DNA from: Fimbriimonadaceae bacterium
Lineage (GTDB): Bacteria > Armatimonadota > Fimbriimonadia > Fimbriimonadales > Fimbriimonadaceae
DNA length: 64,000 bases
Direction of reading: 5' to 3'
Assembly (NCBI GenBank): GCA_019454105.1
Contig: CP075364.1
Span: forward strand, 2,359,362-2,423,361
The first letter of the stretch is position 1. Each line of letters begins with the position of its first letter. Below, one piece after another: positions 1 through 64,000 of the stretch. The notes under the pieces were generated by a model that had not been told where the DNA came from, searched no databases, and saw only the letters and a list, made by a program, of their open reading frames with translations. The position numbers and the translations under genes were made by a program.

Positions 1-81
1 GACTACGACGCCATCGCAGACAATGACGATTTCAGGGCCCATTGGGGCAAGGAACCAGTCAAGTACGGAGGTGACAACTAA
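1..81 (+). CDS. C-terminal end of a cytochrome oxidase subunit (probably subunit I), partial
   Basis: Only the last 26 codons are in the window, reading through to a TAA at 79-81. The tail is hydrophilic and charged, as expected of a cytoplasmic C-terminus. The stop overlaps the start of the next gene by one base (TAATG), which implies translational coupling. Identity is inferred from position, because subunit I normally precedes subunits III and IV in this operon. The residues alone are not diagnostic, and subunit II is an alternative. Confidence 0.5.
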
Positions 82-770
82 TGGCCGCTCACGCGACGAC
101 GCATCCCACAAATCCTGACGAGTCTGAAGTTTACTTCCAATACGAAGACATCGACCAGCAGCAAGAGACGTATATCGTCGGGATGTGGACGTTCATCGTG
201 CAGGAGATCATGTTCTTCGGCCCGTTGTTCCTCATCTACACTCTGTTCAGGTGGAAGTTCCAAGGCGGATTCTACACCTACAGCCAGAAACTCGACTATG
301 TGCTAGGCGGAGTCAACACCATGGTGTTGCTCTTTTCGTCCTTCACCATGGCGCTGGCCGTGCACTATGCACAAAAGAAGCAGACTAAAGAACAGCTTCG
401 CTGCCTGGGGATCACCCTCGCTTGCGGGTTTGGCTTCTTGATCATCAAAGCTTTCGAGTATGCCGACAAGTTTACTCATAGCCTGTTCCCGAACAACTCG
501 TTCATTTGGCCGCCCCATGGGTACGAATACCTCGGAGGAAATCCCGAGCATGCTCGGCTCTTCTTCTCGCTTTACTTCGCCACGACCGGGTTGCACGGTC
601 TCCACGTCGTTGTCGGGATGATTTGTATCGCGAGCCTGATGATCCTCACTGTCCGGAAGGCGCCAACAATCACCGACTATGTCCCGACTGAGATCGTCGG
701 CCTCTACTGGCACTTCGTCGATCTCGTCTGGATCTTCCTCTATCCGCTTTACTACTTGATTCCGAAGTAA
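81..770 (+). CDS. ctaE: Cytochrome c oxidase subunit III
   Basis: This integral membrane subunit of the haem-copper terminal oxidase stabilises subunit I during proton-coupled reduction of oxygen. The 229-residue product has a hydrophilic N-terminus followed by five hydrophobic segments. It carries the family signatures [16 protein letters not shown] and the C-terminal [16 protein letters not shown]. Its length suits the shorter five-helix subunit III. The ATG overlaps the preceding stop codon, and the subunit IV gene follows after 5 bases, so the three genes form one operon. Confidence 0.93.
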
Positions 771-775
771 GAACC

Positions 776-1231
776 ATGGCTCACGTCGAACATCACCACC
801 ACGGCCACCACATCACGCCGATCTCTGTCCTCATAAGAACGTTCATCATTCTTGTAGGCCTGATGGTTCTGACGATCGTTGCGGCCAAGGCGCCATATTG
901 GTTTGCTTCCTTAGAGCCATATAGAGGCCTGTGGGTCGTGACGAACGCGATTGCTTTGGGCATCGCCACAATCAAGGCTGTGTTCGTGGTCAGTGAGTTC
1001 ATGGGCGTCAAGTACGCTACGAACCTCATCAAGGTCTACGCGATCGGAGGGTTTGTCTGGTTCTTCTTGCTGTTCATCATGTTCGTCGACTATGCGAGCC
1101 GGCCATGGGAGCCGGTCAAAGGCTGGGAGAACGTCCCCTCCAGCGCATTTCCAAGGAACAAGGACAACGATGCCGGAACACCTTTTCCGCAGTATCCGGG
1201 CGAGGCCAAGCACGGGAAGGACGGCCACTAG
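776..1231 (+). CDS. Cytochrome c oxidase subunit IV (prokaryotic type)
   Basis: This 151-residue small membrane subunit has a His-rich N-terminus (VEHHHHGHHITP) and three hydrophobic segments at roughly residues 18-40, 52-75 and 85-108. A hydrophilic tail of about 40 residues follows. The pattern NAIALGIATIKAVFVVSEFMG matches the prokaryotic COX4/CtaF family, which is peripheral to the catalytic core and helps assembly. It is the last gene of the oxidase operon and ends tail-to-tail with the Crp-type gene, overlapping it by four bases. Confidence 0.85.
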   Translation: MAHVEHHHHGHHITPISVLIRTFIILVGLMVLTIVAAKAPYWFASLEPYRGLWVVTNAIALGIATIKAVFVVSEFMGVKYATNLIKVYAIGGFVWFFLLFIMFVDYASRPWEPVKGWENVPSSAFPRNKDNDAGTPFPQYPGEAKHGKDGH

Positions 1232-1950
1232 GCTCGCTCTTCAGTCTCGGCGATTTGCCTGAGCCTGCGGACGCTCTTGACCAGATACCTTCCCCCTTTC
1301 ACGGTGACAAGACCCTCGTCGCGGAACTGCTTCATGGCCCGGTTCACGTGCTCGCGAGTGCAGTTGATCCGGACGGCCAGTTCGTCCTGTGTGAGCTTTT
1401 CAAGCAACAGGACGCCTTGCCCCTCGACCCTCTCGTGACCATGGCGCGCTGAGTCCAGAAGCGCCGAAGCCAGTCTGCGCGGAACCTTCCATTGAAGCAT
1501 GATCTTGTGGGAGATCGACTCCCGCAGCTTTCGAGAAAGCAGAGAAATGAGACCGCGTGCAAGCCCATGGTCTGCTTCGATCGCATCGAGGATCGCTCGG
1601 GCCGGGACTTCAAGAAGAACAGTCGGTTCGGTGGCCCGGGCGTCAGCTGTTCTGGGCATTCCTTCCAAGACAGAGAGCTCCCCAACGACGTCAGGAGGGT
1701 GGCGCAATGTGATGGACACAGCCCGATCAAGCTCGTTGATCCTCTCAATGCTGAGCTGCCCCGTGACGAGGATGTGCATTGGCCCTGGGTCGTCTCCTTC
1801 CCAATACAGCATCTGGCCTGCGGGAAGCTCCAAGAAGCCGGAGGCATTCGCCAGCCGCAAGAGAGTCTCGTCGCCCGCCAAATGAAACATTTCGCAAGCT
1901 TTCAGAGCGAGGACGGCCTTCTCAGTGTCCTTCTTGAGTCTCGCTGCCAT
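1228..1950 (-). CDS. Crp/Fnr-family transcriptional regulator
   Basis: An N-terminal cyclic-nucleotide-binding-like beta-barrel (about residues 20-130) holds a signature around the phosphate-binding cassette, PPDVVGELSVLEGMPRTADA. A dimerisation helix and a C-terminal winged helix follow (LTQDELAVRINCTREHVNRA). I start it at the ATG at 1950, two bases after the stop of the cyclase-like gene. A longer reading adds 26 uncharacteristic residues. There is no N-terminal cysteine cluster, so it is not an oxygen-sensing Fnr. The PxxRTADARA segment is compatible with cAMP or cGMP binding. Coupling to the upstream cyclase-like gene suggests a local signal and receptor pair. Confidence 0.85.
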   Translation of the reverse strand: MAARLKKDTEKAVLALKACEMFHLAGDETLLRLANASGFLELPAGQMLYWEGDDPGPMHILVTGQLSIERINELDRAVSITLRHPPDVVGELSVLEGMPRTADARATEPTVLLEVPARAILDAIEADHGLARGLISLLSRKLRESISHKIMLQWKVPRRLASALLDSARHGHERVEGQGVLLLEKLTQDELAVRINCTREHVNRAMKQFRDEGLVTVKGGRYLVKSVRRLRQIAETEERA

Positions 1951-1952
1951 GG

Positions 1953-2741
1953 TCAATCGCCCGTTGACTGATTTTGGCCGGGCTCCGGGCGTAAGAACCA
2001 CTTGGGGGCTTCCAAAGACATCCACCAAACGCCGGCCACGAAAAGCCCGAGCCCAATGGCGCTGAGCACCCCCCGCATGTAGCCCTTGAAATACGCGTCG
2101 GCAGCTTCTTCTTCTGCTCGAAACGTCCGACCTGTCGCGCGTCTCAGGGCGATAGGCTCGGACGAAAGGTCGTTTGGGGCATGCGCGATCCAGGCTTTGA
2201 CCGTGGGAAGGTGCCGGGCCTCTTCCAATCCCCCAAAATCACGACGATAGTTAATTTTTTTGCCGACCAACTGGTGCAGATCGTCAGAATAGCAAACTTT
2301 ACCGGGTGGGCAGAGCTGTTCGAGTCTCGCTGCGATCGCCACCGCTCGCCCGGTGACTTGATGCCCTAAGAACACGGCTTCTCCGTAGTGCGCTCCGATC
2401 CGGTGCTTGATCCTTGCCTTCGGATTGGCTGTCTGGCCGTCCGCAAGGACCGCCCAGTCTTGCATGGCGAGCGAGGCCCGCATCGCCGCAAAGGGGTCAT
2501 CGAAGACCAGCTTGAGTCCGTCGCCCCGGTTAGCCGCCACTCTTCCTCCTTCGGCCGCTGCCAGTCGCGCAAACTGGTCCAAGTCCTTGGCCACGCGCAG
2601 AACTACGTCGTCTTCCGCCTCGGCGACCTTCATCGTGTAGCCCGCGACATCAGTGATGACGACGGCTACTTTCGCGTGAGTCGGCTTGATGTCCCGCTCG
2701 TCCTGCGAATCAGCTGATGAAGGATCCTGGGGGCCAGACAC
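1953..2741 (-). CDS. Class III adenylate/guanylate cyclase-like protein with C-terminal membrane helix
   Basis: The 262-residue product has a single cyclase homology domain (about residues 23-190). Metal-binding-type aspartates are visible at D31 (VVITDVAGYT) and D74 (NRGDGLKLVF), and the RIGAHYGEAVFLG strand is present. In the transition-state motif the usual Asn is replaced: A135 in AVAIAARL, with R139 retained. The enzyme may therefore be slow, altered or purely regulatory. A hydrophobic helix near residues 218-240 anchors it to the membrane, which is an unusual C-terminal placement. The Crp/Fnr gene follows by two bases. The cyclic nucleotide produced, if any, cannot be told from sequence. 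Confidence 0.8.
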   Translation of the reverse strand: MSGPQDPSSADSQDERDIKPTHAKVAVVITDVAGYTMKVAEAEDDVVLRVAKDLDQFARLAAAEGGRVAANRGDGLKLVFDDPFAAMRASLAMQDWAVLADGQTANPKARIKHRIGAHYGEAVFLGHQVTGRAVAIAARLEQLCPPGKVCYSDDLHQLVGKKINYRRDFGGLEEARHLPTVKAWIAHAPNDLSSEPIALRRATGRTFRAEEEAADAYFKGYMRGVLSAIGLGLFVAGVWWMSLEAPKWFLRPEPGQNQSTGD

Positions 2742-2753
2742 CGTGCCGCCATT

Positions 2754-3392
2754 CTACGCGCTCTCCTGTCCACTCAGTCTAAAAAGTTCAGACTCGATCC
2801 AACCGAGAATCTCTGACTTGCCAGCTCCCCGCTCGAACTCGCGAGGCTCGCCCCAGGTTGCCACGATCCATGAGAACGCTAGCCGAGGCTTGACTTCGGG
2901 GAACGGCATGACCTTTCTCGATCCATTGATGCCCAGGCAGATGCAACGGACGCCCGTCTGCCGAACGATCAAGGCGACCCCGGGCAACATCGGGAGGAGC
3001 CTCCCGTCAGGACTCAACCGGCCCTCTGGAAAGATACCGACTGCTTCCCCAGACTCGATCAGCTCAATGGCGGTCCTGAGCGCAGTCTTGTCAGGCGCTC
3101 CCTGCTTGATGGGCACTGCCCCAAACCATCGCATGAACTTCCCCATGGCCCCAGTTGTGAAAAGGTCGCGGCGGGCCAAGAACCGGATGTGCCGGCGACA
3201 GGCGTATTGCACGACGACTGGATCTGTGTTCGATTGGTGGTTGGCGATGATCAACAAGGGACCATCGCGGGGCACCTTTCGCCAACCCTTGACGCGAATC
3301 GGGGCCATCAGGCCGAGGAACAGCACAGTGGCAAAGGCCCGCATGAACGGAATCGCAGTCCGAACTCGCCCTGGGTCGGTCTGCTGCTTCAC
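2754..3392 (-). CDS. plsC: 1-acyl-sn-glycerol-3-phosphate acyltransferase (PlsC family)
   Basis: This membrane-associated enzyme transfers a second acyl chain to lysophosphatidic acid. The catalytic NHxxxxD block is present as ANHQSNTDP, and the substrate-binding block as FPEGRLSPDG. Other family blocks follow (GAVPIKQG, PMLPGVALI). I start it at a GTG at 3392 that overlaps the purN stop as GTGA. A longer frame back to 3494 would overlap purN by more than 100 bases, and the extra residues look non-native. A first methionine in a hydrophobic stretch at 3344 is another possible start. Confidence 0.86.
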   Translation of the reverse strand: MKQQTDPGRVRTAIPFMRAFATVLFLGLMAPIRVKGWRKVPRDGPLLIIANHQSNTDPVVVQYACRRHIRFLARRDLFTTGAMGKFMRWFGAVPIKQGAPDKTALRTAIELIESGEAVGIFPEGRLSPDGRLLPMLPGVALIVRQTGVRCICLGINGSRKVMPFPEVKPRLAFSWIVATWGEPREFERGAGKSEILGWIESELFRLSGQESA

Positions 3393-3976
3393 TGTCCCAC
3401 GACCTGGTTCAGAGCTTCTGCATAAGCCTGGTGCTCCAACGCCAAGACTCGGCTGGCAAGTGATTCGACGGTGTCGTCTTGGCGCACCTCGCACTTTCGT
3501 TGGACGATGACTTCGCCCTCGTCATATCTTTCGGAGACATAGTGGACCGTACATCCCGATTCAGTCTCGCCAGCGTCGATGACGGCCTGATGGACTCGCG
3601 ATCCATACAGACCTTTACCCCCAAACTTGGGCAGAAGCGACGGATGAATGTTGAGGATCCGATTCGGGTAGGCATCGAGTACTGAACGAGGCACCAAGTT
3701 CATGAACCCTGCCAGGCAAAGCCACTTGGCATCAACAGATCGTAGGCTTTTGATCAAGTTCGCACCAAAATCTGGCCCATATGCCACCGTCAAGGTTGGG
3801 ATCCCGAGATCCCGGGCCCTTTCGAGAGCGGGAGACAGTGAAGAGGTCGACACTACCAAGGCGACTTCGTACGAGGCCCCGCATTCGGCGGAGGCCCGGA
3901 CGAGAGCCTCCATGTTCGAGCCTCGGCCCTTGGATCCAACAAGGACTGCGACCCTCGCCCGAACTTTCTGGCCCAC
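3389..3976 (-). CDS. purN: Phosphoribosylglycinamide formyltransferase
   Basis: This cytoplasmic purine-synthesis enzyme uses 10-formyl-tetrahydrofolate to formylate GAR. The 195-residue product contains the N-terminal phosphate-binding loop GSKGRGSNMEAL, the catalytic Asn-His block ILNIHPSLLPKFGG, the HxVxxxxDxG region as TVHYVSERYDEGEVI, and the AGFMNLVP core. Its length is typical. It is coupled to plsC through GTGA and faces away from the small plus-strand gene at 4062. Confidence 0.95.
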   Translation of the reverse strand: MGQKVRARVAVLVGSKGRGSNMEALVRASAECGASYEVALVVSTSSLSPALERARDLGIPTLTVAYGPDFGANLIKSLRSVDAKWLCLAGFMNLVPRSVLDAYPNRILNIHPSLLPKFGGKGLYGSRVHQAVIDAGETESGCTVHYVSERYDEGEVIVQRKCEVRQDDTVESLASRVLALEHQAYAEALNQVVGQ

Positions 3977-4061
3977 GACGGCGTTGTACCCTTATACAAG
4001 TGATCTCGCTGGAGTTCAGCTCGCAACCTTCGATCGGTCCAGTTTCTGCCTGGGAGAAAGT

Positions 4062-4346
4062 GTGACGACGTCTCTTCTCATGTGCGCTGCCATGTGCACT
4101 GTCGGTTCCGATCTTAAGATCATCGAAGTCCGAGAGACCCGCGTCTTTGCCGGAAAGCTTGGTCAGCGTGTCACCCTGGCGGCGGAAGCAGAAGTCGATG
4201 GCAAGCCGGTTCACGTCCAATTCACAGGGGCCTATCACACGCGGGCGGCAGGAAGACGAATCGAACTCAAGGTGGGACAGACGATCCATGTCCACGGTGT
4301 CCCGGACAAACGTACGCTGAAGGTCAGTCTCGAAGCGATCCACTAG
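4062..4346 (+). CDS. Small unrecognised protein
   Basis: I choose a GTG start at 4062 because GGGAG lies five bases upstream (4052-4056). In-frame ATGs at 4080 and 4092 are alternatives. The roughly 94-residue product is rich in short beta-type segments (KIIEVRETRVFAGKLGQRV, KPVHVQFTGAYHTR). It has a short hydrophobic N-terminus that could be a weak export signal. I recognise no family. It overlaps the convergent beta-barrel gene by four bases. Confidence 0.5.
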   Translation: MTTSLLMCAAMCTVGSDLKIIEVRETRVFAGKLGQRVTLAAEAEVDGKPVHVQFTGAYHTRAAGRRIELKVGQTIHVHGVPDKRTLKVSLEAIH

Positions 4347-4978
4347 AAGCGGGCCGTGTAAGAGAGTCCGACTGAATACTGATAGCCGTCAGACTTCCTC
4401 ATCGGTGCCCCGCCGGCGACGGTCCATACAAGGCCCGTGATCGTTCCTACTTCACCGGACAGAGCCACCCATGCTGTGCTGCCAGGTCCGGACACGAAGT
4501 CGGCCATGAGCGTCAAGTCTTGCCCGATCGGGGCGTCGATCCCAACCATGAGCCGGTTGCGGTCGTTCTGGTACCAGCCTCCATGCAATCGGAAGGAGGC
4601 AAAATCGTGCCTGGCGACCAAGTACTTGTCTGCCCGACCCTTGTCGAGGTTCGTGAAACCGGCACTGACCGCAATCTTGCCGTCGTTGGGACGCTCGTAA
4701 AGCAGAACCTTGGCGTCCCATGTTGTCGTTCCTTCAAAGTCGTTGGCCAGGCCCAACTCGACCCGGTCAAAGAGGCCAAGGGTGAGCCCGTTCGAGTGAT
4801 AGACCCTTTTGTCGATGTTCCTCTCGTGGCCCGCCAACGCGTACTCGACCATCGCCTCACGGTGGCGAAGGATGTCAGCAATCGGCATGACGACGAGCAC
4901 AGTCGGAGTGGCGGAGAGAATGGATCCCATGCCGGTGGCCAAGGCCAGGATCGAGGCTCGAGTGGTATGGCCCTTCAT
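4343..4978 (-). CDS. Predicted outer-membrane beta-barrel protein
   Basis: The 211-residue product has an N-terminal signal-like segment (about residues 8-30). About eight or more alternating amphipathic strands follow, such as KIAVSAGFTNLDKG, RLMVGIDAPIGQDL and TLMADFVSGPGS. It ends in YSVGLSYTARF; an aromatic last residue is typical of outer-membrane barrels. No enzyme motif is seen. It is transcribed alone. Part of the mature N-terminus (HREAMVEYALAGHERN) is charged and may be periplasmic. Confidence 0.6.
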   Translation of the reverse strand: MKGHTTRASILALATGMGSILSATPTVLVVMPIADILRHREAMVEYALAGHERNIDKRVYHSNGLTLGLFDRVELGLANDFEGTTTWDAKVLLYERPNDGKIAVSAGFTNLDKGRADKYLVARHDFASFRLHGGWYQNDRNRLMVGIDAPIGQDLTLMADFVSGPGSTAWVALSGEVGTITGLVWTVAGGAPMRKSDGYQYSVGLSYTARF

Positions 4979-5050
4979 TTCTTTCCCAACTCCCTCGAAA
5001 GAATTGCCATTAGTTCAGTGATTGAAACCTAACGACAATTACCAGGAGGG

Positions 5051-5145
5051 TGGCGGGAGCGTGTAGGAATCGAACCCACCAGGCCCCTCTTGAGGGCCAC
5101 AACGGTTTTGAAGACCGCGGGACACACCAGCGCCCATTCGCTCCC
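5051..5145 (-). tRNA. selC: tRNA-Sec (anticodon UCA)
   Basis: On the minus strand this 95-nt sequence has a GGGAGCG/CGCTCCC acceptor stem. The anticodon arm is GCGGT-CTTCAAA-ACCGT, placing TCA in the loop. A long variable arm (GGCCCTC...GGGGCC), a TTCGATT T-loop, discriminator G and an encoded CCA complete it. The long extra arm and UCA anticodon identify selenocysteine tRNA, which decodes UGA at SECIS sites. The eighth acceptor pair appears as A-A rather than paired. No selA, selB or selD lies in the window. Confidence 0.9.
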
Positions 5146-5217
5146 AACCCAGTTCCTTGTACCCTAAGTCCCAGCCTAGAGAAACCGATGCCCCTCAGGC
5201 GGGATTCTACTGGTGAG

Positions 5218-5634
5218 ATGAACGTCAGCGTCGAATGGAAGGGCGGGATGGCCTTTCAAGCCGATCCTCCGAGCGGTTTTGGGTTCACCTTGGACTCTCA
5301 TCCCGACTATGGGGGTCAAGGGCTCGGGCCGACTCCTATGGAAACCCTTCTCGCTTCGATCGCCGCCTGTTCGGCGATGGACGTCGTTTCGATCCTAGAA
5401 AAGAAGCGACAAGAGGTCACCGCGTACCGGATCGAGGCCCATGCGGTGAGGCCGCCGGACGGTGAGTACCCGAGGGGGTTCATAGAGGTTGAGATCGTCC
5501 ACCATGTCTCTGGTGTGAATCTGGATCCGGCTGCGGTGGAGAGGGCCATAGAACTCAGCGAGACGAAGTACTGCTCGGTCTTGGCCACGCTCAAGGGTTC
5601 GCCCAAGATCACGAATCGTTTCGTCGTGGCCTAG
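5218..5634 (+). CDS. OsmC/Ohr-family protein
   Basis: OsmC-type proteins are cytoplasmic thiol peroxidases or related thiol-reactive proteins. This copy reads EWKGGMAFQ, GPTPMETLLASIAACSAMDV and later SETKYCSVL, so it has both conserved cysteines (AAC and YC). It most resembles the YhfA-like branch, where the PMExLLxSxxxCxxMDVVSIL block is strong. I use the ATG at 5218; an ATG at 5188 in frame is possible. Any extension further upstream would run into the tRNA-Sec gene. Confidence 0.9.
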   Translation: MNVSVEWKGGMAFQADPPSGFGFTLDSHPDYGGQGLGPTPMETLLASIAACSAMDVVSILEKKRQEVTAYRIEAHAVRPPDGEYPRGFIEVEIVHHVSGVNLDPAAVERAIELSETKYCSVLATLKGSPKITNRFVVA

Positions 5635-5649
5635 CTCAGCCAGGCCACG
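5625..5649. terminator. Hairpin between convergent genes
   Basis: Arms CGTGGCCT (5625-5632) and AGGCCACG (5642-5649) pair perfectly around a 9-nt loop. The hairpin lies between the ends of osmC and the polysaccharide export gene, and could end transcription from either side. There is no clear T tract, so it may be factor-dependent. Confidence 0.45.
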
Positions 5650-5652
5650 ACA

Positions 5653-6627
5653 CTAGCGACGGTTGAAGACTGTGATCCCGAAGCGGTCAAGAATGAAGAA
5701 CGCATTGGCGACCTCGCTCAAGAGGCCAAGGTTCGGATTGTTGTTCCTGGGCACGACGACCGTATCGCCAGGCTTCAGGAAGATGTTCTGGCTCGAATCG
5801 CCCTTCTTGACAAACTTGACGTAATCGGCTTGGATGCGGATGTACTCGTTCCGCACGCCTGGCTTCTTGCGGATGATCACGATCCGGCTCTGCCAAGCGG
5901 TGGGAAGTCCGCCGCGGGTTCGAGCCATCGCGTCGTTCAGGGTCATCTCCTCTTCATAGGGGATGATGACCGGCTCACGGACCTCGCCGATCACTCGGAC
6001 GTAGTTCTGATCGTCCACTTGCGGCACCAGGAGGATGTCTCCGTCCTTGATCTCATAGTTCTGGGACAGGTCGCCTCGCAGCAACATGGCCCGAAGGTCG
6101 ACAGGGACATACTCGCGCCAACCTTTCCTCTGGAACCTTGCCCGCTTGAGGTCGGCTGAGAACGGCAAACTGCCAGCCAGCGACAAGAGATTGATCAACT
6201 TGTCGCCGGGACGGACTTCAAAGGTGCCGGGCCGCTCGACAGAACCCAACACAGAAGCAAGGATCCTCCTCGGTCTCAAGAGCGTCACCGAGACCCGGGG
6301 CTTGATGATTCTTAACTGCCGGTCGTACTCGAACGACAGCGCCGCCTCGAGTTCCGTGGTCGTCTTGCCCTCGGCCTTGACCAAGCCAATGAACGGAGCG
6401 GTGATGAACCCGTCTTGGGTCACAGTCACCTGGGCCACGATCTGAGCTTCTTCCCAGACTCGAATGTCGAGGACGTCCTCGATCTGGATCCGGTAAGTGC
6501 CCCCGTCCGCCTGGGCCACGGCCAGATTGGCCATGAGGCTCAATAGCAGGGCCAGTACAAAACCGTAAAGCTTGCTACCCATATTCGCGTCCATGCGGCG
6601 GATTCCTTGAGAGTCCAGACGGATCAT
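5653..6627 (-). CDS. Polysaccharide export protein (Wza/SLBB family)
   Basis: After a signal peptide (hydrophobic stretch ending ANLAVAQA) comes a polysaccharide export domain: YRIQIEDVLDIRVWEE, TVTQDGFITAPFIGLVKAEG. SLBB-type repeats follow (ILASVLGSVERPGTFEVRPGDKL, YVRVIGEVREPVIIPYEEEM). It ends in a C-terminal segment with FLKPGDTVVVPR. Such proteins form or cap the outer-membrane channel for exopolysaccharide. The ATG at 6627 overlaps the rsmI stop (ATGA), but ATGs at 6594 and 6582 would give a more ordinary signal peptide. No other capsule gene is nearby, so this is an orphan copy. Confidence 0.85.
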   Translation of the reverse strand: MIRLDSQGIRRMDANMGSKLYGFVLALLLSLMANLAVAQADGGTYRIQIEDVLDIRVWEEAQIVAQVTVTQDGFITAPFIGLVKAEGKTTTELEAALSFEYDRQLRIIKPRVSVTLLRPRRILASVLGSVERPGTFEVRPGDKLINLLSLAGSLPFSADLKRARFQRKGWREYVPVDLRAMLLRGDLSQNYEIKDGDILLVPQVDDQNYVRVIGEVREPVIIPYEEEMTLNDAMARTRGGLPTAWQSRIVIIRKKPGVRNEYIRIQADYVKFVKKGDSSQNIFLKPGDTVVVPRNNNPNLGLLSEVANAFFILDRFGITVFNRR

Positions 6628-7328
6628 ACCTGTTCGATGTCTTCAGGCGCCGGTCCCTTTCGCAACCCCTCAAGGACAAGTGTGACTTCGCCCTTTCGGG
6701 GGACTTCGGTCGGATCCGGAATCTTTGGTAGTCGGCTCCGCCAAATTTGCTGGTGCACCTTAGTCAGTTCTCGGCAGATCGCGTACCTTCTGGAGCCCAA
6801 GGCCCTAAAGCAGTCTTCCAGGCAGGCCGCGACCCGGTGCGGCGATTCGAAAATCACAACTGCGAGGGTCGAATCGGCGAAGGAGCCAAGCACCGCCTTT
6901 CGAGCGCCAGTCTTACGCGGCAAGAAACCAAGGAACGCATACCGCTGGGCGTAAAACCCGCTCAAGGAGAGAGCCGTGGTCACCGCGCTCGCGCCCGGCA
7001 CACTGTCGACCGAAAGCCCCCTCTCGTGGCAGAGATCCACGAGGACGGCTCCTGGGTCGCTCACGACGGGCGTTCCCGCGTCTGTGGTCAAACACAGAGT
7101 GCTTCCTTGGGCGATCTGCCCAACGATCTCTTCGATGCGGCCCTGAGGACTATGGTCGTTCAGGACCCGCATTGGCAACTTGACGCCCAGAGCGGACTGA
7201 AGCCGCCCACCTGTGCGCGTGTCTTCGACGACCCAAGCGTCGGCCCCACACAACTCCTCTCGGGCCCGGGCCGAGAGGTCGCCCAGGTTGCCGATCGGAG
7301 TGGCGACGACGACGAGGCGGCCTGCCAA
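6624..7328 (-). CDS. rsmI: 16S rRNA (cytidine(1402)-2'-O)-methyltransferase
   Basis: This SAM-dependent enzyme methylates C1402 in the ribosomal P site. The 234-residue product has the family landmarks VVVATPIGNLGDLSARA, VVEDTRTGGRL, LTTDAGTPVVSDPG and VPGASAVTTALSLSGF. It is shorter than the E. coli enzyme because it lacks the C-terminal extension. It lies between the SurA-like gene (6-bp gap) and the export gene (4-bp overlap), so the three are probably co-transcribed. Confidence 0.93.
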   Translation of the reverse strand: MAGRLVVVATPIGNLGDLSARAREELCGADAWVVEDTRTGGRLQSALGVKLPMRVLNDHSPQGRIEEIVGQIAQGSTLCLTTDAGTPVVSDPGAVLVDLCHERGLSVDSVPGASAVTTALSLSGFYAQRYAFLGFLPRKTGARKAVLGSFADSTLAVVIFESPHRVAACLEDCFRALGSRRYAICRELTKVHQQIWRSRLPKIPDPTEVPRKGEVTLVLEGLRKGPAPEDIEQV

Positions 7329-7334
7329 AGCCCT

Positions 7335-9026
7335 CTAGTTCGACTTTGTCTTGGGCTGCCCTTCTTTGGGCTCCGCCCCGGTTTCGTCCAGCTTGTCCAG
7401 TTCCGATTCGATCTTCTTCTGGTTGGCCTCTTCTTCCTTGCGGGCGAGTTCGTCCTCTTTCTTTCGGGCTTCCCAATCGCTGAGTTCCTTCTTGACCGCG
7501 TCAAGGGCTGCCTTCTCGATCTTGCCCGCCTTTTCCGCCGCCTCAAGCCTCTTTCGGATTTGGGCCACCTGAGTCTCGCCCGACGAGTCGAAGAGTCCGT
7601 TGTGGGTCGCCGCGTCAAGCAGAGCCTCACCGGCTGCTTCCCAGTCTTCTGACGCCAAGAGCGAGTCGTACACCTTCAGCCGGATCTCTGGGCTTTCCGT
7701 GAACTCCAGGACCGCCTGGAGCGAGGCCACTTGCTGCTCCCTCAGGTCGGCCTGCTCCTTCGGTGTCAACTGGTTGAAGAACGAATCGAAGGCCACGTAC
7801 TTGGCCAAGGCCAGTCCCTGCCGGCTGAGTCCGTCCGAAGGCTGGACCGCGTCGATCTGCTTGATCAAAGCCTCCATCGTCTCTCGGATTTCGGCCGGAG
7901 ACTTCCCGAAGTTCTGTCGCCACTCTTTGGCGGCCTCGGCCGACAAGCGATATCCCTCGTCTCGCCAGACGGCCGCTTTGACCGCCGCCTCGATGTCCGA
8001 CTCCATCTTCTTCATGGCCTGAGTCCGTTTGTACTGCTCGGTCAGTTCGCCCTTCTTGGTCTCCCAGTCGGCAGGCGGCTTGCTCTCAATCTTGTCGAGC
8101 TTGTAGAGCGCGACCCCGCCCGGCTCTTCGATCAGCGTCACGCCACCGGCCTTCAGTTCGAGGAGCGGTTGCAGGGCCTCCTCGCCCTCCATGACCGCGC
8201 GGCCATAGGGGCGCGGCTCGTCCTTCTGGCCCTTGCCGTTCTTGGCAAAGACCGCGGCCCAGTTTGCTCCGCCGCCAGCTTCCGACAGAGCGGCCTCGGC
8301 GTCCTTGCGGTTCGCCTCAGCCGATTTGGCCGGATCCTGGAAGGTGAGCCGTCGCACTGTCAACTGGTCGTAAGAGGCCTTGACTTGCTCTTCTGTCACA
8401 GAGACCGAAGCCTGGTACCAGTCTTGCACCATCGTCCGCAAGACCTCTGCCTCGATCCCCGCTTTTCGAGCTGGGTCGGTCAGGCCTTTGGCCACGGAGT
8501 CGACCTGATCCTTGCGAACTTCGTCCGGGCTCCTCCCATTGTTCTCTTTCTTGAACGCTTCGACAAACTCGGCTTCGGTCGCTCCCTCCTTCAGCTTCTT
8601 GTCAGCGATGAGCCGCGTCCGCTGAGTCTTGAATGCTTCGTCCAAAAACTGGTTGACGACCTTCTTCGCCGATTCGTCCGTCACCCGCAGTCCTTTCTGC
8701 GACGCCAGGGCCTTCAAGGCCGCGTCTCTCATCGCCGAGTCGATGGACTGTCCCAGCGTGTTCAGTTCAAACATCGGGCTGTTCGCCGAAGGCTGGCCCT
8801 GCTTCGCCATCTGGTACTGCTGGAAGACCGCTTCCGACGTCACCGGCACACCGGCCACTTCGGCGATCTTCGTTGCGCCCTGGGGCCCCGAGTCAGGGCC
8901 ATTCGCGCCAAGGCCAGGACAAGCCGAGGGCAGCGTGAGGCCGACTGCGGTCAGCACGCCGACGACGATCAACAGGGCTTGGCACCCACGGTTTTCGAAC
9001 AGGGAGCGGATCTTGGAGATAGACAA
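7335..9026 (-). CDS. Membrane-anchored SurA/PpiC-type chaperone-like protein
   Basis: The 563-residue product starts at TTG (9024-9026), with AGGTGA upstream. One membrane helix or signal anchor spans about residues 13-36. A SurA-N-like region follows: IAEVAGVPVTSEAVFQQY, then helical segments containing ADKKLKEGATEAEFVEAFKK. A parvulin-like fold may lie around residues 225-320 (LTFQDPAKSAEANRK...VTLIEEPGGVALYKLDKIE). The last 60 residues are a highly charged coiled coil. It probably assists folding of exported proteins. Peptidyl-prolyl isomerase activity is uncertain because the parvulin region is divergent. Confidence 0.65.
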   Translation of the reverse strand: MSISKIRSLFENRGCQALLIVVGVLTAVGLTLPSACPGLGANGPDSGPQGATKIAEVAGVPVTSEAVFQQYQMAKQGQPSANSPMFELNTLGQSIDSAMRDAALKALASQKGLRVTDESAKKVVNQFLDEAFKTQRTRLIADKKLKEGATEAEFVEAFKKENNGRSPDEVRKDQVDSVAKGLTDPARKAGIEAEVLRTMVQDWYQASVSVTEEQVKASYDQLTVRRLTFQDPAKSAEANRKDAEAALSEAGGGANWAAVFAKNGKGQKDEPRPYGRAVMEGEEALQPLLELKAGGVTLIEEPGGVALYKLDKIESKPPADWETKKGELTEQYKRTQAMKKMESDIEAAVKAAVWRDEGYRLSAEAAKEWRQNFGKSPAEIRETMEALIKQIDAVQPSDGLSRQGLALAKYVAFDSFFNQLTPKEQADLREQQVASLQAVLEFTESPEIRLKVYDSLLASEDWEAAGEALLDAATHNGLFDSSGETQVAQIRKRLEAAEKAGKIEKAALDAVKKELSDWEARKKEDELARKEEEANQKKIESELDKLDETGAEPKEGQPKTKSN

Positions 9027-9096
9027 CTTCGGTAGGTCACCTCAGGAAGGATCGCCTTCATTATGGTGCCCGTTCAAACCTCAGCCCGGGCCGGGC

Positions 9097-9137
9097 TTGA
9101 CAGGTAGACATGAATGGAGTAACATGCGGCTTCATGT
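9097..9137 (+). promoter_or_regulatory. lexA promoter with overlapping inverted repeat
   Basis: TTGACA (9097-9102) is followed after 17 bp by TAACAT (9120-9125), a good sigma-70-type promoter 40 bases before the lexA ATG. The arms ACATGAA (9108-9114) and TTCATGT (9131-9137) form a perfect inverted repeat bracketing the -10 element. That placement suits a repressor site, possibly LexA itself, though it resembles neither the E. coli nor the Bacillus SOS box. Confidence 0.6.
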
Positions 9138-9165
9138 AGACGCGAGAGCGCGTCGGGCGAGACCT

Positions 9166-9795
9166 ATGGCAAAAGGACTGACCAAGCGGCAAGAGGCCAT
9201 CTTTAAGTTCCTCCTCGACTACATCCAGGACAAAGGGTTCCCGCCCTCGATTCGGGAGATCGGCGAGAAGTTCAGCATCGGTTCGCTCAGGGGCGTGACC
9301 GTGCACCTGGACGCCCTCGAAAAGAAGGGCTACATCCAACGGTCGAACACGCCGCGCTCCATCAAGATCAAGCACCCGGCCTACCAGCCTGGGGCCAGCG
9401 TCATGATGCTGCCCCTGGTCGGACAGATCGCCGCGGGCGCCCCGATCTTGGCCGACGAGAACGTCGAGCACCTGATCCCGGTGCCCAGCGACATGGTTCG
9501 GAACATTTCCGGCGCGTTCCTGTTGAGGGTCAAGGGCGACTCTATGTCCGGAGAGGGCATCAACCCTCGCGACCTGGTCGTGGTCAAACCTCAGCAGGCG
9601 GCGAATCACGGAGACCTCGTCGCGGTCCTTCTGGGTGAAGAGGCCACTGTCAAGCGGATCCACTTTTCTGGCCGTAGGATCCGTCTTGTGGCCAGCAACC
9701 CGGCCTACGACCCCATTGAGGTGAAACAGGAAGACGCCCGAGTGATCGGGCGCATTGTCGGCCTGCTGCGGGACTACGAAGGCATGGCCTTCTAA
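9166..9795 (+). CDS. lexA: LexA SOS repressor
   Basis: An N-terminal winged helix (LTKRQEAIFKFLLDYI, PPSIREIGEKFSIGSLRGVT) precedes the self-cleaving S24 domain. The cleavage dipeptide Ala-Gly is in QIAAGAP, the nucleophile Ser in VKGDSMSGEGI, and the general-base Lys in EATVKRIHF. Length (209 residues) is normal. I start it at the ATG at 9166, since upstream in-frame sequence would overlap the promoter and the opposite gene. It would repress DNA-damage genes until RecA-stimulated autocleavage. The neighbouring pcrA makes a repair cluster. Confidence 0.95.
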   Translation: MAKGLTKRQEAIFKFLLDYIQDKGFPPSIREIGEKFSIGSLRGVTVHLDALEKKGYIQRSNTPRSIKIKHPAYQPGASVMMLPLVGQIAAGAPILADENVEHLIPVPSDMVRNISGAFLLRVKGDSMSGEGINPRDLVVVKPQQAANHGDLVAVLLGEEATVKRIHFSGRRIRLVASNPAYDPIEVKQEDARVIGRIVGLLRDYEGMAF

Positions 9796-10325
9796 CGAGG
9801 CCAGGTCGGACCGGCGACCAACTCGGAGCGAGACAACCGTCGCCCTCCGCTGCGCTCGTCTTGCCTGACGATCCCAATGCCGGGCCGCGTCCAAGTCGTG
9901 ACCTGGAGATCAAGGCCAGGGCCTGTGAGGCTCAAGACGGACTCCAAGTCTTGTCCCTTGTCCGCCTTCGAGGCCAGTTTCCCTTCAGCCCGGACCGAGC
10001 CTCTTGGGGTCTGGACCACTCCGGCCCACTTGTGTTCGATCTGGCCCCCTAGGGGCACTGGTGGGTCGAAACGAGTCCCGCTCAGTTCGGACGCCCAAAG
10101 TGTCCTTTCGGCGATAGCGATCTTGCTCGTCCCCGACGGCCCATCGAGCCGCCAGCCGAGGTGCCGACCGACCGGTTCGGTCGAAACGACCGTGACCGTC
10201 TCGACCCGGCTCCCAAACTCTCGAGAGACACGGTAAGTCCAAGAGATCCCCCGCTCAAGGGGCATCAGTTCGCCGCCTCGGGCGCACCCGAGCGCGATGA
10301 GGGCCAACGCCCAGACCGCCCTCAT
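9792..10325 (-). CDS. Unrecognised lipoprotein
   Basis: The N-terminus (MRAVWALALIALGCARGG) is a lipoprotein signal with the lipid-anchored Cys at residue 14. The mature part, about 160 residues, is rich in beta-strand-like segments (GISWTYRVSREFGSRVET). I know no family for it. Its ATG overlaps the pcrA stop (ATGA), so it is co-translated with the helicase, which is a curious pairing. Its 3' end overlaps lexA by four bases. Confidence 0.6.
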   Translation of the reverse strand: MRAVWALALIALGCARGGELMPLERGISWTYRVSREFGSRVETVTVVSTEPVGRHLGWRLDGPSGTSKIAIAERTLWASELSGTRFDPPVPLGGQIEHKWAGVVQTPRGSVRAEGKLASKADKGQDLESVLSLTGPGLDLQVTTWTRPGIGIVRQDERSGGRRLSRSELVAGPTWPR

Positions 10326-12523
10326 ACGGCCTCAAGCTTGGCCAGGCTTTGGACCAACTTCTTCACGCCCACCGCCCCTGGGAACGCGACCGTGACCTCG
10401 GCGTCCCCTTTGAGCGGCCCGCACGCGACCACGACCCCGATCCCGAACTTTTTGTGCGTCACCTTCTGGCCGACATGAAACGGGGGGTTCCACGAAGGCG
10501 AAACAGCGGCGGCCCGAGACTCGACGAGAGCATAGCCGCCTGACCGGTCGGGTTCGACCCTTCTCGCCGGGGCGGTGGCTGGGTTCCTGCTCCCAAAGAG
10601 CGCCTCGGAAGAAGACTCAGGAATGTCGTCCAAGAAGCGCGACCGCCTGTTGAACGAGGGTTGGCCGTAGAGCGACCTCCGCACCGCATGGGTCAGGTGA
10701 AGTTCCTGCCTCGCCCGGGTCATGCCAACGTAGGCCAATCTCCGCTCTTCTTCCAACTCCGTGTCCGAGCCCAGTGACCGCGAGTGGGGAAAGACCCCTT
10801 CCTCCAACCCGACCAAGAACACGACGGGGAATTCGAGCCCCTTGCTCGAGTGAAGCGTCATCAAAGTCACCGCATCACCGCTTTCGTTCAGACCGTCGAC
10901 ATCGGCGATCAGGGCCACACTTTCAAGGAACATGGCCAGTGAAGGCTCCTCAGCCGTAGCATCGTACTCGGCGGTCACGTTGACGAACTCTTGAAGGTTC
11001 TCTTGCCGGCTGATCGACTCATCCGACCGGTCTGCCCGCAGGTCCTCCAAGTAACCCGACTTTTCCAGTAGCCGCTTGAGGACGGGCGTGACGGGGCCCT
11101 CCCGGGCGATCAGTTGGGCGTCTTCGATCAACCCTGTGAACGCCCGGATCCCGGCCAGCGCCTTCTTGTTCAGCTCTTGTTGGAGCGTCAGGTCGGTCGC
11201 CGCGTCCCACAACGACGACCCGCGCTCTGACGACAAAGACTCGAGCCTCTGCAAGGTTCCAGCCCCCACGGCGCGCGCGGGCACGTTCACCACCCTCCGG
11301 AACGAAACGTCGTCTCTGGAGTTGAGCACGAGCCGGAGGTAAGCGACCAGGTCCTTGATCTCCCTGCGCTCATAAAACCGTTGCCCTCCGACCAGCACGT
11401 GCGGGACACGCATCGTGAGGAAGGCTTCTTCCAGGACGCGTGACTGGGCGTTGGTCCGATAAAGGACGGCGAAGTCGCCGTGCTTCCGGATCCCTTGCCT
11501 CACTTCCCGGATCACATGGTCGGCGATCTGCATGGCTTCGTCCTGCTCTGTGCCAGCCTCGCTCACCGTCACCGGCGCGCCCCCTCGGTTTTCTGTCCAA
11601 AGCTTCTTTTCGGCCCGGCCGCGATTGTGCCGGATCACATGGTGCGCCGCTTCCAAGATCCGTTGTGTCGACCGATAGTTCTGCGAAAGCGTCACGACCT
11701 TGGCGTCCGGATGGTCGCTGCCGAACCGCATCATGAGAGAGACGTCGGCACCCCGCCAGGCATAGATCGATTGGTCGTCGTCGCCAACAATGGTGATGTT
11801 TCGGTGCTTCTGGGCCAGGATGTCGGCCAGCTGGTACTGCGAGAAGTTGACGTCTTGATATTCGTCGACCAAGACGTGCAAAAAGCGGTCTTGGAGCTTT
11901 GTGCGAACCGCCTCCGACTGCTCCAACATTCTCACCGCCTTGAAGATGATGTCGTCGAAGTCCAGCGCGTTGGCCCGGGCCAAAGCCGCCTGATATTCTC
12001 TATAAACCTCGGCAACAATCCGCTCGAAGAACGCCGAGGCGCCCTGACCATAGCGCTCCGGCCCGATCAGTTTTTCCTTGGCTCGAGAGATCTCGTTGAG
12101 CACGCCGCGCGGCTGGACGGAACGGTCCTCGATCCCCTTTTGCTTCAGGACGTCCTTCACCAAGGCGATCTGGTCCGCGTCGTCGTACACCACAAAATTC
12201 CGATCGACGCCGATGCTCGATCCGTCGATTCGCAGCAGGCGGGCGCAGATCGAGTGGAACGTTCCCATCCAAAGGCCTTGCGCCTCTGGGCCGACCATGT
12301 CCGCGATCCGCTCCTTCATTTCGCGGGCAGCTTTGTTGGTGAAGGTGACCGCCAAGATGCGACCAGGCGGCACGCCTTCGCTGACCAACCGCGCGATCCG
12401 GCAGGTGATGACGCGCGTCTTGCCCGATCCCGCCCCGGCGAACACCATCAGCGGCCCGCCTGGATGGGTCACGGCCTCGAGCTGCTCCGGATTGAGGGTC
12501 GCGACGTCGAACGGAAGGCCCAT
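10322..12523 (-). CDS. pcrA: ATP-dependent DNA helicase PcrA/UvrD
   Basis: This superfamily 1A 3'-5' helicase acts in repair and in replication restart. All motifs are visible: Walker A AGAGSGKTRVI, Ia FTNKAAREMKERI, II VDEYQDVN, III GDDDQSIYAWRGA, IV QNYRST, V MTLHSSKGLEFPVVFLVG and VI RRLAYVGMTRAR. The C-terminus (about residues 680-733) carries the PcrA-type Tudor-like domain, GQKVTHKKFGIGVVVACG, which binds RNA polymerase in known homologues. At 733 residues it is full length. Confidence 0.96.
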   Translation of the reverse strand: MGLPFDVATLNPEQLEAVTHPGGPLMVFAGAGSGKTRVITCRIARLVSEGVPPGRILAVTFTNKAAREMKERIADMVGPEAQGLWMGTFHSICARLLRIDGSSIGVDRNFVVYDDADQIALVKDVLKQKGIEDRSVQPRGVLNEISRAKEKLIGPERYGQGASAFFERIVAEVYREYQAALARANALDFDDIIFKAVRMLEQSEAVRTKLQDRFLHVLVDEYQDVNFSQYQLADILAQKHRNITIVGDDDQSIYAWRGADVSLMMRFGSDHPDAKVVTLSQNYRSTQRILEAAHHVIRHNRGRAEKKLWTENRGGAPVTVSEAGTEQDEAMQIADHVIREVRQGIRKHGDFAVLYRTNAQSRVLEEAFLTMRVPHVLVGGQRFYERREIKDLVAYLRLVLNSRDDVSFRRVVNVPARAVGAGTLQRLESLSSERGSSLWDAATDLTLQQELNKKALAGIRAFTGLIEDAQLIAREGPVTPVLKRLLEKSGYLEDLRADRSDESISRQENLQEFVNVTAEYDATAEEPSLAMFLESVALIADVDGLNESGDAVTLMTLHSSKGLEFPVVFLVGLEEGVFPHSRSLGSDTELEEERRLAYVGMTRARQELHLTHAVRRSLYGQPSFNRRSRFLDDIPESSSEALFGSRNPATAPARRVEPDRSGGYALVESRAAAVSPSWNPPFHVGQKVTHKKFGIGVVVACGPLKGDAEVTVAFPGAVGVKKLVQSLAKLEAV

Positions 12524-12567
12524 GGGGTCAGACCGATTATGCCCCGCCCGGGGGCTAGACTCGGGGC

Positions 12568-13458
12568 ATGGAAATGCGGCCGCTCGGCAAGACGGGCCTT
12601 CATGTCACCGTGCTGGGTCTTGGCACGTCAGAGATCGGCTTCCAGCTTGAGGAAGGCGCGGACGTCAGCCTGCTCTTGAACGAGGCGTTAGACGCTGGAC
12701 TCAACGTGATCGACACGGCTGAGTGTTACCGCGACTCGGAAAGCAAGATCGGTAATGCCGTCGGTCATCGCCGGAGCGACTACTTTCTCTTCACCAAGAC
12801 AGGACACGCCGCCGGACTCGAAGGCGAAGACTGGGATCCGACCGTGATGGCCCGCGGTATCGAAAGGTCGCTTGTCAATCTGCGCACGGACCATGTCGAT
12901 CTCCTCCAGCTTCATTCGTGCTCGCTGGACCTCTTGCAACGGGGCGAGGTGATCCAGGTCGTCCAGAGGGCCAAGGAAGCAGGGAAGACCCGCTTGATTG
13001 GCTACAGCGGAGACGGCCCCGAGGCCCAGTGGGCGATCGAGAGCGGCCTTTTCGACACGCTCCAAACCTCCATCAGCGTTTGCGACCAAGCCAACATCGA
13101 TCTCATGCCCCAAGCGATCGAGCGGGGAATGGGCGTCATTGTCAAACGGCCCGTCGCGAACGGCGTCTGGAGTTCGAGCGATCCGCCGGCCAGCCCCTAC
13201 GCCATGCCGTACTACGAGCGCTATCGTGCGCTGGCCTACCCTTGGGCAGCCGACGCGAACCTTGCCGGGAGGACCGCGCTTCGCTTCACGTTGTCCGTGC
13301 CGGGAGTCTCGACGATGATCGTCGGCACGAGGACGCCGGGCCGTTGGATCCAGAACGCGGCCGTGATCGCCGAAGGCGCCCTGAGCGATGCCGAGTACCG
13401 CACCATTCGCGAGCGGTGGGCGGAGTCCGCGCAGCCCGATTGGGCCGGTCTGACTTAA
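12568..13458 (+). CDS. Aldo/keto reductase
   Basis: The 296-residue NAD(P)H-dependent oxidoreductase has a TIM-barrel. The catalytic tetrad is visible as Asp and Tyr in NVIDTAECYRDSE, Lys in LFTKTGH and His in LLQLHSCS. The cofactor-binding C-terminal region is SVPGVSTMIVGTRTPG. The N-terminal RPLGKTGLHVTVLGLGTSEIG is typical of the AKR superfamily. Substrate cannot be assigned. It is a single gene that ends tail-to-tail with the DUF5107-like gene. Confidence 0.9.
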   Translation: MEMRPLGKTGLHVTVLGLGTSEIGFQLEEGADVSLLLNEALDAGLNVIDTAECYRDSESKIGNAVGHRRSDYFLFTKTGHAAGLEGEDWDPTVMARGIERSLVNLRTDHVDLLQLHSCSLDLLQRGEVIQVVQRAKEAGKTRLIGYSGDGPEAQWAIESGLFDTLQTSISVCDQANIDLMPQAIERGMGVIVKRPVANGVWSSSDPPASPYAMPYYERYRALAYPWAADANLAGRTALRFTLSVPGVSTMIVGTRTPGRWIQNAAVIAEGALSDAEYRTIRERWAESAQPDWAGLT

Positions 13459-15233
13459 GAAGGAGGCCCGGCCACGAGCGCTGACAGCTCTGCGAGTCGG
13501 GGGTCACTTGGAAACCGCGCGGCGAGGAGTTTGATTGTGTCGACTTCGTGCCGCCTCCATGGGAACGGCGGTTCGAGCGGGGCCGCCGAGGCGAGCCGGA
13601 CCTGGTGCGCGGCCTCCGCTTCGAGGCGAGTCTGCCTGAGCAGAGACCCCGCCAAGAGATAGCGGACGAGGGGGATCTCTCGGTGCCGGAGGCACTCGTC
13701 GGCCAGCCGGGCCGCGTCTTCGACCATCCCGAAGTCATACAGCCAGTTCAAAACGTCCAAGAGCGCGTCTGGAAAGCTGGCGAGGGGCTTGGTGAGCGGG
13801 CTCGGCTCCTTGCCTTGACTTAAGTCCATCGAGAGGAACGCCTCGGCACGGAGGGCGGGCTCGAGAGGCGCGAGAAAGTGGGCATTGAGAATCTCCGTCG
13901 ATTCGCCGCTCGTTTCTCCCCGATGCCGCGCGACCAGGGCCTTGAGCCACCAGAGGAGTTGGTCGTCAGTCTGCCGCTGAAGCCCTTCATCGATCCAGAG
14001 GTCGGCTTCTCGCCAGTCCCGAGCACGGGCCGCGATCCGAGCTTGGTTCCAGGCGGCAGCCGCTTCGAGCCCGAGCGGCGCTCTCGGTGCGGGCTCTCCC
14101 GATGAGACGCGGCGTAGGAACTCGGCTTCGAAGCCAAAGGAACCTGGTTGCGATGCCTTCAAGATCGCGTCCTCTAACGTTGAGGGGCCAGGATCTTCCG
14201 GACGCAGGCCGGTCGCGCTCCATCGAAGGCGCTCATTCCCGTTTGTGTCGCGGATCACGACATCGGTCACTTCGTCAGGCAAGTTGGCTGAGAACGGCTT
14301 GCCAGGCGCTAGTTCTGCAAGAGTTTCGAGGGTCTGCCCGTTCGCCAACCGGGCGACGACCTGGCAGTTACCGAGCGAGACCGTCGCCTGGATCGCCAGT
14401 CCTGGCCCGTCGACATACAGGGCGAGTCCCTGTCGCACTGCCGTCAAATGCTTGAGAAAAGAATAGGAAGCGAGTCGAAACTTAAATGAATCGATGCCTC
14501 TGGGGGTCATCACGTCTCCAGGCAAGATCGCGACAGCGGTACTTTCGCCCCCACTTTCTGCCCGGACAAAGCTCCCTTCATCGAAAACCAGGGCCAGTCG
14601 CCCGCCAGGTCCGACCAGCTCGACGAAACCGTCGCCTGAACCGCCCATCCTGGTGCCATGAAAGACGAGTGACGGCCCCGAACGAACGACCTCCAGCGAG
14701 CGGTTCTCGATCCGGCATTCGACCAGGATCTCGGCCCGATCAGAAGGGACGCTCACGCAGAGGTGCCATGCGAGCGGAGAACCAGGACAGACCTCTGCAA
14801 GGAAAACGGCCGCAGGCCCATCGATGCTGTCGGGATCTCGAATCCACCAGTCGACCGAGCCCATTGAATTGAGCCGACCTTCCGACAGGTTCAATTCGGC
14901 CCCCTGTCGCCATTCGACACCGCGTCGCCCCCCTTCCACCAGCCGGATCTCGGCAGGAAGGTTCCAGATCGGCGATCCCGAGGTGCGGTCGATCAAAGAC
15001 ACGATCCGGCCGCCCAGAGCCGGGCACACGACGACTTCTAACCACGGGTTTTCGAGGCGCACTAAGCTGAGATCGTGGGCGGAAATGTCGCCGGTAAGCC
15101 GAAGTCGCGGTAACGGCCAGCTCGAGTCCCCAACTCTCATCGGTTCAGGTTCCACCCGGTCGCCTTCGACTTTCCAAACGTCCTCAGACACTTGGGAGCC
15201 TGTGATCCTTTCGATGTCTCGCGCGTCTGCCAC
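13455..15233 (-). CDS. DUF5107-type protein with helical repeats
   Basis: The 592-residue product starts at GTG (15231-15233). The N-terminal half has a mutarotase-like beta-sandwich (LENPWLEVVVCPALGGRIVSLID), the hallmark of DUF5107 proteins, which commonly accompany carbohydrate-related functions. From about residue 390 the chain becomes alpha-helical with TPR-like repeats (AWNQARIAARARDWREADLW; LLDVLNWLYDFGMVEDAARLA). No signal peptide is seen, so it is likely cytoplasmic. Catalysis is uncertain. The family assignment rests on the PALGGRI region. Confidence 0.65.
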   Translation of the reverse strand: MADARDIERITGSQVSEDVWKVEGDRVEPEPMRVGDSSWPLPRLRLTGDISAHDLSLVRLENPWLEVVVCPALGGRIVSLIDRTSGSPIWNLPAEIRLVEGGRRGVEWRQGAELNLSEGRLNSMGSVDWWIRDPDSIDGPAAVFLAEVCPGSPLAWHLCVSVPSDRAEILVECRIENRSLEVVRSGPSLVFHGTRMGGSGDGFVELVGPGGRLALVFDEGSFVRAESGGESTAVAILPGDVMTPRGIDSFKFRLASYSFLKHLTAVRQGLALYVDGPGLAIQATVSLGNCQVVARLANGQTLETLAELAPGKPFSANLPDEVTDVVIRDTNGNERLRWSATGLRPEDPGPSTLEDAILKASQPGSFGFEAEFLRRVSSGEPAPRAPLGLEAAAAWNQARIAARARDWREADLWIDEGLQRQTDDQLLWWLKALVARHRGETSGESTEILNAHFLAPLEPALRAEAFLSMDLSQGKEPSPLTKPLASFPDALLDVLNWLYDFGMVEDAARLADECLRHREIPLVRYLLAGSLLRQTRLEAEAAHQVRLASAAPLEPPFPWRRHEVDTIKLLAARFPSDPRLAELSALVAGPPS

Positions 15234-15250
15234 AATAGGTGTGAGCGGCG

Positions 15251-15754
15251 ATGCTGCTCACCGGGATTATGCCTGCCCGAAGCGGAAGATTGGACTGGAC
15301 TGCCCTCTCCTGGGGCCTCATCCTCTACGTGCTGGTGCCGACTGGTCTGTTCGCCGTCGGCTATACGCTGGTCGGGCCGAGGATCGGGGCTGTGCCCGTT
15401 TTGCAGGCCAGCGCGAGCAAAGCTCTCAAAAGGGACGAACCGGCCAAGGAGCCTGAGGCGACGGCGACAATCGGAAAACCTGGCCCCCAAATCGACATCG
15501 TTGTCGAACCAGTCAAGGGCAAATCGGGCCGCAAGCCTCCCAGGGCCGAAACCCGAGAGAACGAGCGGCCGAAGCAGCCGGCCGCCAAGGAGAAGAAGCC
15601 AGCCGAGACCGCGAGCAACAAGGTCGAAAGCACGGCCGATCCCGCAGCGTCCGATCCGGCAAGCGGGGGCGGGGCCTCAGAGTCCCAGCCTTCCGAAAAA
15701 CCCGAGAGCGGCGGCGGTGGTACGGGCGGCACAGACCCCGGGGCTGACGACTAA
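15251..15754 (+). CDS. Single-pass membrane protein with a long disordered tail
   Basis: After about 15 residues comes one hydrophobic helix (WGLILYVLVPTGLFAVGYTL). A 110-residue low-complexity tail rich in Lys, Glu, Pro, Ala and finally Gly/Ser follows. Nothing catalytic is visible. ATGs at 15251 and 15269 are both possible starts. The 3' end overlaps the convergent tatD gene by 78 bases, which is long. Either the tail or the TatD C-terminus is under relaxed constraint. Confidence 0.5.
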   Translation: MLLTGIMPARSGRLDWTALSWGLILYVLVPTGLFAVGYTLVGPRIGAVPVLQASASKALKRDEPAKEPEATATIGKPGPQIDIVVEPVKGKSGRKPPRAETRENERPKQPAAKEKKPAETASNKVESTADPAASDPASGGGASESQPSEKPESGGGGTGGTDPGADD

Positions 15755-16456
15755 CGCCCTTGCCAGACCTTCATTGACCAGCGGTAGCCAGGCAGGACGG
15801 TTGCGCTTCCCACGGTAGGGGTGCGGGGCCATCCATGGGCTGTCCGTCTCGATCACAACCCGGTCGTGCCCAAACCCGCGAAGTACGGCTCGCAGTGTGT
15901 CGGCAGAAGGATAGGTCACAGGGCCGTCGACTCCAATCCAAGCGTCCAAGGCTCGACACCGGACGGCGACCTCCTCGCTCCCAGCGAAGCAATGGAACAA
16001 GTACCGGTGCCGAGGCCGAGTCTCCAGCGCGTCCAAGAGGTCGCCGTAGGCCTCTCGGCAATGAAACACGACCGAAGCGTCGACCGAGGCAGCGAGCGCC
16101 AATTGGTCGTTCAGGCAGCGCATCTGTGACTCCTTCGATGCGTGCTGCCGGTAGTAGTCGAGTCCGATCTCGCCGAGCGCGACGGATTTCGGGTGGTTCA
16201 AGAGTTCCTCGATCGTCTTGAGCTCAGACGCGGCATAGCTTGCTGCGTGGTTCGGGTGCCATCCGACGACCGCGTAGACCTCTTCGAACCGGTCTGCCAG
16301 CTCGACCGCCCTTCGGCTTGAATCGCTGTCGATGCCGACCACGATCATCCTGGTCACGCCGGCATCGACAGCCTCTCGCACGGCCTCGGAAGGGTCTGGA
16401 AACGCGTCGGCGTCGTTCAGATGACAGTGGGTGTCGATGAGGATGTCCCCGGCCAC
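15677..16456 (-). CDS. TatD-family metal-dependent hydrolase (DNase)
   Basis: The TIM-barrel metallohydrolase motifs are present: IDTHCHLND, GEIGLDYYR, VVFHCREAYGD, YLFHCFAGS and ETDSPWMAPHPYRGKRNRP. TatD proteins cleave DNA 3'-5' and act in repair and DNA turnover. I start it at the GTG at 16456, which gives the usual short lead before IDTHCH. A TTG at 16510 would add 18 residues. The C-terminus overlaps the opposite-strand gene at 15677-15754. Confidence 0.9.
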   Translation of the reverse strand: MAGDILIDTHCHLNDADAFPDPSEAVREAVDAGVTRMIVVGIDSDSSRRAVELADRFEEVYAVVGWHPNHAASYAASELKTIEELLNHPKSVALGEIGLDYYRQHASKESQMRCLNDQLALAASVDASVVFHCREAYGDLLDALETRPRHRYLFHCFAGSEEVAVRCRALDAWIGVDGPVTYPSADTLRAVLRGFGHDRVVIETDSPWMAPHPYRGKRNRPAWLPLVNEGLARALVVSPGVCAARTTAAALGFFGRLGL

Positions 16457-16524
16457 AGAGACAAAATACCTTTGAGCCCGAACCTCGGGATGCCCTTCCG
16501 CGTAGCCCAAAATGGAACCGACTC

Positions 16525-17412
16525 ATGATCTCACCGTGGCGACAACGCAGATTCCCTTACCTCAGTGGGTATCTCCGCAAGCTGAGCGAGGACGCCTTGC
16601 GGGAACCCCGTGGGCCCGGTGCCGTCATCGCTCTCCTGGGCGCCTTGGGGGGAGGACCGCTGGCTTTCATGGTCGTCAGACCGCTTGGGATTTTTGTGGC
16701 CTTGCTCGCCGGGCTGTTTGCGGCTGGAGCCGCTTTGGCCCTGGCATGGATGGCCGACAATCAATATGCGGCCAGGACTCCACCCGACAGGGCCCGCCGG
16801 CAGGCTGTCTATAAGATCGGGGGGCAGTTCCGTTCGCTCGAAACGCAACGGAAGCTCCATAAGTGGATGGATCCGATGATCTTGCAACTGCTCGAAGCGG
16901 CGTCCTACCATTGGACACGCCTCCAGACCGTCCTCAACGGGCCCGCTTGGTCAGCCAGGGACTTGCCCGATCACTGGAAAGGGATCCGTCAGAGCGCCAT
17001 GGCAGCGGCTGACGATGGGATGCGGGAGCTGGTGCTCATGGCCCAGCCTTGCGTCGGCCCTCCTCAAAGAGACCGGAGCGAGGACCTGAAAGGTGTGGTC
17101 GAAAGCTTTGTCGACCTTGAGATTGCCGACGCGCTTCAAGGACTGAAGTCGATGTCCCAGGCCAATTGGGCCGCCTACTCGCACCAAAGCCCGAGGGCCA
17201 GCGAGGTCTTCAACCCGATGCGCGTCGTCGCGGAGAAAATCAAGGACTTGGCCGACGAGATCGACGACCTCTCGCTCGAACTAGCCCATCAGTCCGATGA
17301 CCGGGCCCTGGCTCCTGCCGGACGCTCCATCGACGTTGTGTTGAGCGAGCTGCGGGCGATCAAGCAAGCCGAGATCGAACTGGAGCAAGAACAGCTTCGC
17401 CAGGGCCCTTGA
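16525..17412 (+). CDS. Unrecognised membrane protein with coiled coil
   Basis: Two adjacent hydrophobic helices (about residues 32-54 and 57-76) follow a basic N-terminus. A mostly helical cytoplasmic domain of about 210 residues comes next. It ends in a heptad-like segment (VVLSELRAIKQAEIELEQEQ) suited to oligomerisation. I recognise no family. It starts 14 bases from the end of the longer tatD reading, divergently, and is followed by the first GH172-like gene 31 bases later. Confidence 0.55.
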   Translation: MISPWRQRRFPYLSGYLRKLSEDALREPRGPGAVIALLGALGGGPLAFMVVRPLGIFVALLAGLFAAGAALALAWMADNQYAARTPPDRARRQAVYKIGGQFRSLETQRKLHKWMDPMILQLLEAASYHWTRLQTVLNGPAWSARDLPDHWKGIRQSAMAAADDGMRELVLMAQPCVGPPQRDRSEDLKGVVESFVDLEIADALQGLKSMSQANWAAYSHQSPRASEVFNPMRVVAEKIKDLADEIDDLSLELAHQSDDRALAPAGRSIDVVLSELRAIKQAEIELEQEQLRQGP

Positions 17413-17443
17413 CATTTCATGGGGTCGGTCCTAAACTCGCCTG

Positions 17444-18550
17444 ATGAACGGACCGCTCTCCCGCCTCAGTCTCGTGCGGCCCGGACGCTCAAGGCGGTTG
17501 AGCAGCTATGACCCGTCCGGTGGCAACTCCGACTGGGTTCCGATTCGGTCTGGAGAATCTTTGGGGCTCCTCGACACCGTGGGCTCCGGGCGCGTCACCC
17601 ACATCTGGGCGACCCTTCTATCTGAAAAGGATCCGTTGATGCGTCGGAACCTTGTGATTCGCGCCTACTGGGACGAGCAAGAGCACCCCAGCGTCGAAGC
17701 ACCGATAGGTGACTTCTTTGGCCAAGGTTGGGCGCTGAACTATGACTTTTCGTCGCTTCCATTGGCGGCCGGACCGCGCGACGGCCGTTCCATGGTGTGC
17801 TACTTCCCCATGCCATTTTCGAAGGGGGCCAGGATCGAAGTTCACAACCAGTCAGAGTTTGACTGCGACAGGTTCTACTTCTCGGTCGACTATGAGATGA
17901 CCGAGATCGACCCGGCAGAAGGGCGGTTCCACGCTTGGTACAACCAGGAGATGACCGTTTGCGAGTCTCCGGACGGCCTGGAGAACGCTTGGGCCGAGGG
18001 TGCGCCGGATCCGACCAATTTAAGCGACCGCAACAACTATCTTTTCTGCGACATCCAAGGAACTGGACACTTTGTCGGAGTCAATCTCTACGTCAACTCG
18101 CCGAGCCCGACCTGGCCAGGGGAAGGGGACGAAATGTTCATGGTGGACGGCGAGCCCTGGCCAGGCCTGCACGGAACCGGAACGGAGGACTACTTCAACA
18201 CGGCCTGGGGTCCCGATGAGGTGTTCATGCATCCTTGTTTCGGGATCGCCTACGTCTCTGGTCGAGGCAACTCGGAGCCCCGCTTCGGCTGGCTCGGGCG
18301 GATGCACTATTACCGGTTTCACTTAGAGGACCCTGTCAGGTTCGACCGGAGCCTGAGAGCCAGCATCGAGCACGGCCATGCCAACGGCCTTGAGCTCGAA
18401 ATGGCGAGCGTCGCCTATTGGTACCAACTTTCGCCCTCGTGCCGGCTTCCACCGCTTCACCCACCGGAGATCAGGAAGCCTCGGCCGGTCTTGAGCCCGG
18501 AAGATGTGCACCTTTGGCGTCGAGCCGGGCGTGCCAGAGGCCCGTCGTGA
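17444..18550 (+). CDS. GH172-family (DUF2961) protein, copy 1
   Basis: DUF2961 proteins form a double beta-jelly-roll and include GH172 enzymes acting on fructofuranosyl or arabinofuranosyl substrates. This 368-residue protein has the conserved GDFFGQGW block, RFHAWYNQEMT and PGLHGTGTEDYFNTAWG, the latter with the acidic residue of the active-site region. There is no signal peptide, so a cytoplasmic role is likely. It is closely related to the gene at 20243. The two are separated by a hydrolase on the other strand and by small lipoproteins. Confidence 0.85.
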   Translation: MNGPLSRLSLVRPGRSRRLSSYDPSGGNSDWVPIRSGESLGLLDTVGSGRVTHIWATLLSEKDPLMRRNLVIRAYWDEQEHPSVEAPIGDFFGQGWALNYDFSSLPLAAGPRDGRSMVCYFPMPFSKGARIEVHNQSEFDCDRFYFSVDYEMTEIDPAEGRFHAWYNQEMTVCESPDGLENAWAEGAPDPTNLSDRNNYLFCDIQGTGHFVGVNLYVNSPSPTWPGEGDEMFMVDGEPWPGLHGTGTEDYFNTAWGPDEVFMHPCFGIAYVSGRGNSEPRFGWLGRMHYYRFHLEDPVRFDRSLRASIEHGHANGLELEMASVAYWYQLSPSCRLPPLHPPEIRKPRPVLSPEDVHLWRRAGRARGPS

Positions 18551-18614
18551 CCGTGGGCGTCCTGTCTTTGCGATGACCTTTACTTAAGCGTAAGACGACC
18601 GAGCAAGAGGAGCC

Positions 18615-19571
18615 TCACTTGGAGGACACGGTCACCCCCTCAAGTTCTTTCCAACCGTCTTGCTGGAGCCACTTGAGCGCGCTTTTGTCCGACTTCAGGT
18701 GGGCGTCCCAGAACGCGACCGAAGTGCGGAAGACCGCCTCGACGTGCTTCCGGTTGCCTGGCCCCATGAGTTCGCCACCCACCAAGGGTCTTCGACCTTC
18801 GGTGGAGCGTCCATTGATGCCACCGAAGTTGTGGTATGCCCCATCGATCCACACGAGGTACTTGTCGCCCGGGGATGCGTGCTCGAAAGCCTGGCGTCGA
18901 TAAACAGACGGATCCCCCTCGAACCGGCCCCGGTCGTTGTCCCCCGAGATCATCATCAGCGGCCCCCGCATCGCCTTGAGAGAGCTTTCCGAGATCCCTG
19001 CTCCGATGCCGGTGGGCGAGATCACGAGAAAGGCCTGCGGCCTTGGATCGGCCATCGTGAGGCTCCGGGCCAAGGTCATTCCTGCCACAACCTGAGCCGT
19101 CCAAGCCCCGAAGCTGTGGCCCCCGACCCCGATCCGGTCCGCGTCGATCTTGCCTTTGAGGCCGGGGGCTAGGCCTTCCAACGTCTCGAGTCGGTCGATC
19201 AAAAAGCTCACCTCGCCCGGACGTTCCGACCAACTGGAAACGTTGTCGAGACGCCCTTGGAGCGCTCCTCGAACCGTCGAAGCGTCGGCATATCGCAAGG
19301 AGTCGCCGTGGGTCGGGGCGAACACCGAGTATCCGTGCCTGGCGAACTCGTCCGTGATGGGCATCACCGCCTCGCCGCTCCCGTACATTCCGTGCGAAAA
19401 GACAATCACGGGATAAGGGCCGCCTGTCTTCGGGAAGGTGGCGCGCACTACCAGAGGTCTCTTTGAACCTCGCTCAAGTTTGATCCCGCCAACCGACTCG
19501 ATCGGCATATCGACATGGATCGGATCGAGGGTCGCGGTCGTCAGGGCGAGGACGACGATTGAAGCGGTCAC
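18615..19571 (-). CDS. Secreted alpha/beta hydrolase (PAF-acetylhydrolase/dienelactone hydrolase-like)
   Basis: A signal-like N-terminus (TASIVVLALTTATL) leads into an alpha/beta-hydrolase fold. Features are VIVFSHGMYGSGEAVMPITD for the oxyanion region, GVGGHSFGAWTAQ with nucleophile Ser in GHSFG, MISGDNDRGRFEGD for the acid and GAYHNFGGING for the His. The start is GTG. It probably hydrolyses an ester outside the cytoplasm. The substrate is unknown. Placement between two GH172-like genes hints at a carbohydrate ester. Confidence 0.78.
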   Translation of the reverse strand: MTASIVVLALTTATLDPIHVDMPIESVGGIKLERGSKRPLVVRATFPKTGGPYPVIVFSHGMYGSGEAVMPITDEFARHGYSVFAPTHGDSLRYADASTVRGALQGRLDNVSSWSERPGEVSFLIDRLETLEGLAPGLKGKIDADRIGVGGHSFGAWTAQVVAGMTLARSLTMADPRPQAFLVISPTGIGAGISESSLKAMRGPLMMISGDNDRGRFEGDPSVYRRQAFEHASPGDKYLVWIDGAYHNFGGINGRSTEGRRPLVGGELMGPGNRKHVEAVFRTSVAFWDAHLKSDKSALKWLQQDGWKELEGVTVSSK

Positions 19572-19732
19572 TTTCGCTCCGACGGATCCAAGAAGTCGAA
19601 GTTCAGTCGAAAAGGGCCTGACCGTCTTGCGCCAAGAGTTCTGCTAGAAGTACATTGAGAGGGCCTGATTGGCCGAACATTTCCTGGAAGAACTCGGTCA
19701 AGAAGAGTGCTTCTTGAGGCTTTGCCTGAATT

Positions 19733-19966
19733 ATGTACCTCAGAATTGCCATACTACTGTTCGTGATGCCAGCGGCCATTCTCATGGGCGGGTGCGGATC
19801 CAAGTCTTCAGGTCAAAAAACCGACGAGGGCCAATTCAGCACAAGCTTGCAGGCCGAGCCTTCGAGCAAGTGGTTCAAAGACGACGTGACCGATCCTCAC
19901 AAGCCCGGCCACGACGTCACCCTGGTCACTGGCCAGGTCCAAGAGCCCGTCCAAGTGCCTTTCTAG
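19733..19966 (+). CDS. Small lipoprotein
   Basis: The 77-residue product has a hydrophobic signal ending in the lipobox MGGC (Cys at residue 21). A short hydrophilic mature part rich in Ser, Lys, Asp and Pro follows. No family is recognised. It lies in the 670-bp interval between the hydrolase and the second GH172-like gene. Confidence 0.5.
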   Translation: MYLRIAILLFVMPAAILMGGCGSKSSGQKTDEGQFSTSLQAEPSSKWFKDDVTDPHKPGHDVTLVTGQVQEPVQVPF

Positions 19967-20044
19967 TCGAATTGCCGAAGTCGAGGAGGACTGTCCGCCG
20001 ACAATGAGGCTAGGGATCGACAAGAGTCGGCCCTTGAGGGGCTC

Positions 20045-20203
20045 ATGCGTTTCTTGCTGTTGGTACTGACATTGGCTTGCGTCTTCCCGGCTTTGGGCGG
20101 CTGCGATCCCTCCCCGGTTCTTGCGGACGGCACCCTGGCAGTTTCGCCAGCCAAGGGCCCGTCGGCTGACCGCCTTGGCCCGGTCGCTCTCGAAGGCCGA
20201 TAA
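20045..20203 (+). CDS. Very small lipoprotein (52 residues)
   Basis: ATG at 20045 opens a frame encoding MRFLLLVLTLACVFPALGGC, a textbook lipoprotein signal with lipobox LGGC (Cys 20). A 32-residue Pro/Ala-rich mature peptide ending at TAA 20201-20203 follows. It is easily missed because of its size. It follows the 77-residue lipoprotein by 78 bases in the same direction. Function is unknown. Codon use matches the GC-rich neighbours. Confidence 0.5.
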   Translation: MRFLLLVLTLACVFPALGGCDPSPVLADGTLAVSPAKGPSADRLGPVALEGR

Positions 20204-20242
20204 CCTGGCGATGCCACCTTCGGGGCCGGTAGCATCGAAGGG

Positions 20243-21367
20243 ATGGCTAGCCCGCTCGAAGGCCTCCTCGCTCTTTCGAACGCCCGGACACGGCGCGTCT
20301 CCAGCTATGACCGAACAGGAGGGAACGCCGATCGAGTTCTCTTTGGGCCTGGCGAGACGTTCGTGCTGGCCGACCTGCCTGGCGCCGGGATCGTCCGTCA
20401 TATCTGGATCACCACCGCCAGTCGCGACCCCCTTTCGCGCCGGAACATGGTGTTGCGTGTCTTCGTCGACGGACAAGATCACCCCTGTGTCGAGTCGCCG
20501 CTCGGCGATTTCTTCGGCCAAGGCTGGGGCCTGAAGTACAACTTCGCCAGTTTGCCTCTGGCGTGCGCTCCCAAAGACGGCCATGCCCTGGTCTGCTATT
20601 GGCCGATGCCTTATGGCCAAGGCTGCAGGATCGAAGTCGAAAACCAGGGGCCCGAACCCTTAGATGCGTTTTACTACTATGTCGACTACGAGGAGCACGA
20701 AGCAATCAGCGACAATGTTCCCCGGTTCCACGCTTGGTACAACCAAGAGGTCACGACTCCGCAAGACGGGGTCGAGAACGAGTGGGGCGTGCTCGGTGCG
20801 GAACCTACGAACACGACAGACGCGCACAACTACCTCTTTTGCGAGTGTGAGGGACGGGGTCACTTCGTCGGGGTCAATTACTATGTCCACTCTCCGGGAC
20901 CGGTCTGGTACGGCGAGGGTGACGACATGTTCCTCATCGACGACGAGCTGTGGCCTGGCTTGCACGGCACTGGCACAGAGGACTACTTCAACATGAGTTG
21001 GTGCCCGGACGAGGTCTACATGCATCCCTATTTCGGTTGCGCAAGGGCCCCAGGGAGGGGCAACGACAGCGGCAGGTTTGGCTGGATCGGAAAAACTCAC
21101 GTGTACAGGTTTCACATCGAAGACCCGATCCGGTTCCAGAAGAGCCTTCGGGCCAGCATCGAGCACGGTCACGCCAACGTCCTGACCCTCGACCTCGCGA
21201 GCGTGGCCTATTGGTATCAGACTCTTCCGACGAAGCCGTTTCCACCACTCGCCACGGCGCCCGAAAGGGCCCCGATGCCCGAGATCGGAGTCGCTGAGAT
21301 CCACAGATGGCGCGACGCATGGAGGAGGGAGAGAGGGTCCGGCAAGCTTTGGGGGAACGAGCTATGA
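20243..21367 (+). CDS. GH172-family (DUF2961) protein, copy 2
   Basis: The 374-residue paralogue of the gene at 17444 shares GDFFGQGWGLKYNF, RFHAWYNQEVT and PGLHGTGTEDYFNMSWC. Most differences are conservative, in line with an old duplication and retained fold. The conserved acidic motif suggests both are active. No signal peptide is present. The C-terminal 35 residues diverge most from copy 1. Confidence 0.85.
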   Translation: MASPLEGLLALSNARTRRVSSYDRTGGNADRVLFGPGETFVLADLPGAGIVRHIWITTASRDPLSRRNMVLRVFVDGQDHPCVESPLGDFFGQGWGLKYNFASLPLACAPKDGHALVCYWPMPYGQGCRIEVENQGPEPLDAFYYYVDYEEHEAISDNVPRFHAWYNQEVTTPQDGVENEWGVLGAEPTNTTDAHNYLFCECEGRGHFVGVNYYVHSPGPVWYGEGDDMFLIDDELWPGLHGTGTEDYFNMSWCPDEVYMHPYFGCARAPGRGNDSGRFGWIGKTHVYRFHIEDPIRFQKSLRASIEHGHANVLTLDLASVAYWYQTLPTKPFPPLATAPERAPMPEIGVAEIHRWRDAWRRERGSGKLWGNEL

Positions 21368-21418
21368 CAACCGTGCCACGGCCAGAGATCGACCGGCGTA
21401 GGGACAGTTAGGTCAGAA

Positions 21419-23485
21419 ATGCTGTTCGCACTCAGCCTCGTCCTGACGGCGAAACAAGACTTAGTGAGCTTCAGACACGAAGGTGCCTCCGTGTCAAAAG
21501 TCGTGCGGGCCTTAGGCGAGGCAACCGGTGAAAAGTGGGCGGCCGAGGGCCCTCTTCGCGACGAGTTCCTCTTCGTCAGCGTCGCCGACAAGCCGATCGA
21601 AGCCGTGCGTCAGAAGATTGCCGAAGTCTTGGTAGGCCAATGGGTGAAGACCGAAGATGGCTGGCGGCTCGAACCGGACCGGTTCAAACGAGCGGCCCTT
21701 GAGACAGCCCGGCGAGAGGTCGCGCGCAAGAACGTCGACGAGTTTGTGTCCAAGACCAAGAAGACCGAGCCGTTGACGTCGCAAAGAGCCGAAGCGATCG
21801 TTCGTGACGCGCTCAAGCAACTCGAGCGCGCGGACGAAGAAAGAGCTTGGAACAAGCTGGAGGAGATCGACAGTCATGACCCGTCCGCCTCTCTTGCCGC
21901 CGGGTTGTTGTCTCTCGTCGCCGCAGACTGTCTGAATCTTCCTGAATATTCGAGGGTCGTCTACTCGAGCCACCCGACAAGACTGCAAAGGCCTTTGCCC
22001 ACCGGATCAAGTGCGTGGATCGACAGATACCTTAAGGAGTCGAGAGCTCTCGCCGGCGTATTGGAGAAGCTCCAAGTGCCAGAACGACTTGAGTCGATGG
22101 AATTCGGCAAGTATTCGGAACTCTTAACTGCGGAGATGCCCCATCACAAGCCTGGCAGTGTGGTTCAAGCCACCGTCACTCGGGACAGCGATACCTTGAG
22201 CATTGACGTGGAGTTGGGCGGATATTGGATCGGGTATGAAGGGATCTCGCTGGTCGATGAAAGCTGGTCTCAGACTCAAAAGAATTTGGCAGGTCTTGAG
22301 ACTCCTTTCAAGCCAGGGCCAGGAACAGCAGAGGCAGCGAAGGCGAGTGCGGCGATCCGGGACGCAGGCCGCCCTGCCGAGGAGCAGGAGGCCGCCGCGC
22401 GGTTCACCCTCAACAGGCTGAAGAAGTTGGACGAGCGGGATCTCCATGCCGACTTCACAACGGAGGCCTTGACGCAGATCTCTGAGGCGCTGAAGCTCGA
22501 TACTGTCGTCCGATTGTCAGACACATGGCTCCAGCTAGGCTCGATCTTGGCCCGCTCTCGGGTACCGACATTGTCGCGGGTCTTTACGGTTTTCAGTCAA
22601 CGTGCGCCCTTGAAGGTGTCAGACGGTTGGCTCATGTCTGAACCGGAGATCGGGACCGACTGGCCGCCGCTTGAGCGACGGGGGCTGCAAGCTTTTGCCA
22701 GGAGGGTCGAGTCGCAAGGTCTGGGATTCGACGCCCTCGCCGATTTGGCCGCCTATTGCGACACAGATATCAATTTTTTCGTCAATTGGCATTGGGTTGT
22801 GGAGTGCATGCCCGGTGGGCCGACTCGTTTTTCAGGGCAAGAAGATTTCCCAGCCTTGAGGCTCTACGGGGCTCTCGACGAAAATTCCCGAAAGCTGGCA
22901 AAGTCGGGCGGGGCCGAGATCGTCTACGGAACAGCGCCGCCCAGGCTCAAGGCCGCGTTCGACAGGCTTTTGTGGTATGTGCACCCTGTAGTTGATCACA
23001 AGGACGCTGAACGCCAGGGAGAGGCGATGGAGGAGGACTCAGACGGGGCAGGGGTCTCTTTAGTCACCGAGCCGACGACCCTGCTTCCGAACGGGATCCC
23101 TCCAAACACCCCCATAACGCTCAAACTGAGCGATGAAAAGAGGTGGTCTGTAATGGTGAAAGGCCAAGCCAGGACCATAGTGACTTCCGGAAGCCTTGAA
23201 GGCATGGCCCTCTTATTGGCGAGTCAGTCGGTCAACCACCCCGATTCGTTCGCTCAGGCTCGCATCGGAAACCTCGCGAGCCAAGTCCTCACCGTGGAGG
23301 CCAGGTTCACCGAAGAGCTGTTCTGGGGGAGCAAAGCCGTCCTAAAGCCATGGGTGACCCACGAGAACACCCTTCCTGCAGAGAAGATGCCTGCTGACTT
23401 CAAAGCGGCGTTCGATGCCGCCTCGTCCCAAGTCCGAAAAGAGGCCAAGTCCGCCCCCGTCCGCCGAGAGAGACCCATCCCATGA
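21419..23485 (+). CDS. Large exported protein with STN-like N-terminus, copy 1
   Basis: The 688-residue product begins with a short signal (MLFALSLVLTAKQD). An STN-like module follows at about residues 18-75 (FRHEGASVSKVVRALGEATG...KPIEAVRQKIAEVL), the fold found at secretin and TonB-receptor N-termini. The remainder is long, mixed helical and without catalytic motifs. It shares HPTRLQRPL and a C-terminal TVEARFTEELF region with the next protein. The stop overlaps the next start (ATGA). The pair probably acts together in the envelope. The role is unknown. Confidence 0.55.
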   Translation: MLFALSLVLTAKQDLVSFRHEGASVSKVVRALGEATGEKWAAEGPLRDEFLFVSVADKPIEAVRQKIAEVLVGQWVKTEDGWRLEPDRFKRAALETARREVARKNVDEFVSKTKKTEPLTSQRAEAIVRDALKQLERADEERAWNKLEEIDSHDPSASLAAGLLSLVAADCLNLPEYSRVVYSSHPTRLQRPLPTGSSAWIDRYLKESRALAGVLEKLQVPERLESMEFGKYSELLTAEMPHHKPGSVVQATVTRDSDTLSIDVELGGYWIGYEGISLVDESWSQTQKNLAGLETPFKPGPGTAEAAKASAAIRDAGRPAEEQEAAARFTLNRLKKLDERDLHADFTTEALTQISEALKLDTVVRLSDTWLQLGSILARSRVPTLSRVFTVFSQRAPLKVSDGWLMSEPEIGTDWPPLERRGLQAFARRVESQGLGFDALADLAAYCDTDINFFVNWHWVVECMPGGPTRFSGQEDFPALRLYGALDENSRKLAKSGGAEIVYGTAPPRLKAAFDRLLWYVHPVVDHKDAERQGEAMEEDSDGAGVSLVTEPTTLLPNGIPPNTPITLKLSDEKRWSVMVKGQARTIVTSGSLEGMALLLASQSVNHPDSFAQARIGNLASQVLTVEARFTEELFWGSKAVLKPWVTHENTLPAEKMPADFKAAFDAASSQVRKEAKSAPVRRERPIP

Positions 23486-25503
23486 TCACCACACTCTTTC
23501 TGGTTGCCGTTGCTCGGCAGGACGTAACCTTTGAGCACAAAGCCGCCCCCGTCCCGGTCGTGGTCAAGGCCCTTTCCGAAGCAGTCGGCCAACCGTTGCA
23601 CGCCGACGGGAGCCTCAATCTTGACTACGTCGTGGTCCGGTTTGACAACACTCCCTTGGAGGTCGTCAAGGAGCGCCTCGGCCAAATTCTCGTGGCGACT
23701 TGGCGCGATACCCCGGAGGGGCCGACACTCGGCCGCACTTCCGCTCAGCAAGCTCAGCTACGGTCTGAGTACGTCAAGTCCACGGCCGAGCGGATCCGGG
23801 AGGGCCTGGCCAAGCTCGCGGAGACAGAGCCGCCGCCGACAGCCTCGCTGCGGGAAGCGGTTCGGGAAGTGGAGCGGCTGCGAGAGACCCCCAACCGATG
23901 GCAACGCGTGCAGGAGCTGAATCGGCTCGCTCCGTCGCACAGGCTCGCGGTCGCATTGGCCAAGGACATCGACTGGACGACCATTCCCGAGATCGTCGAA
24001 TTCCTCCCGATTGAGTTCATGCTCAATCCAACCAGACTTCAGCGCCCGCTCGGGAGAAACACGGGCCGACTCATCGCACAATACAACCGTGAGGCCGAGA
24101 CCCACAGAAAGATCGTCAGAGAGGAGCTGGCCGCCGGTCAGTTCTGGTGGGACCCGATCGCCAGGGCGAGCCAGGAGATCGGCCCGAGCGATAGGATCGG
24201 GCTTGTCGTCAGGCCGGCCATGGGCAACATCACGATCGAACTGGTGGGGTTGGACCAACCCGTCATGGTCAATCCTCCAATGGCCGATTACACCTCTGCA
24301 ACCCCAATCGAGGGATTGGATGGCGAGTACGAGCTGTCCGAGCAGTCGCAAGAGTTCGAAAGGGTGCTCAAGTCAAGATCCAACCCAGGTACCGAGCCCA
24401 TCATGATGCGCGACCTCCTTCGACTGCCCGAAGTCGAGCCTTTGGCCTGGCTACCGAGCGACATGCTGCTGGGTGTGGCCAAGACTCAAGGCAAGGACTT
24501 GATCGCGGTCTTGCCCGACTTCTCTTCGATTTCGTTCGGCGCGGCCCCCAGGGGAAGCCAAAGTGTCGGGCAAGCGCTCGCGATGTTGGACATGTTCATG
24601 CCCCTCAGGATCACCACGGACCCCTTTCTTTCAATCGCTTCCAAGAACTTGGCCGCAGACCACGATTGGCGGTGCGACCGGGAGGCCCTGGGCAAGTTCT
24701 TGAGGGTCGCGAACGAGAGGGAGCCGATGCTCGGCGATTTTGCCGACCTGTGCAAAGGCCTTAAGGGCCAAGGCGATGGCTTCATGGCCTTCATGCTCAT
24801 GTCTCTGGTCATGGGAGACTCCTCGCCATCGTCGGTTCTCGAGAACTTGCTCCTTCTGAAGGCCTTCGCAGTGCTGACTCCTGGCCAACGGCGCGAGGCC
24901 CAGGGGCCGAAAGGGGCCACGGTGTCCCTCCCGGTCAGCGTCCCACAACTCCCTGCCCCGTTCCGTGACCTGATCTTTCGGAGCCGGGCCCTACTTCTCC
25001 CCTTCAACGAGCTGAGCGAACCGTCGGAGCCGGAAGGCCCTGCCATGAAGTCCAGAATCTTGTCAACGGGCCGCGAGTGGTTTGAGCGATCGGCCACGAC
25101 CGTGTACGGAAATGGTTTGCCGCCCACTTCAAAGCTGGTCTTCCAAGTCGAGAACGTTGAAAGGGTCGTCGCGGACTGGGGGCCGCGAGGATCTTATCTG
25201 CAGCGTCCGATGAGCCCCGAAGAGCTCGGAAGACAGATGGTCTTGACAGCCCGTTTCCAAACAAACTCGGCGCCGCCGACCAAGTTTGCCGTGGTCACGG
25301 TCGAGCGGCTGACGATCTCGGCTTATCTCGGCCAGGAAGCGGCCATGCAGTGGATCGCGGATCTTGGCGGCCGGGCCGACCCCGAGAAGATGGTGCCGTT
25401 GGACCAATTGCCGGAGGCCGTGCGTAAGGCGATCGACAATGAACTCGCCAAGGCTAAGGACATAGCTCCATCGAGCGATAAGCCTCGGACGGGGCCGCCT
25501 TAA
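23482..25503 (+). CDS. Large exported protein with STN-like N-terminus, copy 2
   Basis: The 673-residue paralogue of the preceding gene has signal MITTLFLVAVARQD. Its STN-like segment is FEHKAAPVPVVVKALSEAVG...TPLEVVKERLGQIL. NPTRLQRPL is at about residue 186, and VVTVERLTISAYLGQEA is near the end. It is translationally coupled to copy 1. Divergence between copies is high outside these anchors. The stop lies 26 bases before tRNA-Arg. Confidence 0.55.
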   Translation: MITTLFLVAVARQDVTFEHKAAPVPVVVKALSEAVGQPLHADGSLNLDYVVVRFDNTPLEVVKERLGQILVATWRDTPEGPTLGRTSAQQAQLRSEYVKSTAERIREGLAKLAETEPPPTASLREAVREVERLRETPNRWQRVQELNRLAPSHRLAVALAKDIDWTTIPEIVEFLPIEFMLNPTRLQRPLGRNTGRLIAQYNREAETHRKIVREELAAGQFWWDPIARASQEIGPSDRIGLVVRPAMGNITIELVGLDQPVMVNPPMADYTSATPIEGLDGEYELSEQSQEFERVLKSRSNPGTEPIMMRDLLRLPEVEPLAWLPSDMLLGVAKTQGKDLIAVLPDFSSISFGAAPRGSQSVGQALAMLDMFMPLRITTDPFLSIASKNLAADHDWRCDREALGKFLRVANEREPMLGDFADLCKGLKGQGDGFMAFMLMSLVMGDSSPSSVLENLLLLKAFAVLTPGQRREAQGPKGATVSLPVSVPQLPAPFRDLIFRSRALLLPFNELSEPSEPEGPAMKSRILSTGREWFERSATTVYGNGLPPTSKLVFQVENVERVVADWGPRGSYLQRPMSPEELGRQMVLTARFQTNSAPPTKFAVVTVERLTISAYLGQEAAMQWIADLGGRADPEKMVPLDQLPEAVRKAIDNELAKAKDIAPSSDKPRTGPP

Positions 25504-25529
25504 TCGCCTGCGAGTACAATCGCGGAACC

Positions 25530-25605
25530 GGCCTCGTAGCTCAGTGGATAGAGCGCCTCCGTCCTAAGGAGGGCGTCGGGGGTTCGATTCCCTCCGGGGC
25601 CGCCA
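25530..25605 (+). tRNA. tRNA-Arg (anticodon CCU)
   Basis: The 76-nt cloverleaf has acceptor GGCCTCG/CGGGGCC, anticodon arm CCTCC-GTCCTAA-GGAGG (anticodon CCT), T-loop TTCGATT, discriminator G and encoded CCA. The fifth acceptor pair is a T-G wobble. The detached copy at 59715-59760 has A there and would pair perfectly. So the 3' half of this tRNA appears to have been supplied by the integrated element. Confidence 0.97.
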
Positions 25606-25606
25606 A
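25561..25606 (+). repeat. attL core: 46-bp direct repeat, left copy
   Basis: This spans the anticodon loop to one base past the CCA of tRNA-Arg. It matches 59715-59760 at 45 of 46 positions. The strand exchange point should lie inside it, most likely in the anticodon or T arm as for other tRNA-targeting integrases. Confidence 0.92.
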
Positions 25607-25610
25607 GATT

Positions 25611-25684
25611 TTGAACCTAAAATAGACCTTTCAGCCCACTCTAAAGGCAACTCAGAAAGCCCAGGTCTCTCCAGGGTCTCTCCA
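25611..25684 (+). repeat. Left-end integrase arm-type sites
   Basis: TTGAACCTA (25611-25619) lies just inside the left core repeat. Two copies of GGTCTCTCCA follow at 25664-25673 and 25675-25684, an 11-bp period, so they sit on the same DNA face. The same words occur at the right end, as expected for arm sites bound by the integrase N-terminal domain. Confidence 0.7.
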
Positions 25685-25701
25685 ACACGCACTCCAAAGC
25701 G

Positions 25702-26865
25702 GTGTACAATCATGGAGGTATGGCGACAAGAGCGGACAGCGGAGAGGGTTCATGCCGAAAAATCCAGAGCGGAAAGCTCTCCGGAAAGTGGCGGGTTCAA
25801 TACCGCCTTAGGAAGCCTGATGGCTCTCAAAAGCGCGTCTCGCGGGTGTTCAGCACCCAGAAGGAAGGGCTGGAATTTCTGCGTTCGCTTCGCAAAGACG
25901 GAAGCCCGGTAGCTCACCAAATCACCCACGACCTCACGTTTGGTGACTGGCTCGATTGGCTCATCAAGAATGACTGGAGCGAGTCCCTTGACCCTAAGAC
26001 CGTGCGAGACCGGAAGACCCGGTATGAGAAGTACGCCATGGCTCGGTGGGCGGATGTTCCACTCACTCGCATTGATCCGGTCGAAGTGAAGTCCTTCTAC
26101 ACCCACCTTCGGGAAACCGGAGTTGGTCAACACACCATCATTGCCCTTCGAGTGCTCCTGGTTCGAGCGTTCAATCAGGCCATCGCACCGTATGGTCGCG
26201 TCCCTCACTTCTGGCGCAATCCCTTTGCTCTAGAACTCAAGACCCCGCCAAGACGTGTCGCGGTCGCACTCACGCCCAAGGAAGCGAAGAAGGCACTGGC
26301 TTCCAAAGACCTCGATGACAAACGTCGAGCCATGCTTGGCGTGTACCTACTTGCCGGACTTCGGCTGGGAGAGCAAATGGCACTAACCGTCGGACAGATC
26401 AACTTCAAGGAGAAAACGATCCTGGTTGACCGCGCGGTGAAGCTCACGGAGAAGAGTGCTCAGACGGTGGGGCTTCCGAAGGGCGACAAGGTGAGAATCG
26501 CGGTTCTGTGCGACACCCTTGCGGCGATCCTGCGTCCGCTCTGCGAAGGGAAAAGTGATGAAGAGTATCTGTGGAGCACGGTCGAAGAAAACAAACCCAG
26601 GATGAAGGCTCTTACCTATGCCACTTGGCGGAGGCTTCGCAAAGAAGCCGGGCTACCCGAAGATATGAGTCCGCACGACTGCCGCCTCACGCACATCAAC
26701 TGGATCGAGAAACTGTGTCCAGACGTCTCCACAACGACTCTGAAGGAGCATGTAGGACACGCCGGGGTTGGTGTTACCGAAGTCAACTACACCAGACCCC
26801 TAGCGATGTCACAGAGCATTTTGCGAACCTCCCTGGACGCGCTTTTTGCAAGCGGCAACAAGTAG
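25702..26865 (+). CDS. int: Tyrosine recombinase/integrase of the element
   Basis: The 387-residue product has an N-terminal arm-binding region (about 25-60), a SAM-like core-binding domain (about 78-165) and a catalytic domain with R221 (AGLRLGEQMAL), K260/K263, H325-x-x-R328 (SPHDCRLTH), H353 (EHVGHAG) and nucleophile Y363 (VNYTRP). It would insert and excise the element at tRNA-Arg(CCU). Start is GTG at 25702 or ATG at 25720. GGAGGT touches the ATG too closely to decide. Its stop abuts the convergent excisionase-like gene exactly. Confidence 0.93.
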   Translation: MYNHGGMATRADSGEGSCRKIQSGKLSGKWRVQYRLRKPDGSQKRVSRVFSTQKEGLEFLRSLRKDGSPVAHQITHDLTFGDWLDWLIKNDWSESLDPKTVRDRKTRYEKYAMARWADVPLTRIDPVEVKSFYTHLRETGVGQHTIIALRVLLVRAFNQAIAPYGRVPHFWRNPFALELKTPPRRVAVALTPKEAKKALASKDLDDKRRAMLGVYLLAGLRLGEQMALTVGQINFKEKTILVDRAVKLTEKSAQTVGLPKGDKVRIAVLCDTLAAILRPLCEGKSDEEYLWSTVEENKPRMKALTYATWRRLRKEAGLPEDMSPHDCRLTHINWIEKLCPDVSTTTLKEHVGHAGVGVTEVNYTRPLAMSQSILRTSLDALFASGNK

Positions 26866-27054
26866 TCACGAGCTTCGCTCTTGCTTCTCAAGATATTCCT
26901 GGAGCTGCCGGGCGGAAATCCGCCTGGCTCCTCCAACTTTGAACGATTGGAGCTTTCCTGCCTGAATCGCTTCATACAAGAAACTCCGGGAGAGTGACAA
27001 GAGCTTTGCCGCTTCTCCAACGGTATATGCGAGTTTTTGTGGTTGCTGGTGCAT
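26866..27054 (-). CDS. Excisionase-like helix-turn-helix protein
   Basis: The 62-residue winged helix-turn-helix protein of the MerR/Xis type reads YTVGEAAKLLSLSRSFLYEAI and then FKVGGARRISARQLQEYLEK. Small proteins of this kind next to a tyrosine integrase usually bend attachment-site DNA to favour excision. It ends back-to-back with the integrase stop codon, with no spacer. It is the last gene of a leftward run from 31012. Confidence 0.85.
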   Translation of the reverse strand: MHQQPQKLAYTVGEAAKLLSLSRSFLYEAIQAGKLQSFKVGGARRISARQLQEYLEKQERSS

Positions 27055-27066
27055 AGGTGGTCTCCT

Positions 27067-27429
27067 TCATTTGTAGAACTCAGTGTCCGTGATTCGTTGG
27101 GTTGCCGTTCGAGTTCCATTCGATTCGCCACCGTACTTGACTCCAAACAGCCTCTTGTCAGAGTGGTTCACGACGTCTGTGATGGTGGTTTCAACCTTCC
27201 TTATTCCTCGGTAGCCAAGTTGAGCTGCGATGAGCGCGACTGCTTCTTGCGGAGCGTGAGGCGCAAGGCATTTGACTGCCTCAACCACCAATGCGAGGGT
27301 GAAGTTCGCCTCGTTCTTCGCCAGGTTATAGTCCCCACGAGACTCAGCAGCTTCGGAGCGTGCCAACGCATTTCTGGCTCCATTCAGCAGAACTTCGACC
27401 GATGGCGGTAGTGATTCGATTGGCTTCAT
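27067..27429 (-). CDS. Unrecognised 120-residue protein
   Basis: The product is mainly helical in its first two thirds (SVEVLLNGARNALARSEAAES, ANFTLALVVEAVKCLA), with a basic C-terminal third. No motif identifies it. It starts with ATG overlapping the stop of the next upstream gene (ATGA) and precedes the excisionase-like gene by 12 bases. A role in element maintenance or mobilisation is suggested by position only. Confidence 0.55.
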   Translation of the reverse strand: MKPIESLPPSVEVLLNGARNALARSEAAESRGDYNLAKNEANFTLALVVEAVKCLAPHAPQEAVALIAAQLGYRGIRKVETTITDVVNHSDKRLFGVKYGGESNGTRTATQRITDTEFYK

Positions 27430-27686
27430 GGCAACCTACCACTGCTCAATCGTGGAGATAGGCGACTTAGGAGTGCCTTCCCAAGTAGTTCTGGATCACC
27501 GGATGCGAGTTGAATACCCGCGATTCCAGATTTCTGGTGAGCGGATCGACGAATAGCATCAGCGGTGCTTGATTCGCCGAGTCCTTCCCAATGCTCCGCC
27601 CGTTTCAAATCCTCCGTAGCCTTCGCCAGCTCTTCGAGGAACCACGAGGGTAGCTCAGTAGTTTCGATGATGTTCATGGTTTTCAT
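27426..27686 (-). CDS. Unrecognised small helical protein
   Basis: I start it at ATG 27686, just after the TAG of the relaxation protein, with GGAG about ten bases upstream. The 86-residue product is helical and acidic in its first half (WFLEELAKATEDLKRAEHWEGLG). No family is recognised. It overlaps the next gene by four bases, so it is co-translated with it. Confidence 0.5.
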   Translation of the reverse strand: MKTMNIIETTELPSWFLEELAKATEDLKRAEHWEGLGESSTADAIRRSAHQKSGIAGIQLASGDPELLGKALLSRLSPRLSSGRLP

Positions 27687-27688
27687 TC

Positions 27689-28381
27689 CTAGCTCCAACC
27701 TCCAATCAGAGGAACCCCAAGTTCCTCAAAGGTCTGAACAAGAAAGCCATACGAGCAGCGATCTGGCTCTAAGTCGCGCAGATGAGTTGCCCTCAACTTT
27801 CCGGTCGTGACAATGAGAAGGTTGAAGCTGTCTATTTGGTAAAGGCGCTTGGCATGCCCGCCACTCGCGAACTGATGGTAGTTCTTGAGTTTCTCGCCAA
27901 GTTTTTGGGGCGAAACGTGTCCCATGTCGCATTCGACCAGTATAGGGCCCTTGACCGACATAGCCATCCCATCAGGTCGTATTTCAAGAGTCTTGCCCGC
28001 ATGCTCAAAGACTCTCCATAGCATCGGCTCGTACTGCCAATTTGAGGCACCCTTGGATTTGAGTGCTAAGCGGATTTCGGTTGTTGCTAGGGCATGTCGC
28101 AAAAACCGGGGAGACGGTTGCCGATTGGCAATCAGGCCTGCAGCCCGTCCGGTGAGCACTTCGCTGGCATTTGGTCCGGGTCCATAGAGGCTTCCTCGGA
28201 AAAATGGCGTTTCCAAATTCCTTAATAACCCTAACTCCCTCAGGACCCGCATTCGAGTGTTGACTCTGGTAACAGAGTTGAACAATCCAAGCGCGAGAAT
28301 CTGATCCCTCGACAAAACGTGGCTCATGGCAATCTCAAAAACCAAGTCCTTATCTCGTTGAGTGAGGATCACGAGAGCCAA
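27689..28381 (-). CDS. Replication-relaxation family protein
   Basis: The 230-residue product has an N-terminal winged helix (LTQRDKDLVFEIAMSHVLSRDQILAL). A region follows with RFLRHALATTEIRLAL and then RPDGMAMSVKGPILVECDMG, as in the Replic_Relax family found with VirD4-type genes on plasmids and integrative elements. Such proteins are thought to relax DNA or start strand transfer at an origin. The pattern Asp...EcDxG resembles a nuclease-like core. The start is TTG at 28381 or GTG at 28372. It overlaps the coupling-protein gene by 13 bases. Confidence 0.78.
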   Translation of the reverse strand: MALVILTQRDKDLVFEIAMSHVLSRDQILALGLFNSVTRVNTRMRVLRELGLLRNLETPFFRGSLYGPGPNASEVLTGRAAGLIANRQPSPRFLRHALATTEIRLALKSKGASNWQYEPMLWRVFEHAGKTLEIRPDGMAMSVKGPILVECDMGHVSPQKLGEKLKNYHQFASGGHAKRLYQIDSFNLLIVTTGKLRATHLRDLEPDRCSYGFLVQTFEELGVPLIGGWS

Positions 28382-29760
28382 TCCTCCAGGCTAGAGGTCT
28401 GATGAGTTCTCTTTTTTCGTGTTGGTGCAGTCGCAGTCGGAGCAGCTGGCGTAGTCGGTGAGCAGGGAGTTTGAATCGAGGGTTGCTCGTACTCCTTGGA
28501 CGAGTGCTGGCGATGAATCTCGGCAAGGAAGGAGCGCGAACGTGAGTCTAAGACCCCGCCATTGCCGATGGGCTTGTTCACCTCAACGCCCACCAACTTG
28601 TTGCCCTTTCGAACAATGCATGTGCCGATTGGGAGCCGTGTGAGGTCTAATGCTTTCCTGTCACCCGTTAGGTCAGCCGACATTGCCTGTGAGTCATCTC
28701 GACCTAGCCTGAAAATAGCTTTCAAGCCAACGTTGCCGAGGATGAGAGACCGCAAGCTTGGGCCGACCTGTGAGAGCGTTTGGTGGGCACAAATGAGGGA
28801 GAACCCGAACCTCCTGCCCTCGGCGATTACTGAAGAGAGGTCTTCGCTCGCAAAGTTTGAAAACTCATCGAGCAGGAGAAGGACTGGGTTCCGCTCATGT
28901 TCTGCCTCGCCAACCCGGGAGAACATAGTCTGAGTTAGGCAACCCAAGAAAAGGGACCCAAAAACGCGTCCAACATCTGCAGTTTCATCCACTGCTAGGG
29001 AAACTAGAAGAACGCTCCCATCTTGGTTCAGGTGTTGATTGAGGTTGATCGCGTTCCGATCACTGAGGATGCTTCTGAGTTTGGGCGTAGCAAAGACCGC
29101 CGAAAGTTTGTTCAGGACTGGCATCGCCAATGCCGCTCTGCGGTCTTCCTTCATCGAGTGAAACCGAGTAATGAATGCACGAACAGCTTCAGTCTTCACT
29201 TGACCTATGAGCCAATCGCGATATTCATCCACATAGAATGCCGCCTCTAACTGAGTCAGCGGTTCTCCAGCCTCTGCGAGAGCAATGAGGAAGTACCGAA
29301 GAGTTTCTTCAAGCTGAACTCCGAAAGAGTCTGACCCTGCCTTAATCGTCGATGCAACGTTAAGTGCTCGCTTGTGAGGCAAGCCAGCGCCACCTAGTGG
29401 ATCGAATCCCATGTGAGGTGTCGAGTGTCGCAGATCAATCACCTTTACTAGGGAAGGATCGACACGGCCTGCCAGAAGCGTGAGCGCATCGTTGACCTGA
29501 TCGCCTCTCGCATCGACAAGCACGAACGAGTCACCACGTTTGATAGCTCCGGCCAGTATGTGAGTCAGGCACACCGTCTTCCCGCTCCCAGAGGCTCCGA
29601 GGATCAGCCCGTGTACGGCAAGGTCTCGTCGAGAGACGCTGAAGAGCCTAGATGCCGGATGATCCCGGTGATCTTGGTAGTCAGCCTCTATCCCGATCCA
29701 GTGCTCAGGTCGAGTACCTTCAAACTCGTTGAAGTCTTGCATTGATCCACTCATGAACAT
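28369..29760 (-). CDS. VirD4/TraG-type coupling ATPase
   Basis: The P-loop ATPase carries Walker A GASGSGKT, Walker B VLLLLDEFSNFA, and a TraM-recognition-like C-terminal half (RFGFSLICAHQTLSQVG). A low-complexity Pro/Thr tail follows. It lacks N-terminal transmembrane helices, so it is a soluble coupling protein that would bring relaxed element DNA to a host-supplied channel. I start it at ATG 29760; ATGs at 29754 and 29742 are also possible. A longer frame would cover the palindrome at 29791. Confidence 0.85.
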   Translation of the reverse strand: MFMSGSMQDFNEFEGTRPEHWIGIEADYQDHRDHPASRLFSVSRRDLAVHGLILGASGSGKTVCLTHILAGAIKRGDSFVLVDARGDQVNDALTLLAGRVDPSLVKVIDLRHSTPHMGFDPLGGAGLPHKRALNVASTIKAGSDSFGVQLEETLRYFLIALAEAGEPLTQLEAAFYVDEYRDWLIGQVKTEAVRAFITRFHSMKEDRRAALAMPVLNKLSAVFATPKLRSILSDRNAINLNQHLNQDGSVLLVSLAVDETADVGRVFGSLFLGCLTQTMFSRVGEAEHERNPVLLLLDEFSNFASEDLSSVIAEGRRFGFSLICAHQTLSQVGPSLRSLILGNVGLKAIFRLGRDDSQAMSADLTGDRKALDLTRLPIGTCIVRKGNKLVGVEVNKPIGNGGVLDSRSRSFLAEIHRQHSSKEYEQPSIQTPCSPTTPAAPTATAPTRKKRTHQTSSLEDWLS

Positions 29761-29790
29761 GAGTGTCCACTGAGCGCAGGGGTTTTCCGG

Positions 29791-29835
29791 TCGCACCAGG
29801 TGCGATTCTCGTCGATTTCCTAGGGCTAGGGAATC
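29791..29835. repeat. Two adjacent inverted repeats upstream of the coupling-protein gene
   Basis: TCGCACC-A-GGTGCGA (29791-29805) is a perfect 7-bp palindrome. GATTTCCTAG (29814-29823) pairs with CTAGGGAATC (29826-29835) with one mismatch around a 2-base loop, and overlaps the stop of the gene at 29826. Together they could be an operator plus terminator, or a compact oriT. The sequence does not decide between these. Confidence 0.45.
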
Positions 29836-30746
29836 ATTGAGCTTGGGTTTGCTGCAAAAAAAGCTTGCAGGCCCTCAACCTTGGACTTGCGCCTGCCGGG
29901 TTGGATGTTCAACCTAGCTGTAACTTCCATGCTCCATGCGCCGTACCCTGTAACCGAATCCTGCATCCGGCCTGTATCGGTCTCTTTATATGTCCACGTT
30001 GGGATCGCACCGCACTTGGTAGCTTCCACAAAGTCGAACTTATACTCGTGAAGCACCCGAGCAACACGCCTTTGCTGCAGAGTGAGAAATTCCTTGTAGG
30101 GCGATGGTTCGTGAACTCGGAGCAATCTCTTGCCCCAATCACCGAAGATGCCAAGGCCTTTCCATGGGCCTGTTACCGTGAGGAGGTAAAGGTCTCCAGT
30201 AAGAGGAACGATGGAGCAATCTCCGGCAGGAATAACGTATTTCAGACCTTGGATCATTGGAGCAAACTTAGTGGTGACGGTGGCGGCTACACGCCCTATT
30301 CGGTTGCCCTCAAAGTACCGAGTGAATCGCTGCAACGCAGTTTCCAAGAACTGCAAGTCTGGAACGCCACCTTCGCCAGTCTTCCAAAAGCAGGAAGTCA
30401 ATAGAAGATCAAGGGGACCTTCGAACTCCGCATCCTTCAAGCTTTGCCGCATGGAGACGTCGTACCAACACTCTTTGGTGCGGTCCTCGGAAATCTCGTT
30501 TAAGCAGCTTGGTGCGAGCAAGGAGCAGGCAACGCATCCGACCACACGGTCATTCTCCATCACAGTTCGCGCAAAGTTGGAAAAGTGATAGTTACCAAAA
30601 CCTTGTGAGGATGATGGTCCAATGCTGATGCATTTTCTGAGCTGACCTGCAGTCCAGTCAACTACATCCGGGTCAGGGTCAATAGGGGGGACAAGATCAA
30701 GCAGGAGTTCCAGATCGTCCATCACAACAGGCCGGAACTGTAGCAT
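29826..30746 (-). CDS. Unrecognised protein, possibly GNAT-like
   Basis: The 306-residue product begins LQFRPVVMDDLELLLDLV. Further on it has RVVGCVACSLL and RIGRVAATVTTKFAPMIQGL, an order of elements loosely like a GNAT acetyltransferase, though the acetyl-CoA loop is not clear. Seven or more cysteines are scattered through it. The ATG at 30746 overlaps the stop of the Xre-type gene (TGATG), so it is translated with that regulator. This arrangement is seen in regulator/effector pairs. Function remains open. Confidence 0.55.
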   Translation of the reverse strand: MLQFRPVVMDDLELLLDLVPPIDPDPDVVDWTAGQLRKCISIGPSSSQGFGNYHFSNFARTVMENDRVVGCVACSLLAPSCLNEISEDRTKECWYDVSMRQSLKDAEFEGPLDLLLTSCFWKTGEGGVPDLQFLETALQRFTRYFEGNRIGRVAATVTTKFAPMIQGLKYVIPAGDCSIVPLTGDLYLLTVTGPWKGLGIFGDWGKRLLRVHEPSPYKEFLTLQQRRVARVLHEYKFDFVEATKCGAIPTWTYKETDTGRMQDSVTGYGAWSMEVTARLNIQPGRRKSKVEGLQAFFAANPSSMIP

Positions 30747-31012
30747 CAAAGCCTCCCTTTGGCGGAAGATGTCGCCTCAAGCGTTCCCAACAAACTTGAG
30801 GCCGAAGTGCCGAGGACAGTTGCGAGATCGATCAGAGTCGGAATATCAAGATGCTGGATGCCCTGTTCGACCTTCCACACGAATGCCTGAGTTCGGTCCA
30901 TCCTCTTTGCAAGCTCACGCTGGGATAGTCCCTGAGACTCGCGAAGCTCGCGCAGAAGCTCGCCCAAAATGGCATGCTCCTCCCGCGCCGCGCTTCGAAC
31001 CGTTCGTCTCAA
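30746..31012 (-). CDS. Xre-family helix-turn-helix regulator
   Basis: The 88-residue protein has one helix-turn-helix domain (LRELRESQGLSQRELAKRMDRTQAFVWKVEQGIQHLDIPTL, given here as its whole span, residues about 21-60). A short tail follows. It is the first gene of the leftward run that includes the coupling ATPase and relaxation protein, so it may control mobilisation genes. It is coupled to the gene at 29826. The divergent secreted-protein gene begins only 76 bases away. Confidence 0.82.
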   Translation of the reverse strand: MRRTVRSAAREEHAILGELLRELRESQGLSQRELAKRMDRTQAFVWKVEQGIQHLDIPTLIDLATVLGTSASSLLGTLEATSSAKGRL

Positions 31013-31088
31013 TACTCAAATCCCTGGTCAAATGACTCTAGGGTAGAGTTGCATGAGAGGTAGACTCTTGCGAGGAGTCAAAGCATTG

Positions 31089-32039
31089 ATGACAAGAGTA
31101 TTCGTTACGGTTGGGCTCGCCATTCTCGGCGCAGTCGCTCAGGCTGACATCGTCGGCAAAGTGAAAGGAATCGACCAGTCCGGCATTACGCTCGACATCG
31201 GGCCAAAGCATCCGTGGGGATCAACCATTACAGCTCAAAGGCGTGGCGAGATTATCCGGCAGCTTCCAAGTGGAAGCCTCATTCGGCTTCGACTCGAAGC
31301 CGGAAAGGTTGTGAGTGCGCGTCCCACACGTATTCAGCCAGGCCAAATAAAGATCACTAAGCTGCAGGCAATGAAGCCGTATAGTGGCGGCTTTAAGTTC
31401 GAGGAAGGTCACCAATTTTGGGGCTACATTCCCAAAAGCGTTGGAGTCAACCATGGAAGCGACACAACTGTCTATGAACTAAACAAGTCATTCGATTCCA
31501 TTCGCTTCAAGTTTCTGACCATGGATCACAACGACATTGTGCGAACAAGACTACATTGGAGACTTGATGGGGGTGAAGTGATAACACGAGAGACATCGAC
31601 AACTTCCTTGATCGAGGTTCTGATTGATCTCAGAGGTGTTCGAAGTCTCCAAATCTGGGCTGACAATCGCACGGACAACTTTCAGGCAGACCCGAACTTC
31701 ATCATCGACGCCGAGCTTTTGCAGCTTCCGGAAAGCGTTCCGGTGCTATCGTCACCGGCGAGCAAGGAGTCTGTCCGTTCCGATGAGGAACTTCGCTGGG
31801 GACCTGTACCGGATTCACTTGGGTACCGCGTGGAACTTGAGTGTATCCGCCTGTACAGCACCGATGACGCCTTGAAACAGCGATTCTTCACGGTCCAAAC
31901 GAACTCCGAGACGCGGGTTGTGAAACTCTCCGACCTTAACCTCCCGCTTGGTGAGTACCGCTGGCGAGTGCACTCGCTCGATGATATTGGCGTAATGGGA
32001 CAGTTGAACGAGTGGTGGCCGTTCACTCTAACAAAATGA
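31089..32039 (+). CDS. Secreted protein with NPCBM-like and FN3-like regions
   Basis: I start it at ATG 31089, giving a signal peptide MTRVFVTVGLAILGAVAQA; a start at 31053 adds 12 residues. The middle (FDSIRFKFLTMDHNDIVRTRLHWRLDGG, a stretch spanning about residues 133-160) and the following VEVLIDLRGVRSLQIWADN-type strand resemble NPCBM carbohydrate-binding modules. The C-terminal 90 residues look like an Ig/FN3 sandwich (LGEYRWRVHSLDD). It is coupled to the next lipoprotein by ATGA. This is unexplained element cargo. Confidence 0.55.
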   Translation: MTRVFVTVGLAILGAVAQADIVGKVKGIDQSGITLDIGPKHPWGSTITAQRRGEIIRQLPSGSLIRLRLEAGKVVSARPTRIQPGQIKITKLQAMKPYSGGFKFEEGHQFWGYIPKSVGVNHGSDTTVYELNKSFDSIRFKFLTMDHNDIVRTRLHWRLDGGEVITRETSTTSLIEVLIDLRGVRSLQIWADNRTDNFQADPNFIIDAELLQLPESVPVLSSPASKESVRSDEELRWGPVPDSLGYRVELECIRLYSTDDALKQRFFTVQTNSETRVVKLSDLNLPLGEYRWRVHSLDDIGVMGQLNEWWPFTLTK

Positions 32040-33187
32040 ACCTAAGACCACCTTCGGTAGTTCTAGGACTGACCGCAACTCTGGTCCTTGCGGGTTGTGC
32101 CAAGCCAGGGCCAAGTGGGGAAACTCAGAAAGCACTCAGCTTGCTTCAATCAAACATGACGGAGGATGCGCTCACGCTGCTTCAAAAGCGCGTTCAAAGC
32201 GATCCTGCTGACATATCCGCCGTGCTCTTGCTAAAGGTTATTCGCGGCGACTCGACAGCATCTGAATTAATCAGACTTGCAGATGAAAATGCCTGGGTAC
32301 GCACGACGATGAGCGATGCGGTCGCCTCAACCCTTGTGGAGTCCCTTCCGCCGACGGTTGAACTCAAGAAGTTCACAGAGGACTCGATTGAAGGAGATGT
32401 GAACGAGGCGGAGTCGGAAGCAAGTAGTGCTGGTCTTAGCCGCTTTCTGTCTCCGTACACCGCTGAACTTCTTGACTGGTGGTTAAAATCAAACGCGGGC
32501 GCGATAGACGACCCGAAACTTCGCTTCGCAATCTTCATGCGTTTTGGACACGGCGGTGCAACTGAAAGCGAAAGGCTGAGAGAGTTTGCCAAAGGGACTT
32601 CAGGGGATTGGGTTGACCTTGCATTTTGGGAGACGGCAGCGAGTCTTTACCACTCTGATAAGCGTGATGAAGCACTAGCAATGGTGCGTGAGTTGCAGAA
32701 ACTGACCAGCGCGACAGCTTCTAATTCGGCTATCGAACATGCGTTCGAAACTTGGCGAAGCGTGAAGATGCTTGAGGTACCCATAAGTGAAAGCGGTAGT
32801 GGTCTCGAAATCAACCCACGGAAAGCTCTGTCCTATACCATGACCGTCAAGCCAGGTGCAATCGTTGATATTCAAGTTCTGAACTCCATCGTGGTGAGGC
32901 CTTGGGGACGCGAACAAGTTGTTCAGCCAGCGGAAGCTTTCTACGTCTCAGACATTGAATCAGCCAAGTTCGACGAGTGGTGGGAATCAGGAAAGCGGCG
33001 TTCGATGTTTGTTGATCCCCAAATTGCTCCCTATCCAGGAGTACGCCACACGTTTCCACCTGGCCTCCGGCCATCCCTATCGGTTACCTGCACGTCAGGA
33101 GAACTAAGATTTTCAAGCACCCTTCCTTCACCGCGTTCAGAAGAGGTCTGGAAGCTTCGGGTTGAATACGGCGATCCTCAAACCTAA
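32036..33187 (+). CDS. Unrecognised lipoprotein
   Basis: ATG at 32036 overlaps the previous stop and opens a lipoprotein signal (VVLGLTATLVLAGC, lipobox LAGC). The first 150 mature residues are TPR-like helices (LSLLQSNMTEDALTLLQKRVQ). The rest is mixed, ending in beta-rich sequence. No enzyme motif is seen. With the preceding secreted protein it forms a two-gene envelope cargo operon inside the element. Confidence 0.6.
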   Translation: MNLRPPSVVLGLTATLVLAGCAKPGPSGETQKALSLLQSNMTEDALTLLQKRVQSDPADISAVLLLKVIRGDSTASELIRLADENAWVRTTMSDAVASTLVESLPPTVELKKFTEDSIEGDVNEAESEASSAGLSRFLSPYTAELLDWWLKSNAGAIDDPKLRFAIFMRFGHGGATESERLREFAKGTSGDWVDLAFWETAASLYHSDKRDEALAMVRELQKLTSATASNSAIEHAFETWRSVKMLEVPISESGSGLEINPRKALSYTMTVKPGAIVDIQVLNSIVVRPWGREQVVQPAEAFYVSDIESAKFDEWWESGKRRSMFVDPQIAPYPGVRHTFPPGLRPSLSVTCTSGELRFSSTLPSPRSEEVWKLRVEYGDPQT

Positions 33188-33421
33188 ACGCGTACCCGCC
33201 TATAGTTCCCGCCCGCCACCCTGTGTGTTTGTCTCGACTAGGGTCGAGGTAACTTCGGGGCTTCCGAAGTCGTTTGTTGAGGGTCGCTACTTGGTGTCTG
33301 TGGATAATCCCTCGCGCGCGCTTTTCTTTCAATATTTCTTTCTTGTTTTTGTTACGCGCGTGGTTGAGGTGGACACAAATCGTCTCATTTTGAAGCGTTG
33401 ATTTCGCTCGGCTGTGGATAA
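33188..33421. other. Candidate replication origin of the element
   Basis: Two perfect DnaA-box words, TGTGGATAA, lie at 33299-33307 and 33413-33421. Between them is an AT-rich, T-tract-filled stretch (about 33320-33353) flanked by CGCGCG runs. Upstream are two tandem hairpins, CTCGAC/GTCGAG (33233-33248) and ACTTCGG/CCGAAGT (33252-33270). The second box is inside the 3' end of a winged-helix replication-type gene. This layout is typical of plasmid or phage-like origins. Confidence 0.6.
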
Positions 33422-33693
33422 CTTAGGTCGATTGCGATGAGGCCGCGCGAAGCAAGGCGAGTCAGGCCACGGTGAACGCTGGAGCGCTTGATTCCGGTCC
33501 ATGCTTCCAGTTGCTCATAGGTCGCGGTCAGAGGAATGTGAAACCGCCGTAGACCATAGGCGCGGCGGGAGATCACCAGAAGGAGCCGGAGTTCAGGGTT
33601 CGATAGGATCGGGAGCAGCCGGTCCAAATGCGAGTTCGGGATCTTCGTCCACTCGGTCACGGGTGGTGGGAACTTCGGGGAGATACTTGGCAT
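33385..33693 (-). CDS. Winged-helix replication-initiator-type protein
   Basis: The 102-residue product starts at ATG 33693. It reads WTKIPNSHLDRLLPILSNPE, LLLVISRRAYGLR, TYEQLEAWTGIKRSSVHRGL and LASRGLI, the pattern of phage O/RepN-type initiator N-terminal domains. It overlaps the end of the upstream gene by 101 bases in another frame. It lacks the C-terminal helicase-loader half of typical initiators. Adjacent DnaA boxes support a replication role. Confidence 0.65.
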   Translation of the reverse strand: MPSISPKFPPPVTEWTKIPNSHLDRLLPILSNPELRLLLVISRRAYGLRRFHIPLTATYEQLEAWTGIKRSSVHRGLTRLASRGLIAIDLSYPQPSEINASK

Positions 33694-33904
33694 AGGTGAA
33701 TTCCTTCGGAGGTGAGTAGTTGCCCCGAACAGCCTCAATGATGAAGGCATTCGGGCGCTTTGCCTTGCGATACGGCAGATACAGTAGCTGCCGCTCGATC
33801 TCCTCAACCGGATAGTCTCGAAGAAGCTGAGCAACCCCGGCATTTGAGACGTTGAGCTTAAAGAGTTCGGTGGCGACCGCCGTCATGCGCTCTAGGTTTG
33901 TCAT
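33593..33904 (-). CDS. Small protein with an initiator-C-terminus-like segment
   Basis: The 103-residue product is helical (MTAVATELFKLNVSNAGVAQLL) with VEEIERQLLYLPYRKAKRPNAF and AVRGNYSPPKEF. Segments like this often occur at the C-termini of plasmid replication initiators. Here it precedes the winged-helix gene instead of following it. It is coupled to the Mrr-like gene by ATGA and overlaps the winged-helix gene by 101 bases. Function is inferred from context only. Confidence 0.6.
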   Translation of the reverse strand: MTNLERMTAVATELFKLNVSNAGVAQLLRDYPVEEIERQLLYLPYRKAKRPNAFIIEAVRGNYSPPKEFTYAKYLPEVPTTRDRVDEDPELAFGPAAPDPIEP

Positions 33905-34410
33905 CGCACGGCTTCGATGAAGCGGCTGACCTGGCGACTCATGCGGTCGAGGTGGCGGAAGAACGGCTCATCCACCTGGAGATTTGGCACCTCCCGAACT
34001 CCAATCTTGTGCTGGATTAGGAGCCTTACGAACTCTGTTCCGGTGACAACCCGAATACGGATCGGTTCATGGCTTCCAAGGTGAAACTCGGCCGAGTTGG
34101 TGAGCCCGTGGGTGGAGATGAGGATTCCGTAGTCAGAGCCGGTGCGACGGACTACTCCTGCTAGTTCATCCAGCATGCGAACCCGGACCTCTTGTCCAAC
34201 AAATTTCACCACGGTCTGCACATCGAACAGCCCCACGCGGTCGTCGGCGGTGAACTCATGACCGCCAAGGTAGGTTTTCTCTTTGCGCTCACGGCGACCC
34301 ATGAATTGAATTTGCTTGTATCCAAGCCGGTCCAGCAGTTGCCGGACCAGCAGCATCTGAACATGAAAGGAAGACACGCGAATAACTGAGAGAAGGTCTT
34401 TCTCAAGCAT
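33901..34410 (-). CDS. Mrr-like nuclease-fold protein
   Basis: From ATG 34410 the 169-residue product begins with a helix and LVRQLLDRLGYKQIQF. DDRVGLFDVQTVVKFVGQEV and ELAGVVRRTGSDYGILISTHGLTNSA follow. That order matches Mrr/restriction-endonuclease-like domains (GY; D...VQ-K; gilvt...fs..A). The usual E/QxK is only approximate (QTVVK), so catalysis is uncertain. A TTG start at 34494 would overlap the HTH gene by 74 bases. It could be a type IV-like restriction or replication-linked nuclease. Confidence 0.55.
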   Translation of the reverse strand: MLEKDLLSVIRVSSFHVQMLLVRQLLDRLGYKQIQFMGRRERKEKTYLGGHEFTADDRVGLFDVQTVVKFVGQEVRVRMLDELAGVVRRTGSDYGILISTHGLTNSAEFHLGSHEPIRIRVVTGTEFVRLLIQHKIGVREVPNLQVDEPFFRHLDRMSRQVSRFIEAVR

Positions 34411-34420
34411 GGCAGTGGGA

Positions 34421-34843
34421 TTAGTTCTGAGTTGAGGAGGGAGAGACGCCACAAGGGTGACGAGAACTGACCCACTTGCCAGGTTCAATTCCAACGAATG
34501 AAGGCTTGAGGTCTCCGAACTCGTCGTATGCGTTGTCAGGAAGGCTTGGCTGGCTCCGACTCACGTCGCAGCAGTACGGCGTTGGGAAGCGACCGCCTTC
34601 AGCGATCAGATCACGCGGGTCAACCCGGAATCCGAGTTCTCGCTCAATGGCTTCCGTGATCCGGGTGACGGTCAGGAACGACGGGTTGCCGCCACCTCGC
34701 AGAATTCGGAAGACAGAAGCAGGGTGGACTCCGGCGTCCTGAGAAAGCCGTGAAGGAGCTTTGAATGAATAGCGTTTGGTATGGGCGAGAACATCCGCAA
34801 GGCGAGAAATCGTTTGGTCAAAGTGGTGGGGTGAATGGGTCAT
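34421..34843 (-). CDS. Helix-turn-helix regulator
   Basis: The 140-residue protein has an Xre-like domain near residues 25-75 (APSRLSQDAGVHPASVFRIL, TVTRITEAIERELGFRVDP). A Pro/Ser-rich tail without predicted structure follows. It heads the leftward set leading to the Mrr-like and replication-type genes, so it is a likely controller of element replication. Confidence 0.7.
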   Translation of the reverse strand: MTHSPHHFDQTISRLADVLAHTKRYSFKAPSRLSQDAGVHPASVFRILRGGGNPSFLTVTRITEAIERELGFRVDPRDLIAEGGRFPTPYCCDVSRSQPSLPDNAYDEFGDLKPSFVGIEPGKWVSSRHPCGVSPSSTQN

Positions 34844-35253
34844 GGTGGAAGTCTCGCTCGGGTTGTCTTATTGGCTCACAAATCCTCGCCCGAACGAAAA
34901 CCGAACGCAAGAGCGAGGGTTTTTGCACCTGTGCGAAATGCATTGCAGGAGCGAAAATCATTTCACTCGTGACTCCCAGAGCCGGTTTTCACCCCGGTCA
35001 GACTCCCGGCTAGAGGGGCGGTCAGGTCTAGCCTAGTTGTCTGAACCTGACTTCAGCGGTTCCAATACTCAACCCTCTTGCTTCGCAATCGGTCTTTCTT
35101 GATCCTTCTGCTTTCGTTCACTCTCGTTCAACTCAACCATCAGTTCCAATCTTTCCCGATGGTCAAACCATCGAGGCTCTATCCCGAGCGGGGCCGGTTG
35201 CAGGGATGTTCTGAAATCTGATTGACCTCGCAAGCCAAGAGACCCTAGAGGTC
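34844..35253. other. 410-bp intergenic region
   Basis: No convincing gene is present. The divergent promoters of the HTH gene (leftwards) and radC (rightwards) should lie here. Two near-identical words CCGAACG at 34890-34909 lie inside a stem CCTCGC/GCGAGG that is followed by TTTTT (about 34885-34924). This could be a terminator or regulator site. No repeat array or tRNA was found. Confidence 0.4.
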
Positions 35254-35709
35254 ATGAGAGATGACCTTTCACAACCAGAGTTCCCGGTGGTCCGCGTTCA
35301 GCTCGTTCGCGAGTCGAGCGAGCGACGAGAATCCATTTCGGGACCAGCCAAAGCAGCGAAAGTTGCCGAGCAGTTCCTTGGTCTCTGCGACCGAGAGCAA
35401 CTGATTGTTCTGATGCTCACCGCGAAGAATGACCTGATCGGAGTTCACGTCGCAAGTATCGGCAACCTCACGAGTGCCATTGTTTGCCCAAGGGAAGTAT
35501 TCAAAGCTGCGATCCTGGCAAATGCCTGCTCGATTATCGTGGCGCACAACCACCCTTCCGGTGATCCCGAACCCTCAACGGAGGATCATGAGGTCACAAG
35601 GACGCTCAAAGCCGCTGGAAAGCTTCTTGGGATTCCACTTGAGGATCATATCGTTATCGGAAGTCCAGGCCGGTACGTGAGCTTCAGAGACCTTGGAGAA
35701 CTACCGTGA
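35254..35709 (+). CDS. RadC-like JAB/JAMM domain protein
   Basis: The 151-residue protein consists of the MPN/JAB domain alone, without the helix-hairpin-helix N-terminus of chromosomal RadC. The metal motif is AHNHPSGDPEPSTEDHE, with upstream ICPREVFKAAILANACSII-type core. Short RadC proteins are common on mobile elements. Despite the name, a repair role is not established; a metalloprotease or anti-restriction role has been proposed for relatives. Confidence 0.88.
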   Translation: MRDDLSQPEFPVVRVQLVRESSERRESISGPAKAAKVAEQFLGLCDREQLIVLMLTAKNDLIGVHVASIGNLTSAIVCPREVFKAAILANACSIIVAHNHPSGDPEPSTEDHEVTRTLKAAGKLLGIPLEDHIVIGSPGRYVSFRDLGELP

Positions 35710-35808
35710 CAACCGGGCGAGCACGAGCACAATCGCGAATGCAATTGCGGTGGGTTCCGTGCCGAGGTGCACAGTGCCGATCACGCCAAGTCATTGGCGA
35801 GGAACCAC

Positions 35809-36021
35809 ATGAGCACTACACCTAAGCATGCAGACTTTGAAGTCGAAAACCACGGAACGATCTTCCTTATTCGCCCGACCTCCGAAGCAGGAGAGGATCA
35901 CTTTGCGCAGCTTGATCCGTGGCAGCACACATTCTTCGGAAGGAGCCTCTGTGTTGAACATCGGTTCATTGCCGAGGTGGTGGAGAGGCTTTCTGAGTCC
36001 TACACCATCGCCCAGCCCTAA
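35809..36021 (+). CDS. Small conserved-looking protein
   Basis: From ATG 35809 the 70-residue product reads FEVENHGTIFLIRPTSEAGE and ends near VVERLSESYTIA. It has a compact mixed alpha/beta composition of the kind seen in small proteins encoded near recombinases. Neither signal peptide nor motif is present. A strong hairpin follows its stop codon. Confidence 0.5.
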   Translation: MSTTPKHADFEVENHGTIFLIRPTSEAGEDHFAQLDPWQHTFFGRSLCVEHRFIAEVVERLSESYTIAQP

Positions 36022-36025
36022 CCCA

Positions 36026-36047
36026 GACCCCGCCCGCGCGGGGTCTT
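36026..36047 (+). terminator. Rho-independent-type hairpin
   Basis: GACCCCGC (36026-36033) pairs perfectly with GCGGGGTC (36038-36045) around a CCGC loop and is followed by TT. It separates the radC pair from the recombinase operon. Confidence 0.65.
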
Positions 36048-36054
36048 CCGCCTA

Positions 36055-36234
36055 ATGTGGCTTCCAACCCCGACCGAAACCGGAGTGCGTGAGTTTCAGA
36101 ACGCAGTGAGGTCCCATACGGGCAAAAGTTTCGATACTGTGACGGCAGGAAAAGTCTTCCAGCAAGTCCTTCTCATCTACTTAGTTCAAAGTCATGGCCG
36201 CAGTCATCTATGCTCGAAAATCGAGCGAGTCTGA
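36055..36234 (+). CDS. 59-residue protein overlapping the serine recombinase gene
   Basis: ATG at 36055 opens a frame to TGA at 36232-36234. The peptide (TETGVREFQNAVRSHTGKSF, then TAGKVFQQVLLIYLVQ) has the E-x-x-E-F-x...G-x-x-x...A-x-x-x-x-x-x-L-L-x-L layout of small helical proteins often encoded directly before serine recombinases. It overlaps the recombinase start by 41 bases. The size makes it easy to miss. A role as recombinase partner is only an inference. Confidence 0.5.
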   Translation: MWLPTPTETGVREFQNAVRSHTGKSFDTVTAGKVFQQVLLIYLVQSHGRSHLCSKIERV

Positions 36235-37795
36235 GGATCGCCAAGTTCAGAGCTTGGACGACCAGCTGAAAGTGCTGCGCACATTATCTCTGGAGCAAGG
36301 CGTGAGTCCCCAGATTGAATTTGTCGAGTCAAAGAGCGCCAAAGACCCGTACGCCAGGCCCGAGTTTGAGAGGCTCATCCAAAGTATTGAGAGAGGTGAT
36401 GTTTCCGTCATCTACACATGGGCCCTCAACCGACTCTCACGGAATCCAGTTGATGGAGGACGCATCGCACATCTGCTTCAAACGAGGAGGCTCGCGAGGA
36501 TCGTCACGCCAACCAAGGTCTACGACTCTGAGGATAGCCCGCTCCTGCTCGCTGTTGAAAATGGAATGAGCACAGCCTTCATTCAGGACCTCAGTCGGAA
36601 CGTGAAGAGGGGGCTAGCAAGCAAAGTTGAGAAGGGGTGGGCTCCATGCCGAGCTAAGATTGGTTACCGAAACAACCTCGAAACTCACGAGATCGATATC
36701 GACCCGGAAGCCTTTTCTCTATTGAAGCAGGGTTGGAAGCTCTTCCTCGAAGGGTGGACAGTGGGAGCAATCGAAGATCACCTGCGGAGTCTAGGACTGA
36801 TGCATCGGCAGAAGGGGAAAGCCCCGGTTCCTTTTAGGAGGCATTATTTCTACCGCATCATTGCCGATCCGTTCTATGCCGGACTGTTTCGCTACAAGGG
36901 GGTATTGCATAAGGGTGCCCACCAGGCGATGGTCTCTGAGGCTGAGTTTGCACTTGCTCAGCAAATCATGCGTGGAAAGCCGACTAGGGCTGGTAAGCAT
37001 GCGCCGAGGCGGTTTTTGTTTGGCGGAATCTTCCGGTGTGCCGCCTGTGGATGTGCCATCACGGCGCAGACTAAGCGGAAGTATGCCAAGGACGGAACGA
37101 TCCGAGGGACTTACACCTACTATCACTGCACCGGCTACAAGGGTTGCAAAAAGAAAGCCGTCTCAGAAAAAACTCTGGCGGCAGGCATCCTTCAGCTGGT
37201 TGACTCAATTGCACTCCCATCTTGGATGGCTGACCTCGCCAAGACTGAGGTCGCTCGGCTCATCGAAAAAGACTTGGCGAATCTCTCCAGTAACGCTAGT
37301 TCAATTGAAGCCCGAATCGCCACGTTGGATCGTCGAAGCGACCGACTTCTGCAGGTCTATCTTGATGGAGGGATAGATAAGTCCGAGTACGACCGAGCTA
37401 GGCGCGGATTGCATGAAGAGAAGGCCCGTGAAACTGAAGCTTTGGCGCACCAGACGTCTCACATTGATCGCTGCATGAGCTATCTCGACCAACAGCTTCA
37501 AAAGTGTGTTCGGGCTCACGATTTTAAGGTCACTCCTTCTGAGCTGCTGTTGACCAGCATGGCTCAGACGCTTCGAAGCGAAGTCAAATTTGTTCCTGGT
37601 GGTGTGAAACTCCAGCCAAAAAACGTCCTCGCAGAAATCATTCGTTTCAGACCGCTCATTATTGGCTCTGTGAGCAGAGAAACCAGTGATTCTCGGGCTT
37701 CAAATTCCGATTGGCAGGCATTTTGCGAGCATTTGCACACTCTCGCACGGATGCAGGCGGACGTTTGCCAGAAGTCGCACGTGGTGCGAGGCTGA
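36194..37795 (+). CDS. Large serine recombinase
   Basis: The 533-residue protein has an N-terminal resolvase domain with nucleophile S10 (IYARKSSESEDRQ). A recombinase domain follows from about residue 150 (GYRNNLETHEIDIDPEAF). A zinc ribbon with FRCAACGCAIT and YYHCTGYKGCKKK is next, and then a coiled-coil segment. It is a full-length phiC31/transposon-type integrase. The element already has a tyrosine integrase, so this gene may mark a smaller element nested inside. I found no flanking attachment repeats to prove that. Confidence 0.93.
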   Translation: MAAVIYARKSSESEDRQVQSLDDQLKVLRTLSLEQGVSPQIEFVESKSAKDPYARPEFERLIQSIERGDVSVIYTWALNRLSRNPVDGGRIAHLLQTRRLARIVTPTKVYDSEDSPLLLAVENGMSTAFIQDLSRNVKRGLASKVEKGWAPCRAKIGYRNNLETHEIDIDPEAFSLLKQGWKLFLEGWTVGAIEDHLRSLGLMHRQKGKAPVPFRRHYFYRIIADPFYAGLFRYKGVLHKGAHQAMVSEAEFALAQQIMRGKPTRAGKHAPRRFLFGGIFRCAACGCAITAQTKRKYAKDGTIRGTYTYYHCTGYKGCKKKAVSEKTLAAGILQLVDSIALPSWMADLAKTEVARLIEKDLANLSSNASSIEARIATLDRRSDRLLQVYLDGGIDKSEYDRARRGLHEEKARETEALAHQTSHIDRCMSYLDQQLQKCVRAHDFKVTPSELLLTSMAQTLRSEVKFVPGGVKLQPKNVLAEIIRFRPLIIGSVSRETSDSRASNSDWQAFCEHLHTLARMQADVCQKSHVVRG

Positions 37796-39106
37796 TTGGA
37801 CCTGGATTGCTCAATAGTATTCTTCGATGAAAACAGCTTGTCTGGTAATCTCGATGAACGGGTGGCATTGTTGCGGCGCGGCCAAATCAATCTACAACGG
37901 AGAGGCCGTCCGATGATTGGGCCAAAGGCCGTCGCCGAACTCCTGGACCGAGATAGGTTGTACGTTCGACTAACTCGCGACTTCGGGACCGACTTCCACT
38001 ACACCTATCTGGATGAGCTGGAGCCGCTTCTTCAGATGGAGTTTCGGCTGAGCAAAGGGCGTCAATACTTGCGCGGAGACTCAGCCACAGCACTGAGCCA
38101 CGGCAAACTGTTATCACTGGTAGATTCATGTGGCAACGAAGTTGCTGATCACTCAGTTTTAAGGAGGTTTCGCATGGAGTCGCCTAGAGAGGGTGAGGTG
38201 GCACCGTGGTTTGGACCTCTTGAAATCACGTTCACTCTGCGGGATCGTCGGATGTTCAGGAATGACGTGTACCGAGCAACGTTTTTGTGTCCAGCAGAAT
38301 TTGGCTACATTTTCTACTCAAGGTTTGTATCGAAGAAGATGTCCGAGCATCTTGAGAAGTTGCCGTATGGCTATGTGCATGCTCATCACGTCGCTCCGTA
38401 CTTCTTGATCGACCAAATACTATCGTCATTCTCGGCCCTGCTCATCAAGGTCGATTTTGCCGAAGGATACAGCCTCAAGTATGTCCTGGAGCGAATTGAA
38501 ACCTACTTAGCTCGGCAGTTTGTCTCTATGAGTCTTCTCGCCTCGTTCACCACCGATCGCGAGCAGGTAGCAAGGCGTCTGTACGGGATCAGTGACCGCC
38601 TTCATATAGCCGTCGCTTCGATTGCCAAAACCCTGGTAGATGCAGCACTTGAGGGAAACGCTTACGCCCGAGACTTCGTGGTTTCTGAAGTTTGGAGGCT
38701 CTTTCCAGAGGACACGCCGCCACCTTCGAAGAAGCCATACTTTCCAATTCTCGATGCCTCCGCTAGTCAAGCGAGCAAGGCTGGGCAACCAACCTCTAAA
38801 GCTGATACTCAAGCTAAGGCAGAGCAAGGTGAACGAGAGAAAATTGACCGTGCAGATGACGCCAACGAAACTTTTCGGATTTCAATTTCAGCGATTACTT
38901 CAGCGCTAAACAGGACATTTCCATCTATGGAACCCCTTGCTGCAACAAACATGCTAAAGACGTCCTCGGAAGAGGACGAATCTACCAAGAGCAGCATTTC
39001 CATGCTACTGAAGCGGACAGTTCCATCCAGCGCCGAGACAACTCACCGATGGTGCGTAGAGCTTTTACCCAAGGCTCTTGCCTTGATCGCTCAGCAAGGC
39101 AAATAG
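37796..39106 (+). CDS. Unrecognised 436-residue protein
   Basis: A TTG directly after the recombinase stop begins the frame; the next methionine is residue 40. Residues 1-320 look globular and mixed (ITFTLRDRRMFRNDVYRATFL; YVHAHHVAPYFLIDQIL). The last 110 are Ser/Thr/Lys-rich with a helical end. No catalytic motif is obvious. The HAHH cluster could bind metal. Zero spacing suggests co-translation with the recombinase, so it may be a recombination partner or cargo. Confidence 0.55.
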   Translation: MDLDCSIVFFDENSLSGNLDERVALLRRGQINLQRRGRPMIGPKAVAELLDRDRLYVRLTRDFGTDFHYTYLDELEPLLQMEFRLSKGRQYLRGDSATALSHGKLLSLVDSCGNEVADHSVLRRFRMESPREGEVAPWFGPLEITFTLRDRRMFRNDVYRATFLCPAEFGYIFYSRFVSKKMSEHLEKLPYGYVHAHHVAPYFLIDQILSSFSALLIKVDFAEGYSLKYVLERIETYLARQFVSMSLLASFTTDREQVARRLYGISDRLHIAVASIAKTLVDAALEGNAYARDFVVSEVWRLFPEDTPPPSKKPYFPILDASASQASKAGQPTSKADTQAKAEQGEREKIDRADDANETFRISISAITSALNRTFPSMEPLAATNMLKTSSEEDESTKSSISMLLKRTVPSSAETTHRWCVELLPKALALIAQQGK

Positions 39107-39246
39107 GGGATAGCTATCGCACACATGACCCTGTCTTTGCGCAGTCGGCAGTGATGGCAGACGATCACTCCGAGGGTGCGGACGTTCGAGTTCTCCCGCC
39201 CTCATGAGATGAGCATGGAAACTAGAAGCAAGACGGGAGGCGGTGT

Positions 39247-40110
39247 ATGAGCCGCCTGTACGAGACCGTCACCGAGAAAATTATAGAGTCACTTAGGCGT
39301 GGGGTCGTGCCTTGGCGAAAGCCTTGGAAAGATGCCCACGCTTTACCGATCAACGTTGCTAGTGGCAAGGCGTACCGAGGAATCAACGTGTTCCTCCTTG
39401 GCCTCACACCCTACACAGACCATCGCTGGCTCACGTTCAAGCAGGTTGGGGAGCGAGGCGGCAAGGTCAGGCAGGGCGAGAAAGGCACCCTCGTGGTGTT
39501 CTGGAAGCAACTGGAGTTTGAAGAAATCGATGAGAGCACTGGAGAGGTCTGCAAGCGTCGGACTCCGATGCTTCGGTACTTCACGGTGTTCAACGTCGAA
39601 CAGGTCGAAGGCATCGAGTTCGCCTCCGTCTACGTGGGGCAGCCACTTGAAGAGTCGCAGAGGCAAGAGCGAGCCGAGTTACTGGTTGCGGGTATGCCAA
39701 GCCCGCCAGCTATACACAGCAAGGCGCGGTCGGCGTACTACGTCCCGAAGGAAGACGCGGTCTATATGCCCTCATTCGAGAGGTTCGAGTCACCCGACCA
39801 CTACTATGGAACGCTCTTTCACGAGCTAGCCCATGCCAGCGGTCACGAGAAGCGACTGAACCGCAAGGGCGTAACCGAGGTCGTGCGCTTTGGCTCGAAC
39901 GACTACTCCCGTGAAGAGCTAGTTGCCGAGCTCACAAGTGCGTTCTGTTGCGCTACGGTCGGGCTCGACAATTCATTGACCGAGGATTCAGCCAGCTATA
40001 TCAGCGGATGGCTCAGTGTCCTGGGAGACGACCCAAAAGCCGTGGTGATCGCCGCTGCTCAGGCTCAGAAAGCCGCCGATTACATCCGAGGAGTCACCTA
40101 CGACTCCTAA
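39247..40110 (+). CDS. ArdC-like antirestriction protein
   Basis: An N-terminal ssDNA-binding domain of the ArdC/DUF1738 type (LRRGVVPWRKPW, AYRGINVFLL, GEKGTLVVFW) precedes a zincin-like domain with H192-E-x-x-H196 (FHELAHASGHEKRLNRKG) and a downstream acidic helix (REELVAELTSAF). ArdC proteins protect incoming single-stranded plasmid DNA from restriction, so this fits a mobilizable element. At 287 residues it is full length. It is followed by a clear terminator. Confidence 0.9.
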   Translation: MSRLYETVTEKIIESLRRGVVPWRKPWKDAHALPINVASGKAYRGINVFLLGLTPYTDHRWLTFKQVGERGGKVRQGEKGTLVVFWKQLEFEEIDESTGEVCKRRTPMLRYFTVFNVEQVEGIEFASVYVGQPLEESQRQERAELLVAGMPSPPAIHSKARSAYYVPKEDAVYMPSFERFESPDHYYGTLFHELAHASGHEKRLNRKGVTEVVRFGSNDYSREELVAELTSAFCCATVGLDNSLTEDSASYISGWLSVLGDDPKAVVIAAAQAQKAADYIRGVTYDS

Positions 40111-40124
40111 CGACACCCCACCAA

Positions 40125-40149
40125 ACCCCGCACCACCAGCGGGGTCTTT
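40125..40149. terminator. Terminator after the ArdC-like gene
   Basis: ACCCCGC (40125-40131) pairs with GCGGGGT (40139-40145) around ACCACCA, followed by CTTTT. On the other strand the stem is preceded by the stop of the small zinc-ribbon gene, so it may work in both directions. Confidence 0.75.
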
Positions 40150-40419
40150 TCAGAGTATCCAGATGGCCAGTGAGACAAGCCCGACAACCACAGTCGCCGT
40201 AAGAAACAGGTGAAGTTCAAGAAGCTCTTTCTGCCTTGCTCGGTGCTCCTGAAATGCCGCACACGAGTGACAAACCACCCGCATTCCGTACTGGCTCTGA
40301 ACGAAGCGTGCCCGCTCCGAGCCATGTTTCTTCTTCTCGACCTCGCCAATGCGAACCCGCCGTCGAAGCGGACGGTCTTCAACGGGAATCAGCTTGGAGC
40401 AGAGGTAGCAACGGGGCAT
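40150..40419 (-). CDS. Small zinc-ribbon membrane protein
   Basis: From ATG 40419 the 89-residue product has two CxxC knuckles (RCYLCSKLIP and VVCHSCAAF) 40 residues apart. It ends with a C-terminal membrane helix (LFLTATVVVGLVSLAIWIL). This is a tail-anchored zinc-ribbon architecture. It shares the terminator with the ArdC-like gene. No function can be named. Confidence 0.6.
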   Translation of the reverse strand: MPRCYLCSKLIPVEDRPLRRRVRIGEVEKKKHGSERARFVQSQYGMRVVCHSCAAFQEHRARQKELLELHLFLTATVVVGLVSLAIWIL

Positions 40420-40634
40420 GACTTTCAGGAACCACATAGCATGATTGGGCTCGCCACAATTGCCATTTGTAAGCGAGCGTCACTTCAACTTCAAACGGTA
40501 ACATTATCGAGTAAATCAGGCGCGTTTGCCTGCTGCGATAATTTTCGCCCTTGAATGGCATTTTAGCAGCGATACAGAAGCAACCCGCTTAGTTTCTACA
40601 AGCAAATATTCGAAATCTGATACCAAAACTTGCT

Positions 40635-40943
40635 ATGCTTCACACGATGAACACCTGGCGAATTGCGATTGTTCTTTGCCTGCTTCTAGCATGTCGGTGT
40701 GTATTAATTGGTCAGCGCCATGAAGATTCAAAACACTGTGGAACAAGTTCTTTCGCGCAGTATTTTGCAAATCCTGACTCTTTGCCTCAGGCCATTCCAG
40801 CGATTGCGCCATCATTCTATGGGTTAAAGAAAACGATCGTTCAATCGGATATTTTCATAGTTTCGATCATAAGAGTTTTCGTTTTGCCGCTACACGTTGC
40901 GCAGGTTTCGAACGGGCGATTACAAAGAACCACTTACGGTTAG
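40635..40943 (+). CDS. Possible small exported protein in an AT-rich gap
   Basis: The 575-bp gap between 40420 and 40994 is AT-rich and contains one plausible frame of 102 codons. Its N-terminus is hydrophobic (WRIAIVLCLLLACRC), like an export signal. The rest has no recognised motif. Base composition makes chance frames more likely here. I see no other gene, repeat array or RNA in this gap. Confidence 0.35.
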   Translation: MLHTMNTWRIAIVLCLLLACRCVLIGQRHEDSKHCGTSSFAQYFANPDSLPQAIPAIAPSFYGLKKTIVQSDIFIVSIIRVFVLPLHVAQVSNGRLQRTTYG

Positions 40944-40994
40944 AGAGTGCAAAGTGTCCATTTATTCAATCTAATTTTGATCAAATCCACTTAA

Positions 40995-41579
40995 ATGAAA
41001 ACTATTCACGTACTTCTATTTTCAATGTTGACCATTGCAGTAATCGGAATTGCGGGATTTGCAATTCGAAACGGAACAAAGATTGAAGGCGCTCGAAACG
41101 ATAATACGAAGCTGGTCGCGTCAGAAAGAGATTTCATTTTGGGAATGGTTCCGCATCACGAAGAGGCGGTCACAACCTCCAACGATATCTTGAAAATCGC
41201 CCAAGACACGGAGATTCGTGATTTTGCGAAAGGCGTTGTTACCGCTCAGGAATCAGAGATTACGGAGATGAAATCTTGGTACACGTCTTGGTACGGTGAG
41301 GATTTTAAGGATGATGGCAGGTACAAGCCAATGATGAGATCAATCGCTGGCCTTAGCGCTGAAGAAGCACAGGCAAGATACGTCGAAGACATGATCGGTC
41401 ACCATGAGCACGCTGTTCTGATGGCAAAAGAACTCAGTTCGTTTGCTGAAAAAGCAGAGTTGAAGTCTCTCGCCGCAGATATCATTCGCGCTCAAGAACA
41501 GGAGATTACTTTTCTGAAAACCTGGCTGAAGGACAAGTACGGTCAGACTGCTAAGCCGGTGGATCATTCGATGCACTAA
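40995..41579 (+). CDS. DUF305-family secreted protein
   Basis: After a membrane or signal segment (VLLFSMLTIAVIGIAGFAI) the 194-residue product has two DUF305 repeats, each with a metal-ligand-like His pair: ILGMVPHHEEAV and MIGHHEHAVLMA. DUF305 proteins are common in copper-resistance loci and probably bind metal in the periplasm. The gene ends in a strong terminator, so it is a separate unit from the copper operon that follows. Confidence 0.88.
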   Translation: MKTIHVLLFSMLTIAVIGIAGFAIRNGTKIEGARNDNTKLVASERDFILGMVPHHEEAVTTSNDILKIAQDTEIRDFAKGVVTAQESEITEMKSWYTSWYGEDFKDDGRYKPMMRSIAGLSAEEAQARYVEDMIGHHEHAVLMAKELSSFAEKAELKSLAADIIRAQEQEITFLKTWLKDKYGQTAKPVDHSMH

Positions 41580-41601
41580 AAGGCTATCTACGATCTGAAT
41601 C

Positions 41602-41635
41602 AAGAGGGTTGAGGATGTCTTCTCAACCCTCTTTT
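41602..41635 (+). terminator. Strong terminator after the DUF305 gene
   Basis: Perfect 12-bp arms AAGAGGGTTGAG (41602-41613) and CTCAACCCTCTT (41622-41633) with an 8-nt loop are followed by TT. It insulates the DUF305 gene from the copper operon. Confidence 0.8.
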
Positions 41636-41747
41636 CGTCTTGCGTAGGAAAAGCTGGGTGTAGGAGTTTTCAGAGCCTAAGCGAGAATCCGTGAGCGAAC
41701 GCCATGAGTTCGGGAACTTTTCGAGGGTATCATGCATTCCTATTCTC

Positions 41748-42248
41748 ATGCGAGGTCGCGGAGCACTGATTCAGTTCACGATTGCTCTCGTGCTGTTCTT
41801 GGCTCAAGTGCCGTCCAGTGCGCTCGCCGGGCTATTCCTCGATCACAAAGATTGTGCGATGCCGTGCTGCTCGGGCACAACAGCTCCTGCTCCTAAGAAG
41901 CCGGTTGCCTGCCATTTAGACTCAAATAAGGCATCATCGGTGGCTGTTGACCGCTGTCACGGGAAGACAAAACCGTCCGAAAACCGGCTCTTGGAAACAA
42001 CGAAGCAATGCGACTGCAGTATTTCGGCTCCCTCGGATTCGAGTAGCCAGGCTCCAGTCATTGCTCCGTCGAGTTCATCGATCCAGATTCAATTTTTTGA
42101 TGCCGTCCTTCCTTCAGACCCGGTTCGATTTGACTGGTCCTTGGTCGATGTGACGGTCTCGGGCCACTTTGGCTCCGATTCTGGCCCTCCAACCCAAGGG
42201 CCTCATTGCGTCTGGTTGGGCCGTGCCCCGCCTGTGTTCCTTGCCTAA
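41748..42248 (+). CDS. Cys-rich secreted protein
   Basis: From ATG 41748 the signal peptide is FTIALVLFLAQVPSSALA. The mature part of about 140 residues has cysteines in DCAMPCCSG, VACHL, DRCHG and QCDCS. A Ser-rich linker follows, and a C-terminus ending WLGRAPPVFLA. The general build (early Cys cluster, RAPP end) resembles the protein at 59041 and recalls DUF2946/CopL-type metal-operon proteins, but I cannot assign it firmly. It probably binds copper outside the membrane and heads the copper operon. Confidence 0.6.
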   Translation: MRGRGALIQFTIALVLFLAQVPSSALAGLFLDHKDCAMPCCSGTTAPAPKKPVACHLDSNKASSVAVDRCHGKTKPSENRLLETTKQCDCSISAPSDSSSQAPVIAPSSSSIQIQFFDAVLPSDPVRFDWSLVDVTVSGHFGSDSGPPTQGPHCVWLGRAPPVFLA

Positions 42249-42329
42249 CGTACCAGCTGCCGACCGTCGGTCATCGCGGCTGTTCGTCGTTTGACGCAAG
42301 TCCATTCCCCTTAGAACACAGGAAAATCA

Positions 42330-44012
42330 ATGATTACAATCATCGCCCTCTCGGCGGTGCTCCTTGGTCAGGCACAAGACATCAAGTGCCCGGTCATGGG
42401 CGGCCCCGTCGCATCAAACACAACCTACGTCGAATACAAGGGAGCAAAGATCGGCTTCTGCTGCCCTGGATGCGAAGGCAACTTCGCCAAGACTCCCGAG
42501 AAGTTTCTCGAAACCCAGCGAAAAGCGGGCAACACCGTTGGCGTGTTCCTCTTTGATCCGGTTTCCAGAAAGCGCATTGACCCGGCAAAGTCTGCGGCTT
42601 CGACAGACTATCGTGGGACGCGCTATTACTTCGCCTCCGCTGAATCGAAGTCAGATTTCTCGAAATCACCAGAGAAGTTCGCATCTGTTCCCGCCAAAGA
42701 GGCATTGTATTGCCCGGTTGGCAAGGAAGAAGTCCCCTCATTCTCAAAATCCAGCGACTACGTCGATTTTGACGGAACCCGCTGGTTCATGTGCTGCGAC
42801 GGATGGGGTGATCCCTTCGCCAAAGACCCGAAAAAGTATCTCACGGCTGCCGCGCTTGAGCATGTCAAATCGCCTAGTGTCGTGCGAGCTGAATCCCCTA
42901 AGGCAGGCGAGCCGGTGGCCGACACCATCACCAAGGTGAAGTTCGGCAAGTTCGAAGCTGAACTCAGGATGCCAGAAGACGGACTCTTCGCGGGTGAAGA
43001 AGTTGACGTGGAATTTCGTGTTGTGGACACAACCTCCAAAGACCCTATTGAAGATGGCTTCAAAGGCGTTGGAGGAATTTCGGCGACGGCTGTCATGACC
43101 ATGCCAAGCATGCAGGGCATGCCCGAAGCTCGCCCCAACGTCCACCGCGAAGGAGTGCCAGGCGACTATGGAATCGAGCTTTACTTCCCGCATGGCGGCG
43201 ACTATAAAATCGATCTCTCTCTTGATATCCCCAACGAGGGAAAAAACACGATTAGCTTCCTTGTGGATGTTAAAGACGAACGACCAGCCAACGCCGCAAA
43301 GCCGCAGCCATTTCGACTGGATGTCGTAGATTGGCCCGCACATGCGATGGCTGGCCAGCCAACAAAGCTTCGCATGCAAGTCAAAGATGTCAAAGCTGGA
43401 ACCGTTCAGCGTGATTTTGACATTGCCCATGAAAAGAAGTTTCACCTTCTCATTGCGAGCAAGGACTTGAACTGGTTCATTCACGAGCACCCCGAGATGG
43501 CTTCGGACGGAACCTGGGAGATTCCGATCACCTTCCCAGCGGGTGGTGACTACTGGGTCTATGGCGACGTCGCTCCTTCTGGAAAGGGCTCGCGTGTGCT
43601 CATTGCCAAGGTAAGCGTCCACGGAGACAAGCCAACTTGGAACACCAAGCTAACCTTGACTCGAACCGCTCAGGACAACGGACTGCGGGGTGAACTCAGC
43701 ACCCTTGCTCCGATTGAAGTGGGGCGCAAGTCGATTGTTGAAGTCAAGCTATTTGATGACAAAACCGGGACTCCAGCAACGGACACCGTGAAGTGGCTTG
43801 GCGCGGCAGGGCATATGATGATCTTCCATCAAGATGGTCAAACGGTCGTTCATAGCCATCCGGCGGAAGATGAGGAGAGCGAAGCCTTGGCGAAAAAGGG
43901 AGTCATGCGGTTCACCGGACGATTCCCGAAAGCTGGCCTGTACAAGGTCTACGCTCAATTTGATTGGCGTGGATCGGTGCGCACGCTGGGCTTCGCCATT
44001 GAGGTGAAGTGA
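42330..44012 (+). CDS. Secreted multidomain copper protein with three YHS/TRASH-type repeats
   Basis: The 560-residue product has a short signal and then three tandem YHS-like repeats. Repeat 1 has C20 (KCPVMGG) and C44/C45/C48 (FCCPGCEGNFAKTPEKF). Repeat 2 (FDPVSRKRIDP...FSKSPEKF) has lost all Cys. Repeat 3 has C128 (YCPVG) and C155/C156 (FMCCDGWGDPFAKDPKKY). A YtkA-like sandwich with Met motifs follows (AVMTMPSMQGMPEA). The C-terminal half has His motifs (WFIHEHPEM, GHMMIFHQDG, VVHSHP). It looks like a periplasmic copper-holding hub. Confidence 0.72.
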   Translation: MITIIALSAVLLGQAQDIKCPVMGGPVASNTTYVEYKGAKIGFCCPGCEGNFAKTPEKFLETQRKAGNTVGVFLFDPVSRKRIDPAKSAASTDYRGTRYYFASAESKSDFSKSPEKFASVPAKEALYCPVGKEEVPSFSKSSDYVDFDGTRWFMCCDGWGDPFAKDPKKYLTAAALEHVKSPSVVRAESPKAGEPVADTITKVKFGKFEAELRMPEDGLFAGEEVDVEFRVVDTTSKDPIEDGFKGVGGISATAVMTMPSMQGMPEARPNVHREGVPGDYGIELYFPHGGDYKIDLSLDIPNEGKNTISFLVDVKDERPANAAKPQPFRLDVVDWPAHAMAGQPTKLRMQVKDVKAGTVQRDFDIAHEKKFHLLIASKDLNWFIHEHPEMASDGTWEIPITFPAGGDYWVYGDVAPSGKGSRVLIAKVSVHGDKPTWNTKLTLTRTAQDNGLRGELSTLAPIEVGRKSIVEVKLFDDKTGTPATDTVKWLGAAGHMMIFHQDGQTVVHSHPAEDEESEALAKKGVMRFTGRFPKAGLYKVYAQFDWRGSVRTLGFAIEVK

Positions 44013-44155
44013 TGCCTGCTTGGGCGAGCATTCTGGTTGTGGCAGGTGCGGCATTCGCGTACGGCTGGCTGATCATTCGTCGCTTAGGCGTCGGAAGAAG
44101 CAAGCCAGGCTGCGGGTGTGGAACCAAAACCTGCAAAACCAGGAGTCAGCGATGA
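44012..44155 (+). CDS. 47-residue Cys-rich membrane peptide
   Basis: ATG at 44012 overlaps the previous stop (TGATG), and its TGA at 44153-44155 overlaps the next ATG (ATGA). The peptide has one membrane helix (ASILVVAGAAFAYGWLII) and then KPGCGCGTKTCK with three cysteines. This is the layout of the short FeoB-associated Cys-rich membrane proteins. Double coupling and the conserved layout argue strongly that it is real. It would place a metal-binding CxC...C at the inner membrane surface. Confidence 0.7.
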   Translation: MPAWASILVVAGAAFAYGWLIIRRLGVGRSKPGCGCGTKTCKTRSQR

Positions 44156-44940
44156 GAGTGATCGCCGCCACCGCTTTGCTGCTTCTCGGAGTTGCCCATG
44201 TTTGGGCAACTCCAGAAGAGATGGACCGACTGCACAAGGTCGTTGAGATGAAGGCGACTTCGAAGCTCTTCAAGGCCGAATGCATGACGTGCCACACCGA
44301 TGTTCCTTCGCACAATCCTTTTGGCAAAGATGTTGCCGGAGCGATCAAATCAAAAGGCGGCAAGGGGTTCACCCCTGCCGTCTGGAATAGCCTGGCAAAA
44401 CTCGACTCGGATCAAGATGGCTGGAGCAATGCGGCTGAAATCAAGGCCGATACTTATCCAGGCAACAAGAACGACTTTCCAGCAGGAAGTCCAGATTTGG
44501 TCAAAGCGGACAGTGGAGCCGTTTCCGAAACGGCACTCGTGGATCAACTCGTCCCGAAGCACTCTTTTCATCCGGTGATCATTCACTTCCCCATCGCCTT
44601 GTTCCTTTTTGGAACTGGGCTGGAAATCTTGGGCTGGCGCAAGCGCGATACCGGCATGCGGCGAGCCGGATGGTGGGCACTGCTTTTCGGCACGCTCGCA
44701 ACGGCTGTTGCGGTTCCGACGGGAATCGCGGCGCTCATCCGCAACGGCTACGGCTGGCAGGGTCCGGCCCTCATTCACGCCATCACTGCGATCTCGGCAA
44801 CGATCCTGATGATCCTGACAACGCTTTGGAGACGCAAAGGCGAACTCGAAAGCAAAACGTACTTCGCCCTTCTGGTTCTCACCGCGCTTGCGGTCGGGGC
44901 TGCGGGGCACTTTGGAGGCCAACTGGTCTACGGAAACTAA
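44152..44940 (+). CDS. Haem c plus DUF2231 membrane protein
   Basis: From ATG 44152 there is a signal peptide. A c-type haem site C44-M-T-C47-H48 follows in a short cytochrome-like region. A calcium-loop-like segment (DSDQDGWSNAAE) is next. The DUF2231 membrane domain then has HPVIIHFPIALFLFGTGLEIL and three further helices with HAITAISATILMIL. It could pass electrons between the membrane and periplasmic copper or thiols. The fusion of haem c with DUF2231 in a copper operon is notable. Confidence 0.78.
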   Translation: MRVIAATALLLLGVAHVWATPEEMDRLHKVVEMKATSKLFKAECMTCHTDVPSHNPFGKDVAGAIKSKGGKGFTPAVWNSLAKLDSDQDGWSNAAEIKADTYPGNKNDFPAGSPDLVKADSGAVSETALVDQLVPKHSFHPVIIHFPIALFLFGTGLEILGWRKRDTGMRRAGWWALLFGTLATAVAVPTGIAALIRNGYGWQGPALIHAITAISATILMILTTLWRRKGELESKTYFALLVLTALAVGAAGHFGGQLVYGN

Positions 44941-44942
44941 AC

Positions 44943-45368
44943 ATGAAACACAAACTCATTAACTCGACAACGATGGCGGCAATCGCCCTTCTCTCTTTGG
45001 CGGCTTCAGCCCTCGCCTTCCAATCCTCGGGTCACTCAGGCGGATGTTGTGGGCAAGGCGAATCAAGCCCGGCCAAGACGCAAGTAGCTCAGCAAACAAA
45101 AGACGTTCAAAAAGCGACTGTCACCGTCCAGGATGGCAAGTATTCGCCAGCGACGATTCAAGTCAAGAAGGGAAAGAAAGTCATTCTGACCTTTAAGGGC
45201 GGCAAAAACATGGGCTGCGGCTCGACGATTGAATTCAAGTCGCTCAAGCAAACGAAAACCGTCAAGGAAGGTGGAACCGTGACATTCACGTTCACCCCCC
45301 AATCCGCTGGCGAAATCAAGTTCGCTTGCTCCATGGACATGATCCGTGGCAAGGTTGTCGTCAACTAA
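44943..45368 (+). CDS. Cupredoxin-like secreted protein
   Basis: The 141-residue product has a signal peptide ending in ASALAF and an N-terminal Cys pair (GGCCGQG). A cupredoxin fold follows, with TVQDGKYSPATIQVKKGKKV, C92 (NMGCGSTIEF) and C129/M131/M133 (FACSMDMIRGKVVV). The usual type 1 ligand His residues are absent, so it may bind Cu(I) through Cys/Met rather than be a blue copper protein. I start it at 44943, two bases after the preceding stop. Confidence 0.8.
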   Translation: MKHKLINSTTMAAIALLSLAASALAFQSSGHSGGCCGQGESSPAKTQVAQQTKDVQKATVTVQDGKYSPATIQVKKGKKVILTFKGGKNMGCGSTIEFKSLKQTKTVKEGGTVTFTFTPQSAGEIKFACSMDMIRGKVVVN

Positions 45369-45384
45369 AGACAAGGAAACAAAC

Positions 45385-45864
45385 ATGAAACTCATGAACA
45401 CAATCAGCAAATCAATCGCTCTTCTCGCCGTTGTCGGCGCGATGGGCATGACCTCCATCGCCTCGGCCCACGAAGCCGATTGCCCTTACTGCAAGCTCAA
45501 ACTCGTGCAAAACACGAAGGAGCAAGACAACGAAGTCGTCGTTAAGGTCGGCAACAAGCGAATCGAGTACCGGTGCCTCTATTGCGTCATCAAGGACCAG
45601 AAGCGGTACAAAGGCGACCTCGTGGTCTACTCGCCGAGCGAGAAGGTCGGTGCACCCGTGATCTTGAAGCGAACCGCCGGAAAGTGGAGCGCTCCTGAGG
45701 GCGCAGTGTTTTTGAACACGTTCAAGAAGCACAAGGACTGCGCGGCCCTTTCGCGAGCGTTCAGCAACAAAGAGGCTTTCGATGCCTACATCAAGAAGAA
45801 CCCATCGGAAGGCGCAAAAGCGATGACTCTCGACCAATTCCTCGCTGAGGTGGCGAAGAGCTAA
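45385..45864 (+). CDS. NosL-like secreted copper protein
   Basis: A signal peptide (ALLAVVGAMGMTSIASA) is followed by C33/C36 (DCPYCKLKL), C64/C67 (YRCLYCVIK) and C119 (KDCAALSRAFSNKEAF). The general plan resembles NosL/MerB-like copper chaperones. NosL delivers Cu(I) to nitrous oxide reductase, but no nos gene is here. The same motif order recurs at the C-terminus of the next protein, so the two share a domain. Confidence 0.65.
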   Translation: MKLMNTISKSIALLAVVGAMGMTSIASAHEADCPYCKLKLVQNTKEQDNEVVVKVGNKRIEYRCLYCVIKDQKRYKGDLVVYSPSEKVGAPVILKRTAGKWSAPEGAVFLNTFKKHKDCAALSRAFSNKEAFDAYIKKNPSEGAKAMTLDQFLAEVAKS

Positions 45865-45915
45865 CGAAACGGGGGGTCGTTCGCGGCCCACCAGAAATCG
45901 TACAAGGAGAATCTC

Positions 45916-47457
45916 ATGAAATCCACTTTTCTCTCGGTACTTGCCCTTGCCGTGATCAGCACGGCGACGGCGCAAGATCATGGCGGCCATATGGGCGGGA
46001 TGAAATCAAACCTGCCCACGATGCCAGCAGACATGCCCCGATGGATCAACTCGCCCGGGGCAGATCACCTGTTCTACAAAGCCGCGCCCTACAACTGGGC
46101 GATCAATCGAATTCCTGCATTCGCTCGCGACATGTACGGTACGGGGGTTGGTCACGCTATGGCGTACGAGACTTTGGTGACGGGCCGCAAAGACCAGCTC
46201 GAAACCCGGATCTTCGATTCGATCAACCGCGTTCTGCAGAATCCACCCAGAAATCCGGTCGATGAAGTGGCGCTGTCTCCTACGTTCTTTAGAAAGTACG
46301 GATACCTCGAAAAGGTCTTTGACTGGGCGCACATCCTACACTTCCAAACGATTGACGTTTTCACGCACCCGGGCTGGACCGATGCCCAAAAGGAGGCAGA
46401 AATCGAGAAGCTATGGCAGTTCTATTCTGCGCAACCCTATGCCATCACGGGGTTACCGATGAACATGGAGTATCTCGACTCATTTCCATATTCGATGCGG
46501 TTTCGAACCAACTATCCCAAAGTGAACGCGCTCTTCTGGGGATACCACTGGCTCCAAACGGTGAATTACGACATGTTGTTCCGAGTGCCAGTACAGGATC
46601 AAGCCGCTCAATACGAGGTTCTTGGAGCTCAGTACCGCACCACCGAGCTTTACAAAATCCGCGACTTCATGCCAATGACCGCAGAAATGAGCCCTCGGTT
46701 TGCCAAGCGGTTCCCTATGATCGCGAATGCCTTCGACAACTTGCACATGCTTCACGACAACGTCAATGACATTCTTGCCTCTGACGAGTTATCGGAAAGC
46801 CAAAAACGAGATCAAGTGAAGATCGCGATCTACCGCGTTCTTGCTTCGACCCATGTCGATGAAGAACCTGGTTCTGGGGAAGACGCCCCGGGTACGCTTC
46901 ACGACCACCGCCATGCTCCAAGCACTCCGGGAATGGGATACATGAAGGGCATGGAGGATGACGTGATGTTCATGTCCGGAATGGGCTGGATGGACATGAG
47001 CGCATGCGCTCACTGCTCGATTCCGCTACCCGACGGACCGATGTGGGGGGCAACCGTGACGGCGGACGGATGGACGATGATGGTCCGCTGCCTTATGTGC
47101 GCTCGCGATATGGCCGCTGAAACCCCTGGCCGCGCGATCATTCGCGCGGCCACCGAAGACCCCTCAAAAATCCTGATTCTGATTTCAGATGAAGAGGGAA
47201 ATCTAACAAGCAATATTCCCGGAGTCGTTTTCCTGGAAGAATTTGGTGAGCACCCTGAATGCTCGGCCTGGTCCAGGGCTTTCACGTCAAAAGCTGCATT
47301 TGAGCAGTTTCAAAAAGGCAATCCGGAAATGAAAGAAGCCAAACCGCTATCACTAGAAGCGTGGGTGCAACTCAATCAAGGAACGCCCGAGACCTACCGA
47401 AAGATCGATAAGCCCAATCCATATAAATCCGACGGAGCAAATGGGGGTGGCAAGTGA
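45916..47457 (+). CDS. Large His/Met-rich secreted protein with C-terminal NosL-like domain
   Basis: The 513-residue product has a signal peptide, then HGGHMGGMKSNL. A domain of about 290 residues that I do not recognise follows (AINRIPAFARDMYGTGVGHAM; HILHFQTIDVFTHPGW). A Met/His linker with DHRHAPSTPGMGYMKGM and MFMSGMGWMDM comes next. The C-terminal domain has C364/C367 (CAHCSIPL), VRCLMCARDM and ECSAWSRAFTSKAAFEQF, matching the preceding gene. The SD AAGGAG is clear. It is likely a copper receptor or redox partner of the small NosL-like protein. Confidence 0.65.
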   Translation: MKSTFLSVLALAVISTATAQDHGGHMGGMKSNLPTMPADMPRWINSPGADHLFYKAAPYNWAINRIPAFARDMYGTGVGHAMAYETLVTGRKDQLETRIFDSINRVLQNPPRNPVDEVALSPTFFRKYGYLEKVFDWAHILHFQTIDVFTHPGWTDAQKEAEIEKLWQFYSAQPYAITGLPMNMEYLDSFPYSMRFRTNYPKVNALFWGYHWLQTVNYDMLFRVPVQDQAAQYEVLGAQYRTTELYKIRDFMPMTAEMSPRFAKRFPMIANAFDNLHMLHDNVNDILASDELSESQKRDQVKIAIYRVLASTHVDEEPGSGEDAPGTLHDHRHAPSTPGMGYMKGMEDDVMFMSGMGWMDMSACAHCSIPLPDGPMWGATVTADGWTMMVRCLMCARDMAAETPGRAIIRAATEDPSKILILISDEEGNLTSNIPGVVFLEEFGEHPECSAWSRAFTSKAAFEQFQKGNPEMKEAKPLSLEAWVQLNQGTPETYRKIDKPNPYKSDGANGGGK

Positions 47458-48218
47458 GAACTCGTCTAGTTATCCTCGGTGTGCTAGTCGCCGGATCGGC
47501 ATTCGCGACAGATCACAACAACATTGACTCTGGGCGACCGCTTCGGTTTGACGATGCCTACTCCATCGCCTTCCGTGAGCGCGCCATCGAGCTTGGACTC
47601 AAGTTCGACACCTTCCGACGATCTAGCCCGAGCTATGGCTTGAAAGCCGAATACAAGGTCGGATTTGCGAAGAACCAAGACATCGGAATCGGATTTGAGC
47701 CGAGCTATTCGACGTCGGATCGCCGGGGTGATGTTGGAAACGTTGAGCTGAGCTATTTCAACGGGCTGAGACGAGAAATCGACAACACTCCTGCGCTTGC
47801 GTACCGAGTGGATGTTGGATTGCCGACGGGTCGCGGTTCTCGCGGGGCCGACGTCCGGTTCCGAGGGATTGTGACGAAAACCGTCGGTCAGTACGACCGA
47901 CTTCATCTAAATCTCGATCTGACCACCTCCACTCAAAAGACTGCTGGAGAACGCCAGGCTACGGCTGGCCTCACAGTCGGATACACCAAACCTCTCGGAT
48001 ACCCGACTCAGTTCGACCGAACCCTTGTTGCGCAGTTTGGGATTGATCAGTCTCGCGACACTTCTCGGGGCTGGGTTGGCAATGTTGGCCTTGGAATCCG
48101 GCAACAGATGGGCGTTAGATCAGTTCTCGATTTCGGGATTGAAGCGGATGTGTTCAGCTCGAAAGGTCGTAATCCGGCTGGGTTGCGATTCGCAGTGGGA
48201 TATTCGGTAGGATTCTAA
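47454..48218 (+). CDS. Predicted outer-membrane beta-barrel of the copper operon
   Basis: GTG at 47454 overlaps the previous stop (GTGA). A signal peptide (LVILGVLVAGSAFA) is followed by alternating strands (YGLKAEYKVGFAKNQDIGIG; GLTVGYTKPLG). The last residues are FAVGYSVGF, with terminal Phe typical of barrels. It is similar in style to the transporter-like MetA-pathway barrels. It could be the exit or entry pore for the periplasmic copper proteins. It is the last gene of the operon from 41748. Confidence 0.65.
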   Translation: MRTRLVILGVLVAGSAFATDHNNIDSGRPLRFDDAYSIAFRERAIELGLKFDTFRRSSPSYGLKAEYKVGFAKNQDIGIGFEPSYSTSDRRGDVGNVELSYFNGLRREIDNTPALAYRVDVGLPTGRGSRGADVRFRGIVTKTVGQYDRLHLNLDLTTSTQKTAGERQATAGLTVGYTKPLGYPTQFDRTLVAQFGIDQSRDTSRGWVGNVGLGIRQQMGVRSVLDFGIEADVFSSKGRNPAGLRFAVGYSVGF

Positions 48219-48235
48219 CCGCTGTTGGGAACTTC

Positions 48236-48264
48236 TTGATACCCATAGGGGTATATATGATAAT
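48236..48264 (+). promoter_or_regulatory. csoR promoter with CsoR-type operator 1
   Basis: TTGATA (48236-48241) and GATAAT (48259-48264) are 17 bp apart. The pseudo-palindrome ATACCCATAGGGGTAT (48239-48254) fills the spacer. It has the C-tract/G-tract form of CsoR operators, so Cu(I)-free CsoR would block polymerase here. The start codon is only eight bases past the -10, so the transcript may be leaderless. Confidence 0.75.
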
Positions 48265-48272
48265 GTAGGATC

Positions 48273-48566
48273 ATGAATCAAGAAGGACGTTCCAAGATCG
48301 ACCGCAGGCTTGCCCGCATTGAAGGGCAAGTCCGCGGCCTCCGAAAACTCGTTTCGGAGAATGCATATTGCTGTGACATTCTCGCGCAACTCAGCGCCGC
48401 TTCGGCTGCTTTGGATCAGGTGGCGGCTTCAGTAGCCTCGAATCACATTCAGCACTGCATCGCCGACCAAGGTGGTTCACACGCCCACGAAGCGACGAAA
48501 AGGATGAGCCAGGAGGAGCTGTTCGAAGAGCTTGAAGACGTACTGAAACGACTCGTGAAGACCTAA
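48273..48566 (+). CDS. csoR: CsoR copper-sensing repressor
   Basis: The 97-residue all-helical DNA-binding protein has the Cu(I) ligand set C33-x24-H58-x3-C62 (AYCCDILAQL; NHIQHCIAD). It matches the spacing of characterised CsoR proteins and begins with the typical RRLARIEGQVRGLRKLV. Copper binding releases DNA and induces efflux. It precedes copZ and copA and has an operator on each side. Confidence 0.93.
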   Translation: MNQEGRSKIDRRLARIEGQVRGLRKLVSENAYCCDILAQLSAASAALDQVAASVASNHIQHCIADQGGSHAHEATKRMSQEELFEELEDVLKRLVKT

Positions 48567-48581
48567 TACCCCAAGGAGTAT
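48566..48581 (+). promoter_or_regulatory. CsoR-type operator 2, before copZ
   Basis: ATACCCCAAGGAGTAT matches operator 1 at 13 of 16 positions, and its ends are inverted repeats. It starts on the last base of the csoR stop and includes the copZ ribosome-binding site AAGGAG (48573-48578). A TATAAC hexamer follows at 48579, though the -35 is poor. It could be an internal promoter or a second control point. Confidence 0.55.
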
Positions 48582-48587
48582 AACCGC

Positions 48588-48779
48588 ATGAAACTTATCG
48601 TTGAAGGATTGATTTGCCAAAATTGCGTACGCCACGTGCGAGAGGCACTCGAAACAATTCCCGGTGCATCTGAAGTTCAGGTGAACCTGGAGACGGGAGA
48701 GGTAACAGCCAACGGTATCGAGGAGCGTGACGCTATTGCCGCGATTCTCGATCAAGGATACAGAGTGGTGAACGAATGA
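48588..48779 (+). CDS. copZ: CopZ-like copper chaperone
   Basis: The 63-residue heavy-metal-associated domain has C10-x-x-C13 ([11 protein letters not shown]) and the ferredoxin-like beta-alpha-beta-beta-alpha-beta order. It would hand Cu(I) to CopA, whose gene overlaps it by four bases. The metal loop reads LICQNC where MTCxxC is usual, so Met is replaced by Leu and Thr by Ile, an unusual variant. Confidence 0.85.
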
Positions 48780-51010
48780 AACCAGACGTGACCCACCATC
48801 ACGAAGATCACAAGACCGTCGAGACAACCCTATCCATCAAGGGGATGACATGTGCATCGTGCGTCCGCCGAGTCGAAACGGCTCTTGCCAAAGGTGAAGG
48901 TGTTGATTCAGCAGTTGTGAACTTCGCCACCCACCAAGCAACGGTTCGGCACTCGCCGACCCTTGACAAAGCGGTGCTCACTCAAGCGGTGGATCGAGCG
49001 GGCTATGGATCGACAATTGTTGAGGAAGATCCACACGCTCACCATTCGGCTTCTGAACACGCAGAGCACGTGCGTGAGGAAAGCGCACAAGAGCTTTCGA
49101 AAATGAGATCAAATCTCTGGCTCTCCGCCATACTCACCGTTCCGCTGGTGATTGTTTCCATGTTCTGGCATCCGAGAGCTGAGTGGGCCAACTGGGGCCT
49201 GCTCGTGCTTGGAACACCCGCGATCTTTTGGTGCGGTCGGCAGTTCTTCTCGGTTGCCCTGAAAGCATTACGTCACGGGAACACAACGATGGACACACTT
49301 GTGGCGATGGGGACCGCTTCAGCATGGGTCTATTCCACGTATTCGTTGATCACGCACAGTGGACACGGGCACATGCAGAGCGAGCACATCTACTATGAAA
49401 CGGGAGCGGTGATCGTATCCCTCGTTCTATTGGGGAGATACCTGGAGGCGCGGGCAAAAAGCCGCATGTCCGATGCGATCCGCAAACTCATTGACCTCGC
49501 CCCTAAGGAGGCAAGCGTTGTCCTGGCAGATGGAACCGAAAAGCGCGTTCCCATTTCCGACGTCGTTCAAGGAATGATTCTCCGCGTCCGACCGGGAGAA
49601 CGTATACCGGTTGATGGAGTTGTCACCGAGGGTGAATCGTTTGTCGATGAATCGATGGTCACCGGTGAGCCGATTCCGGTCAGCAAAAAGCTGGGGGATT
49701 CGGTAACAGGGGGGACAGTAAATGACCAAGGCTCATTCCTCTTCGAAGCGACTCATGTTGGCTCTGAAACGATGCTCGCCCAGATCGCCAAGATGGTTCA
49801 GCGAGCCCAAGGTTCCCGAGCACCTCTTCAAGGGCTCGCCGACCGAGTGTCGTCCGTGTTCGTACCTGTTGTGATTGGCCTTGCCATCCTAACGGTTCTT
49901 GCCTACGCGCTTCTGGGTAGAGGATTAGAGTCTGGGATCCTTGCTGCGGTCGCGGTCCTCGTAATTGCATGCCCCTGTGCGCTTGGTCTTGCTACACCAA
50001 CTGCCCTCATGGTCGGAACTGGGCGCGGTGCGGAGCTTGGAATCCTCGTAAAAGACGGAGAAGCCTTGGAGCGTGCTGGGAACATCAAAACCGTTCTCTT
50101 GGACAAAACTGGAACTATCACTCAGGGGAAACCTCGGCTGACCGATCTAGTGACTTTTGGAAACTGGAGTGATGACGAGGCACTTCAAACGGCGGCTAGC
50201 CTTGAGTCTCGCAGCGAACACCCGGTAGCTCGCGCAGTTATGGCCCTCGCTGAAGAGAAGCACGTAAAAGCTCCAACTCCAGAAGGATTTGAAGCAGTTC
50301 GCGGTCAAGGAGTGAAGGGGATCATCAGTGGAAGCGAAGCATTTATTGGTAGGCTCAGTTGGATTTCTGCCAAAGTCGCGGTTCCGTCACCTGTACAATC
50401 CGCATTCGATATATTGGAGTCTGAAGGGAAAACGGTCTTCGTACTTCGGCGTGATGGGAATTACGCCGTGCTTGCCGTGTCCGACGTGATCTCTGAACGA
50501 AGTGCCGAAGCGGTTCGCCAACTGACCGAGCTCGGCGTACTACCCGTTATGGTCACAGGGGACAACCGGAAGGCCGCCGAGTCTGTTGCCGGACAAGTAG
50601 GAATTGACCAAGTTGAAGCGCAAGTATTGCCACAAGATAAAGCTGCGTTCGTAATCAAGTACCAAGAAACTGGTCGAGTGGGCATGGTTGGCGACGGTAT
50701 CAATGACGCGCCCGCGCTCGCTCAAGCTGATCTTGGGATTGCTATGGGGCACGGAACTGATGTTGCCATGGAGACTGCAGGAGTCACCCTGCTTCGAGCC
50801 GACCTTAGAGGAGTTGCTCAAGCGATCCGACTGGCCCGCGCCACACTCTCAACGATCAAATGGAATCTCTTCTGGGCGTTCGTCTACAACGTTGTGATGA
50901 TCCCGCTTGCCGCCCTCGGGTTGCTTAGTCCAATGCTAGCGGCCGGAGCAATGGCATTCAGTAGCATCTCGGTGATCCTGAACTCACTTCGCCTGCGACG
51001 CTTCGCTTGA
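48776..51010 (+). CDS. copA: Copper-exporting P1B-type ATPase CopA
   Basis: One N-terminal metal-binding domain has C26/C29 ([13 protein letters not shown]), and a His-rich linker ([14 protein letters not shown]) follows. The P-type core has [14 protein letters not shown], the membrane [12 protein letters not shown] (Cu signature), [20 protein letters not shown] and [12 protein letters not shown]. The last helices have YNVVMIP and [17 protein letters not shown], giving the Asn/Tyr/Met/Ser set of Cu(I) pumps. It is 744 residues, full length. It ends tail-to-tail with the Zn/Cd-type ATPase gene. Confidence 0.96.
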
Positions 51011-51022
51011 GCAGCTTTACAC

Positions 51023-53131
51023 TCAGTGAGCGCCTGCCTGGGGAAGCACTTTCAACAGTCTCAGCCCATTTCCAACTACCAGAAGGCTCCCTCCCAAATC
51101 AGCAAACACTGCCATCCAGAGCGAGGCATGACCGGTGAGAGCAAGAGCAAAGAAGATAACTTTGATCCCCAGTGCAATTGCAATGTTCTGCGTCAAGATC
51201 GAGGCAGTCGCTTTGCTTAGCTGTATGAACGCCGGAAGCTTCCTAAGATCGTCATCCATCAATGCGACATCAGCCGTCTCAAGAGCTGTATCAGTACCGG
51301 CGGCTCCCATTGCAAACCCAAGAGTGGCTCGGGCAAGGGCGGGAGCATCGTTCACTCCATCGCCAACCATCCCCACACTGCCATGAGTTCCCAGGAGCGC
51401 TTCAATGACTTTCAATTTATCTTCGGGTAGAAGCTCAGCTTGAACATCGTCGATACCAGCCTGCGAACCAATGGCTCTCGCGGTAGATGCGTTATCACCC
51501 GTCAGCATGGTTATCTTTACGTCAAGCTTGTGAAGGTCTCGGATCGCTTCAACGCTCTCGGCACGAAGTGTGTCCGCCACCCCAAAGATGGCAAGCACCT
51601 CCTTATGATTAGCGAGAAGGACTGTGGTCTTCCCTTGGTCTTGCAGGCGGTCAAGTTCGGAGTGGACGTGATCACAGCAAACGCCGCGTTCTTCAATAAG
51701 TCTGTGGTTACCTATAATGTAAGGAACCTGGACAACACTTCCTGAAACTCCACGTCCGGCAATAGACTCAAAGTCGATTACGTCCAGTAGTTCACCCTTC
51801 CATTGATTTTCGATAGCCTTGGCGACAGGGTGCCCACTCAGGTGATCGAGACTGGCCGCGATCTGAAGTGCTTTCTCGCGGCCATATTCGTGCATGGGAA
51901 TTATTTCGGTTACGACCGGCTTTCCATGGGTTAGAGTTCCTGTCTTGTCGAGTGCGATCACTTTCAAGTTACGGCCCGATTCGAGATGAACTCCACCTTT
52001 TATCAAGATGCCTTGCCGTGCAGCAGCGGTCAGTCCGCTAACAACTGTAACTGGGGTTGAGATTACGAGAGCGCAAGGGCACGCGATAACAAGCATAACC
52101 AAAGCCTTGTACAGCCAGGGCCAGAAGGGTTGTCCAAAGGCTAGTGGAATGGTTGCCACAAACACTGCGATGATCACGATGCTGGGCGTGTAGTACTTGG
52201 CAAAATTATCTACGAACCGCTGTGTGGCTGCCCGGGATCCTTGAGCCTCCTGAACGGTCTTGATAATCCGATCTAACGTAGTTTCTCCTCGTGTTCCAGT
52301 TACGATAAACTCCAAGACTCCCTGTTCGTTTATTGTTCCGGCAAAGAGCTGATCTCCAACCCCTTTATCTACTGGTAGGCTTTCACCAGTTATGGGAGCC
52401 TGATTCACTGAACTATGACCAAGAGCAACTTCGCCATCCAAAGGAATTCGTTCGCCGGGCTTCACCCGAATTCGTTGACCCAGAACGATGGATTGTGCTG
52501 GAACTTCAATCCACACTCCGGCTTTATCTTGAACCCAAGCTTTCTCCGGTGCTAGTTCCATGAGAGCCCTAACCGCGTTGCGGGCGCGATCAAGGGCGTA
52601 AGACTCGATTCGCTCGGCGATTGCAAAGAGAACTGTAACCATCGCCGCCTCTGGCCAAGACCCGATGACTATTGCCCCGATGACAGCCAGGCACATGAGA
52701 AAATTGATGTTGAGAGTGAAAGTCTTTACCGCGACAATGCCCTTGGTGAACGTCTCTTTCCCGCCAAGAATCATCGCCATGCACGCTAACCCTACCACGG
52801 GCCAAGATTTCTCTTGGCCCGTGAACCATCCGACAAACTCGCTGGCAAGTGCGAGAATCAAGGCAATCCCCAACAGGATATTCAGCTTGATCGTTGATGG
52901 GGCGGGTTCTGGGTTGCATCCAACCTCACAGTTGGTCGCAGGCTTCATTCCCACCTCGGTGAGTGCTCTCACTATAGGAGCTTCGTCAGAAAAGGAGTGA
53001 TTGACCGTCAGAATTCGGTTCATCAGATCAAACTCGATGTTTCCAATCTCAGGGACCTTACCAAGCCGATTGCGAATGATTCCTTCCTCGGTCGGGCAAT
53101 CCATTGCGTCGATTCGAAACTTGCTTTCCAT
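51023..53131 (-). CDS. zntA: Zn/Cd/Pb-type P1B ATPase
   Basis: An N-terminal metal domain with DAMDCPTEEG is followed by a Cys/Glu segment (NCEVGCNPE). The core has APITGESLPVDKG, IACPCALVISTPV (Zn/Cd signature), DKTGTLTHGKP and MVGDGVNDAPALARA. The final helix carries VFADLGGSLLVVGNGLRLL with the Asp-x-Gly typical of Zn pumps. It is the last gene of the czc operon and starts in TAATG overlap with czcA, with GGAGGT just upstream. Confidence 0.92.
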   Translation of the reverse strand: MESKFRIDAMDCPTEEGIIRNRLGKVPEIGNIEFDLMNRILTVNHSFSDEAPIVRALTEVGMKPATNCEVGCNPEPAPSTIKLNILLGIALILALASEFVGWFTGQEKSWPVVGLACMAMILGGKETFTKGIVAVKTFTLNINFLMCLAVIGAIVIGSWPEAAMVTVLFAIAERIESYALDRARNAVRALMELAPEKAWVQDKAGVWIEVPAQSIVLGQRIRVKPGERIPLDGEVALGHSSVNQAPITGESLPVDKGVGDQLFAGTINEQGVLEFIVTGTRGETTLDRIIKTVQEAQGSRAATQRFVDNFAKYYTPSIVIIAVFVATIPLAFGQPFWPWLYKALVMLVIACPCALVISTPVTVVSGLTAAARQGILIKGGVHLESGRNLKVIALDKTGTLTHGKPVVTEIIPMHEYGREKALQIAASLDHLSGHPVAKAIENQWKGELLDVIDFESIAGRGVSGSVVQVPYIIGNHRLIEERGVCCDHVHSELDRLQDQGKTTVLLANHKEVLAIFGVADTLRAESVEAIRDLHKLDVKITMLTGDNASTARAIGSQAGIDDVQAELLPEDKLKVIEALLGTHGSVGMVGDGVNDAPALARATLGFAMGAAGTDTALETADVALMDDDLRKLPAFIQLSKATASILTQNIAIALGIKVIFFALALTGHASLWMAVFADLGGSLLVVGNGLRLLKVLPQAGAH

Positions 53132-56100
53132 TAAGTGACCTCCGAGTTATTACTGCCTCTTTTTTCGAAGAGTGTGTACAGTGCCGGTAGCACCACAAGC
53201 GTCAGTATCGTTGCAGACAGAATGCCGCCGATCACTACCGTTGCAAGAGGTCGTTGAACCTCAGCCCCGACTCCTGTGTTGAGCGCCATCGGAATGAATC
53301 CAAGAGCGGCAACCAGAGCCGTCATCAGCACTGGGCGAAGGCGTTGGGTTGCGCCCAACTTTACCGCCTCGGGAACAGACATTCCAGATTCCGAACGCAA
53401 CCTGTTGATCGCGGACACCATCACGACTCCATTCAAAACCGCAACGCCTGAAAGGGCAATGAAGCCCACTCCAGCCGTGATACTGAACGGCATGCCGCGA
53501 AGAGCCAGTGCGATGATTCCGCCGGTGACCGCTAAAGGCACCCCTGTGAAGATCAGGGCGGCTTGCTTCACCGACCCAAACGTGGAGAAGAGGAGCAAGA
53601 AGATCAGTCCCAACGCGACCGGAACAACGATGGTAAGGCGTTGCGAGGCGCGCTGAAGGTTCTCGAATTGCCCACCCCAGTTTAGGTAGTACCCCTCATT
53701 CAGTTTAAGGTCTGTCTTCACCTGGCGTTGCGCTTCAGCGATGAAGGAACCCAAGTCACGACCGCGTACGTTGAGCGTCACGACCACTCGTCGCTTACCC
53801 ATCTCGCGCGAGATTTGGGCGGGCGCAACCTTGTCGCCGATTGTCGCAAGGCTAGAGAGGGCAACTGACCCACCGTTGGGGGTTTCGACCCTGATATCCC
53901 GGATTGCATCGGGGTTGTTTCGAATCTCCTCTGGCAGTCGAACCGCAAGACCAAACCGCCGATCTCCTTCCACGATTTGGCCTACCTCCTCACCGCCGAG
54001 CGCAACGGAGACGATGTGCTGGATGTCAGCGATGCTGACACCGAGTCGAGCAATCGCTTCTCGGTCAATATCGATTTGGAAGACGGGAACGTCGTCTACC
54101 TGCTCCACCTCGATGTCCTGTGCTCCAGGAATATCGCGCATGAGTGCCGCGATCTCGTCGGCTTTGGCTTTCAGCTCCGATAGGTCTTCACCAAACACCT
54201 TGATTCCGACGTCGGCCTTCACCCCCGATACAATCTCTGCAAAGCGAAGCTCGATTGGCTGGCTGAAGTTGTAACCCTGGCCTGGCACTTGCTGAATCTT
54301 CTCCTGAAGTTCGGCAATGAGTTTATCTTTGGTCATCCCGGGCCGCCACTGCGACCTTGGTTTCATGGTGAGGAAGCTATCGCTTAGGCTCAGCGGCATC
54401 GGGTCGGTCGCGATTTCGGGAGTTCCCGTTCGCGTGACGACAGTCAATACTTCTGGCACTTCGAGCACCTTCTTCTCGTAGGCGGTGACGAGCTTGATCG
54501 TATTCTCCATATCCACCGTGCGCACCCTGACCGGCTGAATCACGAGCGATCCTTCATCGAGTTTTGGAACAAACTCCGAGCCGAGGCGCGTGAAGAGAAA
54601 TCCGCAAACCGCAAGAAGCCCCGCCGCAACACCAATCACAACTCCTCTTCGCTTGAGAGCAAATCCGAGCGTCGGTACGTACAGTTTTTCGAAGAATCCG
54701 AGGAGGCGACTATGCTTTTCCTGGGTGTCTCGACTCAAGAAGAGTGAGCATAGGGTCGGTATCAACGTGAGCGACAGAATCAGCGCGCCAACCAGCGCGA
54801 GAATAAAGACGAGCGCCATCGGCTTGAACATCTTGCCCTCCACGCCTTCGAGCGCAAGGATCGGGATGAACGTGGCAATGATGATCATCTCGCCAAATTG
54901 AGTGACCTTACGAACTTCAGAAGTCGCTTGCTTGATGACTCCCGCATGTTCCTCCTTCGTGAGAGTGCGCCCAAACATCGCCCTTGCCTCAGAAAGTCGC
55001 CTGACGCAGTTCTCGACCATGATCACCGCGCCATCCACGATGATGCCGAAGTCAATCGCCCCCAAGCTCATGAGGTTGCCACTGATGCCGAACTGCTTCA
55101 TCCCGAGGATGGCAAAGAGCATTGCTAGGGGAATCGCGATTGCGGCAATGATCGCACCACGGAAGTTGCCGAGGAGCACCACAAGCACGATGATAACGAG
55201 CGCCGCCCCTTCCAAGAGGCTCTTCTGAACCGTGTGCAGAACTTCGCCGACGAACTCGGCGCGGTCATAGGTCGTGGTGAGCGTGACGTCCTTTGGAAGT
55301 TGGCCCTTGATTTCAGCCACGCGTTGATTGACGGCGTTGGCGACCGTCTGGCCATTCGCGCCTTTCAGCATCATCACGATGACCATCAGGCTTTCCTTGC
55401 CGTCCTTGGTTGAAATGCCGGTGAGAACCGGGACTCCGAGTTCGACCTTCGCAACATCGCGGATGAGAACCGGAATTCCATCCTCGGCCTTAACCACGAT
55501 CTGCTCAATGTCAGCCGTTGTTTGGGCAAGCCCTACGCTTCGGATCAGGACTCTTTCTCCATTTCTTTCCAGAAGTCCACCGCCTGCGTTCGCGTTGTTC
55601 TTTTGGAGAGCGGTGACGACATCATCCACCGACACGCTTCGAGCAAGCATCGCCTGGGGAGACACGACCACCTGATACTGTTTTACGCTTCCATCGGTCG
55701 CGTTGACTTCTGCGACTCCCGGAACCGTCCGAAGTTGCGGAGCGATCACCCAATCCTGCAGTTCTCGTAGTTGAGCTGGAGTACGATCCGGGCTCTCAAT
55801 CGCGTACATGTAAATGTCGCCAAGTCCGGTGGAGACTGGCCCCATTGACGGCGATCCAACCCCTTCTGGCAGTTCATCTTTCACCCCAGTGAGGCGTTCG
55901 GACACCAGCTGCCGTGCGAAGTAGATATCCTTGTCGTCCCGAAAAACGACGTTCACTTGCGAGAGGCCGAACTGGCTCAGGCTTCGAACATGCTCAACTC
56001 CCGGAATGCCACCCATTGCGGTTTCAATCGGGAACGTGACCAGTTTTTCGACCTCCTCCGGGCTCATGCCTCCAGTTTCGGTGTTGATGGATATCTGGTT

Positions 56101-56232
56101 GGTCGTGATATCGGGAACGGCATCTAGGTTGACTTGCGGCCACGCTAGAATCCCGAGAATGACGAGTAGGACCGCGCCCAGCACCACGACAAAGCGTTGG
56201 CGAAGGCTGAATTCAAGTGCACGTTCCAGCAT
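53131..56232 (-). CDS. czcA: Heavy-metal RND efflux pump CzcA
   Basis: The 1033-residue inner-membrane proton/metal antiporter has twelve helices and two large periplasmic loops. Heavy-metal RND marks are the DFGIIVDGAVIMVENCVRR block in helix 4 with two Asp, the N-terminal NLDAVPDITTNQISINTETGG region (residues about 30-50) and GGEEVGQIVEGDRRFG. It exports Zn, Cd, Co or Ni with CzcB and CzcC. It is coupled at both ends (TAATG). Confidence 0.95.
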   Translation of the reverse strand: MLERALEFSLRQRFVVVLGAVLLVILGILAWPQVNLDAVPDITTNQISINTETGGMSPEEVEKLVTFPIETAMGGIPGVEHVRSLSQFGLSQVNVVFRDDKDIYFARQLVSERLTGVKDELPEGVGSPSMGPVSTGLGDIYMYAIESPDRTPAQLRELQDWVIAPQLRTVPGVAEVNATDGSVKQYQVVVSPQAMLARSVSVDDVVTALQKNNANAGGGLLERNGERVLIRSVGLAQTTADIEQIVVKAEDGIPVLIRDVAKVELGVPVLTGISTKDGKESLMVIVMMLKGANGQTVANAVNQRVAEIKGQLPKDVTLTTTYDRAEFVGEVLHTVQKSLLEGAALVIIVLVVLLGNFRGAIIAAIAIPLAMLFAILGMKQFGISGNLMSLGAIDFGIIVDGAVIMVENCVRRLSEARAMFGRTLTKEEHAGVIKQATSEVRKVTQFGEMIIIATFIPILALEGVEGKMFKPMALVFILALVGALILSLTLIPTLCSLFLSRDTQEKHSRLLGFFEKLYVPTLGFALKRRGVVIGVAAGLLAVCGFLFTRLGSEFVPKLDEGSLVIQPVRVRTVDMENTIKLVTAYEKKVLEVPEVLTVVTRTGTPEIATDPMPLSLSDSFLTMKPRSQWRPGMTKDKLIAELQEKIQQVPGQGYNFSQPIELRFAEIVSGVKADVGIKVFGEDLSELKAKADEIAALMRDIPGAQDIEVEQVDDVPVFQIDIDREAIARLGVSIADIQHIVSVALGGEEVGQIVEGDRRFGLAVRLPEEIRNNPDAIRDIRVETPNGGSVALSSLATIGDKVAPAQISREMGKRRVVVTLNVRGRDLGSFIAEAQRQVKTDLKLNEGYYLNWGGQFENLQRASQRLTIVVPVALGLIFLLLFSTFGSVKQAALIFTGVPLAVTGGIIALALRGMPFSITAGVGFIALSGVAVLNGVVMVSAINRLRSESGMSVPEAVKLGATQRLRPVLMTALVAALGFIPMALNTGVGAEVQRPLATVVIGGILSATILTLVVLPALYTLFEKRGSNNSEVT

Positions 56233-57803
56233 TAGTGTTCGTGCCCCTTGAGTTCGGACTTCTTCTGCTCGCTAGCGAGGATGAACGCGCCTTTCGAGGC
56301 GATGGTTTCTCCTTCTTCAACGCCCGAGAGAACCACCACGCGATTGCCACTTTGCTCACCCAGCGTCACTTCGTGTTTTTCAAACGCATCGTCGTGCTTG
56401 GCAAAGACGAAAGACTTGGTTCCCTCTTTCACGACTGCCGAAGTCGGGATCACCAGTTTGGCGGACGCTTGACCAATGCCAATGAAGACCTTGGCAAACA
56501 TGTCGGGTTTGAGCATTCCCCTCGCCTCAGTAACCAAGCACTGGACGGGAATCGAACGAGTCTTAGGATCAACCCGAGTACCGACGATCTGCACGACACC
56601 CTCGAATTCGCGATCTGGAAGTGAGGCGGTGGTGAAAGTCATCGACGACCCCTTACGCACCTTCTCGATGACCGCCTCGCTTACGTTGGCGGTCACCCAC
56701 ACCGACCGAAGGTTTTCGACCTCAAGCAGTACTTGGGTTCGGTCCACGGCCTGCCCTCTTGTCACATCGAGGTGGGTAATGACGCCAGAGATAGGAGCCA
56801 CTAACGAGACTCGCCCAACCGATGCTCGGCCCGAACCGGAGTTAGACCGGTAAACCGCCTGTGCGTTGCTTATCCCTCGCTCAGCGTTGCTGAGAGCGGA
56901 CTCAGCCCCTCTCACTCGCAGCCTCGCACGTTCCAGTTCCAGTTCACTCGCCTTGACTTCGGCTTCTGCCGTTTGAAGCTCTCGGGCGTTGAGCAAGCCG
57001 CGTGAAGCAATGTTCCTCTCGCGCTCGTAAGTGGCCTTCGCGGTGGCAATTCTGGAGTTGGCTCGTTCAAGCTTGATTTGGTCTTGCTGGAGTTCTAGCC
57101 GTGCCGCCTCCAATTCCGACTTGGAAACGATGCCGTCGCGGTACAGGTTCTCAAGCCGCCTCACTTGTTCTGCGTGACTTGCTTGCTCCTTCTGGATACT
57201 GAGGAGTTCACTTTGGGCGTCGTTGAGTTCGTTCTGGGCTTGTTGGACTGGGGCCTGACTGAACGCTCCGGCACTGGCAAGGTCGCGCTGCCGAGACAGA
57301 TTGGTCTTTGCTGCGTTGACCTTAGCTTGAGCCAATGCGACTTCTGATCGGGCCTGCTGAACTTCGGACCTTGCGGCATCACGAAGCCTCGTGGCATCGG
57401 CAATGGACGACCATGACTGCGAAAGCTCCGGAGATTCGATGACGGCTAAGGTTTGGCCTTGGCGAACGCTATCGCCCAGCCTTGCCGAGATCGAGATGAC
57501 TCGCCCTGCCACGGGGGGAGTGACCACAGCTTTGCCCTTGTCGGTACTGGAGACCGTTCCAGGGGCTTGTAAGACTTGTTGAAAGTCTTCCATCCGGACA
57601 ACGGTCGTCTCAATTCCCGCGATAGCTTGCGCCTCTTCTGTCAGCTTGACGGGGTCAGAATGACCTTCTTCTTCGTGTCCATGTTCATCGACGGATGCAG
57701 CTTTCGTTTCCTCAGCGTGATCGTGTCCCTCATGAGAATCAGTGCCTTTGCCGCATCCCGAGAGGACGAGCAAAGCAAGCAGGAGAATTGAGTAATTCTT
57801 CAC
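56232..57803 (-). CDS. czcB: Membrane-fusion protein CzcB
   Basis: A lipoprotein signal (ILLLALLVLSGC) is followed by a His-rich segment (SHEGHDHAEE; DEHGHEEEGHSD) that can bind metal. The lipoyl/barrel halves (GRVISISARLGDSVRQGQTL; APISGVITHLDVTRGQAV) surround a coiled-coil hairpin of about 190 residues. The end SELKGHEH adds more His. GTG start overlaps the czcC stop. It links CzcA to CzcC across the periplasm. The hairpin is long for the family. Confidence 0.92.
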   Translation of the reverse strand: MKNYSILLLALLVLSGCGKGTDSHEGHDHAEETKAASVDEHGHEEEGHSDPVKLTEEAQAIAGIETTVVRMEDFQQVLQAPGTVSSTDKGKAVVTPPVAGRVISISARLGDSVRQGQTLAVIESPELSQSWSSIADATRLRDAARSEVQQARSEVALAQAKVNAAKTNLSRQRDLASAGAFSQAPVQQAQNELNDAQSELLSIQKEQASHAEQVRRLENLYRDGIVSKSELEAARLELQQDQIKLERANSRIATAKATYERERNIASRGLLNARELQTAEAEVKASELELERARLRVRGAESALSNAERGISNAQAVYRSNSGSGRASVGRVSLVAPISGVITHLDVTRGQAVDRTQVLLEVENLRSVWVTANVSEAVIEKVRKGSSMTFTTASLPDREFEGVVQIVGTRVDPKTRSIPVQCLVTEARGMLKPDMFAKVFIGIGQASAKLVIPTSAVVKEGTKSFVFAKHDDAFEKHEVTLGEQSGNRVVVLSGVEEGETIASKGAFILASEQKKSELKGHEH

Positions 57804-58996
57804 TTCAGCACCTCTGCAAGGAAGCCAGCGGCTTCGTACTGCTTAATCACGGTAAGGGAAAGTTGCTGTCTCGCCTCGACGAGCTCTTGCTCGACTTCCC
57901 TCAGCGCCCTGGTGGCTTCTAGCACGTCTATTTGAGTGCCGAAACCCTCGCTGAATCCCTTATGGGACTTCGCAACAAGCTCCTTCGCCGAAGCAAGGAT
58001 GAGTTCATAACTCTTGATCCGCGCTTGGCGTGATTCCAATTCTCGCTGAATTGCGACTAGTTCCTGTGTAGCCAGCGCAGTTGCATCCGCAAGCGACTTT
58101 TTAGCCGCTTCGGTGCGAAGATTCGCCGCTTTGACTTCATTTCGAGATCGACCGTGATCCCACAGTGACCACGAGAACTGAGCACGGCCTACAAAATATC
58201 CACGGTCAACTCCCCAGGGTGAGCGAACCGCTTGGACGCTAAACGTCGGTCGAGAAGCTGCTCGCGCAAGTTCCGCCTCGGCTTTCGCTTTCTCGGCTTC
58301 TGCCTGAAGTTCAAGAATGTCGGGCCGCTCAACCACGGATGGATAGGCAAGTAATTCGATGGTCGCATCGGCCTCCACCAAGAGCTGTTCGACTGGTACG
58401 GAAACGAGACTAGCCAGTCGGGTCATGGATGCCTGGTAATCGGCGTTCTTTAGCTCCGTACTCTGCTTGGCACGCTCGTACTCAACCGTCGCCCGGGTGA
58501 CTTGGAGTTCTGCTACTTTGCCCTCTTCGAATCGCCTTTTGGTCGCATTCAGAAGTCCTTCTGCGACCACTAGCAACTCGTCTGCAACATCACGTTGATG
58601 GCGAGCGGAAACTGCAGTAGCAAATGCGACGAGGACCTCGGATTGAAGCAGCCCCGCCTCTCTTCGGTATTGTGCGACCGCCAGCATCACGTCGGCGGAA
58701 CTGACTTGTCGCTGGGCACGGGTTCTGCCGAAGAGATCGATTTCTTGCGTGAGGGCAAAGTCTTGGTCGGTCGCTCCAATTTCGCTCCTCGTGCTCGCAC
58801 CTGCGGCAATGGTGAGTGGCGGGAGTGCCCCCAATGCCCGTGCAGAAAGCCTGGTCTGTTCGACCCGGAGTCGAAAGGCAGCGATGCTTGCTCGGTTAGC
58901 GGACGCCAGTTTAAGGGCGTCTTCGGCTGAGATTTGAGTTTGTGCCTGGCAAAATGCAGTTGCCAGCAGTAACGGAATGATGAGTGTTCTTTTCAA
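57800..58996 (-). CDS. czcC: Outer-membrane efflux protein CzcC
   Basis: A signal peptide (IIPLLLATAFCQA) leads a TolC-type protein with two repeats of long helices. The first has FALTQEIDLFGRTRAQRQ and the second VGRAQFSWSLWDHGRSRNEV. The start is TTG at 58996, with GGAG just upstream. At 398 residues it is within the CzcC range. It provides the exit duct for the CzcAB pump. Confidence 0.92.
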   Translation of the reverse strand: MKRTLIIPLLLATAFCQAQTQISAEDALKLASANRASIAAFRLRVEQTRLSARALGALPPLTIAAGASTRSEIGATDQDFALTQEIDLFGRTRAQRQVSSADVMLAVAQYRREAGLLQSEVLVAFATAVSARHQRDVADELLVVAEGLLNATKRRFEEGKVAELQVTRATVEYERAKQSTELKNADYQASMTRLASLVSVPVEQLLVEADATIELLAYPSVVERPDILELQAEAEKAKAEAELARAASRPTFSVQAVRSPWGVDRGYFVGRAQFSWSLWDHGRSRNEVKAANLRTEAAKKSLADATALATQELVAIQRELESRQARIKSYELILASAKELVAKSHKGFSEGFGTQIDVLEATRALREVEQELVEARQQLSLTVIKQYEAAGFLAEVLK

Positions 58997-59040
58997 TGGT
59001 TGCTCCAGTACGCGACATGGCTGGAGCAGAAACCGAGTGG

Positions 59041-59478
59041 CTACGCCAAGAACTCAGCTTTGCGTCCAGCGGATGGCTGAACTAAAGCAAGAGCGGGTGG
59101 TCCACGAGAAGAATGTTCATTCGGAGGGCCAGTGGCAGGCGCACCACTTGAAAACGCGAATGATTGCGATGCGACCCCAAATTCAACAACTGTAGGCAGA
59201 ACTAAGGGTTCCGGAAGAATCGCGGAGTCGAAGGAAATGGGCTGAACTGGTGAGGGCATCTTAGAGGTCTGCGGGGTCTCGCATTCCTGAATCTCGCAAC
59301 AGTCATGGCAGTCGCCATGCGGCTCCGAGAGATCACCCTGGGAAGGGCCGTGGTTATCAATTGCCAGGCATTCCAGGCAGACCGCTCCGGTTTCCCGAAC
59401 GTAGAACGATTCGCAAAAGTGGAGTTGGGCTAGCGCGAGAATCAGGGCCAGCACCGCTCGCCCCACATGTGATCTCAT
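59041..59478 (-). CDS. Cys-rich secreted protein leading the czc operon
   Basis: From ATG 59478 the signal is RAVLALILALAQLHFC. The early mature part has AVCLECLAI, GDCHDCCEIQECE and several His. A Pro/Ser linker and a C-terminus with SSRGPPALALVQ follow. The same plan, a Cys cluster plus a GPP/APP end, is seen in the protein at 41748. It precedes czcC by 44 bases. Longer frames would run into the integrase arm sites. It probably binds Zn or Cu in the periplasm. Confidence 0.6.
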   Translation of the reverse strand: MRSHVGRAVLALILALAQLHFCESFYVRETGAVCLECLAIDNHGPSQGDLSEPHGDCHDCCEIQECETPQTSKMPSPVQPISFDSAILPEPLVLPTVVEFGVASQSFAFSSGAPATGPPNEHSSRGPPALALVQPSAGRKAEFLA

Positions 59479-59567
59479 CGCGCCGAAGATTTCCACGTCC
59501 AGTGAGTATGACGGAATCGTGGTCCTGAAAGTGCCCCGGCTCGCGTCGGCGCTGGCAAAATGAACAG

Positions 59568-59582
59568 TTCGGATTATCCGAA
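59568..59582. promoter_or_regulatory. Perfect palindrome upstream of the czc operon
   Basis: TTCGGAT-T-ATCCGAA has 7-bp arms about 90 bases before the start of the first czc-operon gene. On the minus strand it contains GATAAT, a -10-like hexamer. It could be the operator for a metal regulator, but no such gene besides csoR is in the element and the sequence is unlike the CsoR sites. Confidence 0.45.
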
Positions 59583-59618
59583 TAGTTCCGAAGCGCACCT
59601 GTCGAACCCTTCCATTTT

Positions 59619-59705
59619 GGTCTCTCCAAGGTCTCTCCAACATAGTGGAAAACGGCGGTCACCTAGGTTCAACGGTGGACGAACGCTCAGGCTAGTTGAA
59701 CCTAG
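59619..59705 (+). repeat. Right-end integrase arm-type sites
   Basis: GGTCTCTCCA occurs at 59619-59628 and 59630-59639 with the same 11-bp period as the left end. CTAGGTTCAAC (59663-59673) and GTTGAACCTAG (59695-59705) form a perfect 11-bp inverted repeat that contains the left-end word TTGAACCTA. Confidence 0.7.
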
Positions 59706-59714
59706 AAAATGTCA

Positions 59715-59760
59715 GTCCTAAGGAGGGCGTCGGGGGTTCGATTCCCTCCGAGGCCGCCAA
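59715..59760 (+). repeat. attR core: 46-bp direct repeat, right copy
   Basis: This detached tRNA-Arg 3' half runs from the anticodon loop to CCA. It has A at 59751 where the functional tRNA has G. That A would pair with T25534, so this copy is probably the original chromosomal 3' end pushed away by integration. Confidence 0.9.
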
Positions 59761-59774
59761 CCTGGCCCCGGGTC

Positions 59775-60383
59775 TCATGAGGCGCCGTGAAAGCGCAGCG
59801 CCCGAGCCCGGATCGAGCCGCAGACCATCTCCAGGACCGTGATCATTCCCGAGTCTTGTGAGTCTGGCCCGAAGAAACCCACCGCAGGCAAGATCTGGTT
59901 GGCGCACAAAGAAGCCAGCCCATGGACGCAAGACCAAGCGAAGAGGGCGCATTCGCGGTTGAATGCTTCGTCCTCAACTTCGGTCAGCCGGGAGACGACC
60001 TCCAAGACTCGGTCGAACGCGACCGCCGCCTTCGCCTCGATCCCCTCGAAAGCAGCCAACTCGGTGATTGGGAACTCGAACAGCAGACGATAGTGAAGGG
60101 GCTGCTCTGCAGCGAATCGCAAGTAGGCTTTGCCGATCTCGCCAAGCTCCTCGTCTGGTCGAGCTTTCGGCGGCCCAGACTCGATCGCCCGGCCGAGTTC
60201 CTCGTAGATCCGTCCTATGGCCTCGGCCAAGAGGTGGTCCCGGCTCTGGAAGTGCTTGTAAGGAGCCTGATGAGAAACATCGAGCCGCCGAGCCACTTCG
60301 CGGAGGCTCAAACTCGTCACACCGCTCTCAGCCATGATCTTCAGGGCTTCGTCAAGGCACCTCTCGCGCAGGGTCGCCCGCAT
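59775..60383 (-). CDS. TetR-family repressor
   Basis: The 202-residue product has a TetR helix-turn-helix at about residues 5-55 (ALKIMAESGVTSLSLREVA; VSHQAPYKHFQSRDHLLAEA). A TetR C-terminal ligand-binding domain of the WHG type follows (LHYRLLFEFPI; ALFAWSCVHGLASLCANQ). Its ATG directly follows the stop of the dehydrogenase gene. It is therefore the last gene of the operon it presumably represses, through the palindromes at 62474-62512. Confidence 0.9.
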   Translation of the reverse strand: MRATLRERCLDEALKIMAESGVTSLSLREVARRLDVSHQAPYKHFQSRDHLLAEAIGRIYEELGRAIESGPPKARPDEELGEIGKAYLRFAAEQPLHYRLLFEFPITELAAFEGIEAKAAVAFDRVLEVVSRLTEVEDEAFNRECALFAWSCVHGLASLCANQILPAVGFFGPDSQDSGMITVLEMVCGSIRARALRFHGAS

Positions 60384-61151
60384 CTATTCCCTGAGCATAT
60401 CCTTTGTGACCGCCGATAAGATCCTCACCCTGAGGCTCCTCGGCGCGATGCTGAGCAACCGGGTCAGGCTCCTCCCGTTCCTGCCCGGGACAAAGGTCGT
60501 CCGTCCCCCGAGGCCGTCCAAAATGTCACGAGCGACCTCGTCCGGGCGATCAGCTCGCTTCATCTTCAGTCCTGCGCGACGGGCAAACTGCGACTCGACC
60601 GGGCCAGGAGCTGCCGCGTGGACATGAACGCCCCTTGGCCCCCATTCTCGGGCCAAACCTTCGGCCAGACTCAGCACGTAGGCTTTCGTGGCCGAGTAGT
60701 TCGCTTGACCCGCCACGCCTTGCCACGCAACGATGGAGCTCACGAACACGAACGCCCCGCGACCCCGATGAAGCATAGCGGGGCCAAGACCATGGGCGAG
60801 TCGCCAAGGGGCCTCGCAGTTCAAGCGGATCATCTCGAGCTCGGTCGAAAGGCTGGCGGAAACGGCAGGGCCCGAGGAGCCGAAACCGGCTGCAGCGACC
60901 ACAAGTCCCAAGTCAAGTCCTTGGGCCCGACGAATCAGGGCCTCCACATCCTCACTCCGAGCCAGGTCGGCGCCGATGGGTTCGCATCCGGGAAGCTCAT
61001 CGGCCAAAGAAGTCAGTCTCGACGGGTCGCGCCCAGTGACAAGGACCTTGAATCCTCTCCGGGTCGCCTCACGGGCGACCTCCTGTCCAATTCCGCTCGT
61101 CGCGCCCGTCACAAGGGCCCAGGGCCCGAACTTCTCGATCAGGTGGCTCAT
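60384..61151 (-). CDS. Short-chain dehydrogenase/reductase
   Basis: The classical SDR has cofactor loop TGATSGIGQEVA, NADP-type Arg in TGRDPSRL, AAAGFGSSG, catalytic Ser in FVFVSSIVAWQG and Tyr-xxx-Lys in YSATKAYVLSL. I start it at ATG 61151 (ATGA with the upstream stop), giving 255 residues. A longer frame would overlap the Fe-S gene. The substrate is probably a lipid or other hydrophobic ketone/alcohol, judged from its SCP2-containing neighbour. Confidence 0.88.
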   Translation of the reverse strand: MSHLIEKFGPWALVTGATSGIGQEVAREATRRGFKVLVTGRDPSRLTSLADELPGCEPIGADLARSEDVEALIRRAQGLDLGLVVAAAGFGSSGPAVSASLSTELEMIRLNCEAPWRLAHGLGPAMLHRGRGAFVFVSSIVAWQGVAGQANYSATKAYVLSLAEGLAREWGPRGVHVHAAAPGPVESQFARRAGLKMKRADRPDEVARDILDGLGGRTTFVPGRNGRSLTRLLSIAPRSLRVRILSAVTKDMLRE

Positions 61152-62473
61152 GACGGGAAGCACCTTCCGAAGAGAGCAAGGCTGCGCAAATCTCCCCAGA
61201 ACTTCAGTTTGCGCTTGAGGAGCATCTTCCCGAGTGTGGTCCGCTTGGCCAAAAAGTCGATCCACCCCTCGGAGTCGACCTTCACCAACAATTGGGCCTT
61301 TCCCACATGCCCAGGCTCAATCGTTAGCCGTTGGTCGGCGATTCCGATCGTGACCTCCAAGGCTTCCTTGCCTGTGAACTGGAAGTGGTACCGGACGTCG
61401 ATCCCTTTGGCCTTTCCTCTCTGGAAAGCGAGAGGCATGGCCTGTAGCAGCTGGGCGACGCTGGTCGGACGCACGCCGCTGCCGATCCTGCGCACCGATT
61501 TGTGGGGGAACCGCTTGAGCACGTGCGTCTCGGCATCGCTACCAGGAACGACGTAAATCGGCTCCACTTTCTCTTGAAGGGGGTTAAGGGTTCCCTCAAT
61601 AAAACCCCGCTTGTCGCCGAGGAAACGGCCGATGATGTCGTCGCCCGCCGGGCAGACAGCCATGCAATATGCGGACTTGTAGTTCGGCCCAGTCGAAAGG
61701 CTCTGCCACCAAGAGGCGGTCTCTTGGTCGGTCACTTGGGACTGGTACGCTGACCGGCTCTTGCTGTCCGCGATTGTATCGACCCAGTCAATGAACCCAC
61801 CCATGAACTCGCGATAGTTGTGGTTCAAGCAAGCGACCGAATCAAAGTGACCGTCAGGGGAGATCGCTCCGACCGGGCAGGCCGACACGCAGAGCTTGCA
61901 CTCCAGGCACGGGTTGTAGTCGAGCGGGGCCGACTCGTCCGCCAGCTCACAGTCGAGCAAGATCGAGTTCAGAAGGACAAAGCTGCCGAACTTCGGGTGG
62001 ATCACGTTCCGATGAATTCCCATCTTCCCGAGCCCCGCCGCTTCGGCGACCACTTTGTGCGACACCACCCAGGTTCGGCCGGGAAACTCGTGCATCTCCA
62101 TCGGAAAGCCAGCCGCAGTGTTCATGCCCCGAATCCCCAAAGACTCGAGTCTTGAGACGATCCTCCTTCCGGTCTCGCCCACGTCGTCCGTCGCAGCATG
62201 GAACTCGTGGTTGGCCAGACTCCGCGCGACCGATTGAATCGGAGCAGGAGCCATCCTCTTCACGATGCCGAGCACAGCGCGCGCCGTTCCCATCGCCCTC
62301 TTGACATAGGGCCTTTCTAAGTCAAGCTCGGGTCTGTCGAGCCGGACGGCCCCGGCATCGTCGGCGCCGCATTCCATCGCGATTCTCCGAAGCTCGTCCA
62401 CGGTGATCGGCTTCGCTTGGACGGTCGGAACGCCCTTCTTGAATCGGACTGCCGAAGGGTGGTAGTTCTTCAT
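61148..62473 (-). CDS. Fe-S reductase-like protein fused to an SCP2 domain
   Basis: The 441-residue product has an N-terminal region like QueG/reductive-dehalogenase proteins (KVVAEAAGLGKMGIHRNVIHPKFGSFV over residues about 133-160). Its 4Fe-4S sites are CLECKLCVSACPVGAI plus CLNH and CMAVCPAGDD. The last 110 residues form a sterol-carrier-like SCP2 domain (VRYHFQFTGKEALEVTIGI; LLVKVDSEGWIDFL). Queuosine-type catalysis is unlikely because of the fusion. A redox role on a lipid-like substrate is my inference. Its ATG abuts an operator, so the transcript is probably leaderless. Confidence 0.7.
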   Translation of the reverse strand: MKNYHPSAVRFKKGVPTVQAKPITVDELRRIAMECGADDAGAVRLDRPELDLERPYVKRAMGTARAVLGIVKRMAPAPIQSVARSLANHEFHAATDDVGETGRRIVSRLESLGIRGMNTAAGFPMEMHEFPGRTWVVSHKVVAEAAGLGKMGIHRNVIHPKFGSFVLLNSILLDCELADESAPLDYNPCLECKLCVSACPVGAISPDGHFDSVACLNHNYREFMGGFIDWVDTIADSKSRSAYQSQVTDQETASWWQSLSTGPNYKSAYCMAVCPAGDDIIGRFLGDKRGFIEGTLNPLQEKVEPIYVVPGSDAETHVLKRFPHKSVRRIGSGVRPTSVAQLLQAMPLAFQRGKAKGIDVRYHFQFTGKEALEVTIGIADQRLTIEPGHVGKAQLLVKVDSEGWIDFLAKRTTLGKMLLKRKLKFWGDLRSLALFGRCFPS

Positions 62474-62512
62474 GGTTGACAGTGTAAACCATGAAGGTTG
62501 ACATTGTCAACC
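62474..62512 (-). promoter_or_regulatory. Two TetR-type operators on a leaderless promoter
   Basis: GGTTGACA-T-TGTCAACC (62496-62512) is a perfect 8-bp palindrome. GGTTGACA-G-TGTAAACC (62474-62490) is the same site with one mismatch. Centres are 22 bp apart, two helical turns. On the minus strand the first contains TTGACA (62510-62505), and 17 bp on is a weak TTACAC (62487-62482), which places transcription start near the ATG at 62473. Confidence 0.75.
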
Positions 62513-62609
62513 GCATCACGGTTGCCAGAGACCTCGACGGTCCCTGGGGTGCGACGTCAACCTTTCGATACCGCTGCCCGGGGCCATCAGAGAGTCTCGC
62601 GAGACTTCG

Positions 62610-63152
62610 TCACTGGCTCATGATCGCGATGATGATGAAGCCCACCCAAAAGAGGGCGACCAGGGCTATGAGCGCGGTCGCAATCAAGTTGACCACGAAG
62701 GGGGCTTGGGCGTTTGGGTTGCCCCGCTTCTTGGCTTCACTCGCAAAGTAGATGCCCGCACCTGTGCCGATACAGCCAAGGCAGAGCAAACCGACAGCCA
62801 GGGAGATCCAGCTATAAGTCACGTACTGAGAGCCATCATCGGGCGTGGCATAGGGCGATGGGGCGGAGCCACCGCCAAGGCCCGGTGCGGAGAATGGCGC
62901 AGACTCGGGCGAAGGCGTCTCATAGGAAGAGGTCGCCTGTGGCGGCAGGGTTTGGCCAAACCCGGGGGGCACGGCCTCCCGCGCTGTAAAAAGGATTCCT
63001 GGCACCGATGCTGCCGAGAGCCTGGCCCCTGTTGTCGCCGATTCGAGTTCAGTGTTCTCGTTGATGCGGCCCTCGGCCGCCCATTGGGTCAAAGTGTCGA
63101 CGTCGGCTGGCCCGAACTTTTGCCCGTCTGCCCAAATCACGTAGTACTTCAT
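62610..63152 (-). CDS. GYF-domain membrane protein, copy 1
   Basis: The N-terminal GYF_2-type domain (YYVIWADGQKFGPADVDTLTQWAAEGRI, residues about 3-30) is followed by a Pro/Ser-rich linker. Two C-terminal helices of the DUF4190/TM type (SLAVGLLCLGCIGTGAGIYFA; VVNLIATALIALVALFWVGF) complete it. GYF domains bind proline-rich peptides. It lies in tandem with a paralogue at 63184. Confidence 0.78.
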   Translation of the reverse strand: MKYYVIWADGQKFGPADVDTLTQWAAEGRINENTELESATTGARLSAASVPGILFTAREAVPPGFGQTLPPQATSSYETPSPESAPFSAPGLGGGSAPSPYATPDDGSQYVTYSWISLAVGLLCLGCIGTGAGIYFASEAKKRGNPNAQAPFVVNLIATALIALVALFWVGFIIIAIMSQ

Positions 63153-63183
63153 CGAATTAGTCCGATCCTACCTGTCAATGATG

Positions 63184-63678
63184 TCAGAACAGGTTCAGCG
63201 AGCGGCTGGCGAAGAACGCCAGCAAGTGGACGGCCAAGGCGACGACCGAGAGCCACAAGGCGGCTCCGGCGCGCGGCGACCCTTTTTGGCGAGCGACGAG
63301 GGACAGCACGAGAGCGAGGGCCGAAGGCACGAGCCCCAGCCCGCAGCACAAACAAAGAAAGGAACCCCCAGCAAGCCAAAAGGCTCCCGAAGCCTCATCG
63401 TCTCCAGGCTGCTTGAGACTCAGGGGCAAGGCGGGAACACCCGTAGGCGCTCCCATCCCTTGGGCTGGCCCGACGCTCGTTGGCGCCTGGACATGAGTTT
63501 GGGCCCCCGCGAAAACCAGTCCAGGGATCGAGGCGGCCATCGTGGCCTGCCCGGTGACTGAGTCCTCCACCAAGGTCGAGGGCAAGATCCGACCCTCGGA
63601 GGCCCACTGCACAAGCATTGGAAGAGTCGCAGGGCCGTACCTCTCCCCGTTTGGAAGGACGACAATGTACCGGGTCAC
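63184..63678 (-). CDS. GYF-domain membrane protein, copy 2
   Basis: The 164-residue paralogue has the same layout: GYF_2 (YIVVLPNGERYGPATLPMLVQWASEGRI, residues about 4-31), a shorter linker, then two hydrophobic segments. It precedes copy 1 in the direction of transcription by 31 bases, so they are probably one operon. Partners are not evident. Confidence 0.75.
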   Translation of the reverse strand: MTRYIVVLPNGERYGPATLPMLVQWASEGRILPSTLVEDSVTGQATMAASIPGLVFAGAQTHVQAPTSVGPAQGMGAPTGVPALPLSLKQPGDDEASGAFWLAGGSFLCLCCGLGLVPSALALVLSLVARQKGSPRAGAALWLSVVALAVHLLAFFASRSLNLF

Positions 63679-63720
63679 CTATCTTGAATTTACTTGGATT
63701 GGCATAATTGGATTCAAGCG

Positions 63721-64000
63721 ATGAAAGCACAGACCGCCTTCCCATCGTTCCGCCCTGCGTCGATGCCTGCCACGGTCGGTCTCATCGCAGCTTTGGCCGT
63801 GGCCTTTGTGGCGGGGTGGTTCCCGGAAGCCGGAGCGCAGCTGGCGAAGGCCATGGCCTTCGACGGCACGCTTTCGCGGCCATGGACGCTGGTCACGTAC
63901 CCCTTTGTGCTGCTCGGTGGGCAGGTCTTCTTCTTCCTCTTTCTGTGCCTATGGCTCGCGATCATTGGTCAACAACTTGAGCCGAAGCTGGGATCATTGC
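63721..64000 (+). CDS. Rhomboid-like membrane protein, N-terminal part
   Basis: ATG at 63721 opens a frame that runs off the window. Two hydrophobic segments flank FDGTLSRPWTLVTYPFVLLG, which matches the first loop of rhomboid proteins (RPWxLxTYxF). GQQLEPKLGS follows, like the conserved LE...G. The catalytic Ser/His lie beyond the edge, so protease activity cannot be judged. It diverges from the GYF pair. Confidence 0.65.
   Translation, partial: MKAQTAFPSFRPASMPATVGLIAALAVAFVAGWFPEAGAQLAKAMAFDGTLSRPWTLVTYPFVLLGGQVFFFLFLCLWLAIIGQQLEPKLGSL

Follow-up and report, generated by a model that had tools for sequence, protein, structure and literature searches.

A selenocysteine tRNA gene of a Fimbriimonadaceae genome and the decoding system around it, with SelD and a SelW-like protein as likely clients

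The selenocysteine (Sec) decoding trait of bacteria, as presented in the available parts of PMC1794560 and PMC13188914, comprises four genes and UGA codons followed by a downstream hairpin in the message, and SelD can itself be a selenoprotein. The tRNA gene analysed here lies in a stretch of 64,000 nucleotides (the window, genome positions 2,359,362-2,423,361) of a Fimbriimonadaceae genome assembled as a single contig of 2,741,041 bases (99.26% complete). This genome resembles the described trait in all of these respects, with SelD a predicted selenoprotein, but differs in that its sel genes are unlinked and that neither a Sec-containing formate dehydrogenase (Sec-FdhA) nor a selenouridine synthase was found over the cut-offs. 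According to the available part of PMC1794560, FdhA or SelD occurs in every selenoproteome studied, a pattern which the window genome fits because of its SelD. Sec insertion genes in the absence of selenouridine synthase are described for Planctomycetes in the available part of PMC4807772. Sec use in Armatimonadota is not described in the accessible portions of PMC4807772 and PMC10290634, and no paper title on the subject was found in the open-access literature searched.

The window feature is almost certainly selC, a working Sec tRNA gene that serves at least selD and a SelW-like protein of the Rdx family. The system is an ordinary, intact one of a kind already known; the novelty lies in where it is found, in the clients it serves and in the lack of a Sec-formate dehydrogenase. 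All the parts of Sec decoding, together with two likely clients, can be placed by inference in Armatimonadota, a little-studied group. Since the family includes close relatives with and without the system, it should be useful for asking why Sec persists where there is no Sec-formate dehydrogenase.

The tRNA-Sec gene and its surroundings

Two tRNA genes were detected by ARAGORN in the window, one of them tRNA-Sec (Table 1). The Rfam model RF01852 matched at 5055-5145 on the minus strand over its whole length (model positions 1-91 of 91), with 74.6 bits (gathering score 47) and an E value of 1.8e-13. Both results bear out the first-pass annotation of this DNA, which had placed a tRNA-Sec with a UCA anticodon and a long variable arm at this site and had given no strand. 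Read on the minus strand, the gene forms a cloverleaf in which the D stem has 6 bp and closes a 4-nt loop and the variable stem also has 6 bp; the 3' end, GCCA, is encoded. The predicted fold has an energy of -44.8 kcal/mol, and equally stable structures were obtained from 3 of 200 shuffles (z -2.64).

Table 1. Features at and beside the tRNA-Sec gene (window coordinates)
Feature	Position	Strand	Basis
tRNA-Sec gene (selC) with encoded CCA end	5051-5145	-	ARAGORN, Rfam, fold, alignment
UCA anticodon (TCA in the gene), reads UGA	5109-5111	-	ARAGORN
Long variable arm, 6-bp stem and 5-nt loop in the window sequence	5082-5098	-	fold, alignment
G73 discriminator base	5054	-	fold; invariant in 13 aligned rows
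Eighth acceptor position, 5' base A, mismatched with A at 5062	5138	-	alignment
Eighth acceptor position, 3' base A	5062	-	A in 13 aligned rows and 3 further family tRNAs
OsmC-like protein gene (Cys form), divergent neighbour of tRNA-Sec, not machinery	5218-5634	+	PF02566, 69.6 bits
211-aa protein, next downstream of tRNA-Sec, context	4343-4978	-	no Pfam family over its cut-off

Thirteen of the 20 tRNA-Sec genes from the family and order (12 of them distinct) were aligned. Standard pairs made up 89.7% of the paired cells, and 9 of 30 pairs were changed on both sides; no shuffle out of 500 came up to either value, and 7 of 500 had at least as many further pair types. The variable stem, where register shifts occur, was paired in 72% of cells in this alignment.

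The window tRNA agrees with RF01852 in its UCA anticodon, long variable arm, 6-bp D stem, 4-nt loop and G73, and also in its 8/5 length, having eight residues per acceptor strand and a 5-bp T stem. It departs from canonical 8/5 pairing, a common and not a defining trait, in that its eighth acceptor pair is a non-standard A.A. This pair was the only one never paired across the 13 aligned rows, and it was non-standard in all 16 tRNA-Sec genes examined of the 20 from the family and order, always with A as the 3' base. The mismatch was considered as a possible novelty and rejected, since the position also lacks a pair in 6 of 17 tRNAs from other Armatimonadota, and G.A stands there in five of the nine tRNA-Sec genes taken from other phyla, each of the five belonging to Bacillota; its presence in these groups marks it as a shared bacterial variant. 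A 7-bp acceptor stem has been described for bacterial tRNA-Sec in the available part of PMC5330540.

Window positions 4800-5400 showed no site resembling a promoter or a terminator. The divergent OsmC-like gene beside tRNA-Sec was considered as a selenoprotein gene and ruled out, since it has Cys and no internal UGA. It is followed by a polysaccharide export gene (window 5218-6627 for the two), an order also seen in the related loci L027, L028 and L032. Among 12 loci tested, a divergent OsmC gene lies about 80-115 bp from tRNA-Sec (measured between match ends) in these same three and about 0.9 kb away in L036, and none was found within 1.5 kb in the other eight. In the order member G191 (L122), unlike in the window genome, tRNA-Sec is found about 0.1 kb from a selD match.

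Sec machinery and its likely clients in the window genome

Homologues of all the Sec genes sought were found in the window genome over their curated cut-offs: selA at genome position 1,408,055 (440 bits, cut-off 267.9), selB at 2,034,294 (323 bits, cut-off 242.25) and selD at 1,687,052 (340.6 bits, cut-off 125). They are unlinked to tRNA-Sec and to one another. The first-pass annotation had argued from the tRNA that a Sec system should exist, a proposal to be abandoned if selA and selB were absent from the genome; the presence of both, together with selD, upholds it. The gene set and the UGA codons described below were observed, and the steps that would connect them are modelled on the known bacterial pathway. 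By that analogy, seryl-tRNA synthetase would load serine onto the selC tRNA, SelA would turn the tRNA-bound serine into selenocysteine with selenophosphate supplied by SelD, and SelB would bring the Sec-tRNA to UGA codons with a hairpin after them in the mRNA; in the window genome the clients would number at least two, selD and a SelW-like redox protein of the Rdx family.

The selD frame contains one TGA, at codon 12, within the peptide CAGUASKLGP, which fits the UxxK site of Sec-SelD as given in the available part of PMC13188914. Among the 35 family and order genomes, 20 have a selD gene that exceeds the cut-off; 19 of these carry TGA at this site and the remaining one, in G177, carries TGT. 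The 13 nearest named SelD records are 55-69% identical and carry the names Armatimonadetes, Chthonomonas, Fimbriimonas, Fimbriimonadales and Fimbriimonadaceae, and the window genome probably belongs among them. Two tandem hairpins follow the selD UGA, the first beginning 10 bases past its first base. They were aligned over 20 downstream regions, from 8 of the 19 TGA-containing selD genes and from all of the 13 named Armatimonadota loci except L051, which has Cys; L126 and L048 are near-identical. Compensatory changes were found in 4 of 13 pairs, and 13 cells were changed on both sides (shuffled mean 3.4, reached by none of 500 shuffles). Of the 500 shuffles, 18 had at least four pairs changed on both sides and 160 had at least as many further pair types. 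The two hairpins of the window genome had a z score of -3.06, and 1 of 200 shuffles was as stable. Several of the changes are silent in the protein, as where a Leu codon that goes from CTG to TTG pairs with a Gln codon that goes from CAG to CAA; an RNA element within a gene would be expected to behave in this way.

The second client is a gene of 96 codons on the minus strand at genome positions 1,409,964-1,410,254, found 0.6 kb from selA by a scan for in-frame UGA that took in 20 kb around selA. Its CxxU motif, CLAU, occupies codons 18-21, UGA being codon 21, and translation may really start at the Met of codon 11, where several relatives seem to begin. The protein matches PF10262 (59.1 bits, cut-off 22.6) and TIGR02174 (43.2 bits, cut-off 34.2), as well as six solved chains, two of which are named SelT/selW/selH or selenoprotein W-related. 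In its N-terminal CxxU, its length of about 86-96 aa and a profile match over most of that length it resembles the SelT/SelW/SelH (Rdx) family, but it scores 75.1 bits with the equivalog NF041051, short of the cut-off of 88. Between selA and the SelW-like gene sits a gene for a 196-aa HD-domain protein (PF13487, 108.6 bits; L164 11378-11968), convergent with the SelW-like gene and sharing 4 bases with its 3' end.

SelW-like genes over the cut-off were found in 13 of the 35 genomes, each with exactly one internal TGA and all with CxxU. All 13 belong to the 20 genomes that have tRNA-Sec, selA and selD, and none of the 15 others has one, an association with a Fisher's exact value of 5.9e-5, uncorrected for relatedness. 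A hairpin follows the UGA at the same place in the 13 sequences, with a compensatory change in one of six consensus pairs; that of the window genome was no more stable than its shuffles (z -0.58, 53 of 200). The hairpin evidence is therefore weaker for the SelW-like gene than for selD.

The search for UGA genes with hairpins, which the first-pass annotation had proposed as a check, yielded selD and, with the weaker hairpin evidence, the SelW-like gene. Its warning that ordinary annotation may take in-frame UGA codons for stops is expected to apply to both, at codons 12 and 21 respectively; SelD would probably lose its catalytic N-terminus in this way, and the SelW-like protein most of its length.

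These two clients are to be taken as a minimum, since the UGA scan covered 46.8% of the window genome (61 stretches plus the window) and was low in power. Ranked by coding score, selD came 690th and the SelW-like gene seventh; the latter was recognised after the scan had been filtered for neighbouring cysteines. A motif scan of all loci studied gave no further convincing UGA client. Formate dehydrogenase was considered as a client and rejected: the sole Molybdop_Fe4S4 match in the window genome is NuoG (523 bits, cut-off 470), and no FdhA exceeds its cut-off there, the TIGR01591 matches reaching at most 92.6 bits (cut-off 666.25) and having no stop. Peroxiredoxins and thioredoxins were also rejected, as the 11 AhpC-TSA and 10 thioredoxin matches of this genome (some of them shared) have no internal stop. 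Selenouridine synthase (YbbB/MnmH, TIGR03167) was over its cut-off in none of the 35 genomes; short weak matches were found in 22 of them and none in the window genome.

The failure of these candidates would suit a Sec system that serves only itself, with SelD, the maker of the selenium donor, as its sole client. For the window genome such a reading is very improbable, because a SelW-like gene with UGA is present in it and in 12 relatives, although it may still hold for some relatives that have no SelW-like gene. Hardly more credible is that the tRNA-Sec gene is a relic, left from decaying machinery in a genome where UGA is no longer read as Sec. Losses of this kind could be suspected from the 15 of 35 relatives in which the system is absent, and from G177, where tRNA-Sec and selA coexist with a Cys-containing SelD and where any SelW-like match stays below the cut-off. 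In the window genome, however, all four genes are present over their cut-offs, the stems of the tRNA have been kept by changes on both sides, and UGA is retained in selD and in the SelW-like gene with conserved protein sequence on either side of it.

Distribution and likely clients among relatives

Across the phylum, RF01852 matches over the Rfam score were obtained in 143 of 201 genomes, lower scores grading into other long-armed tRNAs; at 60 bits or more, tRNA-Sec was counted by hand in 100 of 201. At the same threshold it is present in 19 of the 34 genomes of the window's own family, and in 20 of 35 when the order member G191 is included. The same 20 genomes have selA and selD over the cut-offs, selB having been searched in the window genome. 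Sec use is therefore patchy even among close relatives, in agreement with the general remark of the first-pass annotation on bacteria.

The Sec system is probably old in the family and was lost in some lineages. Recent gain by horizontal transfer, in place of inheritance and loss, could explain why one of eight genomes of genus g2 has the set, but it appears unlikely: the set is present in all seven sampled genomes of genus g3, its genes are scattered and do not form a single transferable cluster, and the neighbourhood of the tRNA is common to different genera. The OsmC neighbour of tRNA-Sec shared with L027, L028 and L032, and found farther away in L036, also favours vertical descent.

Clients differ among the 20 genomes with the Sec set, seven of which have no SelW-like gene over the cut-off. 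FdhA was over its cut-off in 6 of the 35 genomes, and none of these had an internal stop among the matches listed; among the same matches, weaker ones were common and partly full-length, and the only two that contained stops were short ones from genomes that have no Sec system. No further client was found in the selA, selD and tRNA neighbourhoods of G177, G198, G143, G191 and G085 (G092 was left out). G177 (L134 / L270) is of special interest because its SelD has Cys (TGT) at codon 12; tRNA-Sec and selA are present, no client was recognised, no SelW-like gene was over the cut-off, and no FdhA was over the cut-off among the matches listed. It is conceivable, if rather doubtful, that Sec is kept in the absence of Sec-formate dehydrogenase and selenouridine by clients that vary by lineage (the SelW-like protein in 13 genomes and MsrA in one, while six, namely G085, G092, G143, G177, G191 and G198, have so far yielded none). 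G177 would then have an unrecognised selenoprotein, perhaps from a family still undescribed, or else the system would be kept in the other five only for SelD.

The MsrA client was found in G123 by comparing UGA peptides with relatives. A filtered version of this comparison (560 peptides with matches, 35 kept) omits it, showing that the filter misses real cases. The scanned part of the window genome yielded neither a GCFW nor a GUFW motif. The G123 gene (L275 1337-1339, minus strand, for the UGA) lies 6.7 kb from selA and matches TIGR00401 with 154 bits (cut-off 108.1). Its UGA is at the catalytic position of the GCFWG motif, in FGAGUFWG, as in the Sec-MsrA of Table 1 in the available part of PMC13188914, so that the protein is a predicted Sec-MsrA, and the hairpin after the UGA is strong (z -3.96).
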